NCBI GenBank assembly: GCA_950295325.1
Contig: OX485807.1
Coordinates: 11,559,001-11,623,000, forward strand
Source: Polytrichum commune
Lineage: Eukaryota; Streptophyta; Polytrichopsida; Polytrichales; Polytrichaceae
Direction: 5' to 3'
DNA: 64,000 nucleotides
Part shown: positions 1 through 64,000 of the stretch, piece by piece
Layout of the letters: the number at the start of each line of letters is the position of its first letter
How positions within the stretch are numbered: the first letter of the stretch is position 1
The notes under the pieces: generated by a model
The model's input: the letters and a program-made list of their open reading frames with translations, nothing else
Database searches by the model: none
What the model was told of the DNA's origin: nothing
Translations under genes and position numbers: made by a program

Positions 1-1165
1 GCCATCGTTGACGAGTTCAATAAGGTGCACTTCCACTAGTCATGGATTTTACATCTCTACATCATTTGAATATGAAATTGGCTTAAACGCTTTCAAAAGG
101 ACAAGGTGTGCCCATATGCAAAACATTTTGGCCATGCAATGTTTGTTGGTGTGGTAATTCTTTGGGTGGAAGAAATGAGGGTTCCAAAATGGGAGACATA
201 ATCCACCCATTCAACGAGGGTCCCTTGAATCTTCTTATTTAACCAGCTTGCCTTCCTTCGATGCTCCCTTTATGCCAATGATGCGTTTAATGAGCTTGCT
301 GTTGCCAACTTGAAGAAGTGACCAGAGGTGTGTGCTCCAGATATATCTTGCTGCCTCGAGAGTTCTCCTTGCAATCACAATGTAAAATGAAACTGGATGG
401 GATAGTGATCAACCTGAGCATGATAAGTGCTTCTTCCTCGGTTGGCAGGAACTGGAAGCTATATTTGGTGCTGTGCCTCCATCTCGATTTGAGGCAACTT
501 CTGCCATGAAAGGCAAAGTCTCTTCTGACCCACAACTCAATTCTGCACTGTCAGCCCGACTGGAACCGGTGAGGAGCAACTTGACTACCACTGGTGCAGT
601 GAGGGATTCTGACCACCAATTTGTGTCTCGATCAAAGGATATTGGCAGAGAAAATCAGCCACCTGCTATGGGTCTCTCACATGTTGACGTGACAGGGAAG
701 GCTGCGATGGTAAATGTTTCCATGAAGAATGACACAAGGAGAGTGGCGGTTGCAAGCGGGCGAGTGCACCTTGGTGCACATGCATTCTCCCTTGTCACCG
801 CCAACAGCATCTCCAAAGGTGATGTTCTCACGGTGGCGAAAATCGCAGGTATCATGGGCGCGAAACAGACGGGCGATCTTATACCCCTTTGTCATAACCT
901 GTTGCTGAGTGGGGTTGATCTGAGCCTCAGTCTCAACGAGGGACTGCATGCCGTGGACATTGAAGCTAAAGTGACGACTGTTGGTCCTACGGGTGTGGAG
1001 ATGGAAGCTCTAACTGCTGTGTCTATTGCCAGCCTCACAGTTTACGACATGTGCAAGGCTGTGTCAAAAGACATCAAAATCTCTGACATTCAGCTGGAGT
1101 CCAAGACAGGAGGCAAGAGTGGTGACTGGTGCAGAGAAGAGAGATCAGCCACCTCTGATCCTTGA
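1..1165 (+). CDS. CNX3: Cyclic pyranopterin monophosphate synthase, mitochondrial (MoaC/CNX3), copy A, 5' end outside window
   Basis: MoaC converts the cyclised GTP product of MoaA (CNX2) to cyclic pyranopterin monophosphate, the first stable intermediate of molybdenum cofactor synthesis; in plants this step is in the mitochondrial matrix. Bases 1-24 are the end of exon 1 (reads AIVDEFNK, then donor GTGCAC). The intron runs 25-448 and exon 2 449-1165. Exon 2 opens with ELEAIFGAV in phase 0, so the GTG at 473 is internal and not a start. The MoaC domain begins near base 668. Conserved features are present: KGD, LIPLCH, GVEMEA, YDMCKA, SKD and TGGKSG. The first exon with the targeting peptide is off the left edge; copy B at 16772-18173 shows what it should look like. 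No disabling change is visible in this copy, so I expect it to be functional if exon 1 is intact. Confidence 0.93.
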
Positions 1166-1253
1166 GCTTCTCTGGAGGTATGCTTTGGAAGCTCAATGAT
1201 GTTGCCTCAGCAACAGCATTTCATCAGTGTCGCTCAGGGTAGGAGACACAATA

Positions 1254-2720
1254 AGCTGGCCAGTGCTTCACTTGCTTCTCACAAACATAGGTCTACCTTG
1301 AAGTTTTTGTTAAAATCCTAGTCTCGTGCAAATCATTCAAATCCTTCCAGAGGTTGAGCTGATGTAACAAACCCATATCATGTACGAGTAACTCTCGTGT
1401 GTAGGGACGCCGTAGAAGTGCCAAGTCTTCATAGTCCCAGCTTTGCGGTTAGACCCAAGATATAGTGGCTCCTCAAGAGAAATGCAGTGACTGAGGGTTG
1501 GAGACACAATCAGTTGGCTTACTCTCCATCATTTCACTTGCTCCTCACAATCAGAGGTCTACCTTGGCATTGGTCCTGAAAAGCCTAGTCTCATGCAATC
1601 CATTCAAATCCTTCCAGAGGTTGAGTTGATGTAACTAACCTATTATGTCCGAAGTAACTCTCATGTGGGAAGACACTGTAAAAGTTACATACCAAGCAAT
1701 CCCGTGGCTTCATTGTTCCAGCTTTGCACTTAAACTGGAGGTATATTGCCTTTGAAGAGAACCAGTTTGGTTGCCAAAGTAGTGAATCAGTGTAGGAGAC
1801 ATAATCAGTTGGCTTAGGGTGAGTTTCCATGTAGGCTGCTAGCCACGAGATTCTAGATAATAGTGGGTTGGAGGTGTTCTCATGTACCTAAGCACAAGCC
1901 ACCAACCAACCACATTCTGGTGGCCTTGTGAATGTGAAGGGCCGTGGACATGGGCCGCTTGACTTCCATGTGCCCACTAATGCACTTTTTAACCTACAAG
2001 TGCTGGTCACCGAAGCATTGAAGGAGGAGGTCCATCCTTGGTAACTTGGAGGAGGAGGTTAGTAGGTGGGCTTGGATTTGAGAAGATGAGAGTAGCTAGT
2101 TGGCAGATATGAACCCTGCCCCCACTAGATTCCATCTACATTTGGGCGAGTTTGTCCTTATTACCACTACATGGAAACTCATCCTTACTCTCCATTGCTT
2201 CACTTGCTCCCTGAAAAACAGAGGTCTACCTTGAATCGTTTCGTAAAAGCCTAGACTTATGCAAGCCATTCAAGCCTTCCAGAGGTTAGGTTGATGTAAA
2301 ATCCCATGTACAGGTTTCTCTCTTATGCAGAGACACCGCAGAGGTTGCACACCATGACCATGCGAAGGCTTCATAATCCCAGCTCTGTGCTTAAACTCAA
2401 GATATATTGGCTCCTCGAGGGAAAAGCAGTGACTCAGGGCTGGAACCACATTCAGTAGGCCTACTCTCCATTGCTTCACTGGCTCTCCACAAACAGAGGT
2501 CTACCTTGAATTTTTCTGTGAAATCCCAGTTTCGTGCAATTCTCCCAGAGGTTGAGTTGATGTAACAAACCTATCAATGTTCTAGTAACTCTCATGTCCA
2601 GGGACATGGTAGAAGTTGCAAACCATGACTGGTGCCATGGCTTCATAGTCAAAGCTTTACATATAAACTCAAGGTATGTTGCCTCTTCAAGAGAGAAGCA
2701 GTGACTTGGGAAGTTGTTCA
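1254..2720 (+). repeat. Diverged tandem repeats (about 280-300 bp) 3' of moaC copy A
   Basis: At least four diverged copies of one unit follow the moaC stop codon, near 1254, 1510, 2190 and 2470. Each carries the landmarks AGAGGTCTACCTTGAA, CCAGAGGTTGAGTTGATGTAA, a phrase like GGCTTCATAGTCCCAGCTTT, and a phrase like CTCCTCAAGAGAAA before GCAGTGACT. Between the second and third copies (about 1810-2180) lies unrelated sequence. No open frame runs through them. They may be transcribed as moaC 3' UTR, but nothing here proves it. Confidence 0.8.
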
Positions 2721-3416
2721 AGCTTGCGATGTGTGCCGTGGTGCTACTACAGCCTGGATATGAAAGATCAAAGTTTTCTCTGTAGCTGTTGATGAATTCA
2801 TCAGCAACTGTGCTCACTAGGGGCTTGCAATGTTGTGGTGGTCTTGGTCATCCTTTCACATCCTGCTACTGCACATGTCGATTGCACCTGTTTTGGGGAA
2901 GGAGCCATTTATATAGCCTTGTTCAGTCTGTTGCTGTACCTATTGAGTTTCCTTTGAGGACTACAACGTGCAATGGCGTTGGTTATAGAGTAGATACTGG
3001 TCGATATGACAGTCTGTGTTGTGGCAAAGTAACAGAAGGTGTTGAGCAATATTGATGAAAGCTATATATAAGAGACCTCTTGCAAATGGTGAAATCCTAT
3101 ATTTAGCAGGATTACTTTTCAGCTGTACCCCCACAGCTATTAACATGATTCTAGTCTAAAAATACTTGCTTGCACTTGGTGTTGAATTTTATAAGGTGCT
3201 TCCGATGTCCATTATGACTTCAAATTTTGTTAAATATCCTGCTTCGTCCTGTATTCATCTGTTTCTCAATTTGTTTGTGAATTGAAATCACTCCATCTTC
3301 GTTTGCCAAACTGGAATGGGATGTGGTGTGGAGCAAACCTTCCATTCTAAAGCATCCAAGTGTTGTGGCACCTAACCATTCATCTCTCCTACTCACTATA
3401 TAGTAATAGACGCACA
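2721..3416. other. moaC 3' flank, no gene recognised
   Basis: This stretch is shared almost unchanged with unit B (19728-20430). The short open frame at 2789-3055 has no recognisable domain and is shifted in neither copy, but its composition looks non-coding. It may be distal 3' UTR or intergenic sequence. The strong identity between the two units ends around 3180. Confidence 0.4.
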
Positions 3417-3419
3417 TTA

Positions 3420-3757
3420 GAGTTATCCTTGAACTCAACCGGAGTTTTAGTTGGGAGTTGGTTGTTTCGCATGCATAACTTTCCATGTTCGGTAAGTTGT
3501 GGGTGCATGCTTGGAGTCAATGTGGAGGTTTGACCGAAGGACCTTTCATATTGGTTCGTTGGGTACCAAACTCATTTTGGCGTCCCTTAGCATGCCAAAA
3601 TGAGTTTGATACCCAATGAACCAATATGGAATGTCCTTCGTTCAAACCTCCACATTGACTCCAAGCATGCACCCACAACTTACCGAACATGGAAAGTTAT
3701 GCATGCGAAACAACCAACTCCCTACTAAAACTCTGGTTGAGTTAAAGGATAACTCTA
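3420..3757. mobile_element. Foldback MITE with 3-bp target duplication, absent from unit B
   Basis: A near-perfect inverted repeat: about 160-base arms start GAGTTATCC and end GGATAACTC, separated by a short centre near 3585. It is flanked by TTA at 3417-3419 and 3758-3760. The matching place in unit B (around 20422) reads ACATTAACTAAGG with no insertion, so the empty site is visible inside the same window. A TTA duplication fits PIF/Harbinger (Tourist-like) elements; a TA duplication (Tc1/mariner, Stowaway-like) is the alternative because the exact edge is ambiguous by two bases. Confidence 0.85.
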
Positions 3758-3760
3758 TTA

Positions 3761-5839
3761 ACTAAGGAAAAAATCACCAGGTCTTTAAGTCTTTAGGCTA
3801 GCCTTCAATTGTTGGATCTGACACATATTGTGGTCATTTCTCGTAATCCAGACTGCCATGTTACACATAAGATGGTGTACAGTTGAGAAGGATTTCAACT
3901 TGAGTGCCTTCCAGTCGCCATAATTGCAAATCAACCACATGAGGTTCTTTGAAGGACTTGGTGTTTGTCCTTCATGCTAGCTTGGAGAAAACATTGACAG
4001 TTCCAACTTGTGGACAATCACCAAAATGGAGGATTATGATTTGATTCTAAACACATTTTAAGGTAGGCATCCTGAGAATAAGTAGATCTTAACAAAACCT
4101 TGCAAAGCCCAAGTTTTCATTCTCTTTGATACAAAATATATTGGATGTGTCTATATTCTAACGATAAATAAACAATGATATTTCACATGTCTATGTTGAA
4201 TTGTAGACAATTTTACATATGCATAGGTAGATCCACGCATAGAGTTGCATTAATCTGAACGTTCTTGGGGAGGGTTGTGTGCATATATATATATATATGA
4301 TTTAACCTATAAACGAGGTGAAGGGTACAAGTGCTAACGAATTGAGTGTTAATAGGGTCCTCAACACAAATGATTACATGAATTTCAACAATTGTGGGAA
4401 TAATGTTTGTTACACACCAGTACACTAAACATATGATTTAGTGAGGAACACACTATTCACCATGGGCCCACATTATGTGTCGAGATTGCAATTATTGAAC
4501 AATGACTAAAGAAGATGTCGCTTGACACTTGGTGCTACATGATAAGTAACGAAGACCATCTTAATTATATAAAATAACACCAATTTTAATGCCACACTAA
4601 CTTAGGTGGTTAGTGTAGGTGGCCCAATGCAAAATGAGGGTTGTAAGCCTTTAAGGTAAGTGAAAGTGATTTGGATGCTCATCTTACAAAGGGGCCTATA
4701 ATTTGAGTGGTCTATTATTAGGTGTGGATCCAAGGGCGGACACCAAAAAGACATGTGTTTCAAACCACTCTAGGCTCAATAATCAACATAATTGGGGGGT
4801 TACCCATATGATCATTTATCACAACGATTGTTTTTTTTAAACTTTGACAATGAACAAGGAATTCATATGAACTCCTAAAATTCTAAGGAAAATGACTACA
4901 AACACTATTTGGAGTTGGTAACCAAGTTGCACTAGGAAATTGCATGCCTCCAATTTTACAAGAAGTGGGTGTAAAACTAAAATTGTCCATTTAAAGGCCG
5001 CTTACCTTAATTTACACCAATTTTAGTGCCACACCAAACTAGTTGTCTAAAGTATGTGGGCCTTGTTTGGGTTTTTTTTAATCTCAATCACACCCCTATA
5101 TTTCAGTGTTGTGGGGTTAAGTTAGATATAAGAACAACACCCAACAAGACCTGTGTTTAAAAGAGATGACTACGTGCTTATACATATTAACCATTCTAGA
5201 ATCAAGAGTCAACGCTACTAGAGGACCTAGGTGGTTTATTAAAGAATCAACCCACATAAACTTTCAATAACCATAACTTAAGTAAAGAAGGTCCAATTAA
5301 CAATCCGAATTTTGTTGATCCTTCATCACAATTTGCTAATGCAACACAAGTTTCCTTGTGTAAATCTGTTGAGTAGAAGTCATAGAACATGGAGAAATAA
5401 ACCAAATAACACTCACATACTCAATTTTTTCAACCATGTAGAATGTACAAATTAGACCTTTTACTCAATCCCAATGGTCAAAGTAATCATAACCTAACTT
5501 AAACACCTTGTGAAAGGAGTATTTCCAAAGAAAGGTTTGAAAATTGACGAATTGGCCCTTTGACTAGAGAAATCGGGCACTTTGTGGTCGCCCAGGCATT
5601 TACGGGTTAAGGTGTTAAGTTAGTGTAGATGCCCAATGCAAACGCGGCCTGAAGCCTTTGCAACCTCATCCAAAGGGCACCATACAAATGTTCTGCTTCC
5701 TCCCAATTGGCCCCTTTCTCACGCGCGATCGCCACACGCCCGCCCGCTTATCTGCCCGACGCCAAAGTTTCTCCCCGGGCAGCGTCTCCCTCCCTCTTGG
5801 CTGTGCGTGAGCTCCGTTATCCATTTGCAGCACAGTCCG
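3761..5839. other. Intergenic region between moaC and psaE
   Basis: 3761-4140 is homologous to 20425-20790 but clearly diverged. The rest is AT-rich with no convincing open frame. Phrases such as TTAGGTGTGGATCCAAG near 4720 recur near 21270 and 29030, so a dispersed repeat family is present. A TA microsatellite sits at about 4284-4299. Confidence 0.5.
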
Positions 5840-5955
5840 GCAACGCCATCACCAGAAAACCCCAAGCTCTCTCTCTCCCTTCTCCTCTCCTCTCATCGCC
5901 TTCCTTTCCGTCCCTTTCCCCTTCCTCTCCTTCTCCCCCTGCCGTTCCTGCAGCA
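5840..5955 (+). promoter_or_regulatory. psaE CT-rich leader and probable TATA-less promoter
   Basis: A pyrimidine-rich tract (CTCTCTCTCCCTTCTCC and similar, about 5868-5945) lies directly upstream of the psaE start, and I see no TATA box at a suitable distance. Nuclear photosystem genes in plants often use TATA-less promoters with pyrimidine initiators, so this is the likely leader or initiator region. The psaE reading frame stays open back to an ATG at 5707, but that extension is proline/serine-rich low-complexity sequence and precedes a typical transit peptide, so I treat it as untranslated. Confidence 0.5.
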
Positions 5956-7165
5956 ATGGCGGCCGCAGCTGCAGCTACCTCCTGCTCCGCGGCGCTCGCA
6001 TCGACCTCCGGCGTCGTTGGCTCAGTGAAGAGCAGTTTCTTCTCCACCAAGGTGGAGTGCAGAGTCGCCCCCGCCAGGAATGTTGTGAGGCTGTCAATCA
6101 GAGCTGAGGACGCGGCCGCCGCACCAGCTGCTGTGGAGGAGAAGGCCAAGCCCGCTCCTGTGGGACCTAAGAGGGGCTCCACCGTCAAGATCCTGAGGCG
6201 CGAGAGCTACTGGTACAATGACACCGGCAAGGTCGTCGCCGTCGACCAGGTGACCGCTCTTTCTCTCACGGTTTTGAATTCAGTCTCTGTTTACTGCCCT
6301 CGCTCCAAAATTCTGGTCTCTTGTGTCAATGCATTGCCTTGTGTACGATGGCTGTGTGTACGAAGGCTATGTAATTAATTTAGTGTATTCTGCATTTGTA
6401 GTCTCTTCGTAGTGTGGCGTCAATGTCGACCTTGAGTCTCTCATACAGCATGGATCTCTTGTGTGATTTCTTCCATCCTTGTTCATTAGCCATTCCAGCT
6501 ATAGAAAGCCAGAGAGAGAGATAGCTCTTTCTCTCCCTCTTTCTGACGGTCTTTGAATTCGGTCTCTGCATGATGAATTTGTAAATACCTACTCCGGCTC
6601 TACAATTCTGGTCTCTTATGTTACTACATTGTCTTGAGCACGAAGGCTAAGTAAACAGTGGACTGCATTCGGAATCTGTAGTCTTCTCGTAGTGCAGCAG
6701 CGATGTCGAGAACAAGTCTTTCATATAGCACGAAAGTCTCTTCTGTGATCTCCCTCATTCTTGTCGTGCGTCATTCCAGCGAGGGAAAGCTGCAGAGAGA
6801 TAGCATATTTCGATGACCGTTCTTCGTGCATAGAAGAAGCTGAAGCGGCGGAGAATTCTGAGAGAATCAATATTAGTAACCAATTCGACGCAGTGTCTGG
6901 TGCTTTGCTCAAAGTTCTCTATCTGCTGAAAGTATGAGCTGACATTGCCATTTCCCTGCCTCGGGTCTTTTGTGATATACACACTCTTTCTTTCACGGCT
7001 CACTAGTAGTGATAGAGTTGAAGGTTTCTCTACGCTAAGTTTCTGCATGTCGTGATGGAACAGGTCGCCGGAGTCAGATATCCCGTGGTGGTGAGGTTCG
7101 ACAAAGTGAACTACGCCGGTATTTCCACAAACAACTACGCCCCCGACGAGCTTGTGGAACTCTGA
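5956..7165 (+). CDS. PSAE: Photosystem I reaction centre subunit IV (PsaE), chloroplast precursor, copy A
   Basis: PsaE is the small stromal subunit of photosystem I that helps dock ferredoxin and stabilises PsaC. Exon 1 is 5956-6249 (98 codons, donor GTGACC) and exon 2 is 7064-7165 (acceptor ...GGAACAG). The product is 131 residues. Residues 1-50 are an Ala/Ser-rich transit peptide with [11 protein letters not shown] and likely cleavage near IRA-EDAA. Residues about 70-131 are the SH3-like PsaE fold, with [34 protein letters not shown] and STNNYA. The C-terminus ends DELVEL rather than the acidic DEVEEV-type end common in the family; the dead copy B keeps the more usual ending. The intron (814 bp) contains a tandem duplication. 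The start is chosen because the transit peptide begins there. Confidence 0.95.
6262..6820 (+). repeat. Tandem duplication inside the psaE intron (period about 279 bp)
   Basis: GAATTCAGTCTCTG at about 6277 recurs as GAATTCGGTCTCTGC at about 6556. The following phrases repeat in the same order (ATTCTGGTCTCTT, CACGAAGGCTA / TACGAAGGCTA, TCTGTAGTCTTC, CATTCCAGC). The psaE pseudogene intron in unit B has a duplication of very similar period, so it probably predates the segmental duplication. Confidence 0.75.
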
Positions 7166-8639
7166 AATTGACGTGTAAAATGTGACATAAACCGCAATGT
7201 AATGAAGAGATTGTTTTGTCAATGATTTTGAGCAAATGTTCATATATATCTATTTTCAGAAAAGTCAATGGAACCTTATCGCAGTTCTCGCACTGCTGTG
7301 GCGATGAGATTGATGTCGTGTGCTACATGTGAAGTCTTGTTTGTCCTCCCTGAACTCCATTATGACTTTAAACAGGAGAATGCAAGTATGTCATCCTTAG
7401 GCTCGGGCATGGGATACATCCTTAGCATGACTCAGCATTAAATAGTTGATACGGGTGTGATCCCGCAGTGAATGCCTTTGACGAATACTGAAAGACATCA
7501 GTGAAGAAACTTCAGATTTATGGTGTCTCCTATCTTTAGTGCGCACGCCTGGTGTTGACAACCCTACTCAAAGTCTCAGTTGTTTGAACAAGAGCAGGCT
7601 GTGTCGTCCATGTGCTGATGATCAAACGACCTTACCTGGACACGCTCGCTTTCACTTTTATTATCTTGCAGTGGACATGATAACGGTGATCGTGTAACTT
7701 GCCAACAGATCATGAATGCCATGAAAGCCGCTGATTGATTGACAAGTGGTCCTACATGGCCCGGAACTCGACTATGGTATGATTGCAAAATATCCTCAAA
7801 ACCCAGGAGAATGTAGTATGAGGGCACTGAGAATTGTGCAGTCATTGTTTCAAAGTACACACTACAGTATTGATGAGTACTGATACTATGTGTGAACACT
7901 TCACGTTTTAAGGTATATTGAAGGGAATTTCAACTCCAGACATTTGGTCGTGGGATGGGCTTGGAAATTGTCTCAAATGGGTAGTAGCTGTGAATTATAG
8001 GGATTATATTTTAAAATTTGGGACTAAAAGCAGAGATGTAAACTCTTCAAGATGATAATGTGAAGATTCTTTAATGACCACATTAGCATTTTTAAATGTG
8101 TTCATTAAAACTCAAATCTCACCGTGAGACATATGTTGTTGTCCATTCTCATATACAATCATTGCCATATATCCATCAAAAGAATATGTATGATGTCATG
8201 TCTTCATGGATGGATCATTGTGATGAGTTATAATAATAACCTTTCTGCTCTTGGATGAGAAATCGGTTATGAACGCACATCTATTTGGGTCATTGACCTT
8301 ACTTGGAAGATGACATGTCTTCTAAATACCTGTTTATGCTGTTTATGTAGATATGACCTGGAACTTGACAGAAACACATTGAAATCTTCATACCTCAAAT
8401 CTTCTCAACCGCCACGAGCATGAGACAGAACCAAACAGTGGAGAAGCAACCCTTTCCCAATATATTTCCTATCCGATGCCTCCATACATTTGCAACTAAC
8501 CTGCTGCTGCATTCCAAGATAAAATTATCCATCTTGGACAATGACACTACAAGAATCGTCCGACCTATGGTTTCAAATCCCAATCGATTGTACAATGGGT
8601 GATAGCTCTTATCACCAAATCAGTCAAGTCCTGTTCTCC
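7166..8639. other. psaE 3' flank and intergenic, no gene seen
   Basis: The first 170 bases or so resemble the flank of the unit B pseudogene (for example AGAAAAGTCAATGGAAC against GAAAAGTCGGTGGAACG). The remainder contains only short, composition-poor open frames on both strands. I see no domain, RNA gene or transposon end. Confidence 0.4.
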
Positions 8640-9034
8640 TTCTCAGTGCTAACTAGGCGCCCTCGAACTCACTTCTTCTTGCCGCTCCTACTACTGCTAC
8701 TATGTAGTGGAAACCCTTGTCCATCCTTGCTCGGCAGGCTCTCCTCTACCACTTAGGTAAGGTTCTGCTTTGCCGGTCTGATCATGTTCTTGAATGCAGG
8801 TGGATGCTTTAAATGTGGGTTTTGTGTTTCTTCTCAAATCAAGGAGACTTGAGCCAAACCTCCTACAGACCCACTTCTCACGTTCTGAATGTTTTTCCTT
8901 CAGAGCTCTCATGCGCAGCTCCAGGTTACCAGACCGCAAGTCGCCGACCCGAAGTGGAATCGGGTGCGTACACTCCACCACTGTCGTCGCTGCTAGGCCA
9001 AATGCGCCTGTGAAAGTCACTACTGATCGACAAA

Positions 9035-9304
9035 TTAAGCCGAAATTTCTTCGTCCTCCTTGACGTCCGAGCTTTTCGGGCGCGGTGACGTCTTTATGGA
9101 CGCCATGAGTTTCGGTTCACTTAGAGCTGTGTTTGCGTCTCCATCTGGAGTCCGACCCCTTTCAGCGGCCTGCATGGACCTTGTGGCCTCTGCAATGAGC
9201 CGTCTAGTCATAATCCATGTAATAATCCGTGTAGCCATGGTGGCTTTGTCGGTTTTCGCAGCTCTTTCAAGAGCATTTGCTGCTCTCTCCACGTCCGTCC
9301 GCAA
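9035..9304 (-). CDS. Possible gene fragment in a GC-richer island, unrecognised
   Basis: The 8640-9310 island has higher GC than its surroundings. On the minus strand, 9304-9035 encodes a hydrophilic, helix-prone stretch (VERAANALERAAKT, RLIAEATRSMQAAERGR, then an acidic tail KEDEEISA). An in-frame TGA lies directly upstream, so this would be a terminal exon or a captured fragment rather than a complete gene. The opposite-strand frame (9060-9482) covers the same bases and looks like its shadow. No family recognised, and no transit peptide or catalytic motif seen. Confidence 0.25.
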   Translation of the reverse strand: MRTDVERAANALERAAKTDKATMATRIITWIMTRRLIAEATRSMQAAERGRTPDGDANTALSEPKLMASIKTSPRPKSSDVKEDEEISA

Positions 9305-9309
9305 TCAGC

Positions 9310-10827
9310 ATCCTAGTACACATATATCATGTAATCAATTTAGTTCACACAACCTTAAAGTTAACAAATTAAAAGTAAAAAACCCTAGGAAAGAGAGGGG
9401 AGGTGCCTCTGGTGTTGCCACCAATGTGGATTATGATGTTACGTCGCCTTCGAGGTGGTCGAAGTCTCAATATAATCCCTAAATGGGCATTACAAGAGGG
9501 GCTCTCAAAGACTACTGCCTTGTTTCAAAGGTGAACCCCTGAACGGGTGGGGACTGGTGGATCTGCCCCAAAGGCAAGCCCTCAAGTTCTCACATGGTTG
9601 CTTGAAAATATCCAGTTCACCCATATACTCCACTATGATTGCGTGGACCATAGTGATACGGTGCACCGGAAAATATGTACTAAAAGGGTCACCCTCTGAG
9701 CACTATCCCAGCTTTAGGGTGGGTTAACCTTGGAGTTCAAGGGAACCTGGTTAAGGTCTTGGGTTTCAGCCACCTTTAAGAATATCCCATATACAAGACC
9801 ACGACAAAAGAATTTCCCAAGATGTTTCATCAGATTTCCTATCTCTTTTTGACCTGGCCTGATCTGAGCAGAAGAGAATTTCCACAAGCGGGTCTAAGAG
9901 TAAACGAACTCTGACGAGAAATGACACCTATAACGGAAATATATGTGATCACATCGTTGCATTACAAAACAACACATAACAATTGCAATCCTAAAGCTCT
10001 CGAAAATGACAAGGATCGGCACGACTCTCTTGTCTTGCATGAATCCTTCTGACTGGACAGCGGAGAAGTAGAACTACATTTCCTCGAGAGTAGAGACCAT
10101 GCTAGGATGCAAACTTCTAGCTGTGCTACACCATAACTACATTGTTTTCTCTAATTAGTGTGGGTGAACATTGGAAGTTACACATTGCTGTAAATTTCTA
10201 CTAAGAGTATCAATTGAAACCCAAGTAACATAAGTAGTTAATATGCACACCGAAGAATATGATATAACTTAGTTGGTAAAAAACGATAATGTTGGTAAAA
10301 CATTATAGCAACACGTAACTTCAAATGATAACCCACAATAATTAAACAAAACAATGTAGCTAATGACCAACGTTAGAAGCACCCCTGCATGGCACAAATA
10401 CCTCCATCCTTCTCATTTACATCTATTTTACATATGTTGTCGAATTTAGGCAATGGAAGTTCAGTTATTTGTTGAATAATGTTATGACCAGACGATGTTT
10501 AAATGTAAATTAGTTGAAAAGTATTTATAATTCAAATCTTGTAAATGAGAAAGAAATTAAAAGCTAAAAATGAAAGGAAGTTGAAAACTGGAACATTACC
10601 AATATTACCAACATAATTACCTCTTCTTTTTGTGCTTTTACTTTACTTTTCTAAACGGTGTTCTCTACTTTTACTTTTGTTACATATATATATAAATTAG
10701 TACTTTTGCAATGATGATGAACTTTAATTTGATTTCCCAACTTGTTTACTTCTCTGATCATTCTAATTGTTGAGGTCGCAAAGATATCGGTGAAATTTGT
10801 CATTGACAAGTTTTGGTCCACATATTC
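9310..10827. other. Intergenic, no gene recognised
   Basis: AT-rich sequence without long open frames. 9380-9800 is somewhat less AT-rich and could be a retroelement or gene remnant, but I see no LTR ends, primer site or protein similarity. Confidence 0.35.
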
Positions 10828-10834
10828 TATAAAA
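10828..10834 (+). promoter_or_regulatory. Candidate TATA box for the small gene at 10884
   Basis: TATAAAA lies 50 bases upstream of the ATG at 10884, which allows a leader of roughly 20 bases. It is the main non-coding evidence that the downstream frame is a gene. Confidence 0.45.
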
Positions 10835-10883
10835 TCTAGAGGACTTTGCATAAATTTGTTGAGAGAAAGAAAATAAGTATACC

Positions 10884-11222
10884 ATGGGTTGCCATACTGG
10901 AAGGGCGAGGTCCTCATGTGCACAATGTGCACTAGACTTGTGTCAACAAGCAAAGGAGCGCGAATTAGAAGAATTAAAGGCTAAGGCACGTGAATGTGCT
11001 CTAGAGATTGAATCAGCTTGTGAAAACTTGGACGAAGAAGATGCTTGGAAGGCAAAAGTGCGTCGACGTGCAATGGACGTGGAATTGACATACACAGAGT
11101 TGAAGTTGCGCAAATCACAACTCCAAGAGGTCAAACGCAAATCAAACAAAGACAAATATGGACTTTTGGCATTTTGTTTTATTGCCCTTTGTACCATTGT
11201 CATGGGCAAGATTCTTCACTAG
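10884..11222 (+). CDS. Small coiled-coil protein with C-terminal membrane anchor, unrecognised
   Basis: A 112-residue single-exon frame starting in a good context (ACCATGG). The N-terminus MGCHTGRARSSCAQC has Gly2 and Cys3, a pattern seen in N-myristoylated and palmitoylated proteins, plus further cysteines. Residues about 24-88 are charged and heptad-like (KERELEELKAKARE, VRRRAMDVELTYTELKLRK), predicting a coiled coil. Residues about 92-109 (YGLLAFCFIALCTIVMG) form one hydrophobic segment almost at the end, as in tail-anchored proteins. A TATA box precedes it. I do not recognise the family. The coherent architecture argues for a real gene, but a transposon-derived frame is possible. Confidence 0.5.
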   Translation: MGCHTGRARSSCAQCALDLCQQAKERELEELKAKARECALEIESACENLDEEDAWKAKVRRRAMDVELTYTELKLRKSQLQEVKRKSNKDKYGLLAFCFIALCTIVMGKILH

Positions 11223-12239
11223 CCCTTATACTTGATATAATGTTTCTCTGTTTCTTGCTCAAACGAGCAATGAAGCAAATGAGAAATTTATCTTGCCCCA
11301 AGACTTAGTAATGAGCTAGAAAAAGAGGTTGAGGCTCACCTTCGTCAATTTTGTCTTCATATAGAGGTGGTGTTCCAATTTACATACTAGAGTGAATGTA
11401 AAATATGTACACCAATTTTGGAAATGTGTATTTTCATGTTGTCCAAGCTTATTGAAATAAATTAGAAGAGTGGACTTTGCAGTTGTTAAATGATGCTTCA
11501 ATTTCAGAATGCTTGAAAATGAAGTACCTATATGTTTTTACATGTACGGCCGCACTATAGTAAATGCCCTAGAATACTTCGGCCACACACTCACTTAGTT
11601 CCATAGTCTATACTAAATATTGTATTTCGTGCCATATGGTATTTTATGTCATTGTGATAACTTTTATACTGACACTTCTTATGAATAATTTTACAAGTGC
11701 CGTCATCCCCAACTTATTTTTAGTTTATCCAAATGCTTTTTAATTTTCATCACACAAACGCAAACAAAACTCTCCCCTTCTCACAAACACATACACATAC
11801 ACACACTCCCAAACCCTCTACCAATAAAACTATCCACAATCAATCCCATAAAACTCCTACCACTAACGAGCTTCTACATCAATGGCTCATTCACACCCAT
11901 TCACATCCCTAATGAGGATGACACATGTATTCTAGCCAGTTTTGGAGTCTATAGCAAATATAACAAAAAATCATAGCATAAATACTTCCAGGCCACCCAA
12001 ACATATTAAGAGCATAACTCAATGCAATCCTCTTATGTCTTAAACACCAAATGAACTTAGTCATAAAAAAACCAATAAAATCTACATCTTCACGGATAAT
12101 CTCAATAGCATGTACCTTATCTACAACCACATAAAAAGCCCATCCTCCCAACACAACCATCCAAACAAACTACTTATCACCGCCCATAGCACACCACCTA
12201 AAAATTGAACCAATAACACCCACATGTGAAAAATCAAAG
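11223..12239. other. Intergenic, no gene seen
   Basis: AT-rich with a CA-rich stretch at about 11750-11810. The minus-strand frame at 12160-11909 is rich in bulky hydrophobic residues and matches nothing I know. Confidence 0.35.
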
Positions 12240-13640
12240 CACACGTGGACATTTTTTACAATGAGATAGTGGACAACCTAGGCAAGGTTGTTAGCAAGCC
12301 CAAACATGGATGATGGAATAGTCCCATTTGTCCATATTGGACATACCTCACCATATTAGCTTGAGAACCACCATACATCAAGAGTACGGTGTCGTGTAAA
12401 TAATGATCGTTTGTCACTGCAGCTCGAGTACCAACCACCACTAACAATTAAAACTAAAACATAGCAAAGGCACACATACACAACACACCTCCACACTAGG
12501 GTTTGACATTCTTGTCAAGTGAGAAGGAAGAGAGTCAAACCCTAGCAAGAGCTCTAATTCTCTCTTCAAATGCACACAATGAGTCAAGTTAACTCTCACC
12601 CCACCACAGGAGAATCCAAGAGTGTAAGTAAGGGGAGAAGAATTCAAGAATTTATTGAAACAACATGCAATCTTCATCTCGCACAAGCTCTCTTCACACA
12701 CTCACTCACAAGGCTTGACTTGGCAAGAATGCCAAGCCAAGGAGGAGGCTCCTCACTTAGGAGCATCTCTCCAACTCCTAAGGTTCATTCATCTAACTCT
12801 AAATGAACGAATCCCCTGCCCCCTCGGATGCGGTGTGGACGCCGACGTTGCATACCGTGACAATGGGATGGATCAATAAGGAAACTAAAATAAAAAACAG
12901 AGAATGACGAAGTAGCACAACTAATTAACTGTTCAAAAACCAAATTCAATTATATATTAAGAAAAATGCCTTAGTAATAACAACATTGACCTTAAACTCT
13001 TCATCCAATTCTAGACAACCCTATGGATAATAGACACACAAATGACACAAATACTAAAATTTCGATATGCCCAATACATAGGCAACCTAAGAAACCAAAC
13101 CTTCTGGCCCCGTCACCCGACATGTCGTGTAAACTAAGATCGTTAAACACAACAGATCGAGTGTCGTTGTCAACATCAATTAGCAAAATAAAATAGCAAA
13201 CTAAAATACTAAACAACCACCTCTTCAAGATGAGGGTTTCTCTCTCCAAGCTTAAGAAACTAAAATGTCTCCTTACAAAGCTTAAGAAACTCTAAAATTG
13301 ACACACAAGAGTCAAGCTATCTCTCACTCCACGAAGGGAGAATCCAAGAGTGCAGGTGGTGGAGAAAGAATGCAAAGGCTTTACTCATAATCTACTACAC
13401 CATAGCCATGAGAAAGCAACAACAAGCTCTCTCTCTCTCAAAACACACTCACAAGACTTGACTTGACAACAATGGCAAGTCAAGAGGCCTTCCTCTCCAT
13501 ACAACCCCAATCCTATGTGGAGTTCATCCATGGAGTGGATGAACAACTAACTAGGACTCCCAATGGAGTCCGTTACTCATCCCAACACACATGGACTCCT
13601 AATGGAGTCCATTTACTCCTAAATTGATGTAACTTAGCCC
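12240..13640 (+). repeat. Degenerate direct duplication, two units of about 700 bp
   Basis: Landmarks recur in the same order roughly 730 bases apart: GTCGTGTAAATAATGATCG at about 12391 and GTCGTGTAAACTAAGATCG at about 13123; GAATCCAAGAGTGTAAG at about 12611 and GAATCCAAGAGTGCAGG at about 13340; CTCACAAGGCTTGACTTGG at about 12705 and CTCACAAGACTTGACTTGA at about 13448. The copies are strongly diverged. These could be remnants of LTRs, but no internal retroelement domain is visible. Confidence 0.6.
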
Positions 13641-15400
13641 CCGATGTCACCTCACGTGACAGACAATCAACTGCACACTATGCACACAACATGCCATCGA
13701 CATATGCCCCCACATGATCCTAATATGCACACAAAGATTCATAAAGAATTTTGAATAGATAAACACAACAAAGCAATACATGCCATTTGCTGCAAGCACA
13801 AATGAAAGCACATCTCAAGACAACACCATACCAACACATGCACAACTCATTGTTGCACATGTGTAGCTCACTTATGTCTAGACATTACAACTATCCTTGG
13901 TGTAGCCAAAGAAGCCACCCCTCCCCCCCCCCCCTCCCCCGGCCTTGTTTTCAACACCAATTGTTACCTATTGCCATGACTAGTTCATAGAAAACTTTAT
14001 CCAAGAAAAACACGACAAATACAACCTGCTCATAGATGCTCTCTGACAAAATAACTGAAAGCTTGTTGTATTACAACCGGGGCCATGCGAGTGATCCACA
14101 CCCCAACTATGTAATACTTCAAAAAACTCAAATTACCCAAACGCCTTGTCAAACTCTAATGAAAAAGATACACCTTATATCTATAAAATACCTAACCTAC
14201 GAGAAAAGTGGAAAGAAACCAAGATCCTAACTAACCCTCAAAATACAATCATAATCACACAATACAAAGACCCCAATATATATATATAGCTACACTCACA
14301 AACGAGCAAAGCCCTCTTACTTACAAGTAGGATTTACATCACAAGAGAGATCATCCATGCATGGATGGGTACTCTCTAGTGATGAATGGATTTTTATTCA
14401 TGCAAGTGCCAAAAAGCACTTGCATTCATTTATATTTATTTATATTTATGCCCATATAGAAAGGCCCTCAGTGTGATCAACATATAATCAAGAATGAACT
14501 ACATTAGACCTTGGACAACTGCAAAAATAACTATAGTTAACTAGAAAAATTTAGGACTAGATACAATAACAACTATAGTTAACTAGAAAAATTCCAAGTA
14601 TTATTATATATTCGAAAAAGTTCACCTCTTGATTTGCTTCAGTTTAGGGTCTTCATCAAGAAACGCCTTTATACAATCACTCACAATGCTAGGCTCCGGA
14701 ACAACCTCCATGTACACCATCAACACAAATAACACACTTGTGATACTACAACACTACAATAGAAATCCATGAACATGTTGCCCCTAACTTTAGTTAACTA
14801 GATACAACTATAATCAACTAGATCTTTTGGCAGACCAAATTTAAAACAACTATAGTTAACTACATTTTTTGACAGGTCAAATCGCGAACAACAATAATTA
14901 TGAAAGGCAACTAGTTAACTAATATCTGAATTAAGCGTAGTTAGTTAGTTGTCCAAGGCCTGAACTACATTCAACTAAAACATAGCATTGGAGAGAGCTC
15001 TCTATTTCGACAGATAACAAATATGCCATCTGACACGTGTCATTCCTACGATTGGGTGAGACCTCTTGACGTGGGATTGATAGAACGCCCTCCGGTATGC
15101 TCAAAGACCACAATATGTTTGTGTACTGTAGATTTCGAACTCAACATTGTGCATAGCGAGAAAGCTGTGAAAGTTCTTCGGTGCCCGATTGCTCACGGCG
15201 GATGTTCGGCCGAATCTTGAAGCAATTTCGATGGTGCTCATTGTCGGCTGGAAGTACCTACTTACTTAGTCGGTAACTGAAACTTTCATCGAGGTTTGAG
15301 CAACTTGTGAGAAATTTCGGTGATACTGAGGTATAGAAGGTGTGCATCGTTATTGAGGAAGCTGGAGCTTCGGGACTGGATAAGCTTGAGTGGATTGCGT
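13641..15400. other. Intergenic with a scattered CTATAGTTAACTAG motif
   Basis: No gene seen. The phrase CTATAGTTAACTA or a close variant recurs near 14531, 14574 and 14851, with looser versions near 14790. Poly-C runs occur near 13920. Confidence 0.4.
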
Positions 15401-16070
15401 AGTGGGAGTCATATTTCACTTGTTGTGGACATGGAGGTAAACGGCCTGGGCCACATTTGCATCATAAGCTATTTTTGTGCTTGATGTTTGACATTCGAAC
15501 TCATCAGCTCTCTGATCGTAATGAGGTTTTCCTTGTGCTGCCTCTCGTGTGGAACTCACGGCGTGAAGATTTCCTGATAGCTAGGCTATCTGGGTTGCTC
15601 AAATTCAAAACACGAGGAGCTTAAACCCTAAACCCTTATTAAGGATGCGCTCGAACAGAAGTTAGGCTTGTTGATGACGTCTGTTTGAGCTCCCATGCTT
15701 GTCAAATTATCAGCTACATGGGAGTCGGAGTCATTCACTTTCTGTGCACATTTGGAGGTAACGGTTTTGGGGCACATTTGCACCAAAATGTAGCTCTGGG
15801 TTAAGAATCTCAAAAGCTATTTGTGGGTGATGTTCGACATTCGAGCTCATCAGCTCTCTGATGCGACTGAGGTTTTTCCGATGCTACCTATTGTTGTATA
15901 GTTAACGGCGTAAAGATTTTGTTTTAGATAGGTGTTTAAGTTGCTCAAATGCAAAATGAGGAGCTAAAACCCTAAACCCTGAATGTAGGACGACCTCGAA
16001 CAGAATTTATGCTTGTTGATGACTTGTATGTTTGCTCCTGTCTTTGTCAAATCATCAGCGTCAGGGTCCA
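15401..16070 (+). repeat. Tandem duplication upstream of moaC copy B (period about 345 bp)
   Basis: The unit around 15405-15690 recurs around 15735-16040. Matching landmarks are CTCATCAGCTCTCTGAT (about 15500 and 15847), AAACCCTAAACCCT (about 15623 and 15968, a telo-box-like motif often found in plant promoters) and GCTTGTTGATGAC (about 15665 and 16010). It lies 0.7-1.3 kb upstream of the moaC start and may be part of its promoter region. Confidence 0.7.
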
Positions 16071-16771
16071 TCTATTTTCTCATTTTATCTTGTTTCGCGA
16101 AGCATTTGGTGAGGACCATAATATCTCTGGCAAGGTTCCGTCCTGGCGAAATTGGACGATTTAAAGAGAGAGAGAGCTTCGTTTTATTCATAACATATCC
16201 TGTCGCCAGCTACTCGTCACTGTTAAGGTTTCTCCATGAAGAGCTTCTCTAAGGATTAGTGAGCATTCCCTTCAATAGTAGAGGTCCTGATTCTGTGTAC
16301 TGGTTTGGTATATTTACTGTATTGGACAAATGATCATGGCTGTCCTATTTCTACCATCAAGCTTAAAGCGTCAATAGTGTATGCATATTCTTCATCAATA
16401 TCTGGGACAACAAGTAACGCAATTGCACAATCTGTGCCAATGCCCATGGTTATAGTCATCGTGAAGGGGCTTGGGAAGGAATGGAATTCTATCTCTTCTT
16501 TTAAGAGAGCGTGACCCATGTTTGACAGGAGATCTGGGATCAGGTTGTATATTTTAGGGTTAAGGTTTAAGGATTTTGTTGTCAGAGCTCACAGATGAGT
16601 GGATTTATCTGGAGCAACTTGTTGGAAGGTGCAGACCCCAGCAAAGAGTCCGAATTACCAAAAAAGGGTAAAACGATTGCATGCCTGTAATGGGGATTTG
16701 GATGTGTATGCAGATGATTAATGAAGAGCTGCGGATGGAGGTGTAAGCGAACCCTCTAACGGCCCCCAAAG
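16071..16771 (+). promoter_or_regulatory. Upstream region and probable leader of moaC copy B
   Basis: No convincing gene between the tandem repeat and the moaC start. Short open frames on both strands at 16305-16519 overlap and have no recognisable domain. I see no clear TATA box at a standard distance from 16772. Confidence 0.3.
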
Positions 16772-18173
16772 ATGCTCCTCAGAGGCAGACAAGGAGCTCT
16801 TTGGAAGCTTGTTTCCACTGCGCAGTCTTCCCTGACTGGGGGATGCCGGGCGGCATTTTCAAGGGAGAAGTGGAAATCCTCATTAGGGTCAGGGTTTGAT
16901 GGTGGTGATTTCAGTGATGAGGAGGACAATCGTCACTTTGACAAGGCTCAAAGGACAGGCTTTGGTTATGGTGAACCGGGAAGTGTAACCCTGAACGGGG
17001 ATGAGGATGCCATTGTTGACGAGTTCAATAAGGTGCACTTCCACTAGTCATGGATTTTACATCTCTACATCATTTGAATATGAAATTGGCTTAAACGCTT
17101 TCAAAAGGACAAGGTGTGCCCATATGCAAAACATTTTGGCCATGCAATGTTTGTTGGTGTGGTAATTCTTTGGGTGGAAGAAATGAGGGTTCCAAAATGG
17201 GAGACATAATCCACCCATTCAATGAGGGTCCCTTGAATCTTCTTATTTAACCAGCTTGCCTTCCTTTGCTTCTCCCTTTTTGCCAATGATGCTTTTAATG
17301 AGCTTGCTGTTGCCAACTTGAAGAAGTGACCAGAGGTGTGTGCTCCAGATATATCTTGCTGCCTCGAGAGTTCTCCTTGCAATCACGATGTAAAATGAAA
17401 TTGGACGGGGTAGTGATCAACTTGACCATGACGAGTGCTCCTTCCTCGGTTGGCAGGAACTGGAAGCTATATTTGGTGCTGTGCCTCCATCGCGATTTGA
17501 GGCGAGTTCCGCCATGAAAGGCAAAGTCTCTTCTGACCCACAACTCAATTCTGCACTGTCAGCCCGACTGGAACCGGTGAGGAGCAACTTGACTACCACT
17601 GGTGCAGTGAGGGATTTTGACCACCAATTTGTGTCTCGATCAAAGGATATTGGCAGAGAAAATCAGCCACCTGCTATGGGTCTCTCACATGTTGATATGA
17701 CAGGGAAGGCCGCAATGGTAAATGTTTCCATGAAGAATGACACAAGGAGAGTGGCGGTTGCAAGCGGGCGAGTGCACCTTGGTGCACATGCATTCTCCCT
17801 TGTCACCGCCAACAGCATCTCCAAAGGTGATGTTCTCACGGTGGCGAAAATCGCAGGTATCATGCGTGCGAAACAGACGGGCGATCTTATACCCCTTTGT
17901 CATAACCTGTTGCTGAGTGGGGTTGATCTGAGCCTCAGTCTCAACGAGGGACTGCATGCCGTGGACATTGAAGCTAAAGTGACGACTGTTGGTCCTACGG
18001 GTGTGGAGATGGAAGCGCTAACTGCTGTGTCTATTGCCAGCCTCACCGTTTACGACATGTGCAAGGCTGTGTCAAAAGACATCAAAATCTCTGACATTCA
18101 GCTGGAGTCCAAGACAGGAGGCAAGAGTGGTGACTGGTGCAGAGAAGAGAGATCAGCCACCTCTGATCCTTGA
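16772..18173 (+). CDS. CNX3: Cyclic pyranopterin monophosphate synthase, mitochondrial (MoaC/CNX3), copy B, complete
   Basis: Exon 1 is 16772-17032 (87 codons) and exon 2 is 17457-18173; the intron runs 17033-17456. The product is 325 residues. Residues 1-30 (MLLRGRQGALWKLV... to AAFSR) are basic, hydroxylated and almost free of acids, as expected of a mitochondrial presequence. Residues about 31-160 form a plant-type linker with low similarity to other proteins. Residues about 161-315 are the MoaC domain. Motifs are KGD (about 210), LIPLCH (about 231-236), GVEMEA (about 270), YDMCKA (about 286) and SKD (about 293). Compared with copy A the residue after AGIM is Arg instead of Gly (about 224); this position is small (Gly/Ala) in the MoaC proteins I know. 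Both copies encode the same step, upstream of molybdopterin synthase. Confidence 0.95.
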
Positions 18174-18261
18174 GCTTCTCTGGAGGTATGCTTTGGAAGC
18201 TCAATGACGTTGCCTCAGCAACAGCACTTCATCAGTGTCGATCAGGGTAGGAGACACAATA

Positions 18262-19727
18262 AGCTGGCCAGTGCTTCACTTGCTTCTCACAAACAGAGGT
18301 CTACCTTGAAGTTTTCATTAAAATCCTAGTCTCGTGCAAATCATTCAAATCCTTCCAGAGGTTGAGCTGATGTAACAAACCCATATCATGTACGAGTAAC
18401 TCTTGTGTGCAGGGATGCCGTAGAAGTGCCAAGGCTTCATAGTCTCAGCTTTACGCTTAGACTTGAGATATAGTGGCTCCTCAAGAGAAACGCAGTGACT
18501 GAGGGTTGGAGACACAATCAGTTGGCTTACTCTCCATCATTTCACTTGCTCCTCACAATCAGAGGTCTACATTGCATTGGTCCTGAAAAGCCTAGGCTCA
18601 TGGAATCCATTCAAATCCTTCCAGAGGTTGAGTTGATGGAACTAACCTATTATGTCCTAAGTAACTCTCATGTGGGAAGACACTGTAAAAGTTACAAACC
18701 ATACAATCCCGTGGCTTCACTGTTCCAGCTTTGCACTTAAACTGGAGGTATATTGCCTTTGAAGAGAACCAGTTTGGTTGCCAAAGCAGTGAAACAGTGT
18801 AGGAGACATAATCAGTTGGCTTAGGGTGAGTTTCCATGTAGGCTGCTAGCCACTAGATTCTAGATAATAGTGGGTTGGAGGTGTTCTCATGTACCTAAGC
18901 ACAAGCCACCAACCAACCACATTCTGGTAGCCTCGTGAATGTGAAGGGCCGTGGACATGGGCCGCTTGATTTCCATGTGCCCACTAATGCACTTTTTAAC
19001 CTACAAGTGTTGGTCACCGAAGCATTGAAGGAGGAGGTCCATCCTTGGTAACTTGGAGGAGGAGGTTAGTAGGTGGGCTTGGATTTGAGAAGATGAGAGT
19101 AGCTAGTTGGCAGATATGAACCCTGCCCACACTAGATTCCATCTACATTTGGGTGAGTTTGTCCTTATTACCACTACATGGAAACTCACCCTTACTCTCC
19201 ATTGCTTCACTTGCTCCCTGAAAAACAGAGGTCTACCTTGAATCGTTTCATAAAAGCCTAGACTTATGCATTCCATTCAAGCCTTCCAGAGGTTGAGTTG
19301 ATGTAAAATCCCATGTACAGGTTTCTCTCTTATGCAGAGACACCGCAGAGGTTGCACACCATGACCATGCGAAGGCTTCATAATCCCATCTCTGTGCTTA
19401 AACTCAAGATATATTGGCTCCTCGAGGGAAAAGCAGTGACTCAGGGCTGGAACCACATTCAGTAGGCCTACTCTCCATTGCTTCACTGGCTCTCCACAAA
19501 CAGAGGTCTACCTTGAAATTTTCTGTGAAATCCCAGTTTCGTGCAATTCTCCCAGAGGTTGAGTTGATGTAACAAACCTATCAATGTTCTAGTAACTCTC
19601 ATGTCCAGGGACATGGTAGAAGTTGCAAACCATGACTGGTGCCATGGCTTCATAGTCAAAGCTTTACATATAAACTCAAGGTATGTTGCCTCTTCAAGAG
19701 AGAAGCAGTGACTTGGGAAGTTGTTCA
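18262..19727 (+). repeat. Diverged tandem repeats (about 280-300 bp) 3' of moaC copy B
   Basis: The same set of repeats as at 1254-2720, at an offset of about 17007, with only scattered base differences. The order and spacing of the copies are unchanged, so the array was formed before the duplication or was homogenised with it. Confidence 0.8.
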
Positions 19728-20799
19728 AGCTTGTGATGTGTGCCATGTTGCTGCTACAGCCTGGATATGAAAGATCAAAGTTTTCTCTGTAGCTGTTGAT
19801 GAATTCATCAGCAACTGTGCTCACTAGGGGCTTGCAATGTTGTGGTGGTCTTGATCGTCCTTTCACATCCTGCTACTGCACATGTCGATTGCACCTGTTT
19901 TGGGGAAGGAGCCATTTATATAGCCTTGTTCAGTCTGTTGCTGTACCTATTGAGTTTCCTTTGAGGACTACAACGTGCAATGGCGTTGGTTATAGAGTAG
20001 ATACTGGTCGATATGACAGTCTGTGTTGTGGCAAAGTAACAGAAGGTGTTGAGCAATATTCATGAAATCTATATATAAGAGACCTCTTGCAAATGGTGAA
20101 ATCCAATATTTAGCAGGATTACTTTTCAGCTGTACCCCCACAGCTATTAACATGATTCTAGTGTAAAAACACTTGCTTGTACTTGGTGTTGAAATTTATA
20201 AGGTGCTTCTATTGTCCATTATGACTTCAAATTTTGTTAAATATTCTGCTTCATTGTATTCATCCGTTTCTCAATTTGTTTGTGAATTGAAATCACTCCA
20301 TCTTCATTTGCCAAACTAGAGTGGAATGTGGTGGGGAACAAACCTTCCGTTTTAAAGAATCCAAGTGTTGTGGCAACTAACCATTCATCTTTGCTACTCG
20401 CTATATAGCAATGGATGGACATTAACTAAGGTGACCAGGTCTTTAAGTCTTTAGGCTAGCCTCCAATTGTTGAATTGGACACATATTGCGGTCATTTCTC
20501 GCAATCCAAGTAATCCAGACTGCCATATTACACATAAGATGTTGTACAGTCGAGAAGGATTTCAACTTGTGTGCCAAAATTGCAAATCAACCACATGAGG
20601 TGCTTACAAGGAATTGGTGTTTGTCTTGCATCCTAACCTGTAGAAAACATTGACAGTTCCAACTTGTGTACAATCACGAAACTAATGGATTATGATGCGA
20701 TTCTAAACACATTTCAAGGTAGGCATTTTGAGAATAAGTAAATTTAAAAAACACCTTGCAAAGCCCAAGATTTCATTCTGTGTGAGTCTACTGATTAAG

Positions 20800-23568
20800 A
20801 AAATGGAACTCCCTTGGGCTCTTAGAAGCTCAATGTAGATCCTGCCATCCCTTCTCCCTAAAAAATTCAAGAAAATTTGGACTTGTGATGCCTCAACTTA
20901 TTAGATTAAAGTAGGTCATGCAGGGGCACTGAGGATAATCCTTTGGATAACCCATCTTCAAAATTATGGCAAGAGGGAATCTTTGGATACAAGTGTACCT
21001 CTCATTGTATCCAATGAAAGCATTTGAAATAATATTTAGGTTGGAGGTAATTTCCTTTGCTTCATTTGACCACAGGAACTAACCACAAACCCATTTCTAA
21101 CAGGGATAAATGAGAGATGCACTTGTATGCAAGAATCCTTGACTCTCTAGTCATTGAGATGAGTGCACACAATTTATGAACTGTAGATCGACTCATAAGT
21201 TGATCAATCTAATAGGCATGTATAGTTCATTTACTCATTTTATTTTACAATAATGTTTGAATGGTGTGTGGTTAGGTGTAGATCCAAGGGGTTATTTACA
21301 TCATGAACCACTAAGTTGTCTCATATTAGATGATTTTTTCCATGGTCATGTATTGAAAATTGCAAACTTCACAAGCTTCAAGCTCCTCACTAGTTGTAAA
21401 CCGAACATGAACCAAGAGGAGTGATCATGCACTAAAAAATGGATGTGTTGAATTTTTATTTATTTTTATATATATGCCCAAAAAGAAAAGTTTTGGATTT
21501 TTTTTCTTCATGTTTTACCTTGTCCCTTTCATAACATTACTTATCATGCAACTCTCGTTTTGTGGGCCCTCAAAATATAAAAGTGGGATGCTTGAAAAGT
21601 TTCGTAGGGAGACTTAGATTCAAACCGAACTCCCAACATCCCACTGTTATATTCTGAGGGCCCACAGAGTTGAGTAATGTTACGTTCTTCCTCCGTTCTC
21701 CTCTCTTAAAAAAAAGAACATCTTGACTAAAAAAGAAGAACAAAAATGATCAAATAAATATCGAATTTGCAATTCTTTACCATGGTCCCTTGACTTTCGT
21801 AGCAAGAGTACCTCTTCAACCTCTCTCACCACAAAACCCATTGGACCACGATAGTGGATAATGTGGGCCTGAAATAAGCCTTTTGGAGACCTCGAACTCA
21901 TGGCCACCCCTAACATTATTTCCTTGGTGATAAACCGTAGTGGTCCCAGAATGAGTTCAATGGCCAATCACAGATTTTAGAGGAGCAACGGATGACTTCA
22001 TGTTTGGATGATGTAAACAACCCTTATTACATGGACTTTGTGTTATACATGTACCATAGCACTATAGCTTGTTCGTGCACCTTATAACGAATATTTATTT
22101 CTTTATTGAAAAATAAGGTTCATCAACTAAAAATATAATTTATGAAATTTGCCAGTCCTATGATTTAAAAAATGTTAATTCATTTTTTTGGTAAGGTCCA
22201 ACAATACTGGAAGTAGGTTGTTGTTTTTTTCATTCATTCGTGGGGGCTTCTTGGCCTTAAACCTAATTATCCACCTTAACCTTACTTAGTGTGGCTCTTG
22301 TTTGTCTTTGCACAGTGTATGTGTTAGGTCTTTTGTGTGTATTTGCACTTTGACATGTGTGAGAAGAGTGTTAGAAATGACACCAAAACAACGATGGTTT
22401 GATTTTGCTTTTATCCCTATTAGCAAGGAGGAGAGGGAGATGAATATAAAAAAAGAGTTTGCCGCTTTGAGTGAGCAGGGCGCCGAGTCATTAACGCATT
22501 AGCATGCAGCCTCTTCTGGTGCGTTGATGTGGTTGGAGCTTAGAAGAGTCCAAAATTTCCATGAATTAGTTTTTTTTCCTAATATAAAATTTCACTTATT
22601 CATTTAATTGGGTTCATAATTTCCGATTTTTTTGGGTTTTTAATTTGGAAATGATTTTTGCACTAACCAGCTATGGTGCTATGGTACCTATTCATGGGGT
22701 TGTTTGTTAGATATCTTCAACATCTATTATTCAAATGAATATAAATATAAAAAAGTTGGGTTATGAAATTCACTTTAACAATAGTAAATTTTGTTGTTAT
22801 CCATTTCAGAGTTTGGGAAGTTTTTGAAGCCTTAGTGGCTAATTGCCGGTAGTTACTACGAAGGGTCGGATTTTTTCCAATTTACATCGGCAAGAGCCGG
22901 TCTTTTGTAAAATCAATCGGCCAATTGCCTATATTTTCATATTTTCATTGGCCAATATCCGATTAAATGGAATTCATATCGGCACTAATTGTTTAAAAAA
23001 TGTATGAAAAGTTATTAGAAATCATTTCTTAGTACAAAATCTTGAATAAGTGAAAAGAAAGGCATGTTCAAAACTTTAAATTTGAAGAGTTAATATCCTT
23101 CGCAGGAATTGAACCTAGCAATGCCTTCACCGCTTGAAGGCCAAGGGTCCCCCAATTCTTCATAGAAGCAATTGGATTTGGTCATGGAAAGGTTGCATAA
23201 TTCAAAAAGTTTAAGGTTTAGGGTACTTCCTCAAGTGCATCATCAGATGCCCTAGACAAAAAGCGCTATAGATGCTTCCGGTTGAAATCCAGTAACTCAC
23301 AAGAAGAATCGGCTACATTTCCGGGACATTTTCTGGTCCATCGACTAATTGTCGGAAGATTGAAATTACAGTCGGATTGCCATCCGATGGTTGGAAATTT
23401 GGACCGGCCATGAGGGGAAATCCATCGGCTGATAATGAACTAGCCGTCGGTTTTCCGAACATAGATCCATTTGTTGTCCATTTGGAAAACCGTTGCTGCC
23501 GCCATAGCCAGCCAAAGCACACGTCCTGCTTCTGAGTCACTTTCGTATTCCCCTTCTTGCTTGTCGCG
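20800..23568. other. Intergenic between moaC B and the psaE pseudogene
   Basis: No gene recognised. A short foldback lies at about 21558-21668 (TGTGGGCCCTCA... facing ...TGAGGGCCCACA). Around 22840-23460 the sequence is rich in ATCGGC/GCCGAT and CGGCCAATTG motifs. A frame at 22302-22502 ends in a charged segment but has no known domain. Confidence 0.4.
21558..21668. repeat. Short inverted repeat (foldback)
   Basis: TGTGGGCCCTCAAAATATA and, about 80 bases on, TATATTCTGAGGGCCCACA are inverted copies; GTGGGATG and CATCCCAC also pair inside. It may be a small MITE or hairpin. No clear target duplication. Confidence 0.5.
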
Positions 23569-23578
23569 ATGGCCGTAG

Positions 23579-24797
23579 ATGCAGCTCCCTTCTTGCTACA
23601 TCGCGGCAGTCGCATCGACCCCCGGCGTCGTCGGTTGCGTTAGGAGCGGCTTCTTCTCCACCAAGGTCGAGTGCAAAGTTACCCCGGCCAGGCGTGTTGT
23701 GAGGTTGGTGATCAAAGCCGAGGATGCGGCCCTGCACCCGCTCCTATTGGATCTTAGAGGGGCTTGACTGTGACGATCCTGAGGCGCGAAAGCTACTAGT
23801 TCAATGACACCCGACAAGGTCGTCGGCATCGATCAGGTGACCACTTTTGCATTCTCTCATGATTACAAAATTACAAAATTACAAATCGATAACATTGCAT
23901 TCTCTCATGGTTCTGAGCTTCGATGTTTTAACGTAGTTAAAAAAAATCTAGAGCTCCTTCATGTCTCCAGATTTTGGTGTCCCTTGTCGTTTCGCATTTG
24001 TCTCAACATCGCCTTAAGGAGGAAGTATTAGTCGTTAGTGTACAGCACCCCGCATTCTAAAGTCTGGTCATAATGCTGCAATGACACAAGGCAACGATGT
24101 CGCCATCGATCAAGTGATGCCTCATTCTCTCAGAGTTCTGGAATTCGGCCTCTTAACGGTGCAATAGACTTGGATTCCAGGTCCTTCTTGGCTCCAAACT
24201 TCGGTGTTGGTAGTGGTTTCGTGTTTGTCTCGACATCGCCTTATGTAGTAAGATTTAGTAGCTAGTGTATAGCAGTCTGCACTTTAAGTCTGGTCGTAAT
24301 GCTTCAATGAGTACGAGATTCAGTATCTTCCATGTCTGCGTGAATTGTCACATATTCTAATATGTCAGCCATTCCACGGAGCGTTAGCCACACAAAAATA
24401 ACATTTGCGGATAATTGTTAGTCCTCGAACACTTCCATTATTGTTCTCATTAGAGTGAAGTTTCAGATTACACGAGGTATACACTCTTCTATGTAATGTC
24501 CATGACGGGATACGGACATAGGGCAAAGTGATTCTTGAGTTCTGTATACTTTGTCCTTCAGTAGAGTGCTTCCTGTGCTAGTAACCTCCTGCTGATCTCC
24601 TTTTTTGACCTGTTACCTTCCGTCGCTCAAGCCTCATGACGCGTGATAAAGTGGAATTATATATGCTAACTTTCTGGAATATTGTAATGGAACAGGTTCC
24701 CGGAGTTACATACGCTGTGGTGGTGAGGTTCGACAAAGTGAACTACGCTGGAATCTCCACAAACAACTACGCCGTTGACGAGCTTGAGGAGGTCTAA
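23579..24797 (+). pseudogene. psaE pseudogene, copy B
   Basis: Exon 1 homology starts near 23579 and ends at 23837 (IDQ, donor GTGACC). Exon 2 is 24696-24797 and is fully open ([15 protein letters not shown]... ending DELEEV). Exon 1 is broken. The alanine-rich linker after EDAA is largely deleted and the frame is shifted. The PKRGS segment has a TAG in place of Lys, SYW has a TAG in place of Trp, and another frameshift occurs near ACACCCGACAAGG (about 23807). Exon 2 retains the usual acidic C-terminus, which active copy A lacks. Confidence 0.9.
23801..24360 (+). repeat. Tandem duplication of the exon 1 end and intron in the psaE pseudogene (period about 277 bp)
   Basis: The end of exon 1 (AATGACACCCGACAAGG ... 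CATCGATCAG) at 23801 recurs at about 24078 as AATGACACAAGGCAACG ... CATCGATCAAG inside the intron. The following sequence (GTTCTG, CTTCGGTGT, GTCTCGACATCGCCTTA, TAAAGTCTGGTC-AATGC) also repeats. The copy A intron has a matching duplication. Confidence 0.75.
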
Positions 24798-25070
24798 TCT
24801 GAAGTTTTGAAATGCCGGAGACTCACCATCTGCACTCTTTTGGTCTTTCTCTGGTAGTCAAAACCTGCCTGTGTGCCAAAAACTTGATGTGCCTGACCCA
24901 TTGAGTCCCCGCCATAGTGTTCTCTATGCGGTTCGTGATCATGAGAATATTTTGTCCTTCATTCTGAACATATATTTATTCACTACCAATGTCTGAAAAG
25001 TCGGTGGAACGTTTTGCAATGTTGCACTGCTGTCGATGACGAGACCGATGGTTTGTGATGGCATCTAGAC

Positions 25071-27340
25071 TGTGTAATTGTTTCAGTCTACCTCGATTTG
25101 TACTGGCTCAGACACACATGCAAAGTATCTAGTTTTACTTGCTGAAGTGGAAATCCTTTGCACTTCAATGACAATTTGCAACGATACCAAACGTGTAACA
25201 CATGTGGTGGACAAGAATGCTTCTGGAACTTTGTTGTTCCTCATATGACTTCCATTACTCAAGACACTGTCTTTGTTACCCTCTCCTCTATCATGTGGAA
25301 ACGGTGTGGAATTCCTTCTTAATGCTAATTCTTCTCAGGAAAGATGAACAGCTGCCATTCCTCTTCAAGATTACCTCTCGTTTAAGGAAGAAGCGCTGCT
25401 GAATCATGTATGGCAAGCTCCGTGAGTACATGAATTCAGTGACTAGAACACATCGGATACGTACATGAACCTGAATCTTGTCTATTAGATTCGGTGTTTT
25501 GTTATGCGGATCCATGGAAATTGTCTGCCGAGGTGGTTATTCAATGCTACAATCCGATTGGAATTCTATGTATCAATATATCTGGGGGCAGACAAAGACT
25601 AGGAAGACGTTTATGGGTATAGATTGAACGAAAAGGATTTAAGAACATGCCTCCAGGGAAAACAAGCAGGGATTATCGAGGAGGGCAATGCAGTTTGAAT
25701 AGCAAACAGTGCAGATGGAGAAGGCTGTGTGAAGAGCTATTAGGCAATGAAATAATCTAGTTAAAAAATTTATACTTGTTTGATAGACGACTAGTGGAAT
25801 GGTGCGTCAGAGCTTGGCTGGTCATGGATCTTGAAATGTTTTTTCTGGAAACTTGGATTCCATCCCAACCAGGTTTTGTCAGATTACAAGCCCTAGATCA
25901 GGTTCAAACCATTGTTGGCCAGTTGCATATGTTGTGGCGAGTTATCTTCCCGTTACCTTGTAACCACCCCTGTTATGGACCAAAGGTATCCCCGGATCTC
26001 CAAAATGTAAGTGATCGATCACATTGATATCCGTTGCACAATTTGTTTTCGAATGTTGTTATTGAGAACCTTGTTACTTATGTAGACACAAATGTCAATA
26101 GAATATGCAAAATGCCTCTAATCTCAAGAGTCACTATGCTGTTTGATATAATATCAATTACATTCTGCTAAGATGTATTCTTAGGAGGGTAATTTTTGAT
26201 TCAATGATTGGAATTGAATATAATTTTAAAAGATTAGGTGGACTGGAGATCGATCACCGAAATGGAAGATCACCGACTATAGGTCTTTCAATACATAAGT
26301 GATATATGTGATTTCTCCATAATTTTCACAAAACCTAACCATGATTGGTGTAGGAACTTGACAACTGACAAGCATTGGTTCAGGCATCCACATGGTTCTA
26401 AACAAGAGTGTCTTTAGGCTTCCAAGGTTGAAGAACAAGGTTGGGGTTTGTTTATATATGAATCTTCCAACTCTTGTGTTTGTCCATGAAATTCCCGATT
26501 TGATCTTTTGTCACACATCTTGTTAACAAAATGTGGATGAAATTTGAATGTCATTGTGATGTGTTTGAAATGCTTATTTGTGCATGTGTTGATAAGGGCA
26601 TATGAAAAGGAAACCTCATATCTAGTTACGAACCTTCCTTGGAGCAACGGCTTTGTGAGGACCATGGGAGGCGTCATTTGCAATAGTACACATATTGAAA
26701 GTTGTGAACCTAAATGTCTTGCATTCATGGGGTCAATGTAGTATATCTTGGATGGTTATGTGTCTAATAGGAGGATATGAGTTTTGGGTATTGAAATGAG
26801 AACCTTGGAGTATCAGAGTTGTGGCTTGCTAATATGACATTTACGTATATTTGGACAAACCACTTGTCCAAAAAAATAGGGGATGTGCACTTGTGGGGAC
26901 AAAACATCAAACGACAACAACAAAATCAATCACAACTTCAAATGTTTGTTGTTTATGTTTGTTGTCTATTTTTGTCAACCACCATATTTGTGTAGTTTTA
27001 CGATCTAGTATGCGTCATATTGGGAACATATGGGCAGTTGAAATTATCTAGATTCATGGATAAACCCAAAATATACTTAAATCCTAGTTGCTAGGAACAA
27101 GATTTCAATCACATTGTCTTGGCTTCTAGGATTCACATTGGTTTATGCTAGAATGAAGAGTTATTTTTATTCTATTTTATTTTAAAAAAATCCCCTCCCC
27201 GTTGGGTTGGAAAGGCCCTGTTTGCAACCCTTCACTTTCATGTAATGTTTTCTTTAGCAAAAAACGTGCATTTGTCTATGCAACAACATCTTTAATAGTT
27301 GTATTTTGTTGGCATTTATTGGGTCTATGAAAAAGTTGAA
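25071..27340. other. Intergenic, no gene seen
   Basis: Only short open frames without recognisable domains (for example 25776-26027). AT-rich, with no transposon ends that I can define. Confidence 0.35.
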
Positions 27341-28030
27341 AGTGATGTTCTAAGTGCCAAATTACTCATCTTTAACCTTTTGGGACCCCCATATTTGTGT
27401 CAAAGTCTTGTATGAGTTCCCAATATTTTCATTGTGCTTGCAATGATCTTCATATGTATGTTGCTTAACACTATGTGGAAGCTAAGTTGAAACTTAGATT
27501 CTTACCTTCTAGATTGCATCCTCAAAAACATAGTGTTTTCTTATGGTTTGTGAAACACAAAGGCGTGGGGAGGGGGGGGGGGGGTTGTTTCCAAAACATT
27601 GAAAGAAGTGGCTCAATGCCAATATACTCTATATCAACCTTTTGGGGATCCCTATATTTGTTTTAAAGTTCTCCATAATTCAATTCTATTCCTTGTGCAT
27701 ACTACTTGAAATTGCAAGGGAGCTAAGTCGAAGCTTGGAGTTTTTCACCACCATCAAGGTTGAGTTGTTGAAGCCTATAATGCTTGGAAACAAGATTCCA
27801 GCAAGTTTTGAATTAAAGATTGTCTTCTCCATGGTCTTGGGTGAACAAATGGGGGATCTCCAAAATGTTGAAAAAGAGTGTCTAGGTGCCAAAAATCTCC
27901 TTTTCAACATTTTTGGGACCCGCTTATTTGTTCCAAAGTTCTACATAGATTTTCAACATTGTTCCTTACACATGCAATGATCTTTTTGAGATGCTTGCTA
28001 CTTGAACTTATCAATAAAAATCTTCAAAGC
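27340..28030 (+). repeat. Tandem repeat, about 270-bp units
   Basis: Three diverged units share the landmarks CCTTTTGGGACCCCCATATT (about 27378), CCTTTTGGGGATCCCTATA (about 27637) and ATTTTTGGGACCCGCTTATT (about 27909). Each is followed by TTTGT, CAAAGT and a phrase about a short cytosine-poor TTGTGC/ATGCAATGATCTT segment. A poly-G run sits at 27570-27584. Confidence 0.65.
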
Positions 28031-29860
28031 CTTTTTCAATATTTAAAAATAAAACATGTAGACATGTCAACCTTAAATCTTGGAAATTGGACAATTTTCT
28101 AAAATATGTTGTCCATAATACCGAGAGGGGTGTTTTTTTAACCAAGCTTTGACCCCTAAGCATCTAAGAGGCCCAAACTGGGCCTCTCCAAGAAAAATAG
28201 TGTATTTGAGTTACATGTTTTCATTTTTAGTTAATCGTGTCAAAAGTAGGCCTATTTAAAATTATCTTATTCTTCAAGTGCATTATATGAATAAGTTAAA
28301 CACTTTGATTTTACTAAAGATTGAAGTTCAAATATGCAACTTGGATGCCCTTGGATGCAACACAGTCGGTGTATTTTGATCATCAATGTCTAATATGAGT
28401 CATTTTTTATTTTACCCTTGACTTAAGACAATGTATAAAATAAGGTTCAAAACATGAATATATCAAACATGATTTTTGAACTTGGTGAAGCCCGTATAAT
28501 TTGTGTGTATGGCCGTATATTGAGGCCCCATGTCCTTTAAGGGTCAAGAAACATACTAGAAAATATAAAAATATGAAAATGCCTCAGATCCCCAAACCTC
28601 CCAATGTAGTGAACATGAATTCAACATCATGTTTTAAGTTTACAACACAAAAACACCTTCAAGAATTGTGTAGATTTCTAAATGCTTAAAATCGCTCAAG
28701 ATGCATGTTACTTGAATCTACAACAAGGTCCCTTCAAATCAACTAACTTTGCCCCCAATTCACAAATGTTTGAGACCCGGCATCTCAACACCAATATATA
28801 GCACTCCATCGTGACTTGAAATCAACAAAAGCTACATATAGGATGACAAAATAGCATCTTCGAATATCTTGGGTATAGAGTTAGTAGGAGTGTTCAAATT
28901 GATGTTGATTGTGGTCTTCCAGATGTCACATGAATTTCGACAGATATTTTGTGCAGATCAACCCTAGGTGAGGTGTTTAATCCAACGTAGCAATAATGTG
29001 GACACCTATGTTTGAGTGGTATATGGTTAGGTGTGGATACCAAAATGGACACCAACAAGTCACGTGTTTCAAAGAGATTGGACTACATGTTCAAAATATG
29101 TAGCCAATCTTAAGTTCAATAAGTCAACATGGTTTGGGGCACCTACATGACCACTCAATGAGTAGGAGAATCTTTTTTTTGATAATGATAAGATATTCAT
29201 GTGATCTCCAGAAAAACAATGAGGAAATGATTATGGGCGCGATTTGGATCTGCTAACCATTTCGTACTAGGTAATTGCATGTTTTGTGACAGATCACCCA
29301 CTCCATATATACCGCTTCCTAAAATATTTCTTCCCGCTGAGAGGGAATTGTCACATATAAGCATAATATAGGCGTACCTCTCATCCATACTTCATAAAAA
29401 CTTGACTCTCTTCAGTGTGATTCTTTGTAGTTGATTCATATCACACTGTTCAACTAGACTAGTTTCAGGTCTTTGGAGCTAATTATGGTGTCAAATCAAA
29501 TCAATATGTAGGTTCCAAATAACCACATACTATTCCAAGAATTCTATGTTGGATGAATGAGAGGTATGCATGTGTGTGTTACTTCTCTCTCGTAGAGGAT
29601 TATAGTCGAAGATTGATTAACTAAATGCCTGAAAATAAAAATAAACACCCCACCCAAGATTAGATCATTTATGGATTGCAATCTCTCAATCAAAGCATAG
29701 ATGTTTTAATCAAAAATACATAAAAAAATGAAATCGCATAAATGAGCTAGATTCAAATACATGCCATGAATACATTAACACCATAATCATTATATAAGAT
29801 TGTCTCTTTGGTAAGTTTGAGTTCTTATGGATCAAGTACTAGCTCGTGGCTTTAATACTT
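28031..29860. other. Intergenic, dispersed repeats
   Basis: No gene recognised. 28990-29170 resembles 4690-4830 and part of 21260-21310 (TTAGGTGTGGAT..., GGACACCAA..., TGTGTTTCAAA), a dispersed repeat family of unknown type. Confidence 0.4.
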
Positions 29861-30148
29861 GCGGGGGGCTTGTATAAATTATTGTGGAGGCCAAAGAACG
29901 CATTTCCGGTGCCTTTGAGGGGTTACAGTGAGGCTCACGCATTAACTCACCCCGAAGCGCAACTTCGTATGCTTCCACATCGATCTCACAGGGCAGGATC
30001 ACCCAGGACTTTGGAGATAAGCTACATTAGACACGGCTTGCATGCCGACCAAATGCACGAGCTTCATGATACGACACTCCTCGAAAATGTAATGTATTTC
30101 CTAGCCTGATAGTTAGTTTCGAGGCTCGCAAAAACCTCGGCCGGGAAC

Positions 30149-30382
30149 TCACTCGATCGATGAATGATCGTCCATAACTCCATATTTTACTTTCATTATT
30201 TGAGGAGACGGTGGTGCGGCAGTTTGATCCGCTGCAATCGACTTTTGTGTCCGTTTTGACCACTTCGCGATGCATGACGCACATGTGATGATGGCCGGCC
30301 GAATCGAACAACTCTCTTTACTAGAAATGACACTTCCAAACTTCACATTCATCGTTGGCTGTTGGATTGACTCAGGAATCAT
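30149..30382 (-). CDS. Weak open frame in a GC-richer patch, possible retroelement relic
   Basis: 29860-30560 is less AT-rich than its surroundings. The minus-strand frame 30382-30149 contains CASCIAKWSKR, a CxxC pattern followed by a basic stretch that faintly recalls the short zinc-binding segment before integrase in retroelement polyproteins. Downstream frames are broken and I cannot identify an integrase core. It may equally be non-coding. Confidence 0.15.
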   Translation of the reverse strand: MIPESIQQPTMNVKFGSVISSKESCSIRPAIITCASCIAKWSKRTQKSIAADQTAAPPSPQIMKVKYGVMDDHSSIE

Positions 30383-30900
30383 CTCAGCTGGCTGGCTGGC
30401 AACTGTGAATCACACATCTTGTCATTTTAATGTTACAGAGTCGGAGGAGCTGGAATGCAAAAGTTATCATGTGAAGATATTCTTTTCTGTGCATGAGCAC
30501 GTAGGCTCTCGTAGCAAGGGGCGTCACTATTGGAGCGGAGCTAGTATGAACCTAGACTAATATATTATGCATTGTGCACTATTGGAATCTAGTGGATTTG
30601 ATGTCATATCCGTTTGTCAACTTTGTAGTATTCCTAGTTTCCAGTGAGAGGAAGTGTCGTGTTTGTGGCATCGTTGTGCTCAATAAGTTGACATTAACGC
30701 AATCAAAATGCATTAGTGGTGTGAGGACAAAGTCCAATCTCGTTGTAACACATGCCCTTTTCGTGTATGGTCACGATTACAAGTCGAGCTATAAGATATG
30801 TGCACCCGTTGTGGGTAGTGTTGCTAAAATGGACGGAATCTAGGGTTGGTTGCCATCTCACAACCTTGTGTCCATTTAGGTACATAATAAGTGCACATAG

Positions 30901-31683
30901 TCTTTTGGTAAGATGAAATCATAGAAGTGCAAACTCAATTTCATGATTTTACAAACCAATTTAGCAATAGGTTCTACCAATTCCATTGGAATCACAAACC
31001 AAGTTCCTTAGATACACAATTGATTTAACTTGCATGTTTAACCAATTTCACTGCACGTTGTGGATAATTTCAAGATTTGGTACCCATATTCACAACTTCA
31101 CAAAATCAATTTCATGAAGTGAAAACCACACTCCAAACACATTATGTGGCATGCTCGCACAGCCAACACTCTTCCCATAATCAAATCCACGAGATTGCGC
31201 ACTCCAACTACATTATGTTTGAGTTGCTTGCTTCAATGTACAATAATCAAAGACCAAAGAAGCATCGGCATTGCTTGCCTCCGGCTTTACTATAATGAAA
31301 GACCAAAGAAAAATCGACATCAAGGCTAGAGGCTTCTAGGTAAACACAAAACCAAGAGGAACCAGTGATTAATGAGAAAGGCAAAGGATGCGAAACAAGA
31401 AGGCAAGAAGTTGAGCAATTGAGAATAACAAAACCACAGAGTGCGAAAAGATTTATGAAATTGGTTTGGAAGACACATGAAGTCGCTAGAGGCAAACGTC
31501 CACCACTATCATGAAATTCACGTGTGCCACATGGCAAGTTTGTTCAAAAAAATCATGAACTAATTTAGACGGTTCATGAAATTGGTAGAACAGTTTGATA
31601 AACAGTGGTTGGAAGGTTCTTGACCTAGCTTGGAACCTTCATGAAATTGAGTTTGCACTTTTGTGAAGTCATCTTACCAAAGG
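30901..31683. mobile_element. Long terminal-inverted-repeat element (non-autonomous)
   Basis: The left end (CTTTTGGTAAGATG, then AAGTGCAAACTCAATTTCATG) and the right end (CATGAAATTGAGTTTGCACTT, then CATCTTACCAAAG) are inverted copies over about 45 bases, with small differences. The interior has no open frame of note. I could not find a clear target duplication, so the exact edges are uncertain by a few bases. Confidence 0.65.
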
Positions 31684-34600
31684 AGTATCTTATATGACTT
31701 ATCTGTAAGGTGTTGTATTGAGGGGACTGACTAATAACTTACATAAGGCCCAGACACCTTAGCTAGTATACTGTATGGCACTTGACACACTGCCTTTATT
31801 ATTGTTCACTTTGCTGCTCCTCTAGATTCGAAGTTGGGCCCACGAACAGAAGACACGGACCGGGTCTAGTGGTAATGTGGAAGTGGTGATTAAAACGTCC
31901 TCTTCGTTTGAATGGGATATGGTGGACCTTAGAGTTAACCGTGGGGTCTCTAAACTATTCCCAACATGAAGGTCTCTATCTTTTCCAACATCTAGAGCAA
32001 CAACCCATGGTATAGAGTCAAAGACTAGTGTTGTGCGGGTATATCACCTAGACCTACGTACCCGTACTAAGGTTTGTGCACCTATCATGGATGCTATATC
32101 CACAATCGACATAATCTTCATGACATTCGTAGGTTCTAGATGTGAGTTGACAATCAATCTTAAATTTAGTCCATTTTAGGTCCACTGCTCATTATAGGTG
32201 CACATATCTTATGGTGTATCGGTATGTGCAATGGTGTTTGGAAACATGGTGACCTGTATCAATATTTACAAATCCATGTGAAGATTGGAACCAACCGCCA
32301 TCGTAACGGAAGAATATTTGCTCACCAAACTCAAAGAATAAGGTCAGTATCATGTTGATGTGAGTGTGATTTGACAAGCACAAGGGAATTGTTGCATGTG
32401 AGTGTATCGTAAAGGGCTCTCTATCCCAACAAGAATCACCTCTTCTTCCTTCAACTCTGTCGTGTCATGCTCACATTCGCTAAGACCCACTTGTATCCCA
32501 CGTAGAGACTACCATCTGGCATTTGTAACTTGATGAAATGGAACGCCCTCAATAGTATCTCTCATCGATTTGCATTGAACACACATTTGCCCCCATAGCT
32601 TTGTGGTTAATTCATTTCCAGTGAGTCTCACTAGACTAATTTCGGATTTTTGGAACCAATTTCAATATCAAATTATCTAAAATAAGAAAACCCTACCATC
32701 ATACTATTATCTAGCATTTTTTTGTTAGATGAATGAGAAGTACACTCGTACACAACAATTCCCTCTAGCCAATTTGGCATGATTATTTAGCCCTTGCATG
32801 GTGCATATATAGATCCAACTTGAGATTAAAAACAATGACTCTCTTGAACACCTACACCCAATCGTATCCACATTCTCCAAAAACATGAACGTCTCATATT
32901 TCCACTTCCCAATGTATCCATAGGGCAAATGACAGTTTAAACTGTAAACCGCAAAACTTGATTGAATGCCTAGGAGCACATTCTCTAGTCAATGTCAAAA
33001 TTTAGTTGTCATTAATACAATCACCTCCTAGTCCAATGGCTAATCTCGCTCTTAGAATAAGTAACATAGTACATATTTCATATTTTCTTGGGAGGCCCAT
33101 GATTAAATTTGGATACACACATAGCGGCATTTGAAATTACATGTGTTGCAAAATTTGATGTTCATGTCGCCAAATTTCCAAAGATCTTTGCAACATCTTT
33201 ACAAGAAGATGCCTTTTGCATGTTATCAGAGGCAACCACTGTTTGTTGATTGTAATGCACCAAAAACTACACTAAATATGATATTTAGTGTCACCAAATT
33301 TAATTGTCTTGCTCAATACCAATTGTAAACCATGATATAGTGTCAACAACATTAAATGTTAACCCATCATTATTTGTCATTCCTTGTAAAAAAAATTGGG
33401 GGATTATAGATAAACAACATTGCAATTATTGTAACTTACAAAGTGATTTTTTGTCCAAATTTGAATTGTCCATGTCAATATTCATCACAAGTTGACAAGA
33501 GAAGGCAGGGTCCATCATCCATGACAATATTTGTTCACTTATTCATAAGAAGTGTCATCCGAAAAGTTACCATACTGACATTAAATATCATATGACACTA
33601 GATAACATATTTAGTGTACTTCTTAGCTCATTTTAAACCATTGGGTTTTGCTAGTATTCTAAAAGTTAAGTTTGTACCATAAGAATGGGCATTAATCAAA
33701 GAGTTTATAACTATTATGGTAGGAAGCAAGATATTTTGCAATGCATGGGAAATCATTAAATTCCAGATGATTTTCTTTATGAGTATATTTATTTGGTGGC
33801 TAGTATCCTATGGAATTGAAAACACATGCTCAGGAAGTAGCTACCGCTACTCTTCAATTTAGGGATGAAGGAGTGCGGCAAAGGTAAAACCCTCACCTAA
33901 TCCAACTATCCATGTAAGGCTAGGGGTTAGCATTCACCTCGCCGCCGAAGGGGGGGGGTTCCAACTCCAATGTGTGTGTAGCCTCTCGGTTAAGTGTTGT
34001 GATAGTAGCTTTCCGTTCATAACTGATTTATATCTCGTTCATGTGTGGTGAAGTCAGGTTGATCTCCGGCATAACTACTCTGCGTGTTGTATGTAGTAAG
34101 GTAGGAATAATAATCCACGAAACCACCATCATGTTGTTGGACCTAAGGGTTGGAGGTGATGTCCCCAACTCTTGAAGATTGTGCAATATGTTAAATACAT
34201 AGGTTGTCTTATTTCCCGGTCCCATTAAGTTGAATTTTTGTAATCAAACCGTCTTAAATTAATTAACAACCAACAAAATTTATATAATGCCCGTGGATAA
34301 TAAAACCAACCGGGAACTTAAGTCGGAGGGTTAATACTAACCCCCCCCCCCCTCCGGCACCAAAAATCGGAGAGTGTAAGTGTCAATCAACTTTCAAGAG
34401 ACCCGCACAAGGCCTCTAAGGGTTTGGGTTAGGGTGTGCACCAAACAGATAGATGATGATATCATAATTTATGAATTTAGTAATATAGGCTATGTTCAAT
34501 CAACCATGAAATAAGAGGGAAGGTTCAGATGGTGGAACTTAATTACGGTCCCCCTCCCTCCCAATTTGAAGAATTTAATTTAGAAAATGTAAGGATTTAG

Positions 34601-34850
34601 AACTCGCCCAATTCATTAAACAAGTCTAGACGTTATTCCGTCAACTCGAGCAAGGAATAACTAAAAGCCACACACAAAAGGTGTAACCTAGGTTATTTTG
34701 TTAATTAGTCTTAGGTTGCCTTGATCCCAAGGCTGGTGCATCTGCGCTTAAACTATAATAGATTAGGCATTAGCTTAGATAATCACCTGAGGTACTTAAC
34801 ATTTAGGCACAACTTACCGAAAGGATACGACACGATTACCAAATCTCTTC
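31684..34850. other. Intergenic, no gene seen
   Basis: AT-rich with short open frames only. Poly-G (about 33950) and poly-C (about 34341) runs occur without a recognisable element around them. Confidence 0.35.
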
Positions 34851-35260
34851 CATGGGAAGGTCACTTCATTGTCAAGTTGACACCACGTGTGGACAAAGTT
34901 TGCTACCCCTATATTACATGCCATGTATAATTTTAAAATTTATGATATTTTTTCTACATATACATAACCATTGATAGTATCTTTTGTATACTTTTTTGAA
35001 ATTTTTAGTCATCTTTGTTTTTTTTAGTAATTGTTTTAGTTCAATTCTGTGTCATTCTAGTTAGAAATGGTATGTTTTATGAAAAAAACAAATCATCAAA
35101 TTTAGTTACCACTTTTAACTATGTCATAGGTATTGTGTATATCTACTCATGAAAAAAAATTGATAAAATTTTGACCCATTTTGGTGGTGCAACTTACCAA
35201 AAGAAGATTTTTTTTGGCCGCACGTGGTGTTCAACTTGACAATGGAGTGATCTACCCGTG
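34851..35260. mobile_element. hAT-like MITE, copy 1
   Basis: A 410-bp element beginning CATGGGAAGGTCACTTCATT and ending TGGAGTGATCTACCCGTG. The two ends are inverted over about 40 bases, including TTGTCAAGTTGA and CACCACGTG. It is flanked by an exact 8-bp duplication, ATCTCTTC, at 34843-34850 and 35261-35268. An 8-bp duplication with CA-starting ends fits the hAT superfamily. The copy at 36720 is nearly identical, so the family moved recently. No coding capacity. Confidence 0.9.
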
Positions 35261-35399
35261 ATCTCTTCACAAACCAAAACACTCATAAAATTTCATAACA
35301 TCCGGCTTCGGCTTAGGCACCTGCCAAGGCATGGCACCCTTACTAAAGGGCTTGTGCAATACTTTTAGGCTCTCTCGGAGGGGGGTGCCCAAAAGCATT

Positions 35400-36560
35400 A
35401 CAAGGGATATTATTTTATTTTTAAAATTTGACATCTCCAATCCAAGATGAGACAAATAAAAACTACATCTCCTAGAATTTTTATGAAAATTTTCCAAAAA
35501 AATTCAAAATACTTAGCTCATGTACAAAACAACAATTTTAAAAAAATTAAAAAAAATTAAATTTTTTTAACAAGGAAAAGGGGGGATTGAGATTTGTTTT
35601 TGGAAATGACATGTCAGATTCAAGATGCCACATTTCCTTGAAACTTCCATGAACCCTTCCATGGAATTTTCATGAAACATTTAGACAAAAATCTCAACTC
35701 AAAAGCAAATTAAAATATTTAGCTCATGTACAATTCCACAATTGTGGATTTTTTGAGAATTTTTTTTAAAAATTGAACATTACTTGAATTTTTTTTGAAT
35801 AATTAAATGGGTAGGGATAGCACTAGTTTTTTTTGGAAATGAAATATCAGATCCAAGTTGCTACATCTAGCATTCAAAATGAACCCTCCCATAGACTTTT
35901 CATTAAAAAATTAGAAAACAAAATAAAATTTTTTCCAAATGTTTCTAAATGTTTAGCTAATACATAAAGCCACAATTGTGGATTTCTTTTAAATTTCTTT
36001 TGAATCTTGAAGGAGGGGATTGGATTTTTGGGAAAATGACATGTTGGATTTGAGATGCTACATTTAGAAAATAGATGGAATACTCTCACTTAGAAGTTTT
36101 ATGTATAATTCTCAAAAAATGAAATTATTTAGCTCATGTGTAAAGCCACGGTTGTAGACTTTTGGGGAATTTTTGAATTTTTGATTTTTTGAGTTTTTTT
36201 TTAAATTTGTTTAGAATTATGAAGGATGAGGGCTGGTATTCTTTGGAAATGACATGTTGGATGTGAGATGCCACATTAAAAATTATATATATACCTTCTC
36301 CTTTGGAATTTTCATAATAATTTTAAACAAAATTTTAGATTGCCTTTAAAAATTCAAATATGTAGCTCATGTGTAAAGCTACAATTGTAGATTTTTGGGA
36401 GATTTTTTAATTTTTTGAATATGTTTTGATATTTTGTGGATCTTGAAAAGAATGTTGTTGTTTTTTTGGAAAATATCATTGTGGATCCGAGATGCCACAT
36501 TTAATATTCTTAACAATCCTCCTTTCTTAATATTTTTATAAATAAATTCAAAATATATTC
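35400..36560 (+). repeat. Satellite-like tandem repeats, roughly 180-235 bp
   Basis: The phrase TTTAGCTCATGTRYAAA..., then CACAATTGTGGATTTTT, recurs near 35514, 35719, 35953, 36130 and 36363, each followed by GGAAATGACATGT and a phrase like GAT(C/T)CAAGATGCCACATTT. A related diverged copy lies at about 37840-38060. No coding potential. Confidence 0.7.
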
Positions 36561-36719
36561 ATCTTTGAAAGTTTTTTGAAATGTTTTTGAATTGTTGAGG
36601 GAGAGTAGAATCAATTATAATTTTTACCATAAATTTGTGATTGTACGAGTATGAGTGTGAATGTGAATTGAAAAGGTGAGTGTGAAGAAGAAGCCTTGAA
36701 CAAGGAACTTGGAGTGAAC

Positions 36720-37128
36720 CACGGGGAGGTCACTTCATTGTCAAGTTGACACCACGTGTGGACAAAGTTTGCTACCCCTATATTACATGCCATATATAAT
36801 TTTAAAATTTATGATATTTTTTCTACATATACATAACCATTGATAGTATCTTTTGTATACTTTTTTGAAATTTTTAGTCATCTTTGTTTTTTTTAGTAAT
36901 TGTTTTAGTTCAATTCTGTGTCATTCTAGTTAGAAATGGTATGTTTTATGAAAAAAACAAATCATCAAATTTAGTTACCACTTTTAACTATGTCATAGGT
37001 ATTGTGTATATCTACTCATGAAAAAAATTGATAAAATTTTGACCCATTTTGGTGGTGCAACTTACCAAAAGAAGATTTTTTTTGGCCGCATGTGGTGTTC
37101 AACTTGACAATGGAGTGATCTACCCGTG
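36720..37128. mobile_element. hAT-like MITE, copy 2
   Basis: A 409-bp near-identical sister of 34851-35260, beginning CACGGGGAGGTCACTTCATT and ending GGAGTGATCTACCCGTG. It is flanked by a different exact 8-bp duplication, GAGTGAAC, at 36712-36719 and 37129-37136. Two insertions with different target duplications prove two independent transpositions. Confidence 0.9.
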
Positions 37129-37169
37129 GAGTGAACATCCCAATATCTCCACCAAATTTATTGACAATG

Positions 37170-37800
37170 CTATGTTAGTGTGAGAGTCCTTGTATATGTG
37201 TATGAGTGTATTTTTATGTTAAAAAAGTGGATATTGTGTGTGTGTATGTGTATGTTTGTGAAAGAGATTATGTGTTTGATATTGAAGTTGGAATCAACAA
37301 TGAACTTCATGTACACATTTGCATTCGTACAATTTTGAACATGTGTATATATATATATTAGACATCTCTAATATATTTGTATATGATTTCAACGTGAGAA
37401 CAAATTGTGTGTGTATGTTTGTAAGTGTGAAATATGTATGTTTAATTTTTTTGGTCACAATGCACTTCATACATACACAAACTCACATCTGCATAATCTT
37501 GAACATGTGTAAGATGTCAATGTGAGACACATTATGTGTGTATTTCTGTATATGATTGACGTTAGATTCAACAATCAATTTCTCACAGACATTCATTTTT
37601 AACAATTGTAAACATGTGTATGCATATTTACAAGAATCCAAGTATGAATGTGTACGAATCTCAATGTGAAATATCAATGTTTGTATGTGTAAAAGAGAGA
37701 ATATCTATGTATGCATGCATGTCATTGAAGTAAGATTTAACAATGAACTTCACATGTACACTCAAATCCAGAAAATCTTCAACATGTGTATGCATATTAT
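37170..37800 (+). repeat. GT-rich imperfect tandem repeats
   Basis: A loose unit of about 110-170 bases recurs four times with the phrases AACAATGAACTTCA, TTGAACATGTGTATG and GTGTGTATGTTTGT. Low complexity, non-coding. Confidence 0.55.
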
Positions 37801-38079
37801 AAAAATTTGAAATAATATTTTTTTATTGAAATTCACAAGTTTATCCATGCATGAGCTAAAAAATCAATAGTTTTTTTTTTAAATTACGTTTTTGATTTTT
37901 TTGAATTTTTGTTAAAAATTTCAAAGGGGGAATCCATTGGATTTTTAAAGTGTTATCTCAGATCCAAGATGCTACTCTCTAGAGAAGATGATTTACCTCT
38001 TTTAATTTTTTTTATGAAAAATTGGAAATAATTTCTTGCATTTTTTAAATTAGGATACTTAGCTCATACATGCTTGGTT

Positions 38080-38600
38080 TTTGTATATTTGATATTATTA
38101 TTATCAAATTATTGCATACTTCAATTCTTGATTATTTCATTTTTGGATTTTAAGATATTAAGGTCTAATATATTTGAATCTTACATGTTTGAAAGCTTTC
38201 ATACTTGAATTCTACATACTTGATGTTTTGTTTCTTTCGTTTTTGAATTTTAGAATACTTAGCTTTTACATGCTTAGGACTTATAAACATTATTTTTGTA
38301 TACTTGAATCCCTACATACTTTAAGTCTTGATTTGTATATATTCAAAATTTTGCATACTTGACTTTTCGATTATTGCATTCTTGAATATCATAGTACTTA
38401 GGTCTTACATATTTGAATCTTGCACATTTAAGATTTTGGATCAATAAATCTTAGATATTTTTCTTCTTGATTTATGTTTCCCCAAATTTTGGGATACCTA
38501 GCTTTTATATGTTTTGCTTTTTATATTTACATTATTACGTGTTTAAGAATTTGATTCTTGCAAATTTCAAATTTTATTGTTTCTTATCTTATAATACTTG
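38080..38600 (+). repeat. Short-period degenerate repeat (TACTTGAAT/TTACATACTTG)
   Basis: Phrases such as CATACTTGAAT, TTGCATACTTGA and TTACATGTTTGAA recur every 20-40 bases over half a kilobase. Non-coding. Confidence 0.5.
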
Positions 38601-38865
38601 CCTCTTACATACGTAGATATTATATAGTGATTAGGGTATATGTCGAATCTTGTGTAGTTGCTTCTATGATCACCGCTTTAATGATAAAATCATAATAATT
38701 TATGATTAATAATTTGATTTTCCCATTCAAATTAGTCACCACAATGATAGTGAAATAATGATGAGAATATTAAATCATTGGAAGATATTACTTTTTTTGT
38801 TAACGACATGCAAACACCACTGAAAATGGAATTTCATTTCATTTCAAGCAATTTATGTATTAAAC

Positions 38866-41800
38866 CATCAAGGAAGTCTAGGATTTCTATTCTTCTATGT
38901 TGGTTGGTGTCGTTGGTTGTGATTCAATATGTTCTTGAAATTGACATGCAATTCCTAGAGATGGATTTATGAATGGCTATAGAGAAGGAGACAAAGTTGT
39001 TTGTGTATCAATTTATGTTTTATTTTTATTTTAAAAAATCAATTTGAATTGAATGTTGAGATGAAAGTTACTTGAAGTGTTCATTGGCGCACAACTAATG
39101 CTTATTTTGAGCAGAAATTGAATATTGATGATGATTGTGTCATAATTTATTTTTTGTTTGGGAAAGAAATCATCGGATGATTGCATGAAGATGCCACGTA
39201 GTGCAATTCTACGCATATGATCTAGAATGACATTGTGTAGTTGATTGCATATGCCTAGATACATCTGGTAATGGTAGAGTCATTCTCGAAACAATGCATG
39301 ATGTCAACATGTATTCATTACTTATTTGTTTTTTATAAGTTGATTCGTGGCTCAAATTTATCAATCTTATTGATCTTCTTGTTGATTTTTCTAGGTTCAT
39401 TGAGAGTGAACATGTAAAGACCAATTTTATTTATAAGCTTCATCGGATTCGTTATTTTAGTGTTTTACTCCTCGAAGATTTTAAATCGTTGATTCCAACT
39501 AGTGATTATAAGAACAATGAAAAGAAAAAAACAATGCAACTTGGTATGCATTAACAATTGATACATTTGTGAGATTTTTATATAAGGTCCATTCAACAAC
39601 TCTCATTTAATTTTTATGTGTTTGTTTTCGTTTTAAAATTGAAGGTTTCATAATATATTTGTGTGTGCAACGTCAAGTTATATTCTATGGGCTATAAAAT
39701 TGCAAATTTTAAAGCAAATTTGAAACTGCATTATGCTTAAGTATCTTTCTGTTTTTCATCACTTACAATTGTATGATATCATTCAGGTTATGGTCTTGGA
39801 ATGATATGTGTCATGTTATCACACTTGTCTTTTGTGATGTGGTAACAATACACATATTTTGCACAAATTAAGATTTGTTTTGGTAAGCACAAGTCTTTCA
39901 CATGTATGATAAGTTTTTGCACTTAGTTTTTACAATGCTATATATGCTTTATGCATTTTTGTTATCATGAATGTTCCAACCACTGTTACATTTAATACTT
40001 TTTTTAATTAAAAGAATTGTAAACTACAAAAAATCGCAATGACGTGGGTGTATAAGTAATGGTAGGATACAAAAATGTCATTTTAGATAATTAAGTAATT
40101 ATAGGGAGCTTTTAATTAGTGCCTTAAAGGTAAATAGCCCTTAAACAAATATCCCTCCGTTTCACGTGGTGCACAAAAATCCTATAGAGTGACCTACCCG
40201 AGTTTGGGTGTAGGTCAATATGCATGGAAACTTCAATTTAAACCCGGAGATGACCTTGGAAAAATTGTAGAAAATGCAATTCAATGCAAATTGCAAATAC
40301 AGTGGTTAAAACGATGGAACTCTAGTCCTATGTTGCATGCATCTAATTATATTCTGCTTTCTCCAATGAAGGAGAACATCTTGGCCATGGAGTCTTTTTT
40401 TACCATGTGTGTAGTTGGAGGAAGAAAATGTAAATGAATTTGAGAATGTCAAGGAAGAATTGAGTAAGTCAATTGGAAGGTTGATATTCTCAAGGCCTCT
40501 AAAGTGCCACCACCTACATGGACAAAGGAAAAATTAAACAACAACAACAAACAAACAAACAAACAAACAACAAACAAACAACAAACAAACAACAAACAAA
40601 ACAAAACAAAACAAAACAAACAAAACAAAACAAAACAAAACAAAACAAAACAAAACAAAACAAAACAAAACAAAAAAGAAGCAAAAGAAGAAAAATCAAG
40701 GCTAACTTTTGCCGACCACCCCTTCCAACCACAAGGCCTATTGGCCATGGATATGGCCGGATCCAAATCTAACAGTTACCATCTATGGCAGACCTCATAT
40801 TACCTATCATTTTTCTACACCACTAAATTCTAAGGTCTTCATTCGTTGCCACCTTCATCCAACAACCTTTGCCTTTGTCTACGCAATATCTTTATCTGCA
40901 CCATCTTCATCGGTAATATTCTTCAATATACTTTTCATTTGTTCTTTGACACGCCATGCCATATTTTTATGAATTACCTAGTCATCTAATAATGTTCACT
41001 AATTGATGTTAATTTAACTCCTAACAATTAACTCTCTTTTTAACTAGGTAGTGGGCCTTAACTCAAACCGTGAGCAATTTGGGTGGCTCACAGATAGCCA
41101 TGAAGAGAAATTTGTACATATAATTTAAACTTCAATACCACATTTCAATTTGTCAAAGATCTAATTGTAATTATATTGGTTACATTGCTTGGACTGAATA
41201 TCTGTGATAATAAAATAAAGATACATGCGCAAGGAGTTGCTTGCCATTTTTTATATTATTATTTTATATTATTATTATTTTATATTATTTATATTTGTTA
41301 TCCTAAATGTTTGGATTGGCAAAATCCATAAAACTTATTTTTACACTCCTATACAATTGAAACTTTGAAATTATAATTTTATCCATGAATGTCATTGGTT
41401 TATGTATTATTTTGTTGCTTTCTACCCAACATAAGAGGAGGTTGATGGCAAGGCTATGATCAGATAAATACCCCTTGATGCATGCATCGCATGATAAAAT
41501 CACAGCCAATAAGGATGGTCCTCAATCCACACAAAAAGGAATGGCAATACAAACCGAAAAACGAAAGAGAGGCAAGAAAGTTGACACTCCACTTGCACCT
41601 CCAAACGTAACCACCAATGACTTTATAAGTACATCTATTGTTATGGACGTATCCAGTTGTGATTCAACAATCTACAACGCCTTCTTCATTGTCAACGCAC
41701 ATGTTGTTGCAACACCCTCTATCATGAAATTGATATCAACTCCCCCACATATTCTATTATTGAAGACTTACGACTTTGTAAACAAGTGAGTATCTATATT

Positions 41801-43400
41801 ATTTTGTGATTCAATAATTGTATATAGTTGTTATTTTGTTATCCTCACATGAAATCGTCATCATTTATTTTCATGTTGTCTTGTTGTTGGGAGTGAAATT
41901 TGATGATAACCGTACAACACAACTTTCAAGTCATGTTATCCTGCACAAAGGATTTAATTTCTTGATTGCAAATGTACCTAAAGGATTTCCTGTGCCTTTT
42001 ATCTTGCCATTTGCGTTTCCATAATGAACAAACACGATTGTAATAAGATAGAACCAATTTTTGAAATCTCGTTTGTTTTTCTCCACGATGATGCATGAAT
42101 TTTCTTATTGTTCGAACTTGATGTTCAAAAAATATTTGACTTGATGTTCAAACATTTGCAACAACTTAGAATTTTTTATCGTTAGAGATTGGTGGGGCAT
42201 TAACTTTATGCATTTGTGCTCGGGTTCTAATACTTCCGTACAGATGAGTGTAGATTATAATTTTTTCAAATTTCTTATATTGAAAGATTAATGTCGACAT
42301 TACATCACTCGTAAACTAATATGTACAATCTTGTTGTTCTTGTAGTTGAGAAGATTTGCATTTTTTTGTATTACAAAGCCAAGAAAGGTAACATTGTCAT
42401 TTCATTTAGCGAGAATGAGGTTCTCGTCAAACAAAGTGTGTCAAACAAGGAGGTTGATATTATCTCCAACTACATTTCAAAGAAAGACCAACTAATGGGT
42501 GATTCAGTGTCATGGCAAAGTGTTTGGAAAAAACATTGAATTCTATACCAGATATTTATCAAATCATCAACTAGGCATGGAGGAGTAGTTGTGGATGTTA
42601 CCACATCAAAAGGTGCATTTTTTGAATTACAACACAACTAATTGATTTTGTTCAAATTGATTTCTAAGTCTATCATAATGAAATCTACATCAATGGTGTT
42701 TGCAGGTATTTATGTTCATATGTTGTTGCGAAACAAATTCTTACACAAAGTAAAAAACACATGATATTGTTATTTTGATTTGTTTTCATTGACTTTCACA
42801 GAGAAAACAATTATAGAGAAAGTTAGAGAAAAAAAAGCGGTAATTAAAATTACAACTTCTAAGAGGCCTCATTGTTTACCTTGTTGAATTTGAAGATCTA
42901 ATCTCATTAGAAAAAAAAATTATTTTATTTCAATTTAGTAGTTATTGAAAAGAAAGGTGAGTTCCATTATTTGGAGTAGTTTTGCACTTGTGGCACTCAA
43001 TTAAGTGTTGACAATACTTTTAAGGATTTGAGTCTTTACACAACTTGTTTTTTTGGTAATGTACACATAAATTTGGTGATTTAATGGCATAACCAACTAT
43101 TTGCACTATGAATTTTTTTCTCATATCTTGGGCTTATACTAGTTGTAGCTAGAAACCTTGCATTTTTCCATAGCAAAACTCTTTCTATGCGACAATGTGT
43201 TTGAATAGTGGTCGTCATCTTGTTGCGTATGAGGCAGACCTCCGTATCTTTAATGTTATTCTCGCTCCACTTCATACATTGTTTTCTCATTGTCCTAGAG
43301 TGCAAACACCAACACAATCCATTTTCATGGAGGAGGATGAAGAACTTGTTAAAAAAATGGCCAAGAAGAGTTGTTTGTGTACATGATTTTCTCCTTGGAT
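38866..43400 (+). pseudogene. Relic of a second ParB-like/DNA-methyltransferase-like transposon gene
   Basis: This is a decayed paralogue of the gene at 49217-54904. The exon-2 counterpart (38866-39310) aligns without gaps over about 35 codons ending LEMDFMNGY (against LEADFFNGY). After a decayed stretch it aligns again from FVWERNHRMIA (against FIWDGNHRFLA) to TMHDVN (against AMHDIN). The exon-3 counterpart starts after an AG at about 39392 (ESEHVKTNF against ENSHVSTNL). Exon 4 traces at about 40230-40400 (QWLKRWN against GWLKLWN) are interrupted by a microsatellite. Exon 5 lies at about 41475-41786, exon 6 at about 41890-42030 (FDDNR, then NVPKG) and the methyltransferase motif I end at about 43190-43330 (GRHLVAYEADLRIF against GRHLLAFEGDNDMF). 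Stops and frame changes are frequent. Confidence 0.8.
40538..40674 (+). repeat. (CAAA)n/(CAAAA)n microsatellite
   Basis: About 135 bases of CAAA units passing into CAAAA units. The lysine/asparagine/threonine-rich and phenylalanine-rich frames reported over it are artefacts of the repeat. Confidence 0.95.
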
Positions 43401-43845
43401 TTTTTTTTAAAATTATCATTTCTTTATTATCTTTCACCCGTATGGTAATTGGTGTTTGTAGTGTTGCGAAGTTGATGGCATCACTACACTCCCATCCAAA
43501 ATATTTGATGATGAGAATTCTTAAGAACTTTATTACTTTTGTTGAATGCTATGTGAAGATTGCTTCGTGAATGCAATGTGTTGGGTTTTGGTTTCAAATT
43601 TCTAAATTAACTTGGTCTTCATGGATTTCAAGTCATTTGTCATTGAATTCATTTATCCACTAAGGTGCCTATGTCGGCATAGCAATAATTCAACAACGTG
43701 TTGGCCAATGCTATTGATCTTCAAATCTGTGAAACAACCTAAGCATTATCTACATAATCAAACAAATGTATATCAATGAAATAATAATATGAAGTTTTTC
43801 CAACCACCCTTCCATATTTTCACAGGAGAGTGTTCATCTATTTCA

Positions 43846-43945
43846 TGTAAAAAATCCACGGTTATAGGGTACAAATGGTGCCTGAAACCAACATCGATCA
43901 TGTCCCCTCCTCACTGCTCACATGTCACCACTCACCACTCACATG
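43846..43945 (+). mobile_element. Right terminal region of the older relic element (left part)
   Basis: TCCACGGTTATAGG... followed by CTCACTGCTCACATG matches, in the same orientation, the right end of the younger element (54986-55060: TTCCACGGTTATAGG ... TCCTCACTGCTCATAAG). It directly follows the relic methyltransferase gene, so it is that element's right end. It stops at the insertion point of the younger element and seems to resume at 55101-55122 (CTCACATGATAGCACTCCC). Confidence 0.7.
43935..43945. repeat. Left target-site duplication of the 11-kb transposon
   Basis: CCACTCACATG here is identical to 55101-55111. The exact length is 10 or 11 bases depending on how the element ends are aligned. 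Confidence 0.7.
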
Positions 43946-44035
43946 GAGGGAAGCTATCTTATGAGCGATGAGCAGTGAGCGGTGAGCGGTGAGCAGTAAC
44001 ACATGAGCAATGAGCAGTAACATATGAGCAATGAA
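43946..44035. repeat. Left terminal inverted repeat
   Basis: Starts GAGGGAAGCTATCTTATGAGC and continues with GAGC(A/G)(A/G)T units. It is inverted relative to 55030-55100. Confidence 0.8.
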
Positions 44036-44275
44036 TCCAAATTTAGTAAAGACACACGGGTTTAGGGTTTACAACCAAAATTTTGACAAATTAATTGCAT
44101 ATTTTCAATTGTAAATTGCCAATATTTTAAATGAAGCACAAGTGAAAGGGCCCTATTTCCATAAATCATTTAGAACACTTTCAATCCATTGCTGATTTTT
44201 ATTATAATAATTCAAACCAATACTTGTCATTTATTGACATCCTTATACATATAGCTACAACTAGCACTTGTACAA

Positions 44276-44395
44276 CTACTCACATTCTACAACACCAGCA
44301 AATTCAAGTAGGTGCATAACCGCATTATACATATATGTCGGTGCCATAATTGTGAGCCACTCAAACTGCCCACAGGTTGAATAAAGGCCCAGAAT
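44276..44395 (-). CDS. Second open copy of the transposase terminal exon
   Basis: On the minus strand, an acceptor (TTTCTTTTGTAG, ending at 44396) is followed by 39 open codons and a stop (44276-44278). The end, APTYMYNAVMHLLEFAGVVECE split around the Met, closely parallels the C-terminus of the main transposase frame (APTYTYNEVMQLLELAGI...). The flanking 3' sequences (44158-44275 and 44730-44851) are also duplicated. It could be an alternative last exon or a leftover of an internal duplication. Confidence 0.55.
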   Translation of the reverse strand: MLGLYSTCGQFEWLTIMAPTYMYNAVMHLLEFAGVVECE

Positions 44396-44454
44396 CTACA
44401 AAAGAAAGAAAATTAGATATTAGAAATAATGAATATGTAGGTAGCTACTAGGTT

Positions 44455-44640
44455 TTGAGACATCCGCCTGTGGATGCGAGTTGTGTAAGAGACTGGTATT
44501 AGGTCTGGATCAACCCGGGTTCGAATCCGGTTGGTTACATTGACTGGTGCTATCCCAAATTGAGCTAGTGATAAAGCATAAATAATCTATAGGCGGATAC
44601 CAAGAAGACGTTACTACGCGGATGTGCGTAGAATCTTCCT
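44455..44640 (+). repeat. Possible SINE with a pol III B-box
   Basis: GGTTCGAATCC at about 44519 is a perfect B-box. An A-box is not clear upstream. The segment sits between two copies of the transposase 3' end and has no partner in the window, so its nature is uncertain. Confidence 0.25.
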
Positions 44641-46150
44641 AATTATTTTTTATTTTTAGAAACGTGTTATTATTTATCCGTGTGAATCAATCAAACCACA
44701 CATGGTTGGGTCGCAGTCTAAATAAAAATGAAGTTACTGAATCATTTGAAATACTTTCAGTCCACTGCTAATTTTTATTATAATAATCCAAACCAAAACA
44801 TGTCATTTATTGACATTCAAATATATGTTGCTTAATAGAACACTTGTAATACTACTCACATTCTATAATACCAGCAAGTTCAAGTAGTTGCATGACCTCA
44901 TTATAGGTATATGTAGGTGCATGAATGAATTTGTCACTCTCGTAATCCACCCTGCACAAAAATCTAAACACATAATAAAGATGTTTACAATACACCCATT
45001 TTCCTTTCTTTCCCAATGCATGAGAGGACATTTTCGTGAAATCTGGACATGTGCAATGCGGGATATCGCCAATTGTGACATGGTAGGTGATATCCTGCTT
45101 GGAGACAATGTTGATTATCACTCCAAAGCCCGGATATGGAATGGCAGTGACCCCAACCACATAATAACCTTCCATGAGTCCGGCGCTCTCCCATTTGTTT
45201 TTGTGATCCGCCAGAGGTGCTGTTGGATTACGATGCATTGTCTTCCCAAATCTGAATGTAGGGTGGGCGTTTGGGTTTGGTGGCATAGAAAAATGCGAGC
45301 GAGGGATGGGAAGAGTTGCGATTGTTGAAAGCCTACGACGAGGAGACAATGCCTCCCTCTGCTGTAGTTGAAATCCAGCATCTTCAAGTGCCAAAACCTC
45401 CTCTCTCGATAGATTGGTACCTATTTTCACTGGCCACATGTTGGGTACTATAGGCCAATCCAACACATATTTCTTCTTACTGCCACTCACACAACGTTTG
45501 ATGTCGTCAGGACAAAACCAAAATTCATACTCCACATTGTTGGGAGAGCGAAATTCCTTCCTGAGCCCTTTGTATGTTGGAGCAGGTGTGCCATGTTTCC
45601 CAGTCCCGACTTTGGCATTGCACATAGTCCCTGCAATGGCCTGCAGTGCCCAACATCGTTTGGCTGAGTTGGGTGGTAATCTTGCAATGTGCCACTTGGA
45701 AGCAAGACAATTTGTCTCTAACACGGATGTAGTATGAGCCACACCATGAATTGCGGAACTCAACGATTCCTCTATGCGTTGACGAGTTGCTCGGGTGTTG
45801 GGACGAGGAATGGAATAGTTCACTTTGTCGGGTCGATGAAAGTCACAATCAGCACCCGGTGGTAGGTTGAGTTTGCGTTTGGTGGAACCAAAGAGCTCTG
45901 ACCCTTCCAATGCACAATCTCTCGTGTTGACGTCTTCTGCCCCTGGATAAGACTTCATGGCATTGGCCAATATTTTTGGATCTCCACACCTGGCAGCTAC
46001 TTTGAGTTTCAAGGAGGCCGAATCAGGACCTTTACCATCAGACCCCCTTTCAACCATGTCCGGTAATTTGCAATTTGCATGAAGGCACGGATCATGTCGT
46101 CCACTGTAGCTTCATATAAACAAGTCATTTTGTTGCCAGACTGTAGGAGC

Positions 46151-46481
46151 CATTTGTTGTGTACAGTCTCTGCAAGGTTGCATGTTGGCATTTCCGCACG
46201 CTCTTCTATTGTCATATCCTATGAACAACACACAAATATAAGGATAAGACAAACATAACATAGATTATATATCTAGGTTTGGATCGTTCGACCCAAAATG
46301 GCTGCCACGTTTGGGTCGAACGACCCAAACTGCCTACAAGTTTGGGTCATTCGACCCAAACTGCATACAAGGTTTGGGTCGAACGACCCAAACTGTTTGT
46401 TGTTTGTTGTGTACAGTCTCTGCAAGGTTGCATGTTGGCATTCCCACACGCTCTTTTATTGTCATATCCTATGAACAACAC
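46151..46481. repeat. Duplicated exon-intron junction flanking the first palindrome array
   Basis: 46151-46231 (GTGTACAGTCTCTGCAAGG ... ATATCCTATGAACAACAC) recurs at about 46401-46481 with a few differences. Each copy contains the transposase exon 2 acceptor, so the intron holds a second, outer acceptor. The palindrome array lies between the copies. Confidence 0.85.
46277..46393. repeat. Array of four near-palindromes in the transposase intron, 31-32-bp spacing
   Basis: Four 22-bp sites start at 46277, 46309, 46340 and 46372. The consensus is the half-site GTTTGGGTCG, two bases (AA or TT), then CGACCCAAAC; individual copies differ at 0-3 positions. Spacers are short, like TGCCTACAA. Three helical turns separate the sites, so all present the same DNA face. 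Confidence 0.95.
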
Positions 46482-48684
46482 AGAAAGACAACGATAAGAA
46501 AAACATAAGATATATTACATTGAGTAATGAAGTTTGATATGTACTTACAAGTAGCATATGGCCACCCCATTGCCTGTACCGAAAGTGCTAAAATCCCAAC
46601 CACTCTGAAAGGCCAAGAATGCCTTCTTCGAAGGCAGCTCCAGATGACAACCACCAAGAACGAATCACATGGTACTTGGTCTCAGCGTCATCCATTGTTT
46701 TCGCGTCTTTGTAATCCTTGCATATTTGTTTGTATTGAAATTGCAAGGATGGTTTGATACACTTTTGGGTCACCTTATCCAAGCTTGTGGACCAATGAAA
46801 AAAACATGTACGCTCACGTGCAACCATGGGTAGACTTGGATCACCATCCCCGTAAATCGCCCTCACCGCATTCCAATTAGCTTGAGCACTATCAGCCATA
46901 AACCCTTTGAAGTTTACGTTTGGTACACCATTTTCTGCCATGACAGCATTCAAATTTTCCCAAAAGAGAATTTGTGCTGCACCATCTTCAGATTGCATGT
47001 CACAACACGTAATAGTCAACACTTTACAGTATCGACTATCGTACACATGGCAAGCCATGGTCGTCCAGTCCTTCAAACGTTTGACATGGTCAAACATAAT
47101 CCATGAATTCTCCATATCCCCACCGACTTGCATCCTCTTCACAAGCTCCACACCACTACCTGGAAGGTCTACAGACATCTTAAAAACAAACACTTTGTCC
47201 TTTGACTGCCCTGGGAACCGACTACCATGGACGAATTTGAAAGCAGAGTGGTTTTTGAGCGCCATAATACTATCCATAGTTCCCATTCCACTACGCAAAA
47301 AATGCTTTGATCCAGCTACAAAGTTACAACAATTTGGAGACGCAAAAGTGCTGAATTTGTCCATGACGACCTCTAGGGATGAACCAACCAAGTGATGGCC
47401 TTCGACATTTGCGGGAGATTTGAGAAGGTAATCGGCCAAGAATTGTTTGCTCGCCGCCATAACTATGGCTGAATTTTTTGTTGTGGGTGTTTTCAATACT
47501 TCATTTACAACGCATTGGTATGCCATGTCCAATGATTCACGGCATGTGCCATTGGCCACAGGGTGATCATGTACACCAAGATGAATGCAAGCCCTGGACA
47601 TTCCAACGGATGTGGAGTGGATATATATGATTCGAGCATTACACAAAGCAATGCACACAGGTGTGGAACGACATACCTTACACTCGACAGTGGACTTAGT
47701 AGGAGGAACAACACCCACAGCAAATGGGATAGGAGTTGAACCGGCCCATTCAGTGTTGTTCCGGAGGCCCCCATTGCGATTCATGTAATCACAGTAGTCA
47801 TTATGACATGGGAGATGACCAGCACAAGTAAAGCGCCGGAAGGACAGTCCAAAGTCATTTTGGATATTCGTGGTTTTGGTGGTGCACCAAGGGTGGCCGT
47901 CGCACATCTTGTCCATGCCGTCCATTGAGCGACCATACGTACTTGGAGCTTTGAATGTCATAGGAGGCAAGAGAAACAAAACATCACCATTAAAAGAAGA
48001 TGGTAAGTACTTGACTTCACGAACATCTATATTGTCAAAATCAATGGATGCAAGATCGGACTTTGATCTTTTTCTTGACTTTGTCAGCTTCAAGGCATCA
48101 ACCATAGTCAACCCTGTAGATGAAGGTGAAGGGTGTAGTGGAGGACGTTGAGAAGGTGAGATTTGGGGAACCTCCTTCTTGTACATAAGACCGCAAGGGG
48201 AGTTGGCTACATGTATAGGAAGTTGGGAAGGAGTAGAATGAACACTTCTAAATGGAAATGGCGATGTGTTTGAAAGATCAACAGATGCACAAATGTCATA
48301 TTCTGAATCTGATAGCACAAACACACTATCATCAAGGGGTTCCACCTTAACAGGTGCGATAGAGGGAATTTGAACTGTGGATGTACCGGATTCGTTTGTC
48401 AAAATGACAGTTGAAGCTTGCATCTGAGACTCAGAAAGTCCTATCACCCTAAATGAACCAGGTCCTAAGATCCACATAAAACCAACATCAGTTCTATTTT
48501 TTGGAACCAAAATCGTTTCATACACCTCTCCATCTGCAGAGTACATCTCATGCTCTAAATACATGGTTCCTATCTGGAGGTTGAATCTCAAACTAAGTAA
48601 ATCCTCTGAAACACTCACATGACCATCATCTTGGAGTGGCAAGATGAAGGGAACAAAAGATCCATGAGCTCTAATGGTAGCCAT

Positions 48685-49216
48685 AGAAAATCAAAAGAAC
48701 ATATGAACAACACATCACAAAAATATGGGATGAATGTTGCTTTTGTATAGAGTTGTGTGAGGAAATGAATGGAAATGAATGGAAATGAAAACGTGTGATA
48801 CAATAATGGATGGAGATGAAAGCGTGTCATACATAGCATCTAATAATACAGAAGTGGACATAATACAATAATAGTCAGAGACTATATACAAGCAAGATAT
48901 ACACAAAACAGTGTCAAATACTAAAAGTATTGGTAGAAATTTAAAATATATATATGTGGACTGACGAATATGTAGAAAGAATTAAAATTGGTTAGAAAAA
49001 TAAATTATTGATCATTATGAATAGAACAAAGTAGGTGTCAGAAAATTTTGGCGGATATAACAAAAATAAATACATAATAACAAACGCGTCGAAATATCTT
49101 GTTCATTGAACGCCAATTACAACATGTGATCGTAATATACGCCGGATTTTATGAGATAGATACATTGGAAGAATAAATGATAGTACCTGATAGAAAACAT
49201 ATCATAGACACCAACG
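48685..49216. promoter_or_regulatory. Shared intergenic promoter region of the divergent transposon genes
   Basis: 532 bases separate the two start codons, which point away from each other. A TATATATA run at about 48946-48954 could serve the transposase. I see no clear TATA box for the plus-strand gene. A short GGAAATGAATGGAAATGAAT repeat lies at about 48760-48790. Confidence 0.5.
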
Positions 49217-49679
49217 ATGGTGGACGATGTAGAGAGAACACCCCTGAGGCCGAAGAGAAGACGTAGGAAAGCTTTGTATTTCACTTCCGAGAAAAAGAGG
49301 TTCAGACTCAGTGTGGGAAAGAAGGATGTAAAAAAAGAAGGGAAAAGAAACTTGTTGAATACGGTAGAAGAAACTGTGAAGACACTGGATTTTGATGGGA
49401 TGGAGGATGGTGAAGGTACAAAGAGCAAAGAAGATGTAGACGATCATATATCAGAGTCCGAATTGAAGACGGGTTCAAAGAAGACGACAAACAAAAAGGT
49501 AAGTCAGTTCAACGTTCACATAATTTGATAGTGCATAAGTTGTAAGTTAGGACGGAGAACCATATACGTTCATTCACATGTCATGTAGTAGCAATTTATA
49601 GATGTTATAAATTGGAGAGGAGAAACCCTATACGTTAATACACATGGAATATAACAGAAATTTAGGAAGGCTAGAAGTC

Positions 49680-49910
49680 AGGAGGAGAAAGCACAGGGTT
49701 TATAAGAACAACTTGGGAGACGACAAGTTGGGAGGTAAAATCCTGTACGTTAACGCACAGGGTTTATAAGAGTAACTTAGGAGGCAAAAAGTTGGGAGGC
49801 GATTTATAAGCGCAACTTAGGAAGCCCAAAGTTGGGAGGAGAAACCCTGTGCGTTAACGCATAGGGTTTGTAAGCGCAACTTAGGAAGCCCAAAGTTGGG
49901 AGGTAAAACG
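49680..49910 (+). repeat. Tandem repeat around GTTAAC palindromes in the methyltransferase-gene intron
   Basis: Phrases TTTATAAGCGCAACTTAGG (or TTTGTAAGCGCAACTTAGG), AAGTTGGGAGG and CCTGTGCGTTAACGCA recur about three times with a unit near 100 bases. The palindrome is part of the unit. Confidence 0.7.
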
Positions 49911-50379
49911 ACTAGGAGAGCCTAAAATTAAAACAAATATCTATTGTATGAATTTAAATCGATGTTCAGAACCTAGGAGCAAAAAAACTATTGAAAACGT
50001 CGTTAGAATGCAAGAAATGAAAAATATGACTAGTCAAGTACTCATGCAATACGTTATAGGAGCTAGAAAATGACACAAAATAACATAAATTTTTTTTTGC
50101 CCAGAAACCCAAAATCTACGAGGTGGCCCAAAACAAGGAAATACATAGAAGAATGAGAAAAGAAAATCATTTCAAACCAAAATAAAATATGAGAAGCATT
50201 TGTAGCTACGGAAATTTTGATAATATAGCATATTTTTTTTATTTTTTTTTAGTCCCCATTAGCATTTTTTCCAGATTTTACAAGTTTTGGCAAATCTACA
50301 AAAAAAAAAATATTTTTTCAAATTCACGTCTCGGCCCTGTGCGTTAACGCACAGGGTGTATGCGTTAACACATAGTGGC

Positions 50380-50506
50380 TAGAAAGTTGCCAGCGCAGAC
50401 CCTATGCGTTAACGCACAGGGTCTACTTGCCTAGCTAGAGGCTTCGCAAAGTTGGGCAAGTAGACCCTGTGCGTCAACGCACAGGGTCTGCGCTGGCAAC
50501 TTTCTA
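50380..50506. repeat. Large hairpin made of two palindromes
   Basis: The left arm (TAGAAAGTTGCCAGCGCAGA... to ...GTCTACTTGCC) and right arm (GGCAAGTAGAC... to ...TCTGCGCTGGCAACTTTCTA) pair over about 52 bases, with a loop of about 23. Each arm contains one complete GTTAAC-type palindrome, so cruciforms could form at two levels. Confidence 0.9.
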
Positions 50507-50560
50507 TCGGCTATGGGGGCCACGAAGAGCCACGCTAAATATGGCTGCAGGAACAAGTAG

Positions 50561-50567
50561 TATAAAT
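50561..50567 (+). promoter_or_regulatory. Candidate TATA box inside the first intron
   Basis: TATAAAT is followed 25 bases later by a CT-rich stretch (CAGTCTTTTTTCTCTCC), a plausible start site. A transcript from here would carry the second palindrome array in its leader and could splice into the exon at 51116, starting translation at ATG 51125. Confidence 0.35.
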
Positions 50568-50721
50568 TGCCACAACCCCAAAGCATTCAGTCTTTTTTCT
50601 CTCCTCCGTCGGACCTAAACTCATCGCTGCAAGCTCTCTCATCTATAGGTGCAGTACAAGGTTTGTTTGCACTTTCGTGGTGACTGGGTAATTGCGCATA
50701 ATCAGGCGTAAATTGCGGACA

Positions 50722-50839
50722 GTTTGGGTTGTTCGACCCAAACTGTGAGCATGGTTTGGGTCGAACGACCCAAACTGTGAGCATGGTTTAGGTTGAACGA
50801 CCCAAACTGTGAGCATGGATTGGGTCGAACAACCCAAAC
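50722..50839. repeat. Second array of four near-palindromes, exactly 32-bp spacing
   Basis: 22-bp sites start at 50722, 50754, 50786 and 50818. They have the same half-sites as the array at 46277-46393 (GTTTGGGTCG, two bases, CGACCCAAAC) with 0-3 mismatches. The 10-base spacers are CTGTGAGCAT or close variants plus GG/TGG at the joint. Count and period equal those of the other array, 4.4 kb away in the other gene. Confidence 0.95.
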
Positions 50840-53800
50840 CTCGCGTCCAACTTTGTTAGACCTGTAGTTGGACACACAGACCCTGTGCGTTAACGCACAG
50901 GGTCTGGCCTTGTAGTTTGGGGTGAGCGGCCACCCTAATCGTACAATATTTAAAGGTGCAAATGGCTGTGTCTAGAATAATTTTTGTCATTCTTCCCTGT
51001 GTTCGTGGTATTCTGTTGTTATTGTTGTTGCTATTGCTGTTATTTTTGTAATGTTATTGCTAATGTGTTGCTACTTGTTTTGAAATATTTATGAAATTTA
51101 TTTCATTTGTTTTAGGACCAATCAATGGATTTTGAAAGAACGACTCCTATTTCTACTGATGATGATTCCACAATGCATTCAACTCAAGATTATCCATTTC
51201 AACAAGTTTATCATCATGAGGACATATCGTCAAATCTTCATAATAAGAAAAAAAAAAAAAATGAATCCCTCGATGATTTTGACTCAGATGAAGATAATGA
51301 TGGTGACAATAAAACTTATCAAGAGAAAATGTGGGAGCTTACGAACAAACGAAAGGTCAACTCCACTTCCACAATTTCTTCAATCCGTGCTGGACCTAAT
51401 GCTCGCTTGCGTGTACCCTTATGTCGCATGGTTCCTATGCCGATTGCGCGTCCAGCTTTGAAGGGTGACATTACTAAATTGGAGGCTGATTTTTTCAATG
51501 GTTATCGTGATGGTGACCGTGTGTTTTATATATCGGCCACCGATTCTAAGGGAAACTTTCAAATTGGGCTCAAGCCAATGCCCTATTTAAATTTCAATTA
51601 GATACAAATTTGTCATTGACGTCATACAAGAACAAGATGTTTTTCATATGGGATGGAAATCACAGATTTCTTGCTTGGAAAAATTATATTGACCGCGTAT
51701 ATACCGAAAATTATGAACGACATGTCTTTGTGGATTCTATCATTTTGGCGCCCGAGCCTGACGACATTCCAAGTTTGTTGACTGCTATGCATGACATCAA
51801 CAAGTAATGTTCTTACCTATTTTTTTACACTTATTTCTAATTTATATTTTGTTTTCCAAATTATATCATCATGAATCTAATCAATTTAATGTTTCTTTTA
51901 GGTCAACCGAAAATTCTCATGTATCCACCAATTTGGTGCATACTTTATATCGGATGCAAAGTATTGGCACCATGCCTTTGACTTCCTTAAGAAAGTAACT
52001 GGATCCAAAGAATTATAAACGATGTGAGGAAAAGTCCATCGAAACTTGATATTCTTTGACACGACCAATTTTTTTGGATTACATATACAGTGTAAGTTCT
52101 TCTACCATTGCTTATATGTGTCTTATGTTTATTCACCTTCATTTTACATTACATCTATATGAACTTATAAATATTGACTTTTGTTTGATTTTTCAGCAAG
52201 AACTTGTTGAGGCTAGCGATATTGCTCTCAACCAGTACAATGAAACTCATCCTCTTGAACGGACATCAGACGGAGTTTCAAAAGCAATGTCCGCAGCTGT
52301 CAACAAAAAACGTGCAATGTTATCTTCTAGTTTTACGAAACAACTAGCGATTGCCGATATCAACCTTACCTTTGCTTTCCTTGAAGAAGTTAAGCACCAT
52401 TGGGGTTCATTTTCGGTGCCTGAAATGCTACAAGAGAAACTTCATCGTGTTGCTGTCAGTAATGTGGATGCAGAAGTCAAAGTTGGATGGCTCAAGCTTT
52501 GGAATGGCAATAGATTTGACAAAGATGCATTACATTTCCCGAAATCACCCCTCTCTGATTCTGCACTTGATGATTGGTTATCAAAGTCTACATATTGGGC
52601 ACAGTTGGAAAAAAAGGCTATCGAAGAGCTTCAAAGTATTCTTTCATCTCCTCTTCAGTTGCCTGCAGATGTGCCTATTCTCTCCGAGTATATCCAAACC
52701 TGGAAGTTTTGCGGCTTTCAATTCAATATTCTATCGTGAATTCCAAAGCGGAAAAGTTAAAAAACACAACGGTTGGGATGAGCAACCTAATATTGATCTT
52801 GCTATGAAACGTGTATTATACAGGTACAACCTAATCTTATTATTTTTTGATTTTTTGATTCTATTTATCAAATTGTCATGGAATATTTGACTTACAATAT
52901 TTTTGTGTGTAGGTATTTTCGATATGTTTTGATTCCACATAAATGCGTTATATGGGAACCTCGTTTTTTCCCAAATTGGCGTGACACTATTGCAGGAGAT
53001 TCATGCATGTTCACTACTGAGATTTGTTTGAATTGGTCGCTCCCACACTATGAGGATTGTGGTTTGTATCTTGATTGTCCTAAGGATGTATGTCCGTCAA
53101 GTGAGAAGACAATCCATCAGATAAATGATGCTAAAAATGTGGATCTTCGTGATACTGCAATTTTGCAAGCACAAATTGTGCAGCTTAAACTTAGAGAGCC
53201 AGAACCAAAAGAGACAAAACGTCGTAAGACGAAACATGTTCCTGAAACCAAAATACAAGATCAATCGGAAATTTCACAACATAAAGAATTGCTTGTTCTT
53301 TCCAATGATTTGGATAAGAATCCACTTGGAGTCGAAACTTCAAAGTTTGGGTGCGATGTATTGGAATTCCATTACTCGAGCACCTATGACGCTATTCATC
53401 GTGCGCCAACGAATGCTTTGAGAAAAAAAGTTATTCATACTGAAGAACTTTCTCACGCTCTCTTTTGCTCGATCTACTGCTGTTAAGAACAAGTCTGAAG
53501 GGGTTGAAGTAGGCCCTCCTGAGTGGATCCAATGGCGGACATTTCTTGAAAACGTAAGTATTATTATTTTGGTATTTTCTGTAATGTTCTTACTTTTATT
53601 TGGATTTTATTTTGTGTCTTATATTGTGATATGTTGTGGTATTTCAGTTCAAAGACAATCGCGAATTTCATGTCATGGGAAGTCCGGCTCCATTTGCCGT
53701 TGACTTGGTTTTTCTGCAATTTCCCGACGGTCTTGACTTCAACCTCTCCAATAGACCTGCTGAAATTCCTCTTTGGAATAAATATGACAAGAACTGGATG

Positions 53801-55019
53801 GTTGCAACAATGTCCTTGTGCAAGTCCATCTTGTCTGATGATGGCGTCCTCATAGTATTTTCTGCTATCGATATGCAAACCAAGATGGTTTTGAATTCAA
53901 CCTTACACAACGGCAACATGAAAGTTCTTAGGACTTTTATTTGCCTCAATTCGTACATGGTGTTCAAGGATCCGGAGTCTCCAACCTACACCGTAAGTAT
54001 AACACATCACAATTGTTTCTATTTAATTATTTTGGTGTTATTTGCATTGTATATAGTTTTAATACAATTTATATTTTTTTGTAGACTCCGGCATTTATGG
54101 CTCATGTCTTGGTAAGGGATTTTACTACCACAAAATCCACGAGACAACCAAACTCCACTTTTTTTGGCACTGGATTGAAAAGCAAAAACTTGCTTTTTAA
54201 TTTTGTGGATGAAAAAAACATGTTTCTTCAAAAATCGGGAAGACCTTGGAGGGGGCCATATCAAAAATCGCCGCGTTTTTTTTTAAGATCTTATTGAATT
54301 GTTTACACCATCGAATGGACGCGTTGTTGATTTGACATGTTCCACTGGAGCTTCTATCCTAGCAACACGCGCATGTGGCAGACATCTTCTTGCATTTGAG
54401 GGTGATAATGACATGTTTGAGCACGTATTGAAACCGCTTTTGGAAAACGTTTTGAAAGAGGGGTCATCTGAGGAGAATATACAATATCTCACAAAAGAAG
54501 ATGATAACCTCTCAGATGAGGAGATGCTTGAATTTGAGTGTGAGTAAGTTTTAATACAATAAATTTTTATTCAATTCATTCGTTTCATTCAATTCATTGG
54601 TTCATTTTTATTTCTTCACATTATTTACATGTTTCATCGATTTGATTTCAGGAATACGATTGGAAAGAGGACATGTCTCCCGTTTTGGGCACATAGACAA
54701 TTCCTACGAAGTCCAAGCCGTAGCCCGCATCTCCCATCATATGCCGAGAATGTTCCAATTGCAATGTTGAATCTCGAAGATTCGGATCCAAATGAAGAAT
54801 CTTGCTATAGTTCCAAAATCAATTCGCAATGCAAAGGTGCTCGAATATATATAGATGACGAGGCAAAAGATAGTTTCATGTCTAGTGCTACTACTGATGA
54901 ATAAATTTTTGGACTTCATGTTGTTTATCCTTCTCAACCCTCTTATTACTAAACCCTAAAATCATCATTTTTAAGGCCACAATTCCACGGTTATAGGATA
55001 TTGGTGGCCCTATTACCAA

Positions 55020-55100
55020 AATTTTCATCTTCCTCACTGCTCATAAGTTACCGCTCATCGCTCACCGCTCATTGCTCACCGCTCATAAGATAGCACTCCC
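55020..55100. repeat. Right terminal inverted repeat
   Basis: CTCATCGCTCACCGCTCATTG... to GCTCATAAGATAGCACTCCC is the inverted counterpart of 43946-44035. Confidence 0.8.
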
Positions 55101-55122
55101 CCACTCACATGATAGCACTCCC
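55101..55122. repeat. Right target duplication plus displaced end of the relic element
   Basis: CCACTCACATG (55101-55111) repeats 43935-43945. The following ATAGCACTCCC repeats the terminal sequence of the younger element (GATAGCACTCCC). It is best read as the last bases of the older element's right terminus, cut off by the insertion. Confidence 0.65.
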
Positions 55123-56068
55123 TCTTGTTCACATGGTGTTGTTTGTGGTTTATATGCAAGTTTATAGGTTCACATGCTCATGTTTAGATTTAGATGTTGA
55201 TTTTGTTTACTTATATAGCTCATGTGAGGGTTTAGAGAGTGGTATTGTGCTTTCGAAGCTCATGTTTAGGTTCAAGTCATGGTTTTTGTGGCTTAAATGT
55301 TGAATTTGCATTCACATCCTTGGCATTTAGATTTAGGCATGGTTTTGTTGGAACAAATGATAGGTTGTTGCTTGGATTCTTTTTGTGAGGCTCTTTGCTC
55401 CTCTTTCATAACTCGTTGATGCTTTCTCACTGATGCTCTCTCATCAATGTTGTTGATTTCTAACCATTATGATTGGGGGATTTTTTCCCTTGAAGTTGGT
55501 TATTGTTGCATCAATGTTATTGGTGTTATGTGTCAGCTCAAATGTATTCTCCCATTATGCTTGTGTAACGTATTTCAAAGGCAATAGCAACTTAAAGGTG
55601 AGTGCTCAATCCTTTATCCAATCTTAAGAATAACCCATTCATATTCTGAAATGCAACTTCCATTTTCAATGCATTGCACTAGAGGCATAGTGCAAGTTTA
55701 TGGAGGACGAATTCTTGTGGTGTATTCAATTGCAATTTCCATTTTTAAACTAAATTGATTGAAGCCTATATTGGACTTGGTGCATTTTAATTTAAAAAAT
55801 ATAAAGTGCAAAGATTTAACTACCATACCAAAGAGTTCATTTCCATTGTGCTTCCATTTCAATCAAAAAATTGCCAACCCACCTTGTACCATTGCAATTA
55901 CCATTCCAATTTGTCCACCATATTGCTTAAGACCATGCCAAAACAAAAAGAGTTGAAAGTTCTAGGTTGGCCAAAACCATCATGTTTGATAACATTGCAA
56001 CTTACATTTTGCCCCCAACACCATTGCAATTGCTAAATTGTTCGATACCCTTAGATTTTAGTCATGCT
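55123..56068. other. Intergenic, no gene seen
   Basis: AT-rich sequence without a supported gene or element end. Confidence 0.4.
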
Positions 56069-56410
56069 CTCGGGGGGGGGGGGTAGTCATTGATTGGAGT
56101 AGCAATATACGTGCGAACAAATGATAGGGTATTTTTAAAACATGGGGGCAAAAAATTATAAATGGACTTAAGAGTAATATAGGGTATCAAAAATGGCACT
56201 GGACATCTTTAAAGTACTATAGGGTATGGAATAATAGGTAATTTGGAATTATAAGTAATGCAAGCCATTTTTCTATTAACCCAAAGTAGAAATTTACATA
56301 ATGATAGCATGTGAAAAAAAAATGAAAGTAATACCCCCCTATAAAATAGTGGTTGTTCGCACCTATATCCTTAACTTTTTAACACACTGCGCCCCCCCCC
56401 CCCCCCCGAG
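56069..56410. mobile_element. MITE with poly-G/poly-C termini and 8-bp target duplication
   Basis: The element begins CTCGGGGGGGGGGGG and ends in a C16-17 run followed by GAG. It is flanked by GTCATGCT at 56061-56068 and 56411-56418. Inner ends also pair weakly (GTGCGAACAA near 56112 and TTGTTCGCAC near 56353). No coding frame. The 8-bp duplication fits hAT; a 9-bp reading is possible for MULE. Confidence 0.75.
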
Positions 56411-56837
56411 GTCATGCTCAATCCCATTGCAAATTTTAAATTATCACAAAACTATATTATAGTGAAAAACACCGGTACTATCTAAAATCATCAAAAAACA
56501 TTCTTATTTCACTTTCATTTATGATCACACATATTTCTTAAAGTGTAGTCCAAAATACGAATGAACACTTCAATACACATAATTCAACCCAAAGGTAATT
56601 AAGGGTAAGTGTTGGTAAGTGATGGATGAAAAGAAATAGCAAAATGCTAGTGAAAGGGGTAATAAGTTGAGGGGTGAATGGTAAGAATAACTAATGAATA
56701 TAAATATATCTAAACCATGAGAGTCTATCAATAGTAATTGTTACCCATGTCTGCAATGTTAGGCATGCACAAAAATTATGGATTTCTATTGTCAATCTCG
56801 TTTGTTCCACACTGAAGGTTAGCACATGTGAAGCCTT

Positions 56838-57936
56838 GATGTAGTCCACTACTTGAATACCCCCAATTTTTAAGTTTTAATTGATCACCTTCTTTTGTCA
56901 CCGATTATCATATTGTGCATGATAATGCACGTGATCATCATGTCAAAATCAAATCATCCAATCTGAATCTACAAGGTTGTTGAATGACTGCCCTTTGGGC
57001 TTGCAACACACCAAACCATTGTTCGACGTCTTTATGGGTACCCTCTTGTGTTGTGGCAAAGTTGGATAATATCATGTTTTGGGGTTTGTGGATGGTTTGG
57101 ACAAAACATGTCCATTTGGGATCCATCCCGTTGGCCAAAAGAAAGTATCCAGGTAATGATTGTTAATTACCCAAAACCAAAGCCTATTTTCTTCCCCTTT
57201 AGCATACCCTGAACTAGTGGGGACCTATCAATTCCATCAAGATCATTTTTTTACCGTCATGCATGCCAAAGAAGCATGCCATACGCATAACGATTGATCA
57301 CAAACTACCTCCAGTATCATGAATTTTTTTAATCATTGCTTTGGTAACTCCATTGTAGGGAAACAAAGCATGCCTTCACCACCAATGCATGCAGTCAATT
57401 GACCCAAACATGCTTGGCCAACCCTTCTCATCATTGACATTCATTTGTTGAGAATGTCATCTTGGGTTGGCGTTTCTTCCTCAAAACAAGCACACATACC
57501 TTTTGCCCACAACTTGACACATTTCAGGGAAGGACTCTCATCAATTCTACAATACTCTAGAGGTGCATTTGCATAATATCCTAATGCAAAGACTCTTTGA
57601 GTAACATTTGCTTTCTATATAGTGTTTAACCAAGTGGCATCATATTTGTGGGTGAAATAAAGGTCATGTAATGATGCGATACCTACGCCTAAATTTTTCA
57701 AGTCGTAGTCTAGGAGGGTCTTCAAAATAGTCACTCAATATCACCTCGTGGCATTTCTTGTACATTCTATCAACATTACTCTTCCTCCAAACCCTTGAGC
57801 CACCCTGCTATTTACTTGGGAGCTCCTCATATTTTGACTTTTGAACTAGCTCTTGAATGAACTCTTCTTCCACCTCGTCCTCTTCTTCTAACTCGCGGTT
57901 GAGGTTATCATTGAAACCACTCCAAGTGTTCGCCAT
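56838..57936 (-). pseudogene. Decayed PIF/Harbinger-type transposase (plant transposon protein family)
   Basis: Read from ATG at 57936 downwards. There is an acidic start (EEEDEVEEEFIQELVQ), then RLRLEKFRRRYRI near 57710, then PLEYCRIDESPSLKC and PTQDDIL near 57550-57450. The family signature MFGSIDCMHWWWK follows near 57400, then NGMDPKW (57130), FATTQEGTHKDVEQWFGVLQ near 57050 and, after a frameshift, CIIMHNMIIGD near 56910. The order and motifs match the plant PIF/Harbinger DDE transposases. In-frame stops (for example after ELPSK near 57810 and after ILNK near 57440) and frameshifts show it is dead. GGGCCACTTC-type MITEs with a Harbinger-like duplication lie just to its right. Confidence 0.85.
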
Positions 57937-58047
57937 CACTTCTAGTCCCAAAAAACAAAGGAACAATCTCTCTCACTCAAAGAAGCGTACTATTTTTAAT
58001 TTTCTAGAAACCTATTTTGAAGAGAAGAGCAAAATTGACAACACTAT

Positions 58048-58523
58048 GGGCCACTTCACACACGAGCCAAGAGCCGTGACCATGAAATTGTGAGAGCCCA
58101 AAAGTAAGTGTCCAAAGGTTTTCCCAAGACACCTCCAAAATCAAGTAGTGTGGTCCCGGATCCTCAAGTGTAGTGTGAAGCCATGTGTGACCGGGCCCTC
58201 AACTAAATGCCATTTCAATGAATTTCTATTCATGCAGGTCCTCCATACATGATAAAATAGAATCAATCAATGGAAGTAAGCATTCGGAGTGCCATGGTCT
58301 CCAAGAGGTGGGTTAAAAAATAATCCAAGTGACCACGAAACATGATCCATTTGATGCCATGTAGGAATCCATGTAGACTTTACATCCATCTTGCATTCAC
58401 ATACTCCATTGGTCCCTCAAGTGTAGCGTGAAGAGAACTTGGACCGGCTCCACCTTTTCCACCAATGAGAGTGCTTGAAGTGAAATGGTCACGGGCTCTC
58501 AGTCTCTGTGTGTGAAGTGGCCC
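58048..58523. mobile_element. Tourist-like (PIF/Harbinger) MITE, copy 1
   Basis: Begins GGGCCACTTCACACACGAGC and ends TGTGTGTGAAGTGGCCC. The ends are inverted over about 35 bases, including GTGACCAT/ATGGTCAC. Its flanks are TAT and TAA, so the 3-bp duplication is imperfect here. The sister copy is 59762-60249. Confidence 0.85.
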
Positions 58524-59761
58524 TAATTGGTCTCACCGACTTTCCAAGGCTATTGGTACTCAATCTAAAGAAATTAGTTAAGTTAATGAGGGAAACTTTG
58601 ATGTATAAAAAGAAAAGTCAACATGTTCGGTTGCGAATTTCATACATGTACCCTTAAAACCATACGTGATTGAATTAGTTTAATTGACCAACTCAATATG
58701 AATGAGCAATCCAATACATGGATGACCCCACGTAGAGGATGACGACAAGATGAGCCGTGCCAACAATTGATGGGGTGGTTTTTATTGGCTTCGAAAGTCG
58801 GTGAGTTATTAAATGAAGGCATGGTCAAGGGTGGGTTGCGAGAGGTTTCGGGCAGCCCATTAATGTGCCCGAAGGCCAAATGATGGGTCGATCTTCTCCT
58901 TCAACATGGGTTTGTGGTGGGCCATGCAAGGTCGCCCTCCGGTCTCGGGGGGTGGACTCTTCATTAGAAACATGAATGATGTGCGTGGGTCACTATGAAA
59001 TTGAAATATCCTATATATGAGAATTTTATAGAGAAAAACAAATGTATATGTATTAATGGCATGCTAGAAAATGAATTCATGTATTTATACTAAGCTTTTC
59101 AATTTGATGAAATAAATGCCTCCACAACATATACATAACATAAATTGTAAACCATGTATGGGTTTCATACATGTAAAATCCATGTGTCACTTTCTAATGA
59201 GAAAGTCATTGAACCATTTTTCCATCCATAGCATGTAACTCAATGATTGCATCAAACAAACAAAGACAAGAGCAAAATAACCTAGTCAATTTGGAGAGCA
59301 AAACTCGAGGGAGCCCATGAGCACTTCAAGAGTCTTCAACTTGTCATGTAACCCAAATCTAGACCTAACAATAATAGACAAGGGAGTCATTAAGGATCAT
59401 TACCATATGACAACAATGGACGAAAATGTGAATTAGATGAAACTAACACAAGTGTTGTTAAAATATACTATGAGCCTTAGGGCTCCTTTCTGTACATCTA
59501 CCTTTACTTCAAAAAAATTCACAACCTTTTAAAATGTACACACTAGAGGAAATTAATACCTCTCACTTAGGATTATTGTGTATGCTAGTGCCTCAAATAA
59601 TATTCCTTCTTACACTCACATTAGTTCGTATGTGATATGAAAAGTCCACCCCCTGGGCCCCCGGTGGGATGCAGTTTCTCTTTCCCGGCCCCACCCAACT
59701 TGAAGGGCCTGCCTCTAGCCATTTGTTGTCACACTTAGTAGGTCATATAGTGCCCCTCTTA
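58524..59761. other. Intergenic between the two MITEs
   Basis: No gene seen. 58945-59000 (GTGGACTCTTCATTAGAAAC ... GTGGGTCACTATGAAATT) resembles 60585-60640, another small dispersed repeat. Confidence 0.4.
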
Positions 59762-60249
59762 GGGCCACTTCACACACAAGCCAAGAACCATGACCATGAA
59801 ATTATGAGAGCCCAAAAGAAAGTCTAAAGGCCGTCCCAAGACACCCCCAAAATCATGTAGGGTGGTCATGGATCCTCGAGTGTAGTGTGAGGCCATATGT
59901 GACCGGGACCTCAACTAAATGATAATTCAATGAGTTTCTATTCATGTGGGTCCTCAAACATCATAAAATCAAATATATCAGCGGTTGTGAGCATTCGAAG
60001 TGCCACAATCTGTGTTAAACCTACCTCCAAGAGGTGATTTTTTAAAATAATCCAAGTAAGAATGAAACATGATCCATTTGACGCCATGTAGGAATCCATG
60101 TAGACTTTAGATCCATCTGGCATTCATACACTTTGTTGGTCCCTCAACCGTAGTGTGAAGTGAACTTAGACCGGCTCTACCTTTTCCACCAATGAGAGTG
60201 CTTGAAGTGTGATGGTCACGGCCACTCAGTCTCATGGGTGAAGTGGCCC
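59762..60249. mobile_element. Tourist-like (PIF/Harbinger) MITE, copy 2
   Basis: A 488-bp sister of 58048-58523, beginning GGGCCACTTCACACACAAGC and ending GGTGAAGTGGCCC. It is flanked by TTA at 59759-59761 and 60250-60252, the duplication expected for PIF/Harbinger. Confidence 0.88.
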
Positions 60250-62060
60250 TTATAGATGTGGCTTGACATTGGAACTTTATATAAATATAATACTATTGGG
60301 CAATACACAGTCACTCTTGAGTATATGACAATGCTTGTAGTTGCAAATGGAACGTAAAGAACGTCTTACAAATAGTTTGGCCTATGTGCTCAAAAGATAT
60401 TAAAGTACTCTAACACAAATAGGAGGTGAACACACATTGACCTCTATGTGTTCACTTCAAGAGCAATAAATTCTTATTTTTGATGTCTTAGATCCTTTGC
60501 ATCTCAACTTCAATTTAGAAACTTGAAATGAAAATCTTCGCAATTTATTGTGGAATTTGAATATTTTTTTAAATGCTCACTCAAGGGGATGGACTCTTCT
60601 TTAGAAGCCTAGATGACTTGTGTGGGTCACTATGAAGTTCAAACCCTTATATACGAGAGGAATGCCCGCAACATCATGGGCACAAGGGAGACCCCGGAGT
60701 GACACCTGGGACTTGTGGCGCCATAGGTGAGAGGGCCCAAGTGATCCTAGTGTGAGTGATCCTAGTTTGGTGCCATCCAAAAGGTTACCATAGTGACATT
60801 TAATACCATATCTAGTGTAGTCATCACAATCTCCTCCTAGTTTTCTTTATGAAAGAATATAGGCCACCCTTTATAAGGCATGGGTTTGGGGTGGGGAGGT
60901 TGAGTCTTCATAGCCCATATGGCCCACGTGAGTGTAAAGAGGGATATTGTTGTGCACCATTATACATTGTTTTCATGAGGTTGATGTATCACACTTTCTT
61001 ATTGCTTACAAGTGTATTACAAGTTGTAAGATCGTCAGTTTTGAGAGAGGTGTGATAATAGATGTGATGGTTTCAGAACATTACTAGGCAACTACACGAT
61101 GGTCGTTCAAAAAATTGAGGTTGTAATTAAAAAACTTTGATAGTTTACAATTGTTTGTCAAAAAGTTCATAGTACATATCTTGAGTACTCCTCATAAACA
61201 TAGAATCCCAAAAATGAAACAAAAATATGCTCATCTAATATTTGGTCTCACATAATGCAACCGAGGAGTTGTGCGATGCACAATTGCATCTTTTTTCACC
61301 TAGAGAAGTCTTTTACCAAACGCCCATGCCATTCCTAACCTTGTTAGGGTTCAAGGCTCTTGCAATCATTTGGTGTTTGAGTTGCTTAGGATTTAGTGGA
61401 TTTGGAGTTTATGTCTTCCCTCATAGCCTAGTGCCCTGATGTTCTTAGGGGACCGGTTCTTATAAGATCATAGCCTTGAATTTTGGATAACTTTGATTCT
61501 ATTTGTAGTCTAGGATATTGTTTTTAAAATCCGAATATACATACATGAAAGTAAAATTTCTAGCCATAGAGAAGATGTGATACGATTTTTTGGATAGAAT
61601 AGGTTCAATTTGGAATTTTGAGGCAGTTTAGGATCAGAAATAGAGTAAGAACTCTAAAAATGAAAACATAGGTAGTTAGTGATTGTTTAGTGGAAATGAA
61701 GTGGAAGTGTTCCTTCTCAAGTCAGTGACCATAGTCCAGAGTGGGAGAGTCATTTGGGAAAGACCATAGTCATGTGACTAATTAGGATAACTTATGAATG
61801 TGGCTATGGGCAAGCACACCAGTTAGGAAGAGAGGCTTGTGACTCGGCAATGACGCGAGAGAGAGAGACAGAGAGAGATTATTAACAACTACTTCTTGTG
61901 AAGAGAGTAGCTTCTTCTCTCATCTCAAAGCGAGACTATAGTCTCATATAATTACGGGGTGTGAAGCCCTTGCTGATGTAAAAGTGTCATCTCATAATAT
62001 AAAACTGCGGAATTTACTTTCAATAATATGATAGTATGGATTATGGTCTTGATGTCATTG
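60250..62060. other. Intergenic, no gene seen
   Basis: Only short open frames (60849-61055, 61242-61439) without domains. A GA-rich microsatellite occurs at about 61857-61878. Confidence 0.35.
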
Positions 62061-62065
62061 TGCTT

Positions 62066-62300
62066 AGAGCATCCCCACTAGACCGGGCACCGCCCCGGGC
62101 ATAATTGCACCGGTGGCACCCCGGGCATAGTGTGGGTTTACCCGACATATTTTTGGAGCCCACTAGCTCGGGTACATGCCCTTCTTCGAGGCCGGCCCCC
62201 GCCCGGGATTACCCCCTTGCCCGAATCCATTAGCCTTGCCCGATGCCTTGCCCGATCCCTTTCGGTTCTCCGCCCGGATACTAAAATACCTCGTTAATTT
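62066..62300. repeat. GC-rich CCGGGCA-repeat patch, possible MITE end
   Basis: TTAGAGCATCCCCACTAGACC is followed by many CCGGGCA/TGCCCG(G/A) units on both strands. GAGCATCCCCA-type starts are common at plant MITE ends, but I cannot find the partner end. Confidence 0.35.
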
Positions 62301-62685
62301 GAGACTTCCCCTTCTCTCAACTTGATATATGGACCACAACAACATGGTCTATTGTTTGGATCTTCCTACATAAACCATATTGATATGGGTTTAGGGTTTC
62401 CCCGTGTGAGCCCAAAAGGGTGCCCACATTTAGTCTTAGACCCTTGAAACGTTAGTTGATGCACTTTGAAGTAGCATGTTACTTCACAAAAATATAAAAA
62501 GAGTGAAATGTTAGTCTTAGAAGTACCATGTTGTAAGAGGCTAGGATGTGAGTTGTTATTGTGTTTTTACCTTCGGAAGGATTTGAGTGAATGAGGATAG
62601 GTAAGGAGAACTTGGATTGAGTAGTTAGTGAGTAGGCTAGTACAAATGGATGGAGACAACCAAAGTGACTCAAGAGGCAAGTGCA

Positions 62686-63245
62686 TTCGAATTGGGATGA
62701 ATGGAGGATCACATGGAGCGCACAAGTGGACCACCTCATCATGGCCACTTAATGGGGAAGGCCCAAGGAAGAATGCAAGGTGGAGGATAAGCAAATTCTC
62801 AAAGCACCAATCAAATCACGAGTTAAGCATCGTGGTTTGAATTAAGTGGTGAGCGACGATTTGGGAAAGTAAGGGGAGAAAGTTATGGCGGCGGAAAGCG
62901 AAGGAGGCTAAGTTTGGGTTGAAGCATCCCAAGTTTGGTAAAGTGTGGTAGGTAGAAAGCCAAGGTTCGAATTGGGATGAATGGAGGATCACATGGAGCG
63001 CACAAGTGGACCACCTCATCATGGCCACTTAATGGGGAAGGCCCAAGGAAGAATGCAAGGTGGAGGATAAGCAAATTCTCAAAGCACCAATCAAATCACG
63101 AGTTAAGCATCGTGGTTTGAATTAAGTGGTGAGCGACGATTTGGAAAAGTAAGGGGAAAAAGTTATGGCGGCGGAAAGCGAAGGAGGCTAAGTTTAGGTT
63201 GAAGCATCCCAAGTTTGGTAAAGTGTGGTAGGTAGAAAGCCAAGG
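62686..63245 (+). repeat. Near-perfect 280-bp tandem duplication
   Basis: Unit 1 is 62686-62965 and unit 2 is 62966-63245. TTCGAATTGGGATGAATGG starts both, and only a handful of bases differ (GGGAAAG/GGAAAAG, GGGAGAAAG/GGGAAAAAG, GTTTGGGTT/GTTTAGGTT). A partial third start lies at 63256. The open frames inside occur twice because of it and are not genes. Confidence 0.93.
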
Positions 63246-63359
63246 CTAGTTAAATGTTCGAATTAGGATCCTTGTTGATCATTTGAGGGAGGAAGGCTTA
63301 GAAGATAGGATTGGCGCCTACTAAGTAGGAGGAAATCTCAAGGGCTTATCGTGAGCCTT

Positions 63360-63600
63360 GAGGGTGCTCACCCCCTCAAGCTTACTATATAATCCCTCAT
63401 TCTTCCCTCACTCATCCTCTCTTTCCTTTGTGCTCCAAGACACCCCACGAGTTATAAGTGTGGGTGTGGGAAGCCATATTGGAGCACATGTGTGTGCTTA
63501 GTTTTTAGTTTGAGAGCCAAGGCTTGTTAGCCTTGAAGAGGGCTTGACCTCTTGGTAGAATTAGTGTTGACGTGAAGGATTTTAAAGTTAATTCATGATT
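63360..63600 (+). promoter_or_regulatory. Promoter-like segment, possibly an LTR piece
   Basis: TATATAA at 63386-63392 is followed by a pyrimidine-rich stretch (CTCATTCTTCCCTCACTCATCC), as at a transcription start. No coding frame follows within the window. It could be the promoter of a gene or an LTR beyond the right edge. Confidence 0.3.
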
Positions 63601-63899
63601 CCAATTTGTGGTACTTAAAGTTCATGTTTTTACACGTGGTTGCAAGTTCCATGTTTAAGAGTTGAGCACTTGATGTTGTGATGAGTGCAAAAATATACTT
63701 GTGTGGATTAGTTAGTCTTAGTGAAGTTAGGAAATTCTCTCTCCCCCTCTCCTCTCTAGGATTTTAGGATTTTAGGATTAGAGAAGAATTGTGTGATTAG
63801 AAAGGGGTTGTTAGTAGAATTAGGGAAATTAGGTAGGAAGATTAGTTAAGGGCTTGAATAATTAGTGAGGTAGTTGGGGATTACAACTACAAAGTTGTG

Positions 63900-64000
63900 G
63901 GTTCATGAAGGAGCTGGGTTTATGAAGGAGCTGGGTTTGTTTAGTCAGAAAGTAAAGAGCTGGGTTTATGAAGGACCTGGGTTTGTTTAGTTAGAAGCTA
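63900..64000 (+). repeat. Short tandem repeat at right edge
   Basis: GAAGGAGCTGGGTTTATGAAG and GAGCTGGGTTTGTTTAGTCAG-like phrases alternate three to four times and run off the window. Confidence 0.7.

Follow-up and report, generated by a model that had tools for sequence, protein, structure and literature searches.

The closest described counterparts of the locus analysed here are the VANDAL elements of Arabidopsis and their VANC proteins (Hosaka 2017, PMC5735166). According to that source, VANDALs are MULE-type elements that combine a conserved transposase with a fast-diverging second protein (VANA being far more conserved than VANC), and VANC binds motifs in tandem repeats located in the introns of VANC21 and VANB21 and upstream of VANA21. 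These motif arrays, intronic and upstream, are element-specific, and their copy number varies among copies. In Polytrichum commune, arrays within introns and upstream of genes were likewise found in two related element families, here called A and B. VANC proteins are, however, described as having DUF1985/DUF287, whereas the accessory protein of the present element is methyltransferase-derived and neither domain was found in it: its intact 1,173-aa form gave no Pfam match to DUF1985 or DUF287 at E values up to 5. Unlike those of VANDAL, the repeated motifs are long palindromes, and the inverted ends of about 70 bp contrast with VANDAL ends, which PMC6446971 gives as lacking or short and degenerate.

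Other known systems share some features. Phage and bacterial ParB-methyltransferase fusions (an ORF on contig C12, L040, as well as L056 and L057) resemble the accessory protein in having a C-terminal N6_N4_Mtase domain (PF01555) with motif IV before motif I. They possess DPPY, a glycine-rich motif I and Pfam ParB_N (L040 and L057 scanned), whereas the element protein tested has none of these and, unlike the fusions, is encoded with introns. DIRS1 retrotransposons are eukaryotic mobile elements encoding a methyltransferase domain with no known function, but they are retroelements carrying it in a pol region that also has reverse transcriptase and RNase H, as set out in PMC3266345. DNA transposons with TET/JBP or SET genes, including MuDR with SET in Phytophthora, also bring epigenetic enzymes aboard, but of other classes, and the available portion of PMC12730594 describes no amino-methyltransferase-derived gene. 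Our literature search, mostly over papers outside subscription journals, for MULEs whose accessory gene is of methyltransferase, ParB or VANC-like type returned no description of this gene.

A mobile element with two divergent genes

The element of family A comprises 11,156 bp (43946-55101) of the analysed window, a stretch of 64,000 nucleotides; its ends were fixed by comparison with eight other colinear copies, seven of which show target-site duplications. It starts at 43946 (GAGGGAAG...) and finishes at 55101 (...GCACTCCCC). The inverted termini claimed in the first-pass annotation were recovered as arms of 71 nt with 85% complementarity (43944-44014 and 55033-55103), with the left terminal inverted repeat, in part a minisatellite of TGAGC-type units, annotated on the plus strand at 43946..44034 and the right one, based on comparison of the arms, on the minus strand at 55033..55101. 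A flanking duplication of 10-11 bp had likewise been proposed, and the sequence CACTCACATG, read directly and by copy comparison, is found at 43936..43945 and again at 55102..55111. Duplications of 10 bp occur in the window copy and in 7/8 two-ended copies, taking the ends as GAGGG...CCCC, with flanking strings in common running to 10-12 bases as printed. The search for further copies holding both genes between the same termini, suggested at first pass, revealed a multicopy family, with both genes colinear in 8/10 other copies fetched from the genome. The two genes thus travel jointly between the same ends.

The transposase lies on the minus strand and consists of a first coding part (46588..48690; a 700-aa frame with its ATG at about 48684) and a second part with a SWIM-like finger (44852..46218), whose frame is broken once in the window copy and open over 455 aa in copy c1. 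The predicted intron between them (46219..46587, minus strand) was placed from the reading frames. For the proposed SWIM finger, a CxC...CxH pattern is visible by eye in the minus-strand ORF, but the Pfam SWIM matches (E 0.18 for the window, 0.1 for copy c1 and 0.039 for family B; 11.8-14 bits) all stay below the curated cut-off of 19.6 bits. MULEs are recognised here by an 8-11 bp duplication, terminal inverted repeats (in many families), a SWIM finger and a DDE core. Family A shows the duplication length (10 bp) and the terminal inverted repeats (71 nt, 85%), and these, along with the weak SWIM signal, speak for the label given at first pass. Against it, the transposase gave no Pfam match to the MULE DDE core (PF10551), a comparison of shallow profiles (effective depth 1.07) with canonical MULE transposases from this genome returned 0.1%, and a PDB sequence search with the transposase produced no match to a canonical MULE transposase. 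Since neither PF10551 nor the profile comparison matched and a DDE-like pattern was seen by eye only, we refer to the element as MULE-like and do not assign it as a member of the MULEs.

Divergent from the transposase, a gene of eight exons with GT-AG introns is predicted on the plus strand and in copy c1 reads through as a single frame of 1,173 codons, in line with the eight-exon gene with GNHR and methyltransferase-like motifs initially reported; the DGNHR motif is present. Exon 1 (49217..49498), defined by comparison with copy c1, contains the start codon and a charged low-complexity region and was joined across a 2-kb intron by splice site and frame alone. Intron 1 (49499..51115), a possible promoter region, carries palindromic repeats that are partly degenerate in the window copy. 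It is followed by exon 2 with the WDGNHR motif (51116..51803), exon 3 (51902..52091) and exon 4 (52197..52823), all broken in the window copy, and by exon 5 (52913..53553), with a frame shift near its end in that copy. Exon 6 (53648..53992) holds the methyltransferase motif IV region (VDLVFLQFPDG) and exon 7 (54085..54543; frame broken in the window copy) a motif X-like and motif I region (RPWRG...VVDLTCSTGAS...FEGD); exon 8 (54652..54904) ends with the stop codon.

The 1,173-codon frame is intact in 2/10 fetched copies (c1 and c2, without internal stops), and internal stops or a frame-breaking gap were detected in the other 8/10: one stop in c6, two in c3, four each in c4, c5, c7, c9 and c10, and none in c8, which has one frame-breaking gap. 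The window copy is broken by three internal stops and five frame-breaking gaps in its best alignments to c1. Comparing c1 with nine copies and the window copy, dN/dS ranged between 0.16 and 0.47, and the five comparisons tested by Fisher's test gave p values of 5.5e-5 (c2), 4.9e-4 (c3), 1.1e-6 (c6), 4.1e-4 (c8) and 2.0e-4 (window). As judged from these codon comparisons, the accessory coding sequence is marked by purifying selection.

Methyltransferase ancestry of the accessory protein

The methyltransferase-like character of the accessory protein held up in profile searches. The Pfam N6_N4_Mtase model (PF01555; cut-off 26.7 bits) matched family A below the cut-off (E 1.8e-4, 21.9 bits) and family B above it (32.4, 35.3 and 29.9 bits for the three scanned frames), reaching E 1.5e-8; in L043 the match spans profile positions 1-216, and in L042 and L044 it is best over just the motif I half. 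Family A additionally matched phrog_67 in the PHROG search (E 6.2e-8), and in the motif I half a profile comparison with three phage-type ParB-methyltransferases yielded 91% at E 1e-6. Sequence alignment places motif IV before motif I, the permuted order. A PDB sequence search with family A returned a single match, an adenine-specific DNA methyltransferase (5hek, E 0.98). Based on these alignments, the gene is a true homologue of the beta-class amino-methyltransferases. Structure prediction, proposed at first pass as a check, agreed in tendency: the best 17 listed PDB matches of the family B model are beta-class DNA methyltransferases (E 0.06-0.74, TM-scores near 0.2), but the model has a pLDDT of 41 and a pTM of 0.39, and none of its 205 matches at E <= 10 reached E <= 0.001, so that the fold search agrees only weakly with a methyltransferase. 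Close prokaryotic or viral relatives found no support in tblastn against phage records, where 43 records scored E <= 1 and the strongest of the 15 listed stood at 2e-3.

The catalytic motif of beta-class amino-methyltransferases is [DNS]PP[YFW]. This pattern does not occur in the motif IV forms of A, B and the other sister groups. Family A shows LQFPDG in place of DPPY (LQFSDG in copy c8) and DLTCSTG as motif I; family B shows VDIPDG (VDIPYG in one copy) with a near-canonical motif I (LDLFVGTGAS or LDLSVGTGAS); the remaining sister groups show AD[LI]PEG / VDQPEG and VNLPEG. Three sister groups thus mostly have [D/N]xP[D/E]G at the DPPY position, and in nearly all copies read from the four groups the aromatic residue is replaced by D or E, one family-B copy having Y. 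Because the catalytic motif is absent, we call the gene a homologue and make no claim of activity. Given the degenerate motifs IV and I and the acidic residue replacing the DPPY aromatic, a DNA-binding or regulatory role appears more likely than catalysis in family A. Active DNA methylation by the accessory protein is conceivable but hypothetical. Of the first-pass notion that the transposon brings its own DNA-modifying enzyme, the methyltransferase-derived gene stands, but motifs IV and I are degenerate in family A and the DPPY aromatic is lost in nearly all copies read.

The ParB-like domain also proposed for this gene is not supported: ParB ancestry found no support beyond the WDGNH(R) motif in Pfam, NCBIfam, PHROG or profile comparison. 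No Pfam or NCBIfam family for a ParB/sulfiredoxin-like domain (PF02195) matched the accessory protein at E values up to 10, while the phage-type ParB-methyltransferase L040, used as a positive control, was detected by Pfam ParB at E 3.4e-11. PHROG contained no ParB match; all it returned here was phrog_9020, of unknown function, for family A (E 0.017) and phrog_1220, a head protein, for family B (E 0.0058). The ParB profile comparison gave 0.2% at an effective depth of 1.3. With an uninformative fold model (pLDDT 41, pTM 0.35), the PDB search gave 189 matches up to E 10; not one of them reached E <= 0.001, and ParB was absent from the best 50 of the 189.

Sister families and palindrome arrays

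A listed transposase match was located within 20 kb of 30/42 listed family-A loci, all 30 divergent and upstream, against a chance expectation of 0.4 under random placement of listed matches. The same arrangement was found for 7/11 listed family-B loci, again all divergent and upstream; of these 11 loci, eight were confirmed by translation (L042-L044, L046-L050), two were assigned by score pattern, and L045 showed no motif in the scan. At the DNA level, B matches A at 84-89% over the transposase half and at 84% over the last 184 bp (right end), with no match at E 1e-5 in between, and the accessory proteins are 23-38% identical. What the sister family shares with A is thus the transposase plus the right end, its accessory protein being radically different. 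Family B also contains a kinase-like reading frame.

Further homologues (C-type) are dispersed over at least 123 positions in similar subfamilies, which makes them repeat-like. Near this transposase lie 0/24 of the C-type homologues labelled by score pattern (drawn from about 69 listed matches, the remainder after setting aside three on contigs C10/C12 and the 11 of family B; among these, only the match in L051 was translated as listed, L052 deriving from another one) and 3/123 listed positions versus 1.1 expected; near PF10551 transposases the figure is 2/123 versus 1.7 expected. Two C-type homologues adjoin each other at one locus.

Palindrome arrays occupy non-coding stretches both within the genes and next to them, and they differ between A and B. 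In family A, GTTTGGGTCG(AA/TT)CGACCCAAAC-type palindromes form an array inside the predicted transposase intron (46276-46396), and intron 1 of the accessory gene contains CCCTGTGCGTTAACGCACAGGG-type palindromic units (49542-49903, 50336-50502 and 50863-50918) as well as TTTGGGTCG-NN-CGACCCAAA-type units (50714-50840). The array unit of family B contains TTGTGCGCTRGCGCACAA at a spacing of about 105 bp. Genome-wide, array specificity is supported by the one exact B palindrome and contradicted by TTTGGGTCG-NN-CGACCCAAA. The former (TTGTGCGCTAGCGCACAA, counted in its exact form with the CTGG variant left out) has 9 sites at 8 loci, each no farther than 7.2 kb from a methyltransferase match of family B, and is absent near 3/11 listed B matches. 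The latter occurs 9,731 times, exceeding the likely family A content, and is therefore probably not specific to family A. GTGCGYTARCGCAC has 756 sites versus none for the reversed control. The window copy carries just three sites per core palindrome, and its three perfect palindromes of 14 or more are no more than shuffled sequence can give (mean 0.99, maximum 4 in 200 shuffles).

Proposed role and rival explanations

Taken together, these comparisons suggest, with chances we regard as evenly balanced, that the methyltransferase-derived protein of this MULE-like element acts as an anti-silencing factor which binds palindromes and targets its own family. The gene derives from a beta-class exocyclic-amino DNA methyltransferase; its product would bind the palindromes of its own family sequence-specifically, probably as a dimer, and would then locally counter host silencing or regulate transcription, acting like VANC but from another protein family. 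The methyltransferase domain of family A would by now have turned into an altered or non-catalytic scaffold; that of family B may still bind SAM. Gene pairing, mobility, selection, methyltransferase homology, the contrast in tempo between A and B, the arrays and the VANC precedent argue for such a factor. The commonness of TTTGGGTCG-NN-CGACCCAAA, the few window sites, the listed B matches that have no exact B palindrome near them, the mostly decayed copies and the C-type with its little or no linkage argue against it. Nor could a DNA-binding domain be made out in the accessory protein. The palindromes could serve the transposase instead, or arise as by-products of replication or recombination.

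Should the protein be a working N6-adenine or N4-cytosine methyltransferase, it might modify its own element, perhaps at the palindromes, to protect or de-silence it. Family B, with its near-canonical motif I, an acidic residue at the first place of motif IV and scores above the Pfam cut-off, fits such active self-marking, but LQFPDG and DLTCSTG in family A and the D or E at the DPPY aromatic in all four groups, bar one family-B copy, make it unlikely. We also consider it rather unlikely that the second protein merely assists the transposase, as proposed for maize mudrB, with no epigenetic role. Every linked copy is divergently paired with the transposase and the gene is under purifying selection, and PMC6446971 reports extra ORFs in several MULEs and an apparent requirement of mudrB for integration; yet a helper binding the ends would be expected to track them, and the conserved right end, combined with a diverged accessory protein and different internal arrays, is contrary to that prediction.

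Gene capture is frequent in MULEs, as stated in PMC6446971, so the gene might be a passenger without function for the element, as the decay of most copies and the kinase-like frame in family B could indicate. With dN/dS below 0.5 in all comparisons, the eight-exon frame intact in c1 and c2, and homologous accessory genes in two families sharing one transposase, this appears very unlikely. Hardly plausible is the idea that the transposon came together by accident within an ordinary family of host genes: linkage of C-type homologues to this transposase is minimal and two of them are adjacent, but A and B accompany the transposase, A with defined ends, which contradicts a host origin for both, and the C-type is itself dispersed and repeat-like.

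Returning to the anti-silencing factor, its widest version would be that a prokaryote-type amino-methyltransferase was recruited as a fast-evolving, family-specific palindrome factor that co-evolves with intronic arrays, an independent equivalent of VANC of which some members (family B) may still methylate their own DNA at adenine or cytosine-N4; this we hold to be a long shot. Should the palindromes prove to be the protein's targets, motif-array anti-silencing factors would have arisen more than once in plant transposons from unrelated proteins, and the VANC mode would be a general strategy; such systems would also offer natural orthogonal pairs of a DNA-binding protein and a palindromic site. 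A catalytic family B would allow a direct test of amino-methylated DNA bases in plants, a controversial point, and would represent a non-5mC mark that a plant transposon inflicts on itself. Either way, an amino-methyltransferase-derived gene joins the epigenetic genes known on transposons.

A two-gene, MULE-like transposon

The element under study lies on contig C5 (window at 11.56-11.62 Mb) of a 408-Mb genome in 64 contigs, read as a plant's in the first-pass annotation, with which the gene structure agrees. It occupies window positions 43946-55101, with ends set from comparison with other copies and inverted over 71 nt (85% complementary). In seven of the eight fetched copies having both halves, GAGGGAAG... 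and ...GCACTCCCC lie between direct repeats of 10 bp that differ among copies (as printed, the strings common to the two flanks are 10-12 bases long); c2, the eighth, ends in satellite. In the window, CACTCACATG flanks both sides. The left part of the element also shows a tRNA-like B-box (GGTTCGAATCC; 44440-44660), judged by eye and possibly a SINE insertion, which sits between 181-bp repeats at 44164-44344 and 44740-44920.

The minus-strand half is the transposase gene, in two coding parts, and the plus-strand half is the accessory gene noticed in the first-pass annotation. Searching the genome with the accessory protein returned at least 193 matches (42 of 2,953 candidates scored), and the listed rows were grouped into 42 family A loci; the transposase search listed at least 93 matches from 3,375 candidates. 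Among the matches listed, 30 of the 42 loci have a transposase match within 20 kb, upstream and divergent in all 30 cases, compared to 0.4 expected. Eight of ten further fetched copies are colinear with the window element from end to end, with DNA identities mostly of 94-98% outside the repeat region and 84-92% within it, while in c5 and c10 the match starts, within the fetched stretch, only at the gene. The two genes thus travel together in a transposon, as the first-pass annotation had proposed, and on these results family A is not an ordinary host gene found away from transposon ends.

The 10-bp duplication, the inverted ends and a CxC...CxH finger recognised by eye resemble those of MULEs, whose duplications are 8-11 bp (PMC6446971). 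Neither the Pfam MULE model nor, in a profile comparison at an effective depth near 1, the canonical MULE transposases of the same genome matched the transposase. We term the element and its transposase MULE-like. In comparisons with the intact reference copy c1, dN/dS was 0.14-0.24 for the second transposase part (window, c4, c6, c7, c9), with values of 0.46, 0.77 and 1.23 for c3, c8 and c2, which show few changes, and 0.47-0.61 for the first part.

The methyltransferase-derived accessory gene

In the gene model for copy c1 (C1:63980010-63991737; 11,728 bp), eight exons separated by GT-AG introns join into 1,173 uninterrupted codons, and c2 is likewise open across these 3,522 coding bases. 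In each of the remaining eight copies fetched, this gene has one to four internal stops or a frame-breaking gap, and the window copy carries three internal stops and five such gaps. The accessory gene dN/dS was 0.16-0.47 between c1 and the nine other copies plus the window; the deficit of amino-acid changes was significant for all five sequences tested, four copies plus the window (p 4.9e-4 to 1.1e-6). Since c1 is common to every comparison, the results are not independent.

In the METHYLTRANSFERASE part, exons 6-7 of c1 matched Pfam N6_N4_Mtase with E 1.8e-4 (21.9 bits, below the 26.7 cut-off) and the DNA methyltransferase phrog_67 with E 6.2e-8. A PF01555 search of the genome yielded 83 matches, including a second family, B, in which three scanned 577-aa frames exceed the N6_N4_Mtase cut-off (32.4, 35.3 and 29.9 bits). 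Two further groups of homologues, C (L051, L052, L055) and D (L053), share 26-40% identity with B in aligned pieces. At motif I, family A has DLTCSTGAS, where B has one of LDLSVGTGAS, LDFSVGTGAS and LDLFVGTGAS, and a profile of these homologues aligned in its motif I half with three phage-type ParB-methyltransferases (91%, E 1e-6). On these results, the homology to methyltransferases is real. Motif IV is altered: LQFPDG in A (LQFSDG in c8), VDIPDG in B (VDIPYG in L043), ADLPEG, ADIPEG or VDQPEG in C, and VNLPEG in D. That three groups retain [D/N]xP[D/E]G, with C and D at the identities to B given above, suggests constraint on a modified site more than random decay; in family A, the acidic first residue is lost too. 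C-type relatives are dispersed over at least 123 positions in similar subfamilies, with two copies adjacent at C5:7.88 Mb.

The proposed ParB-like part fared less well. A WDGNH(R)xxAW motif and its surroundings are common to the two families A and B (167 columns, 36% identical), with P in place of R, and one stop upstream, in the B copy read. No ParB profile matched the accessory protein in the profile libraries, including PHROG, where the family A region was scanned, although the phage-type ParB-methyltransferase L040 was readily detected in these libraries as a positive control. A direct ParB profile comparison was negative at depth 1.3, and the fold model was uninformative. The ParB assignment is kept here as a lead and is not counted among the results. 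The positive control is a complete, intronless, prokaryote- or phage-like frame on C12, which, like C10, is a small contig with strong N6_N4_Mtase matches (L039, L040, L041) and probably represents contamination.

Divergence between families A and B

A family B element at C1:9.65-9.66 Mb, assembled from L054 and L043 with its right end covered, was compared with family A. The transposase halves are 84-89% identical in DNA, as are the last 184 bp at 84%, and both elements finish in ...ATAGCACTCCCC. Between these regions no A-B DNA match was found at E 1e-5, and the protein products of this stretch share 23-38% identity. The accessory gene thus changes, by evolution or by exchange, far faster than the transposase chassis. 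Seven of the 11 family B rows have a listed transposase match within 20 kb, all divergent. Family B also contains a protein-kinase-like frame (L054:6599-7760; LGRGSYGVVWK ... HCDLSFTNI ... DWG), with the palindrome array on one side of it and the accessory gene on the other; queried as pieces joined with X, it matched Pkinase with E 1.5e-4 (21.7 bits, below the 31.7 cut-off).

Palindrome arrays and a possible anti-silencing role

In family A, arrays of TTTGGGTCG-NN-CGACCCAAA-type units occur in the inferred transposase intron and, together with CCCTGTGCGTTAACGCACAGGG-type units, in intron 1 of the accessory gene; in the window, TTTGGGTCG-NN-CGACCCAAA arrays lie at 46276-46396 and 50714-50840. 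Unit numbers vary (GTGCGN4CGCAC, 4-8; GGGTCGNNCGACCC, 3-10, in seven copies counted; three of each in the window). A 118-bp direct repeat (91%; 46153-46270 and 46403-46520) brackets the transposase-intron array; it duplicates the start of the next transposase coding part and may point to the way in which this intron came about.

The region between the two genes of family B contains a tandem unit of 105 bp with a palindrome unlike those of A, TTGTGCGCTRGCGCACAA. The exact form of this palindrome, TTGTGCGCTAGCGCACAA, occurs genome-wide at nine sites in eight loci, each adjoining a B gene, and is absent beside three of the 11 B rows. Inverted repeats of 11-13 nt also occur in a C-type gene, within a 137-bp tandem array in an intron that precedes a coding exon. 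Across the genome, GTGCGYTARCGCAC occurs at 756 sites and TTTGGGTCG-NN-CGACCCAAA at 9,731 (reversed controls, 0 each), the latter more than family A would probably account for. Its invariant 9-base arms, its variable centre and its occurrence in arrays of differing unit length, with spacings of about 32 to 78 bp inside arrays for the 100 of the 9,731 sites that were listed, suggest a dimer-bound site common to further families. On C1, these 100 sites include three clusters, each roughly 10 kb long (616-626k, 1,181-1,191k and 2,116-2,126k), that resemble additional elements.

The nearest functional counterpart is the Arabidopsis VANDAL/VANC system, which has a conserved transposase, a diverging second protein, and motif arrays in introns and upstream regions (PMC5735166; PMC10398659). 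By analogy with VANC, we infer that the accessory protein would bind the palindromes of its own family and, once bound, would relieve silencing. We weighed this against three other roles. The first is an active methyltransferase, the reading of the first-pass annotation; any activity is putative in all groups. A transposition helper is argued against by the contrast in tempo between accessory gene and chassis, and a mere passenger by the dN/dS of the gene.

Known parallels are DNA transposons with VANC (PMC5735166), SET, TET/JBP (PMC12730594) or Ulp1 genes, and DIRS1 with a methyltransferase domain (PMC3266345). No MULE with an amino-methyltransferase-derived gene was found in the literature searched, most subscription papers and Repbase lying outside its scope. 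The element represents a known kind of transposon, one with a probable self-acting accessory factor, here made from a different protein.
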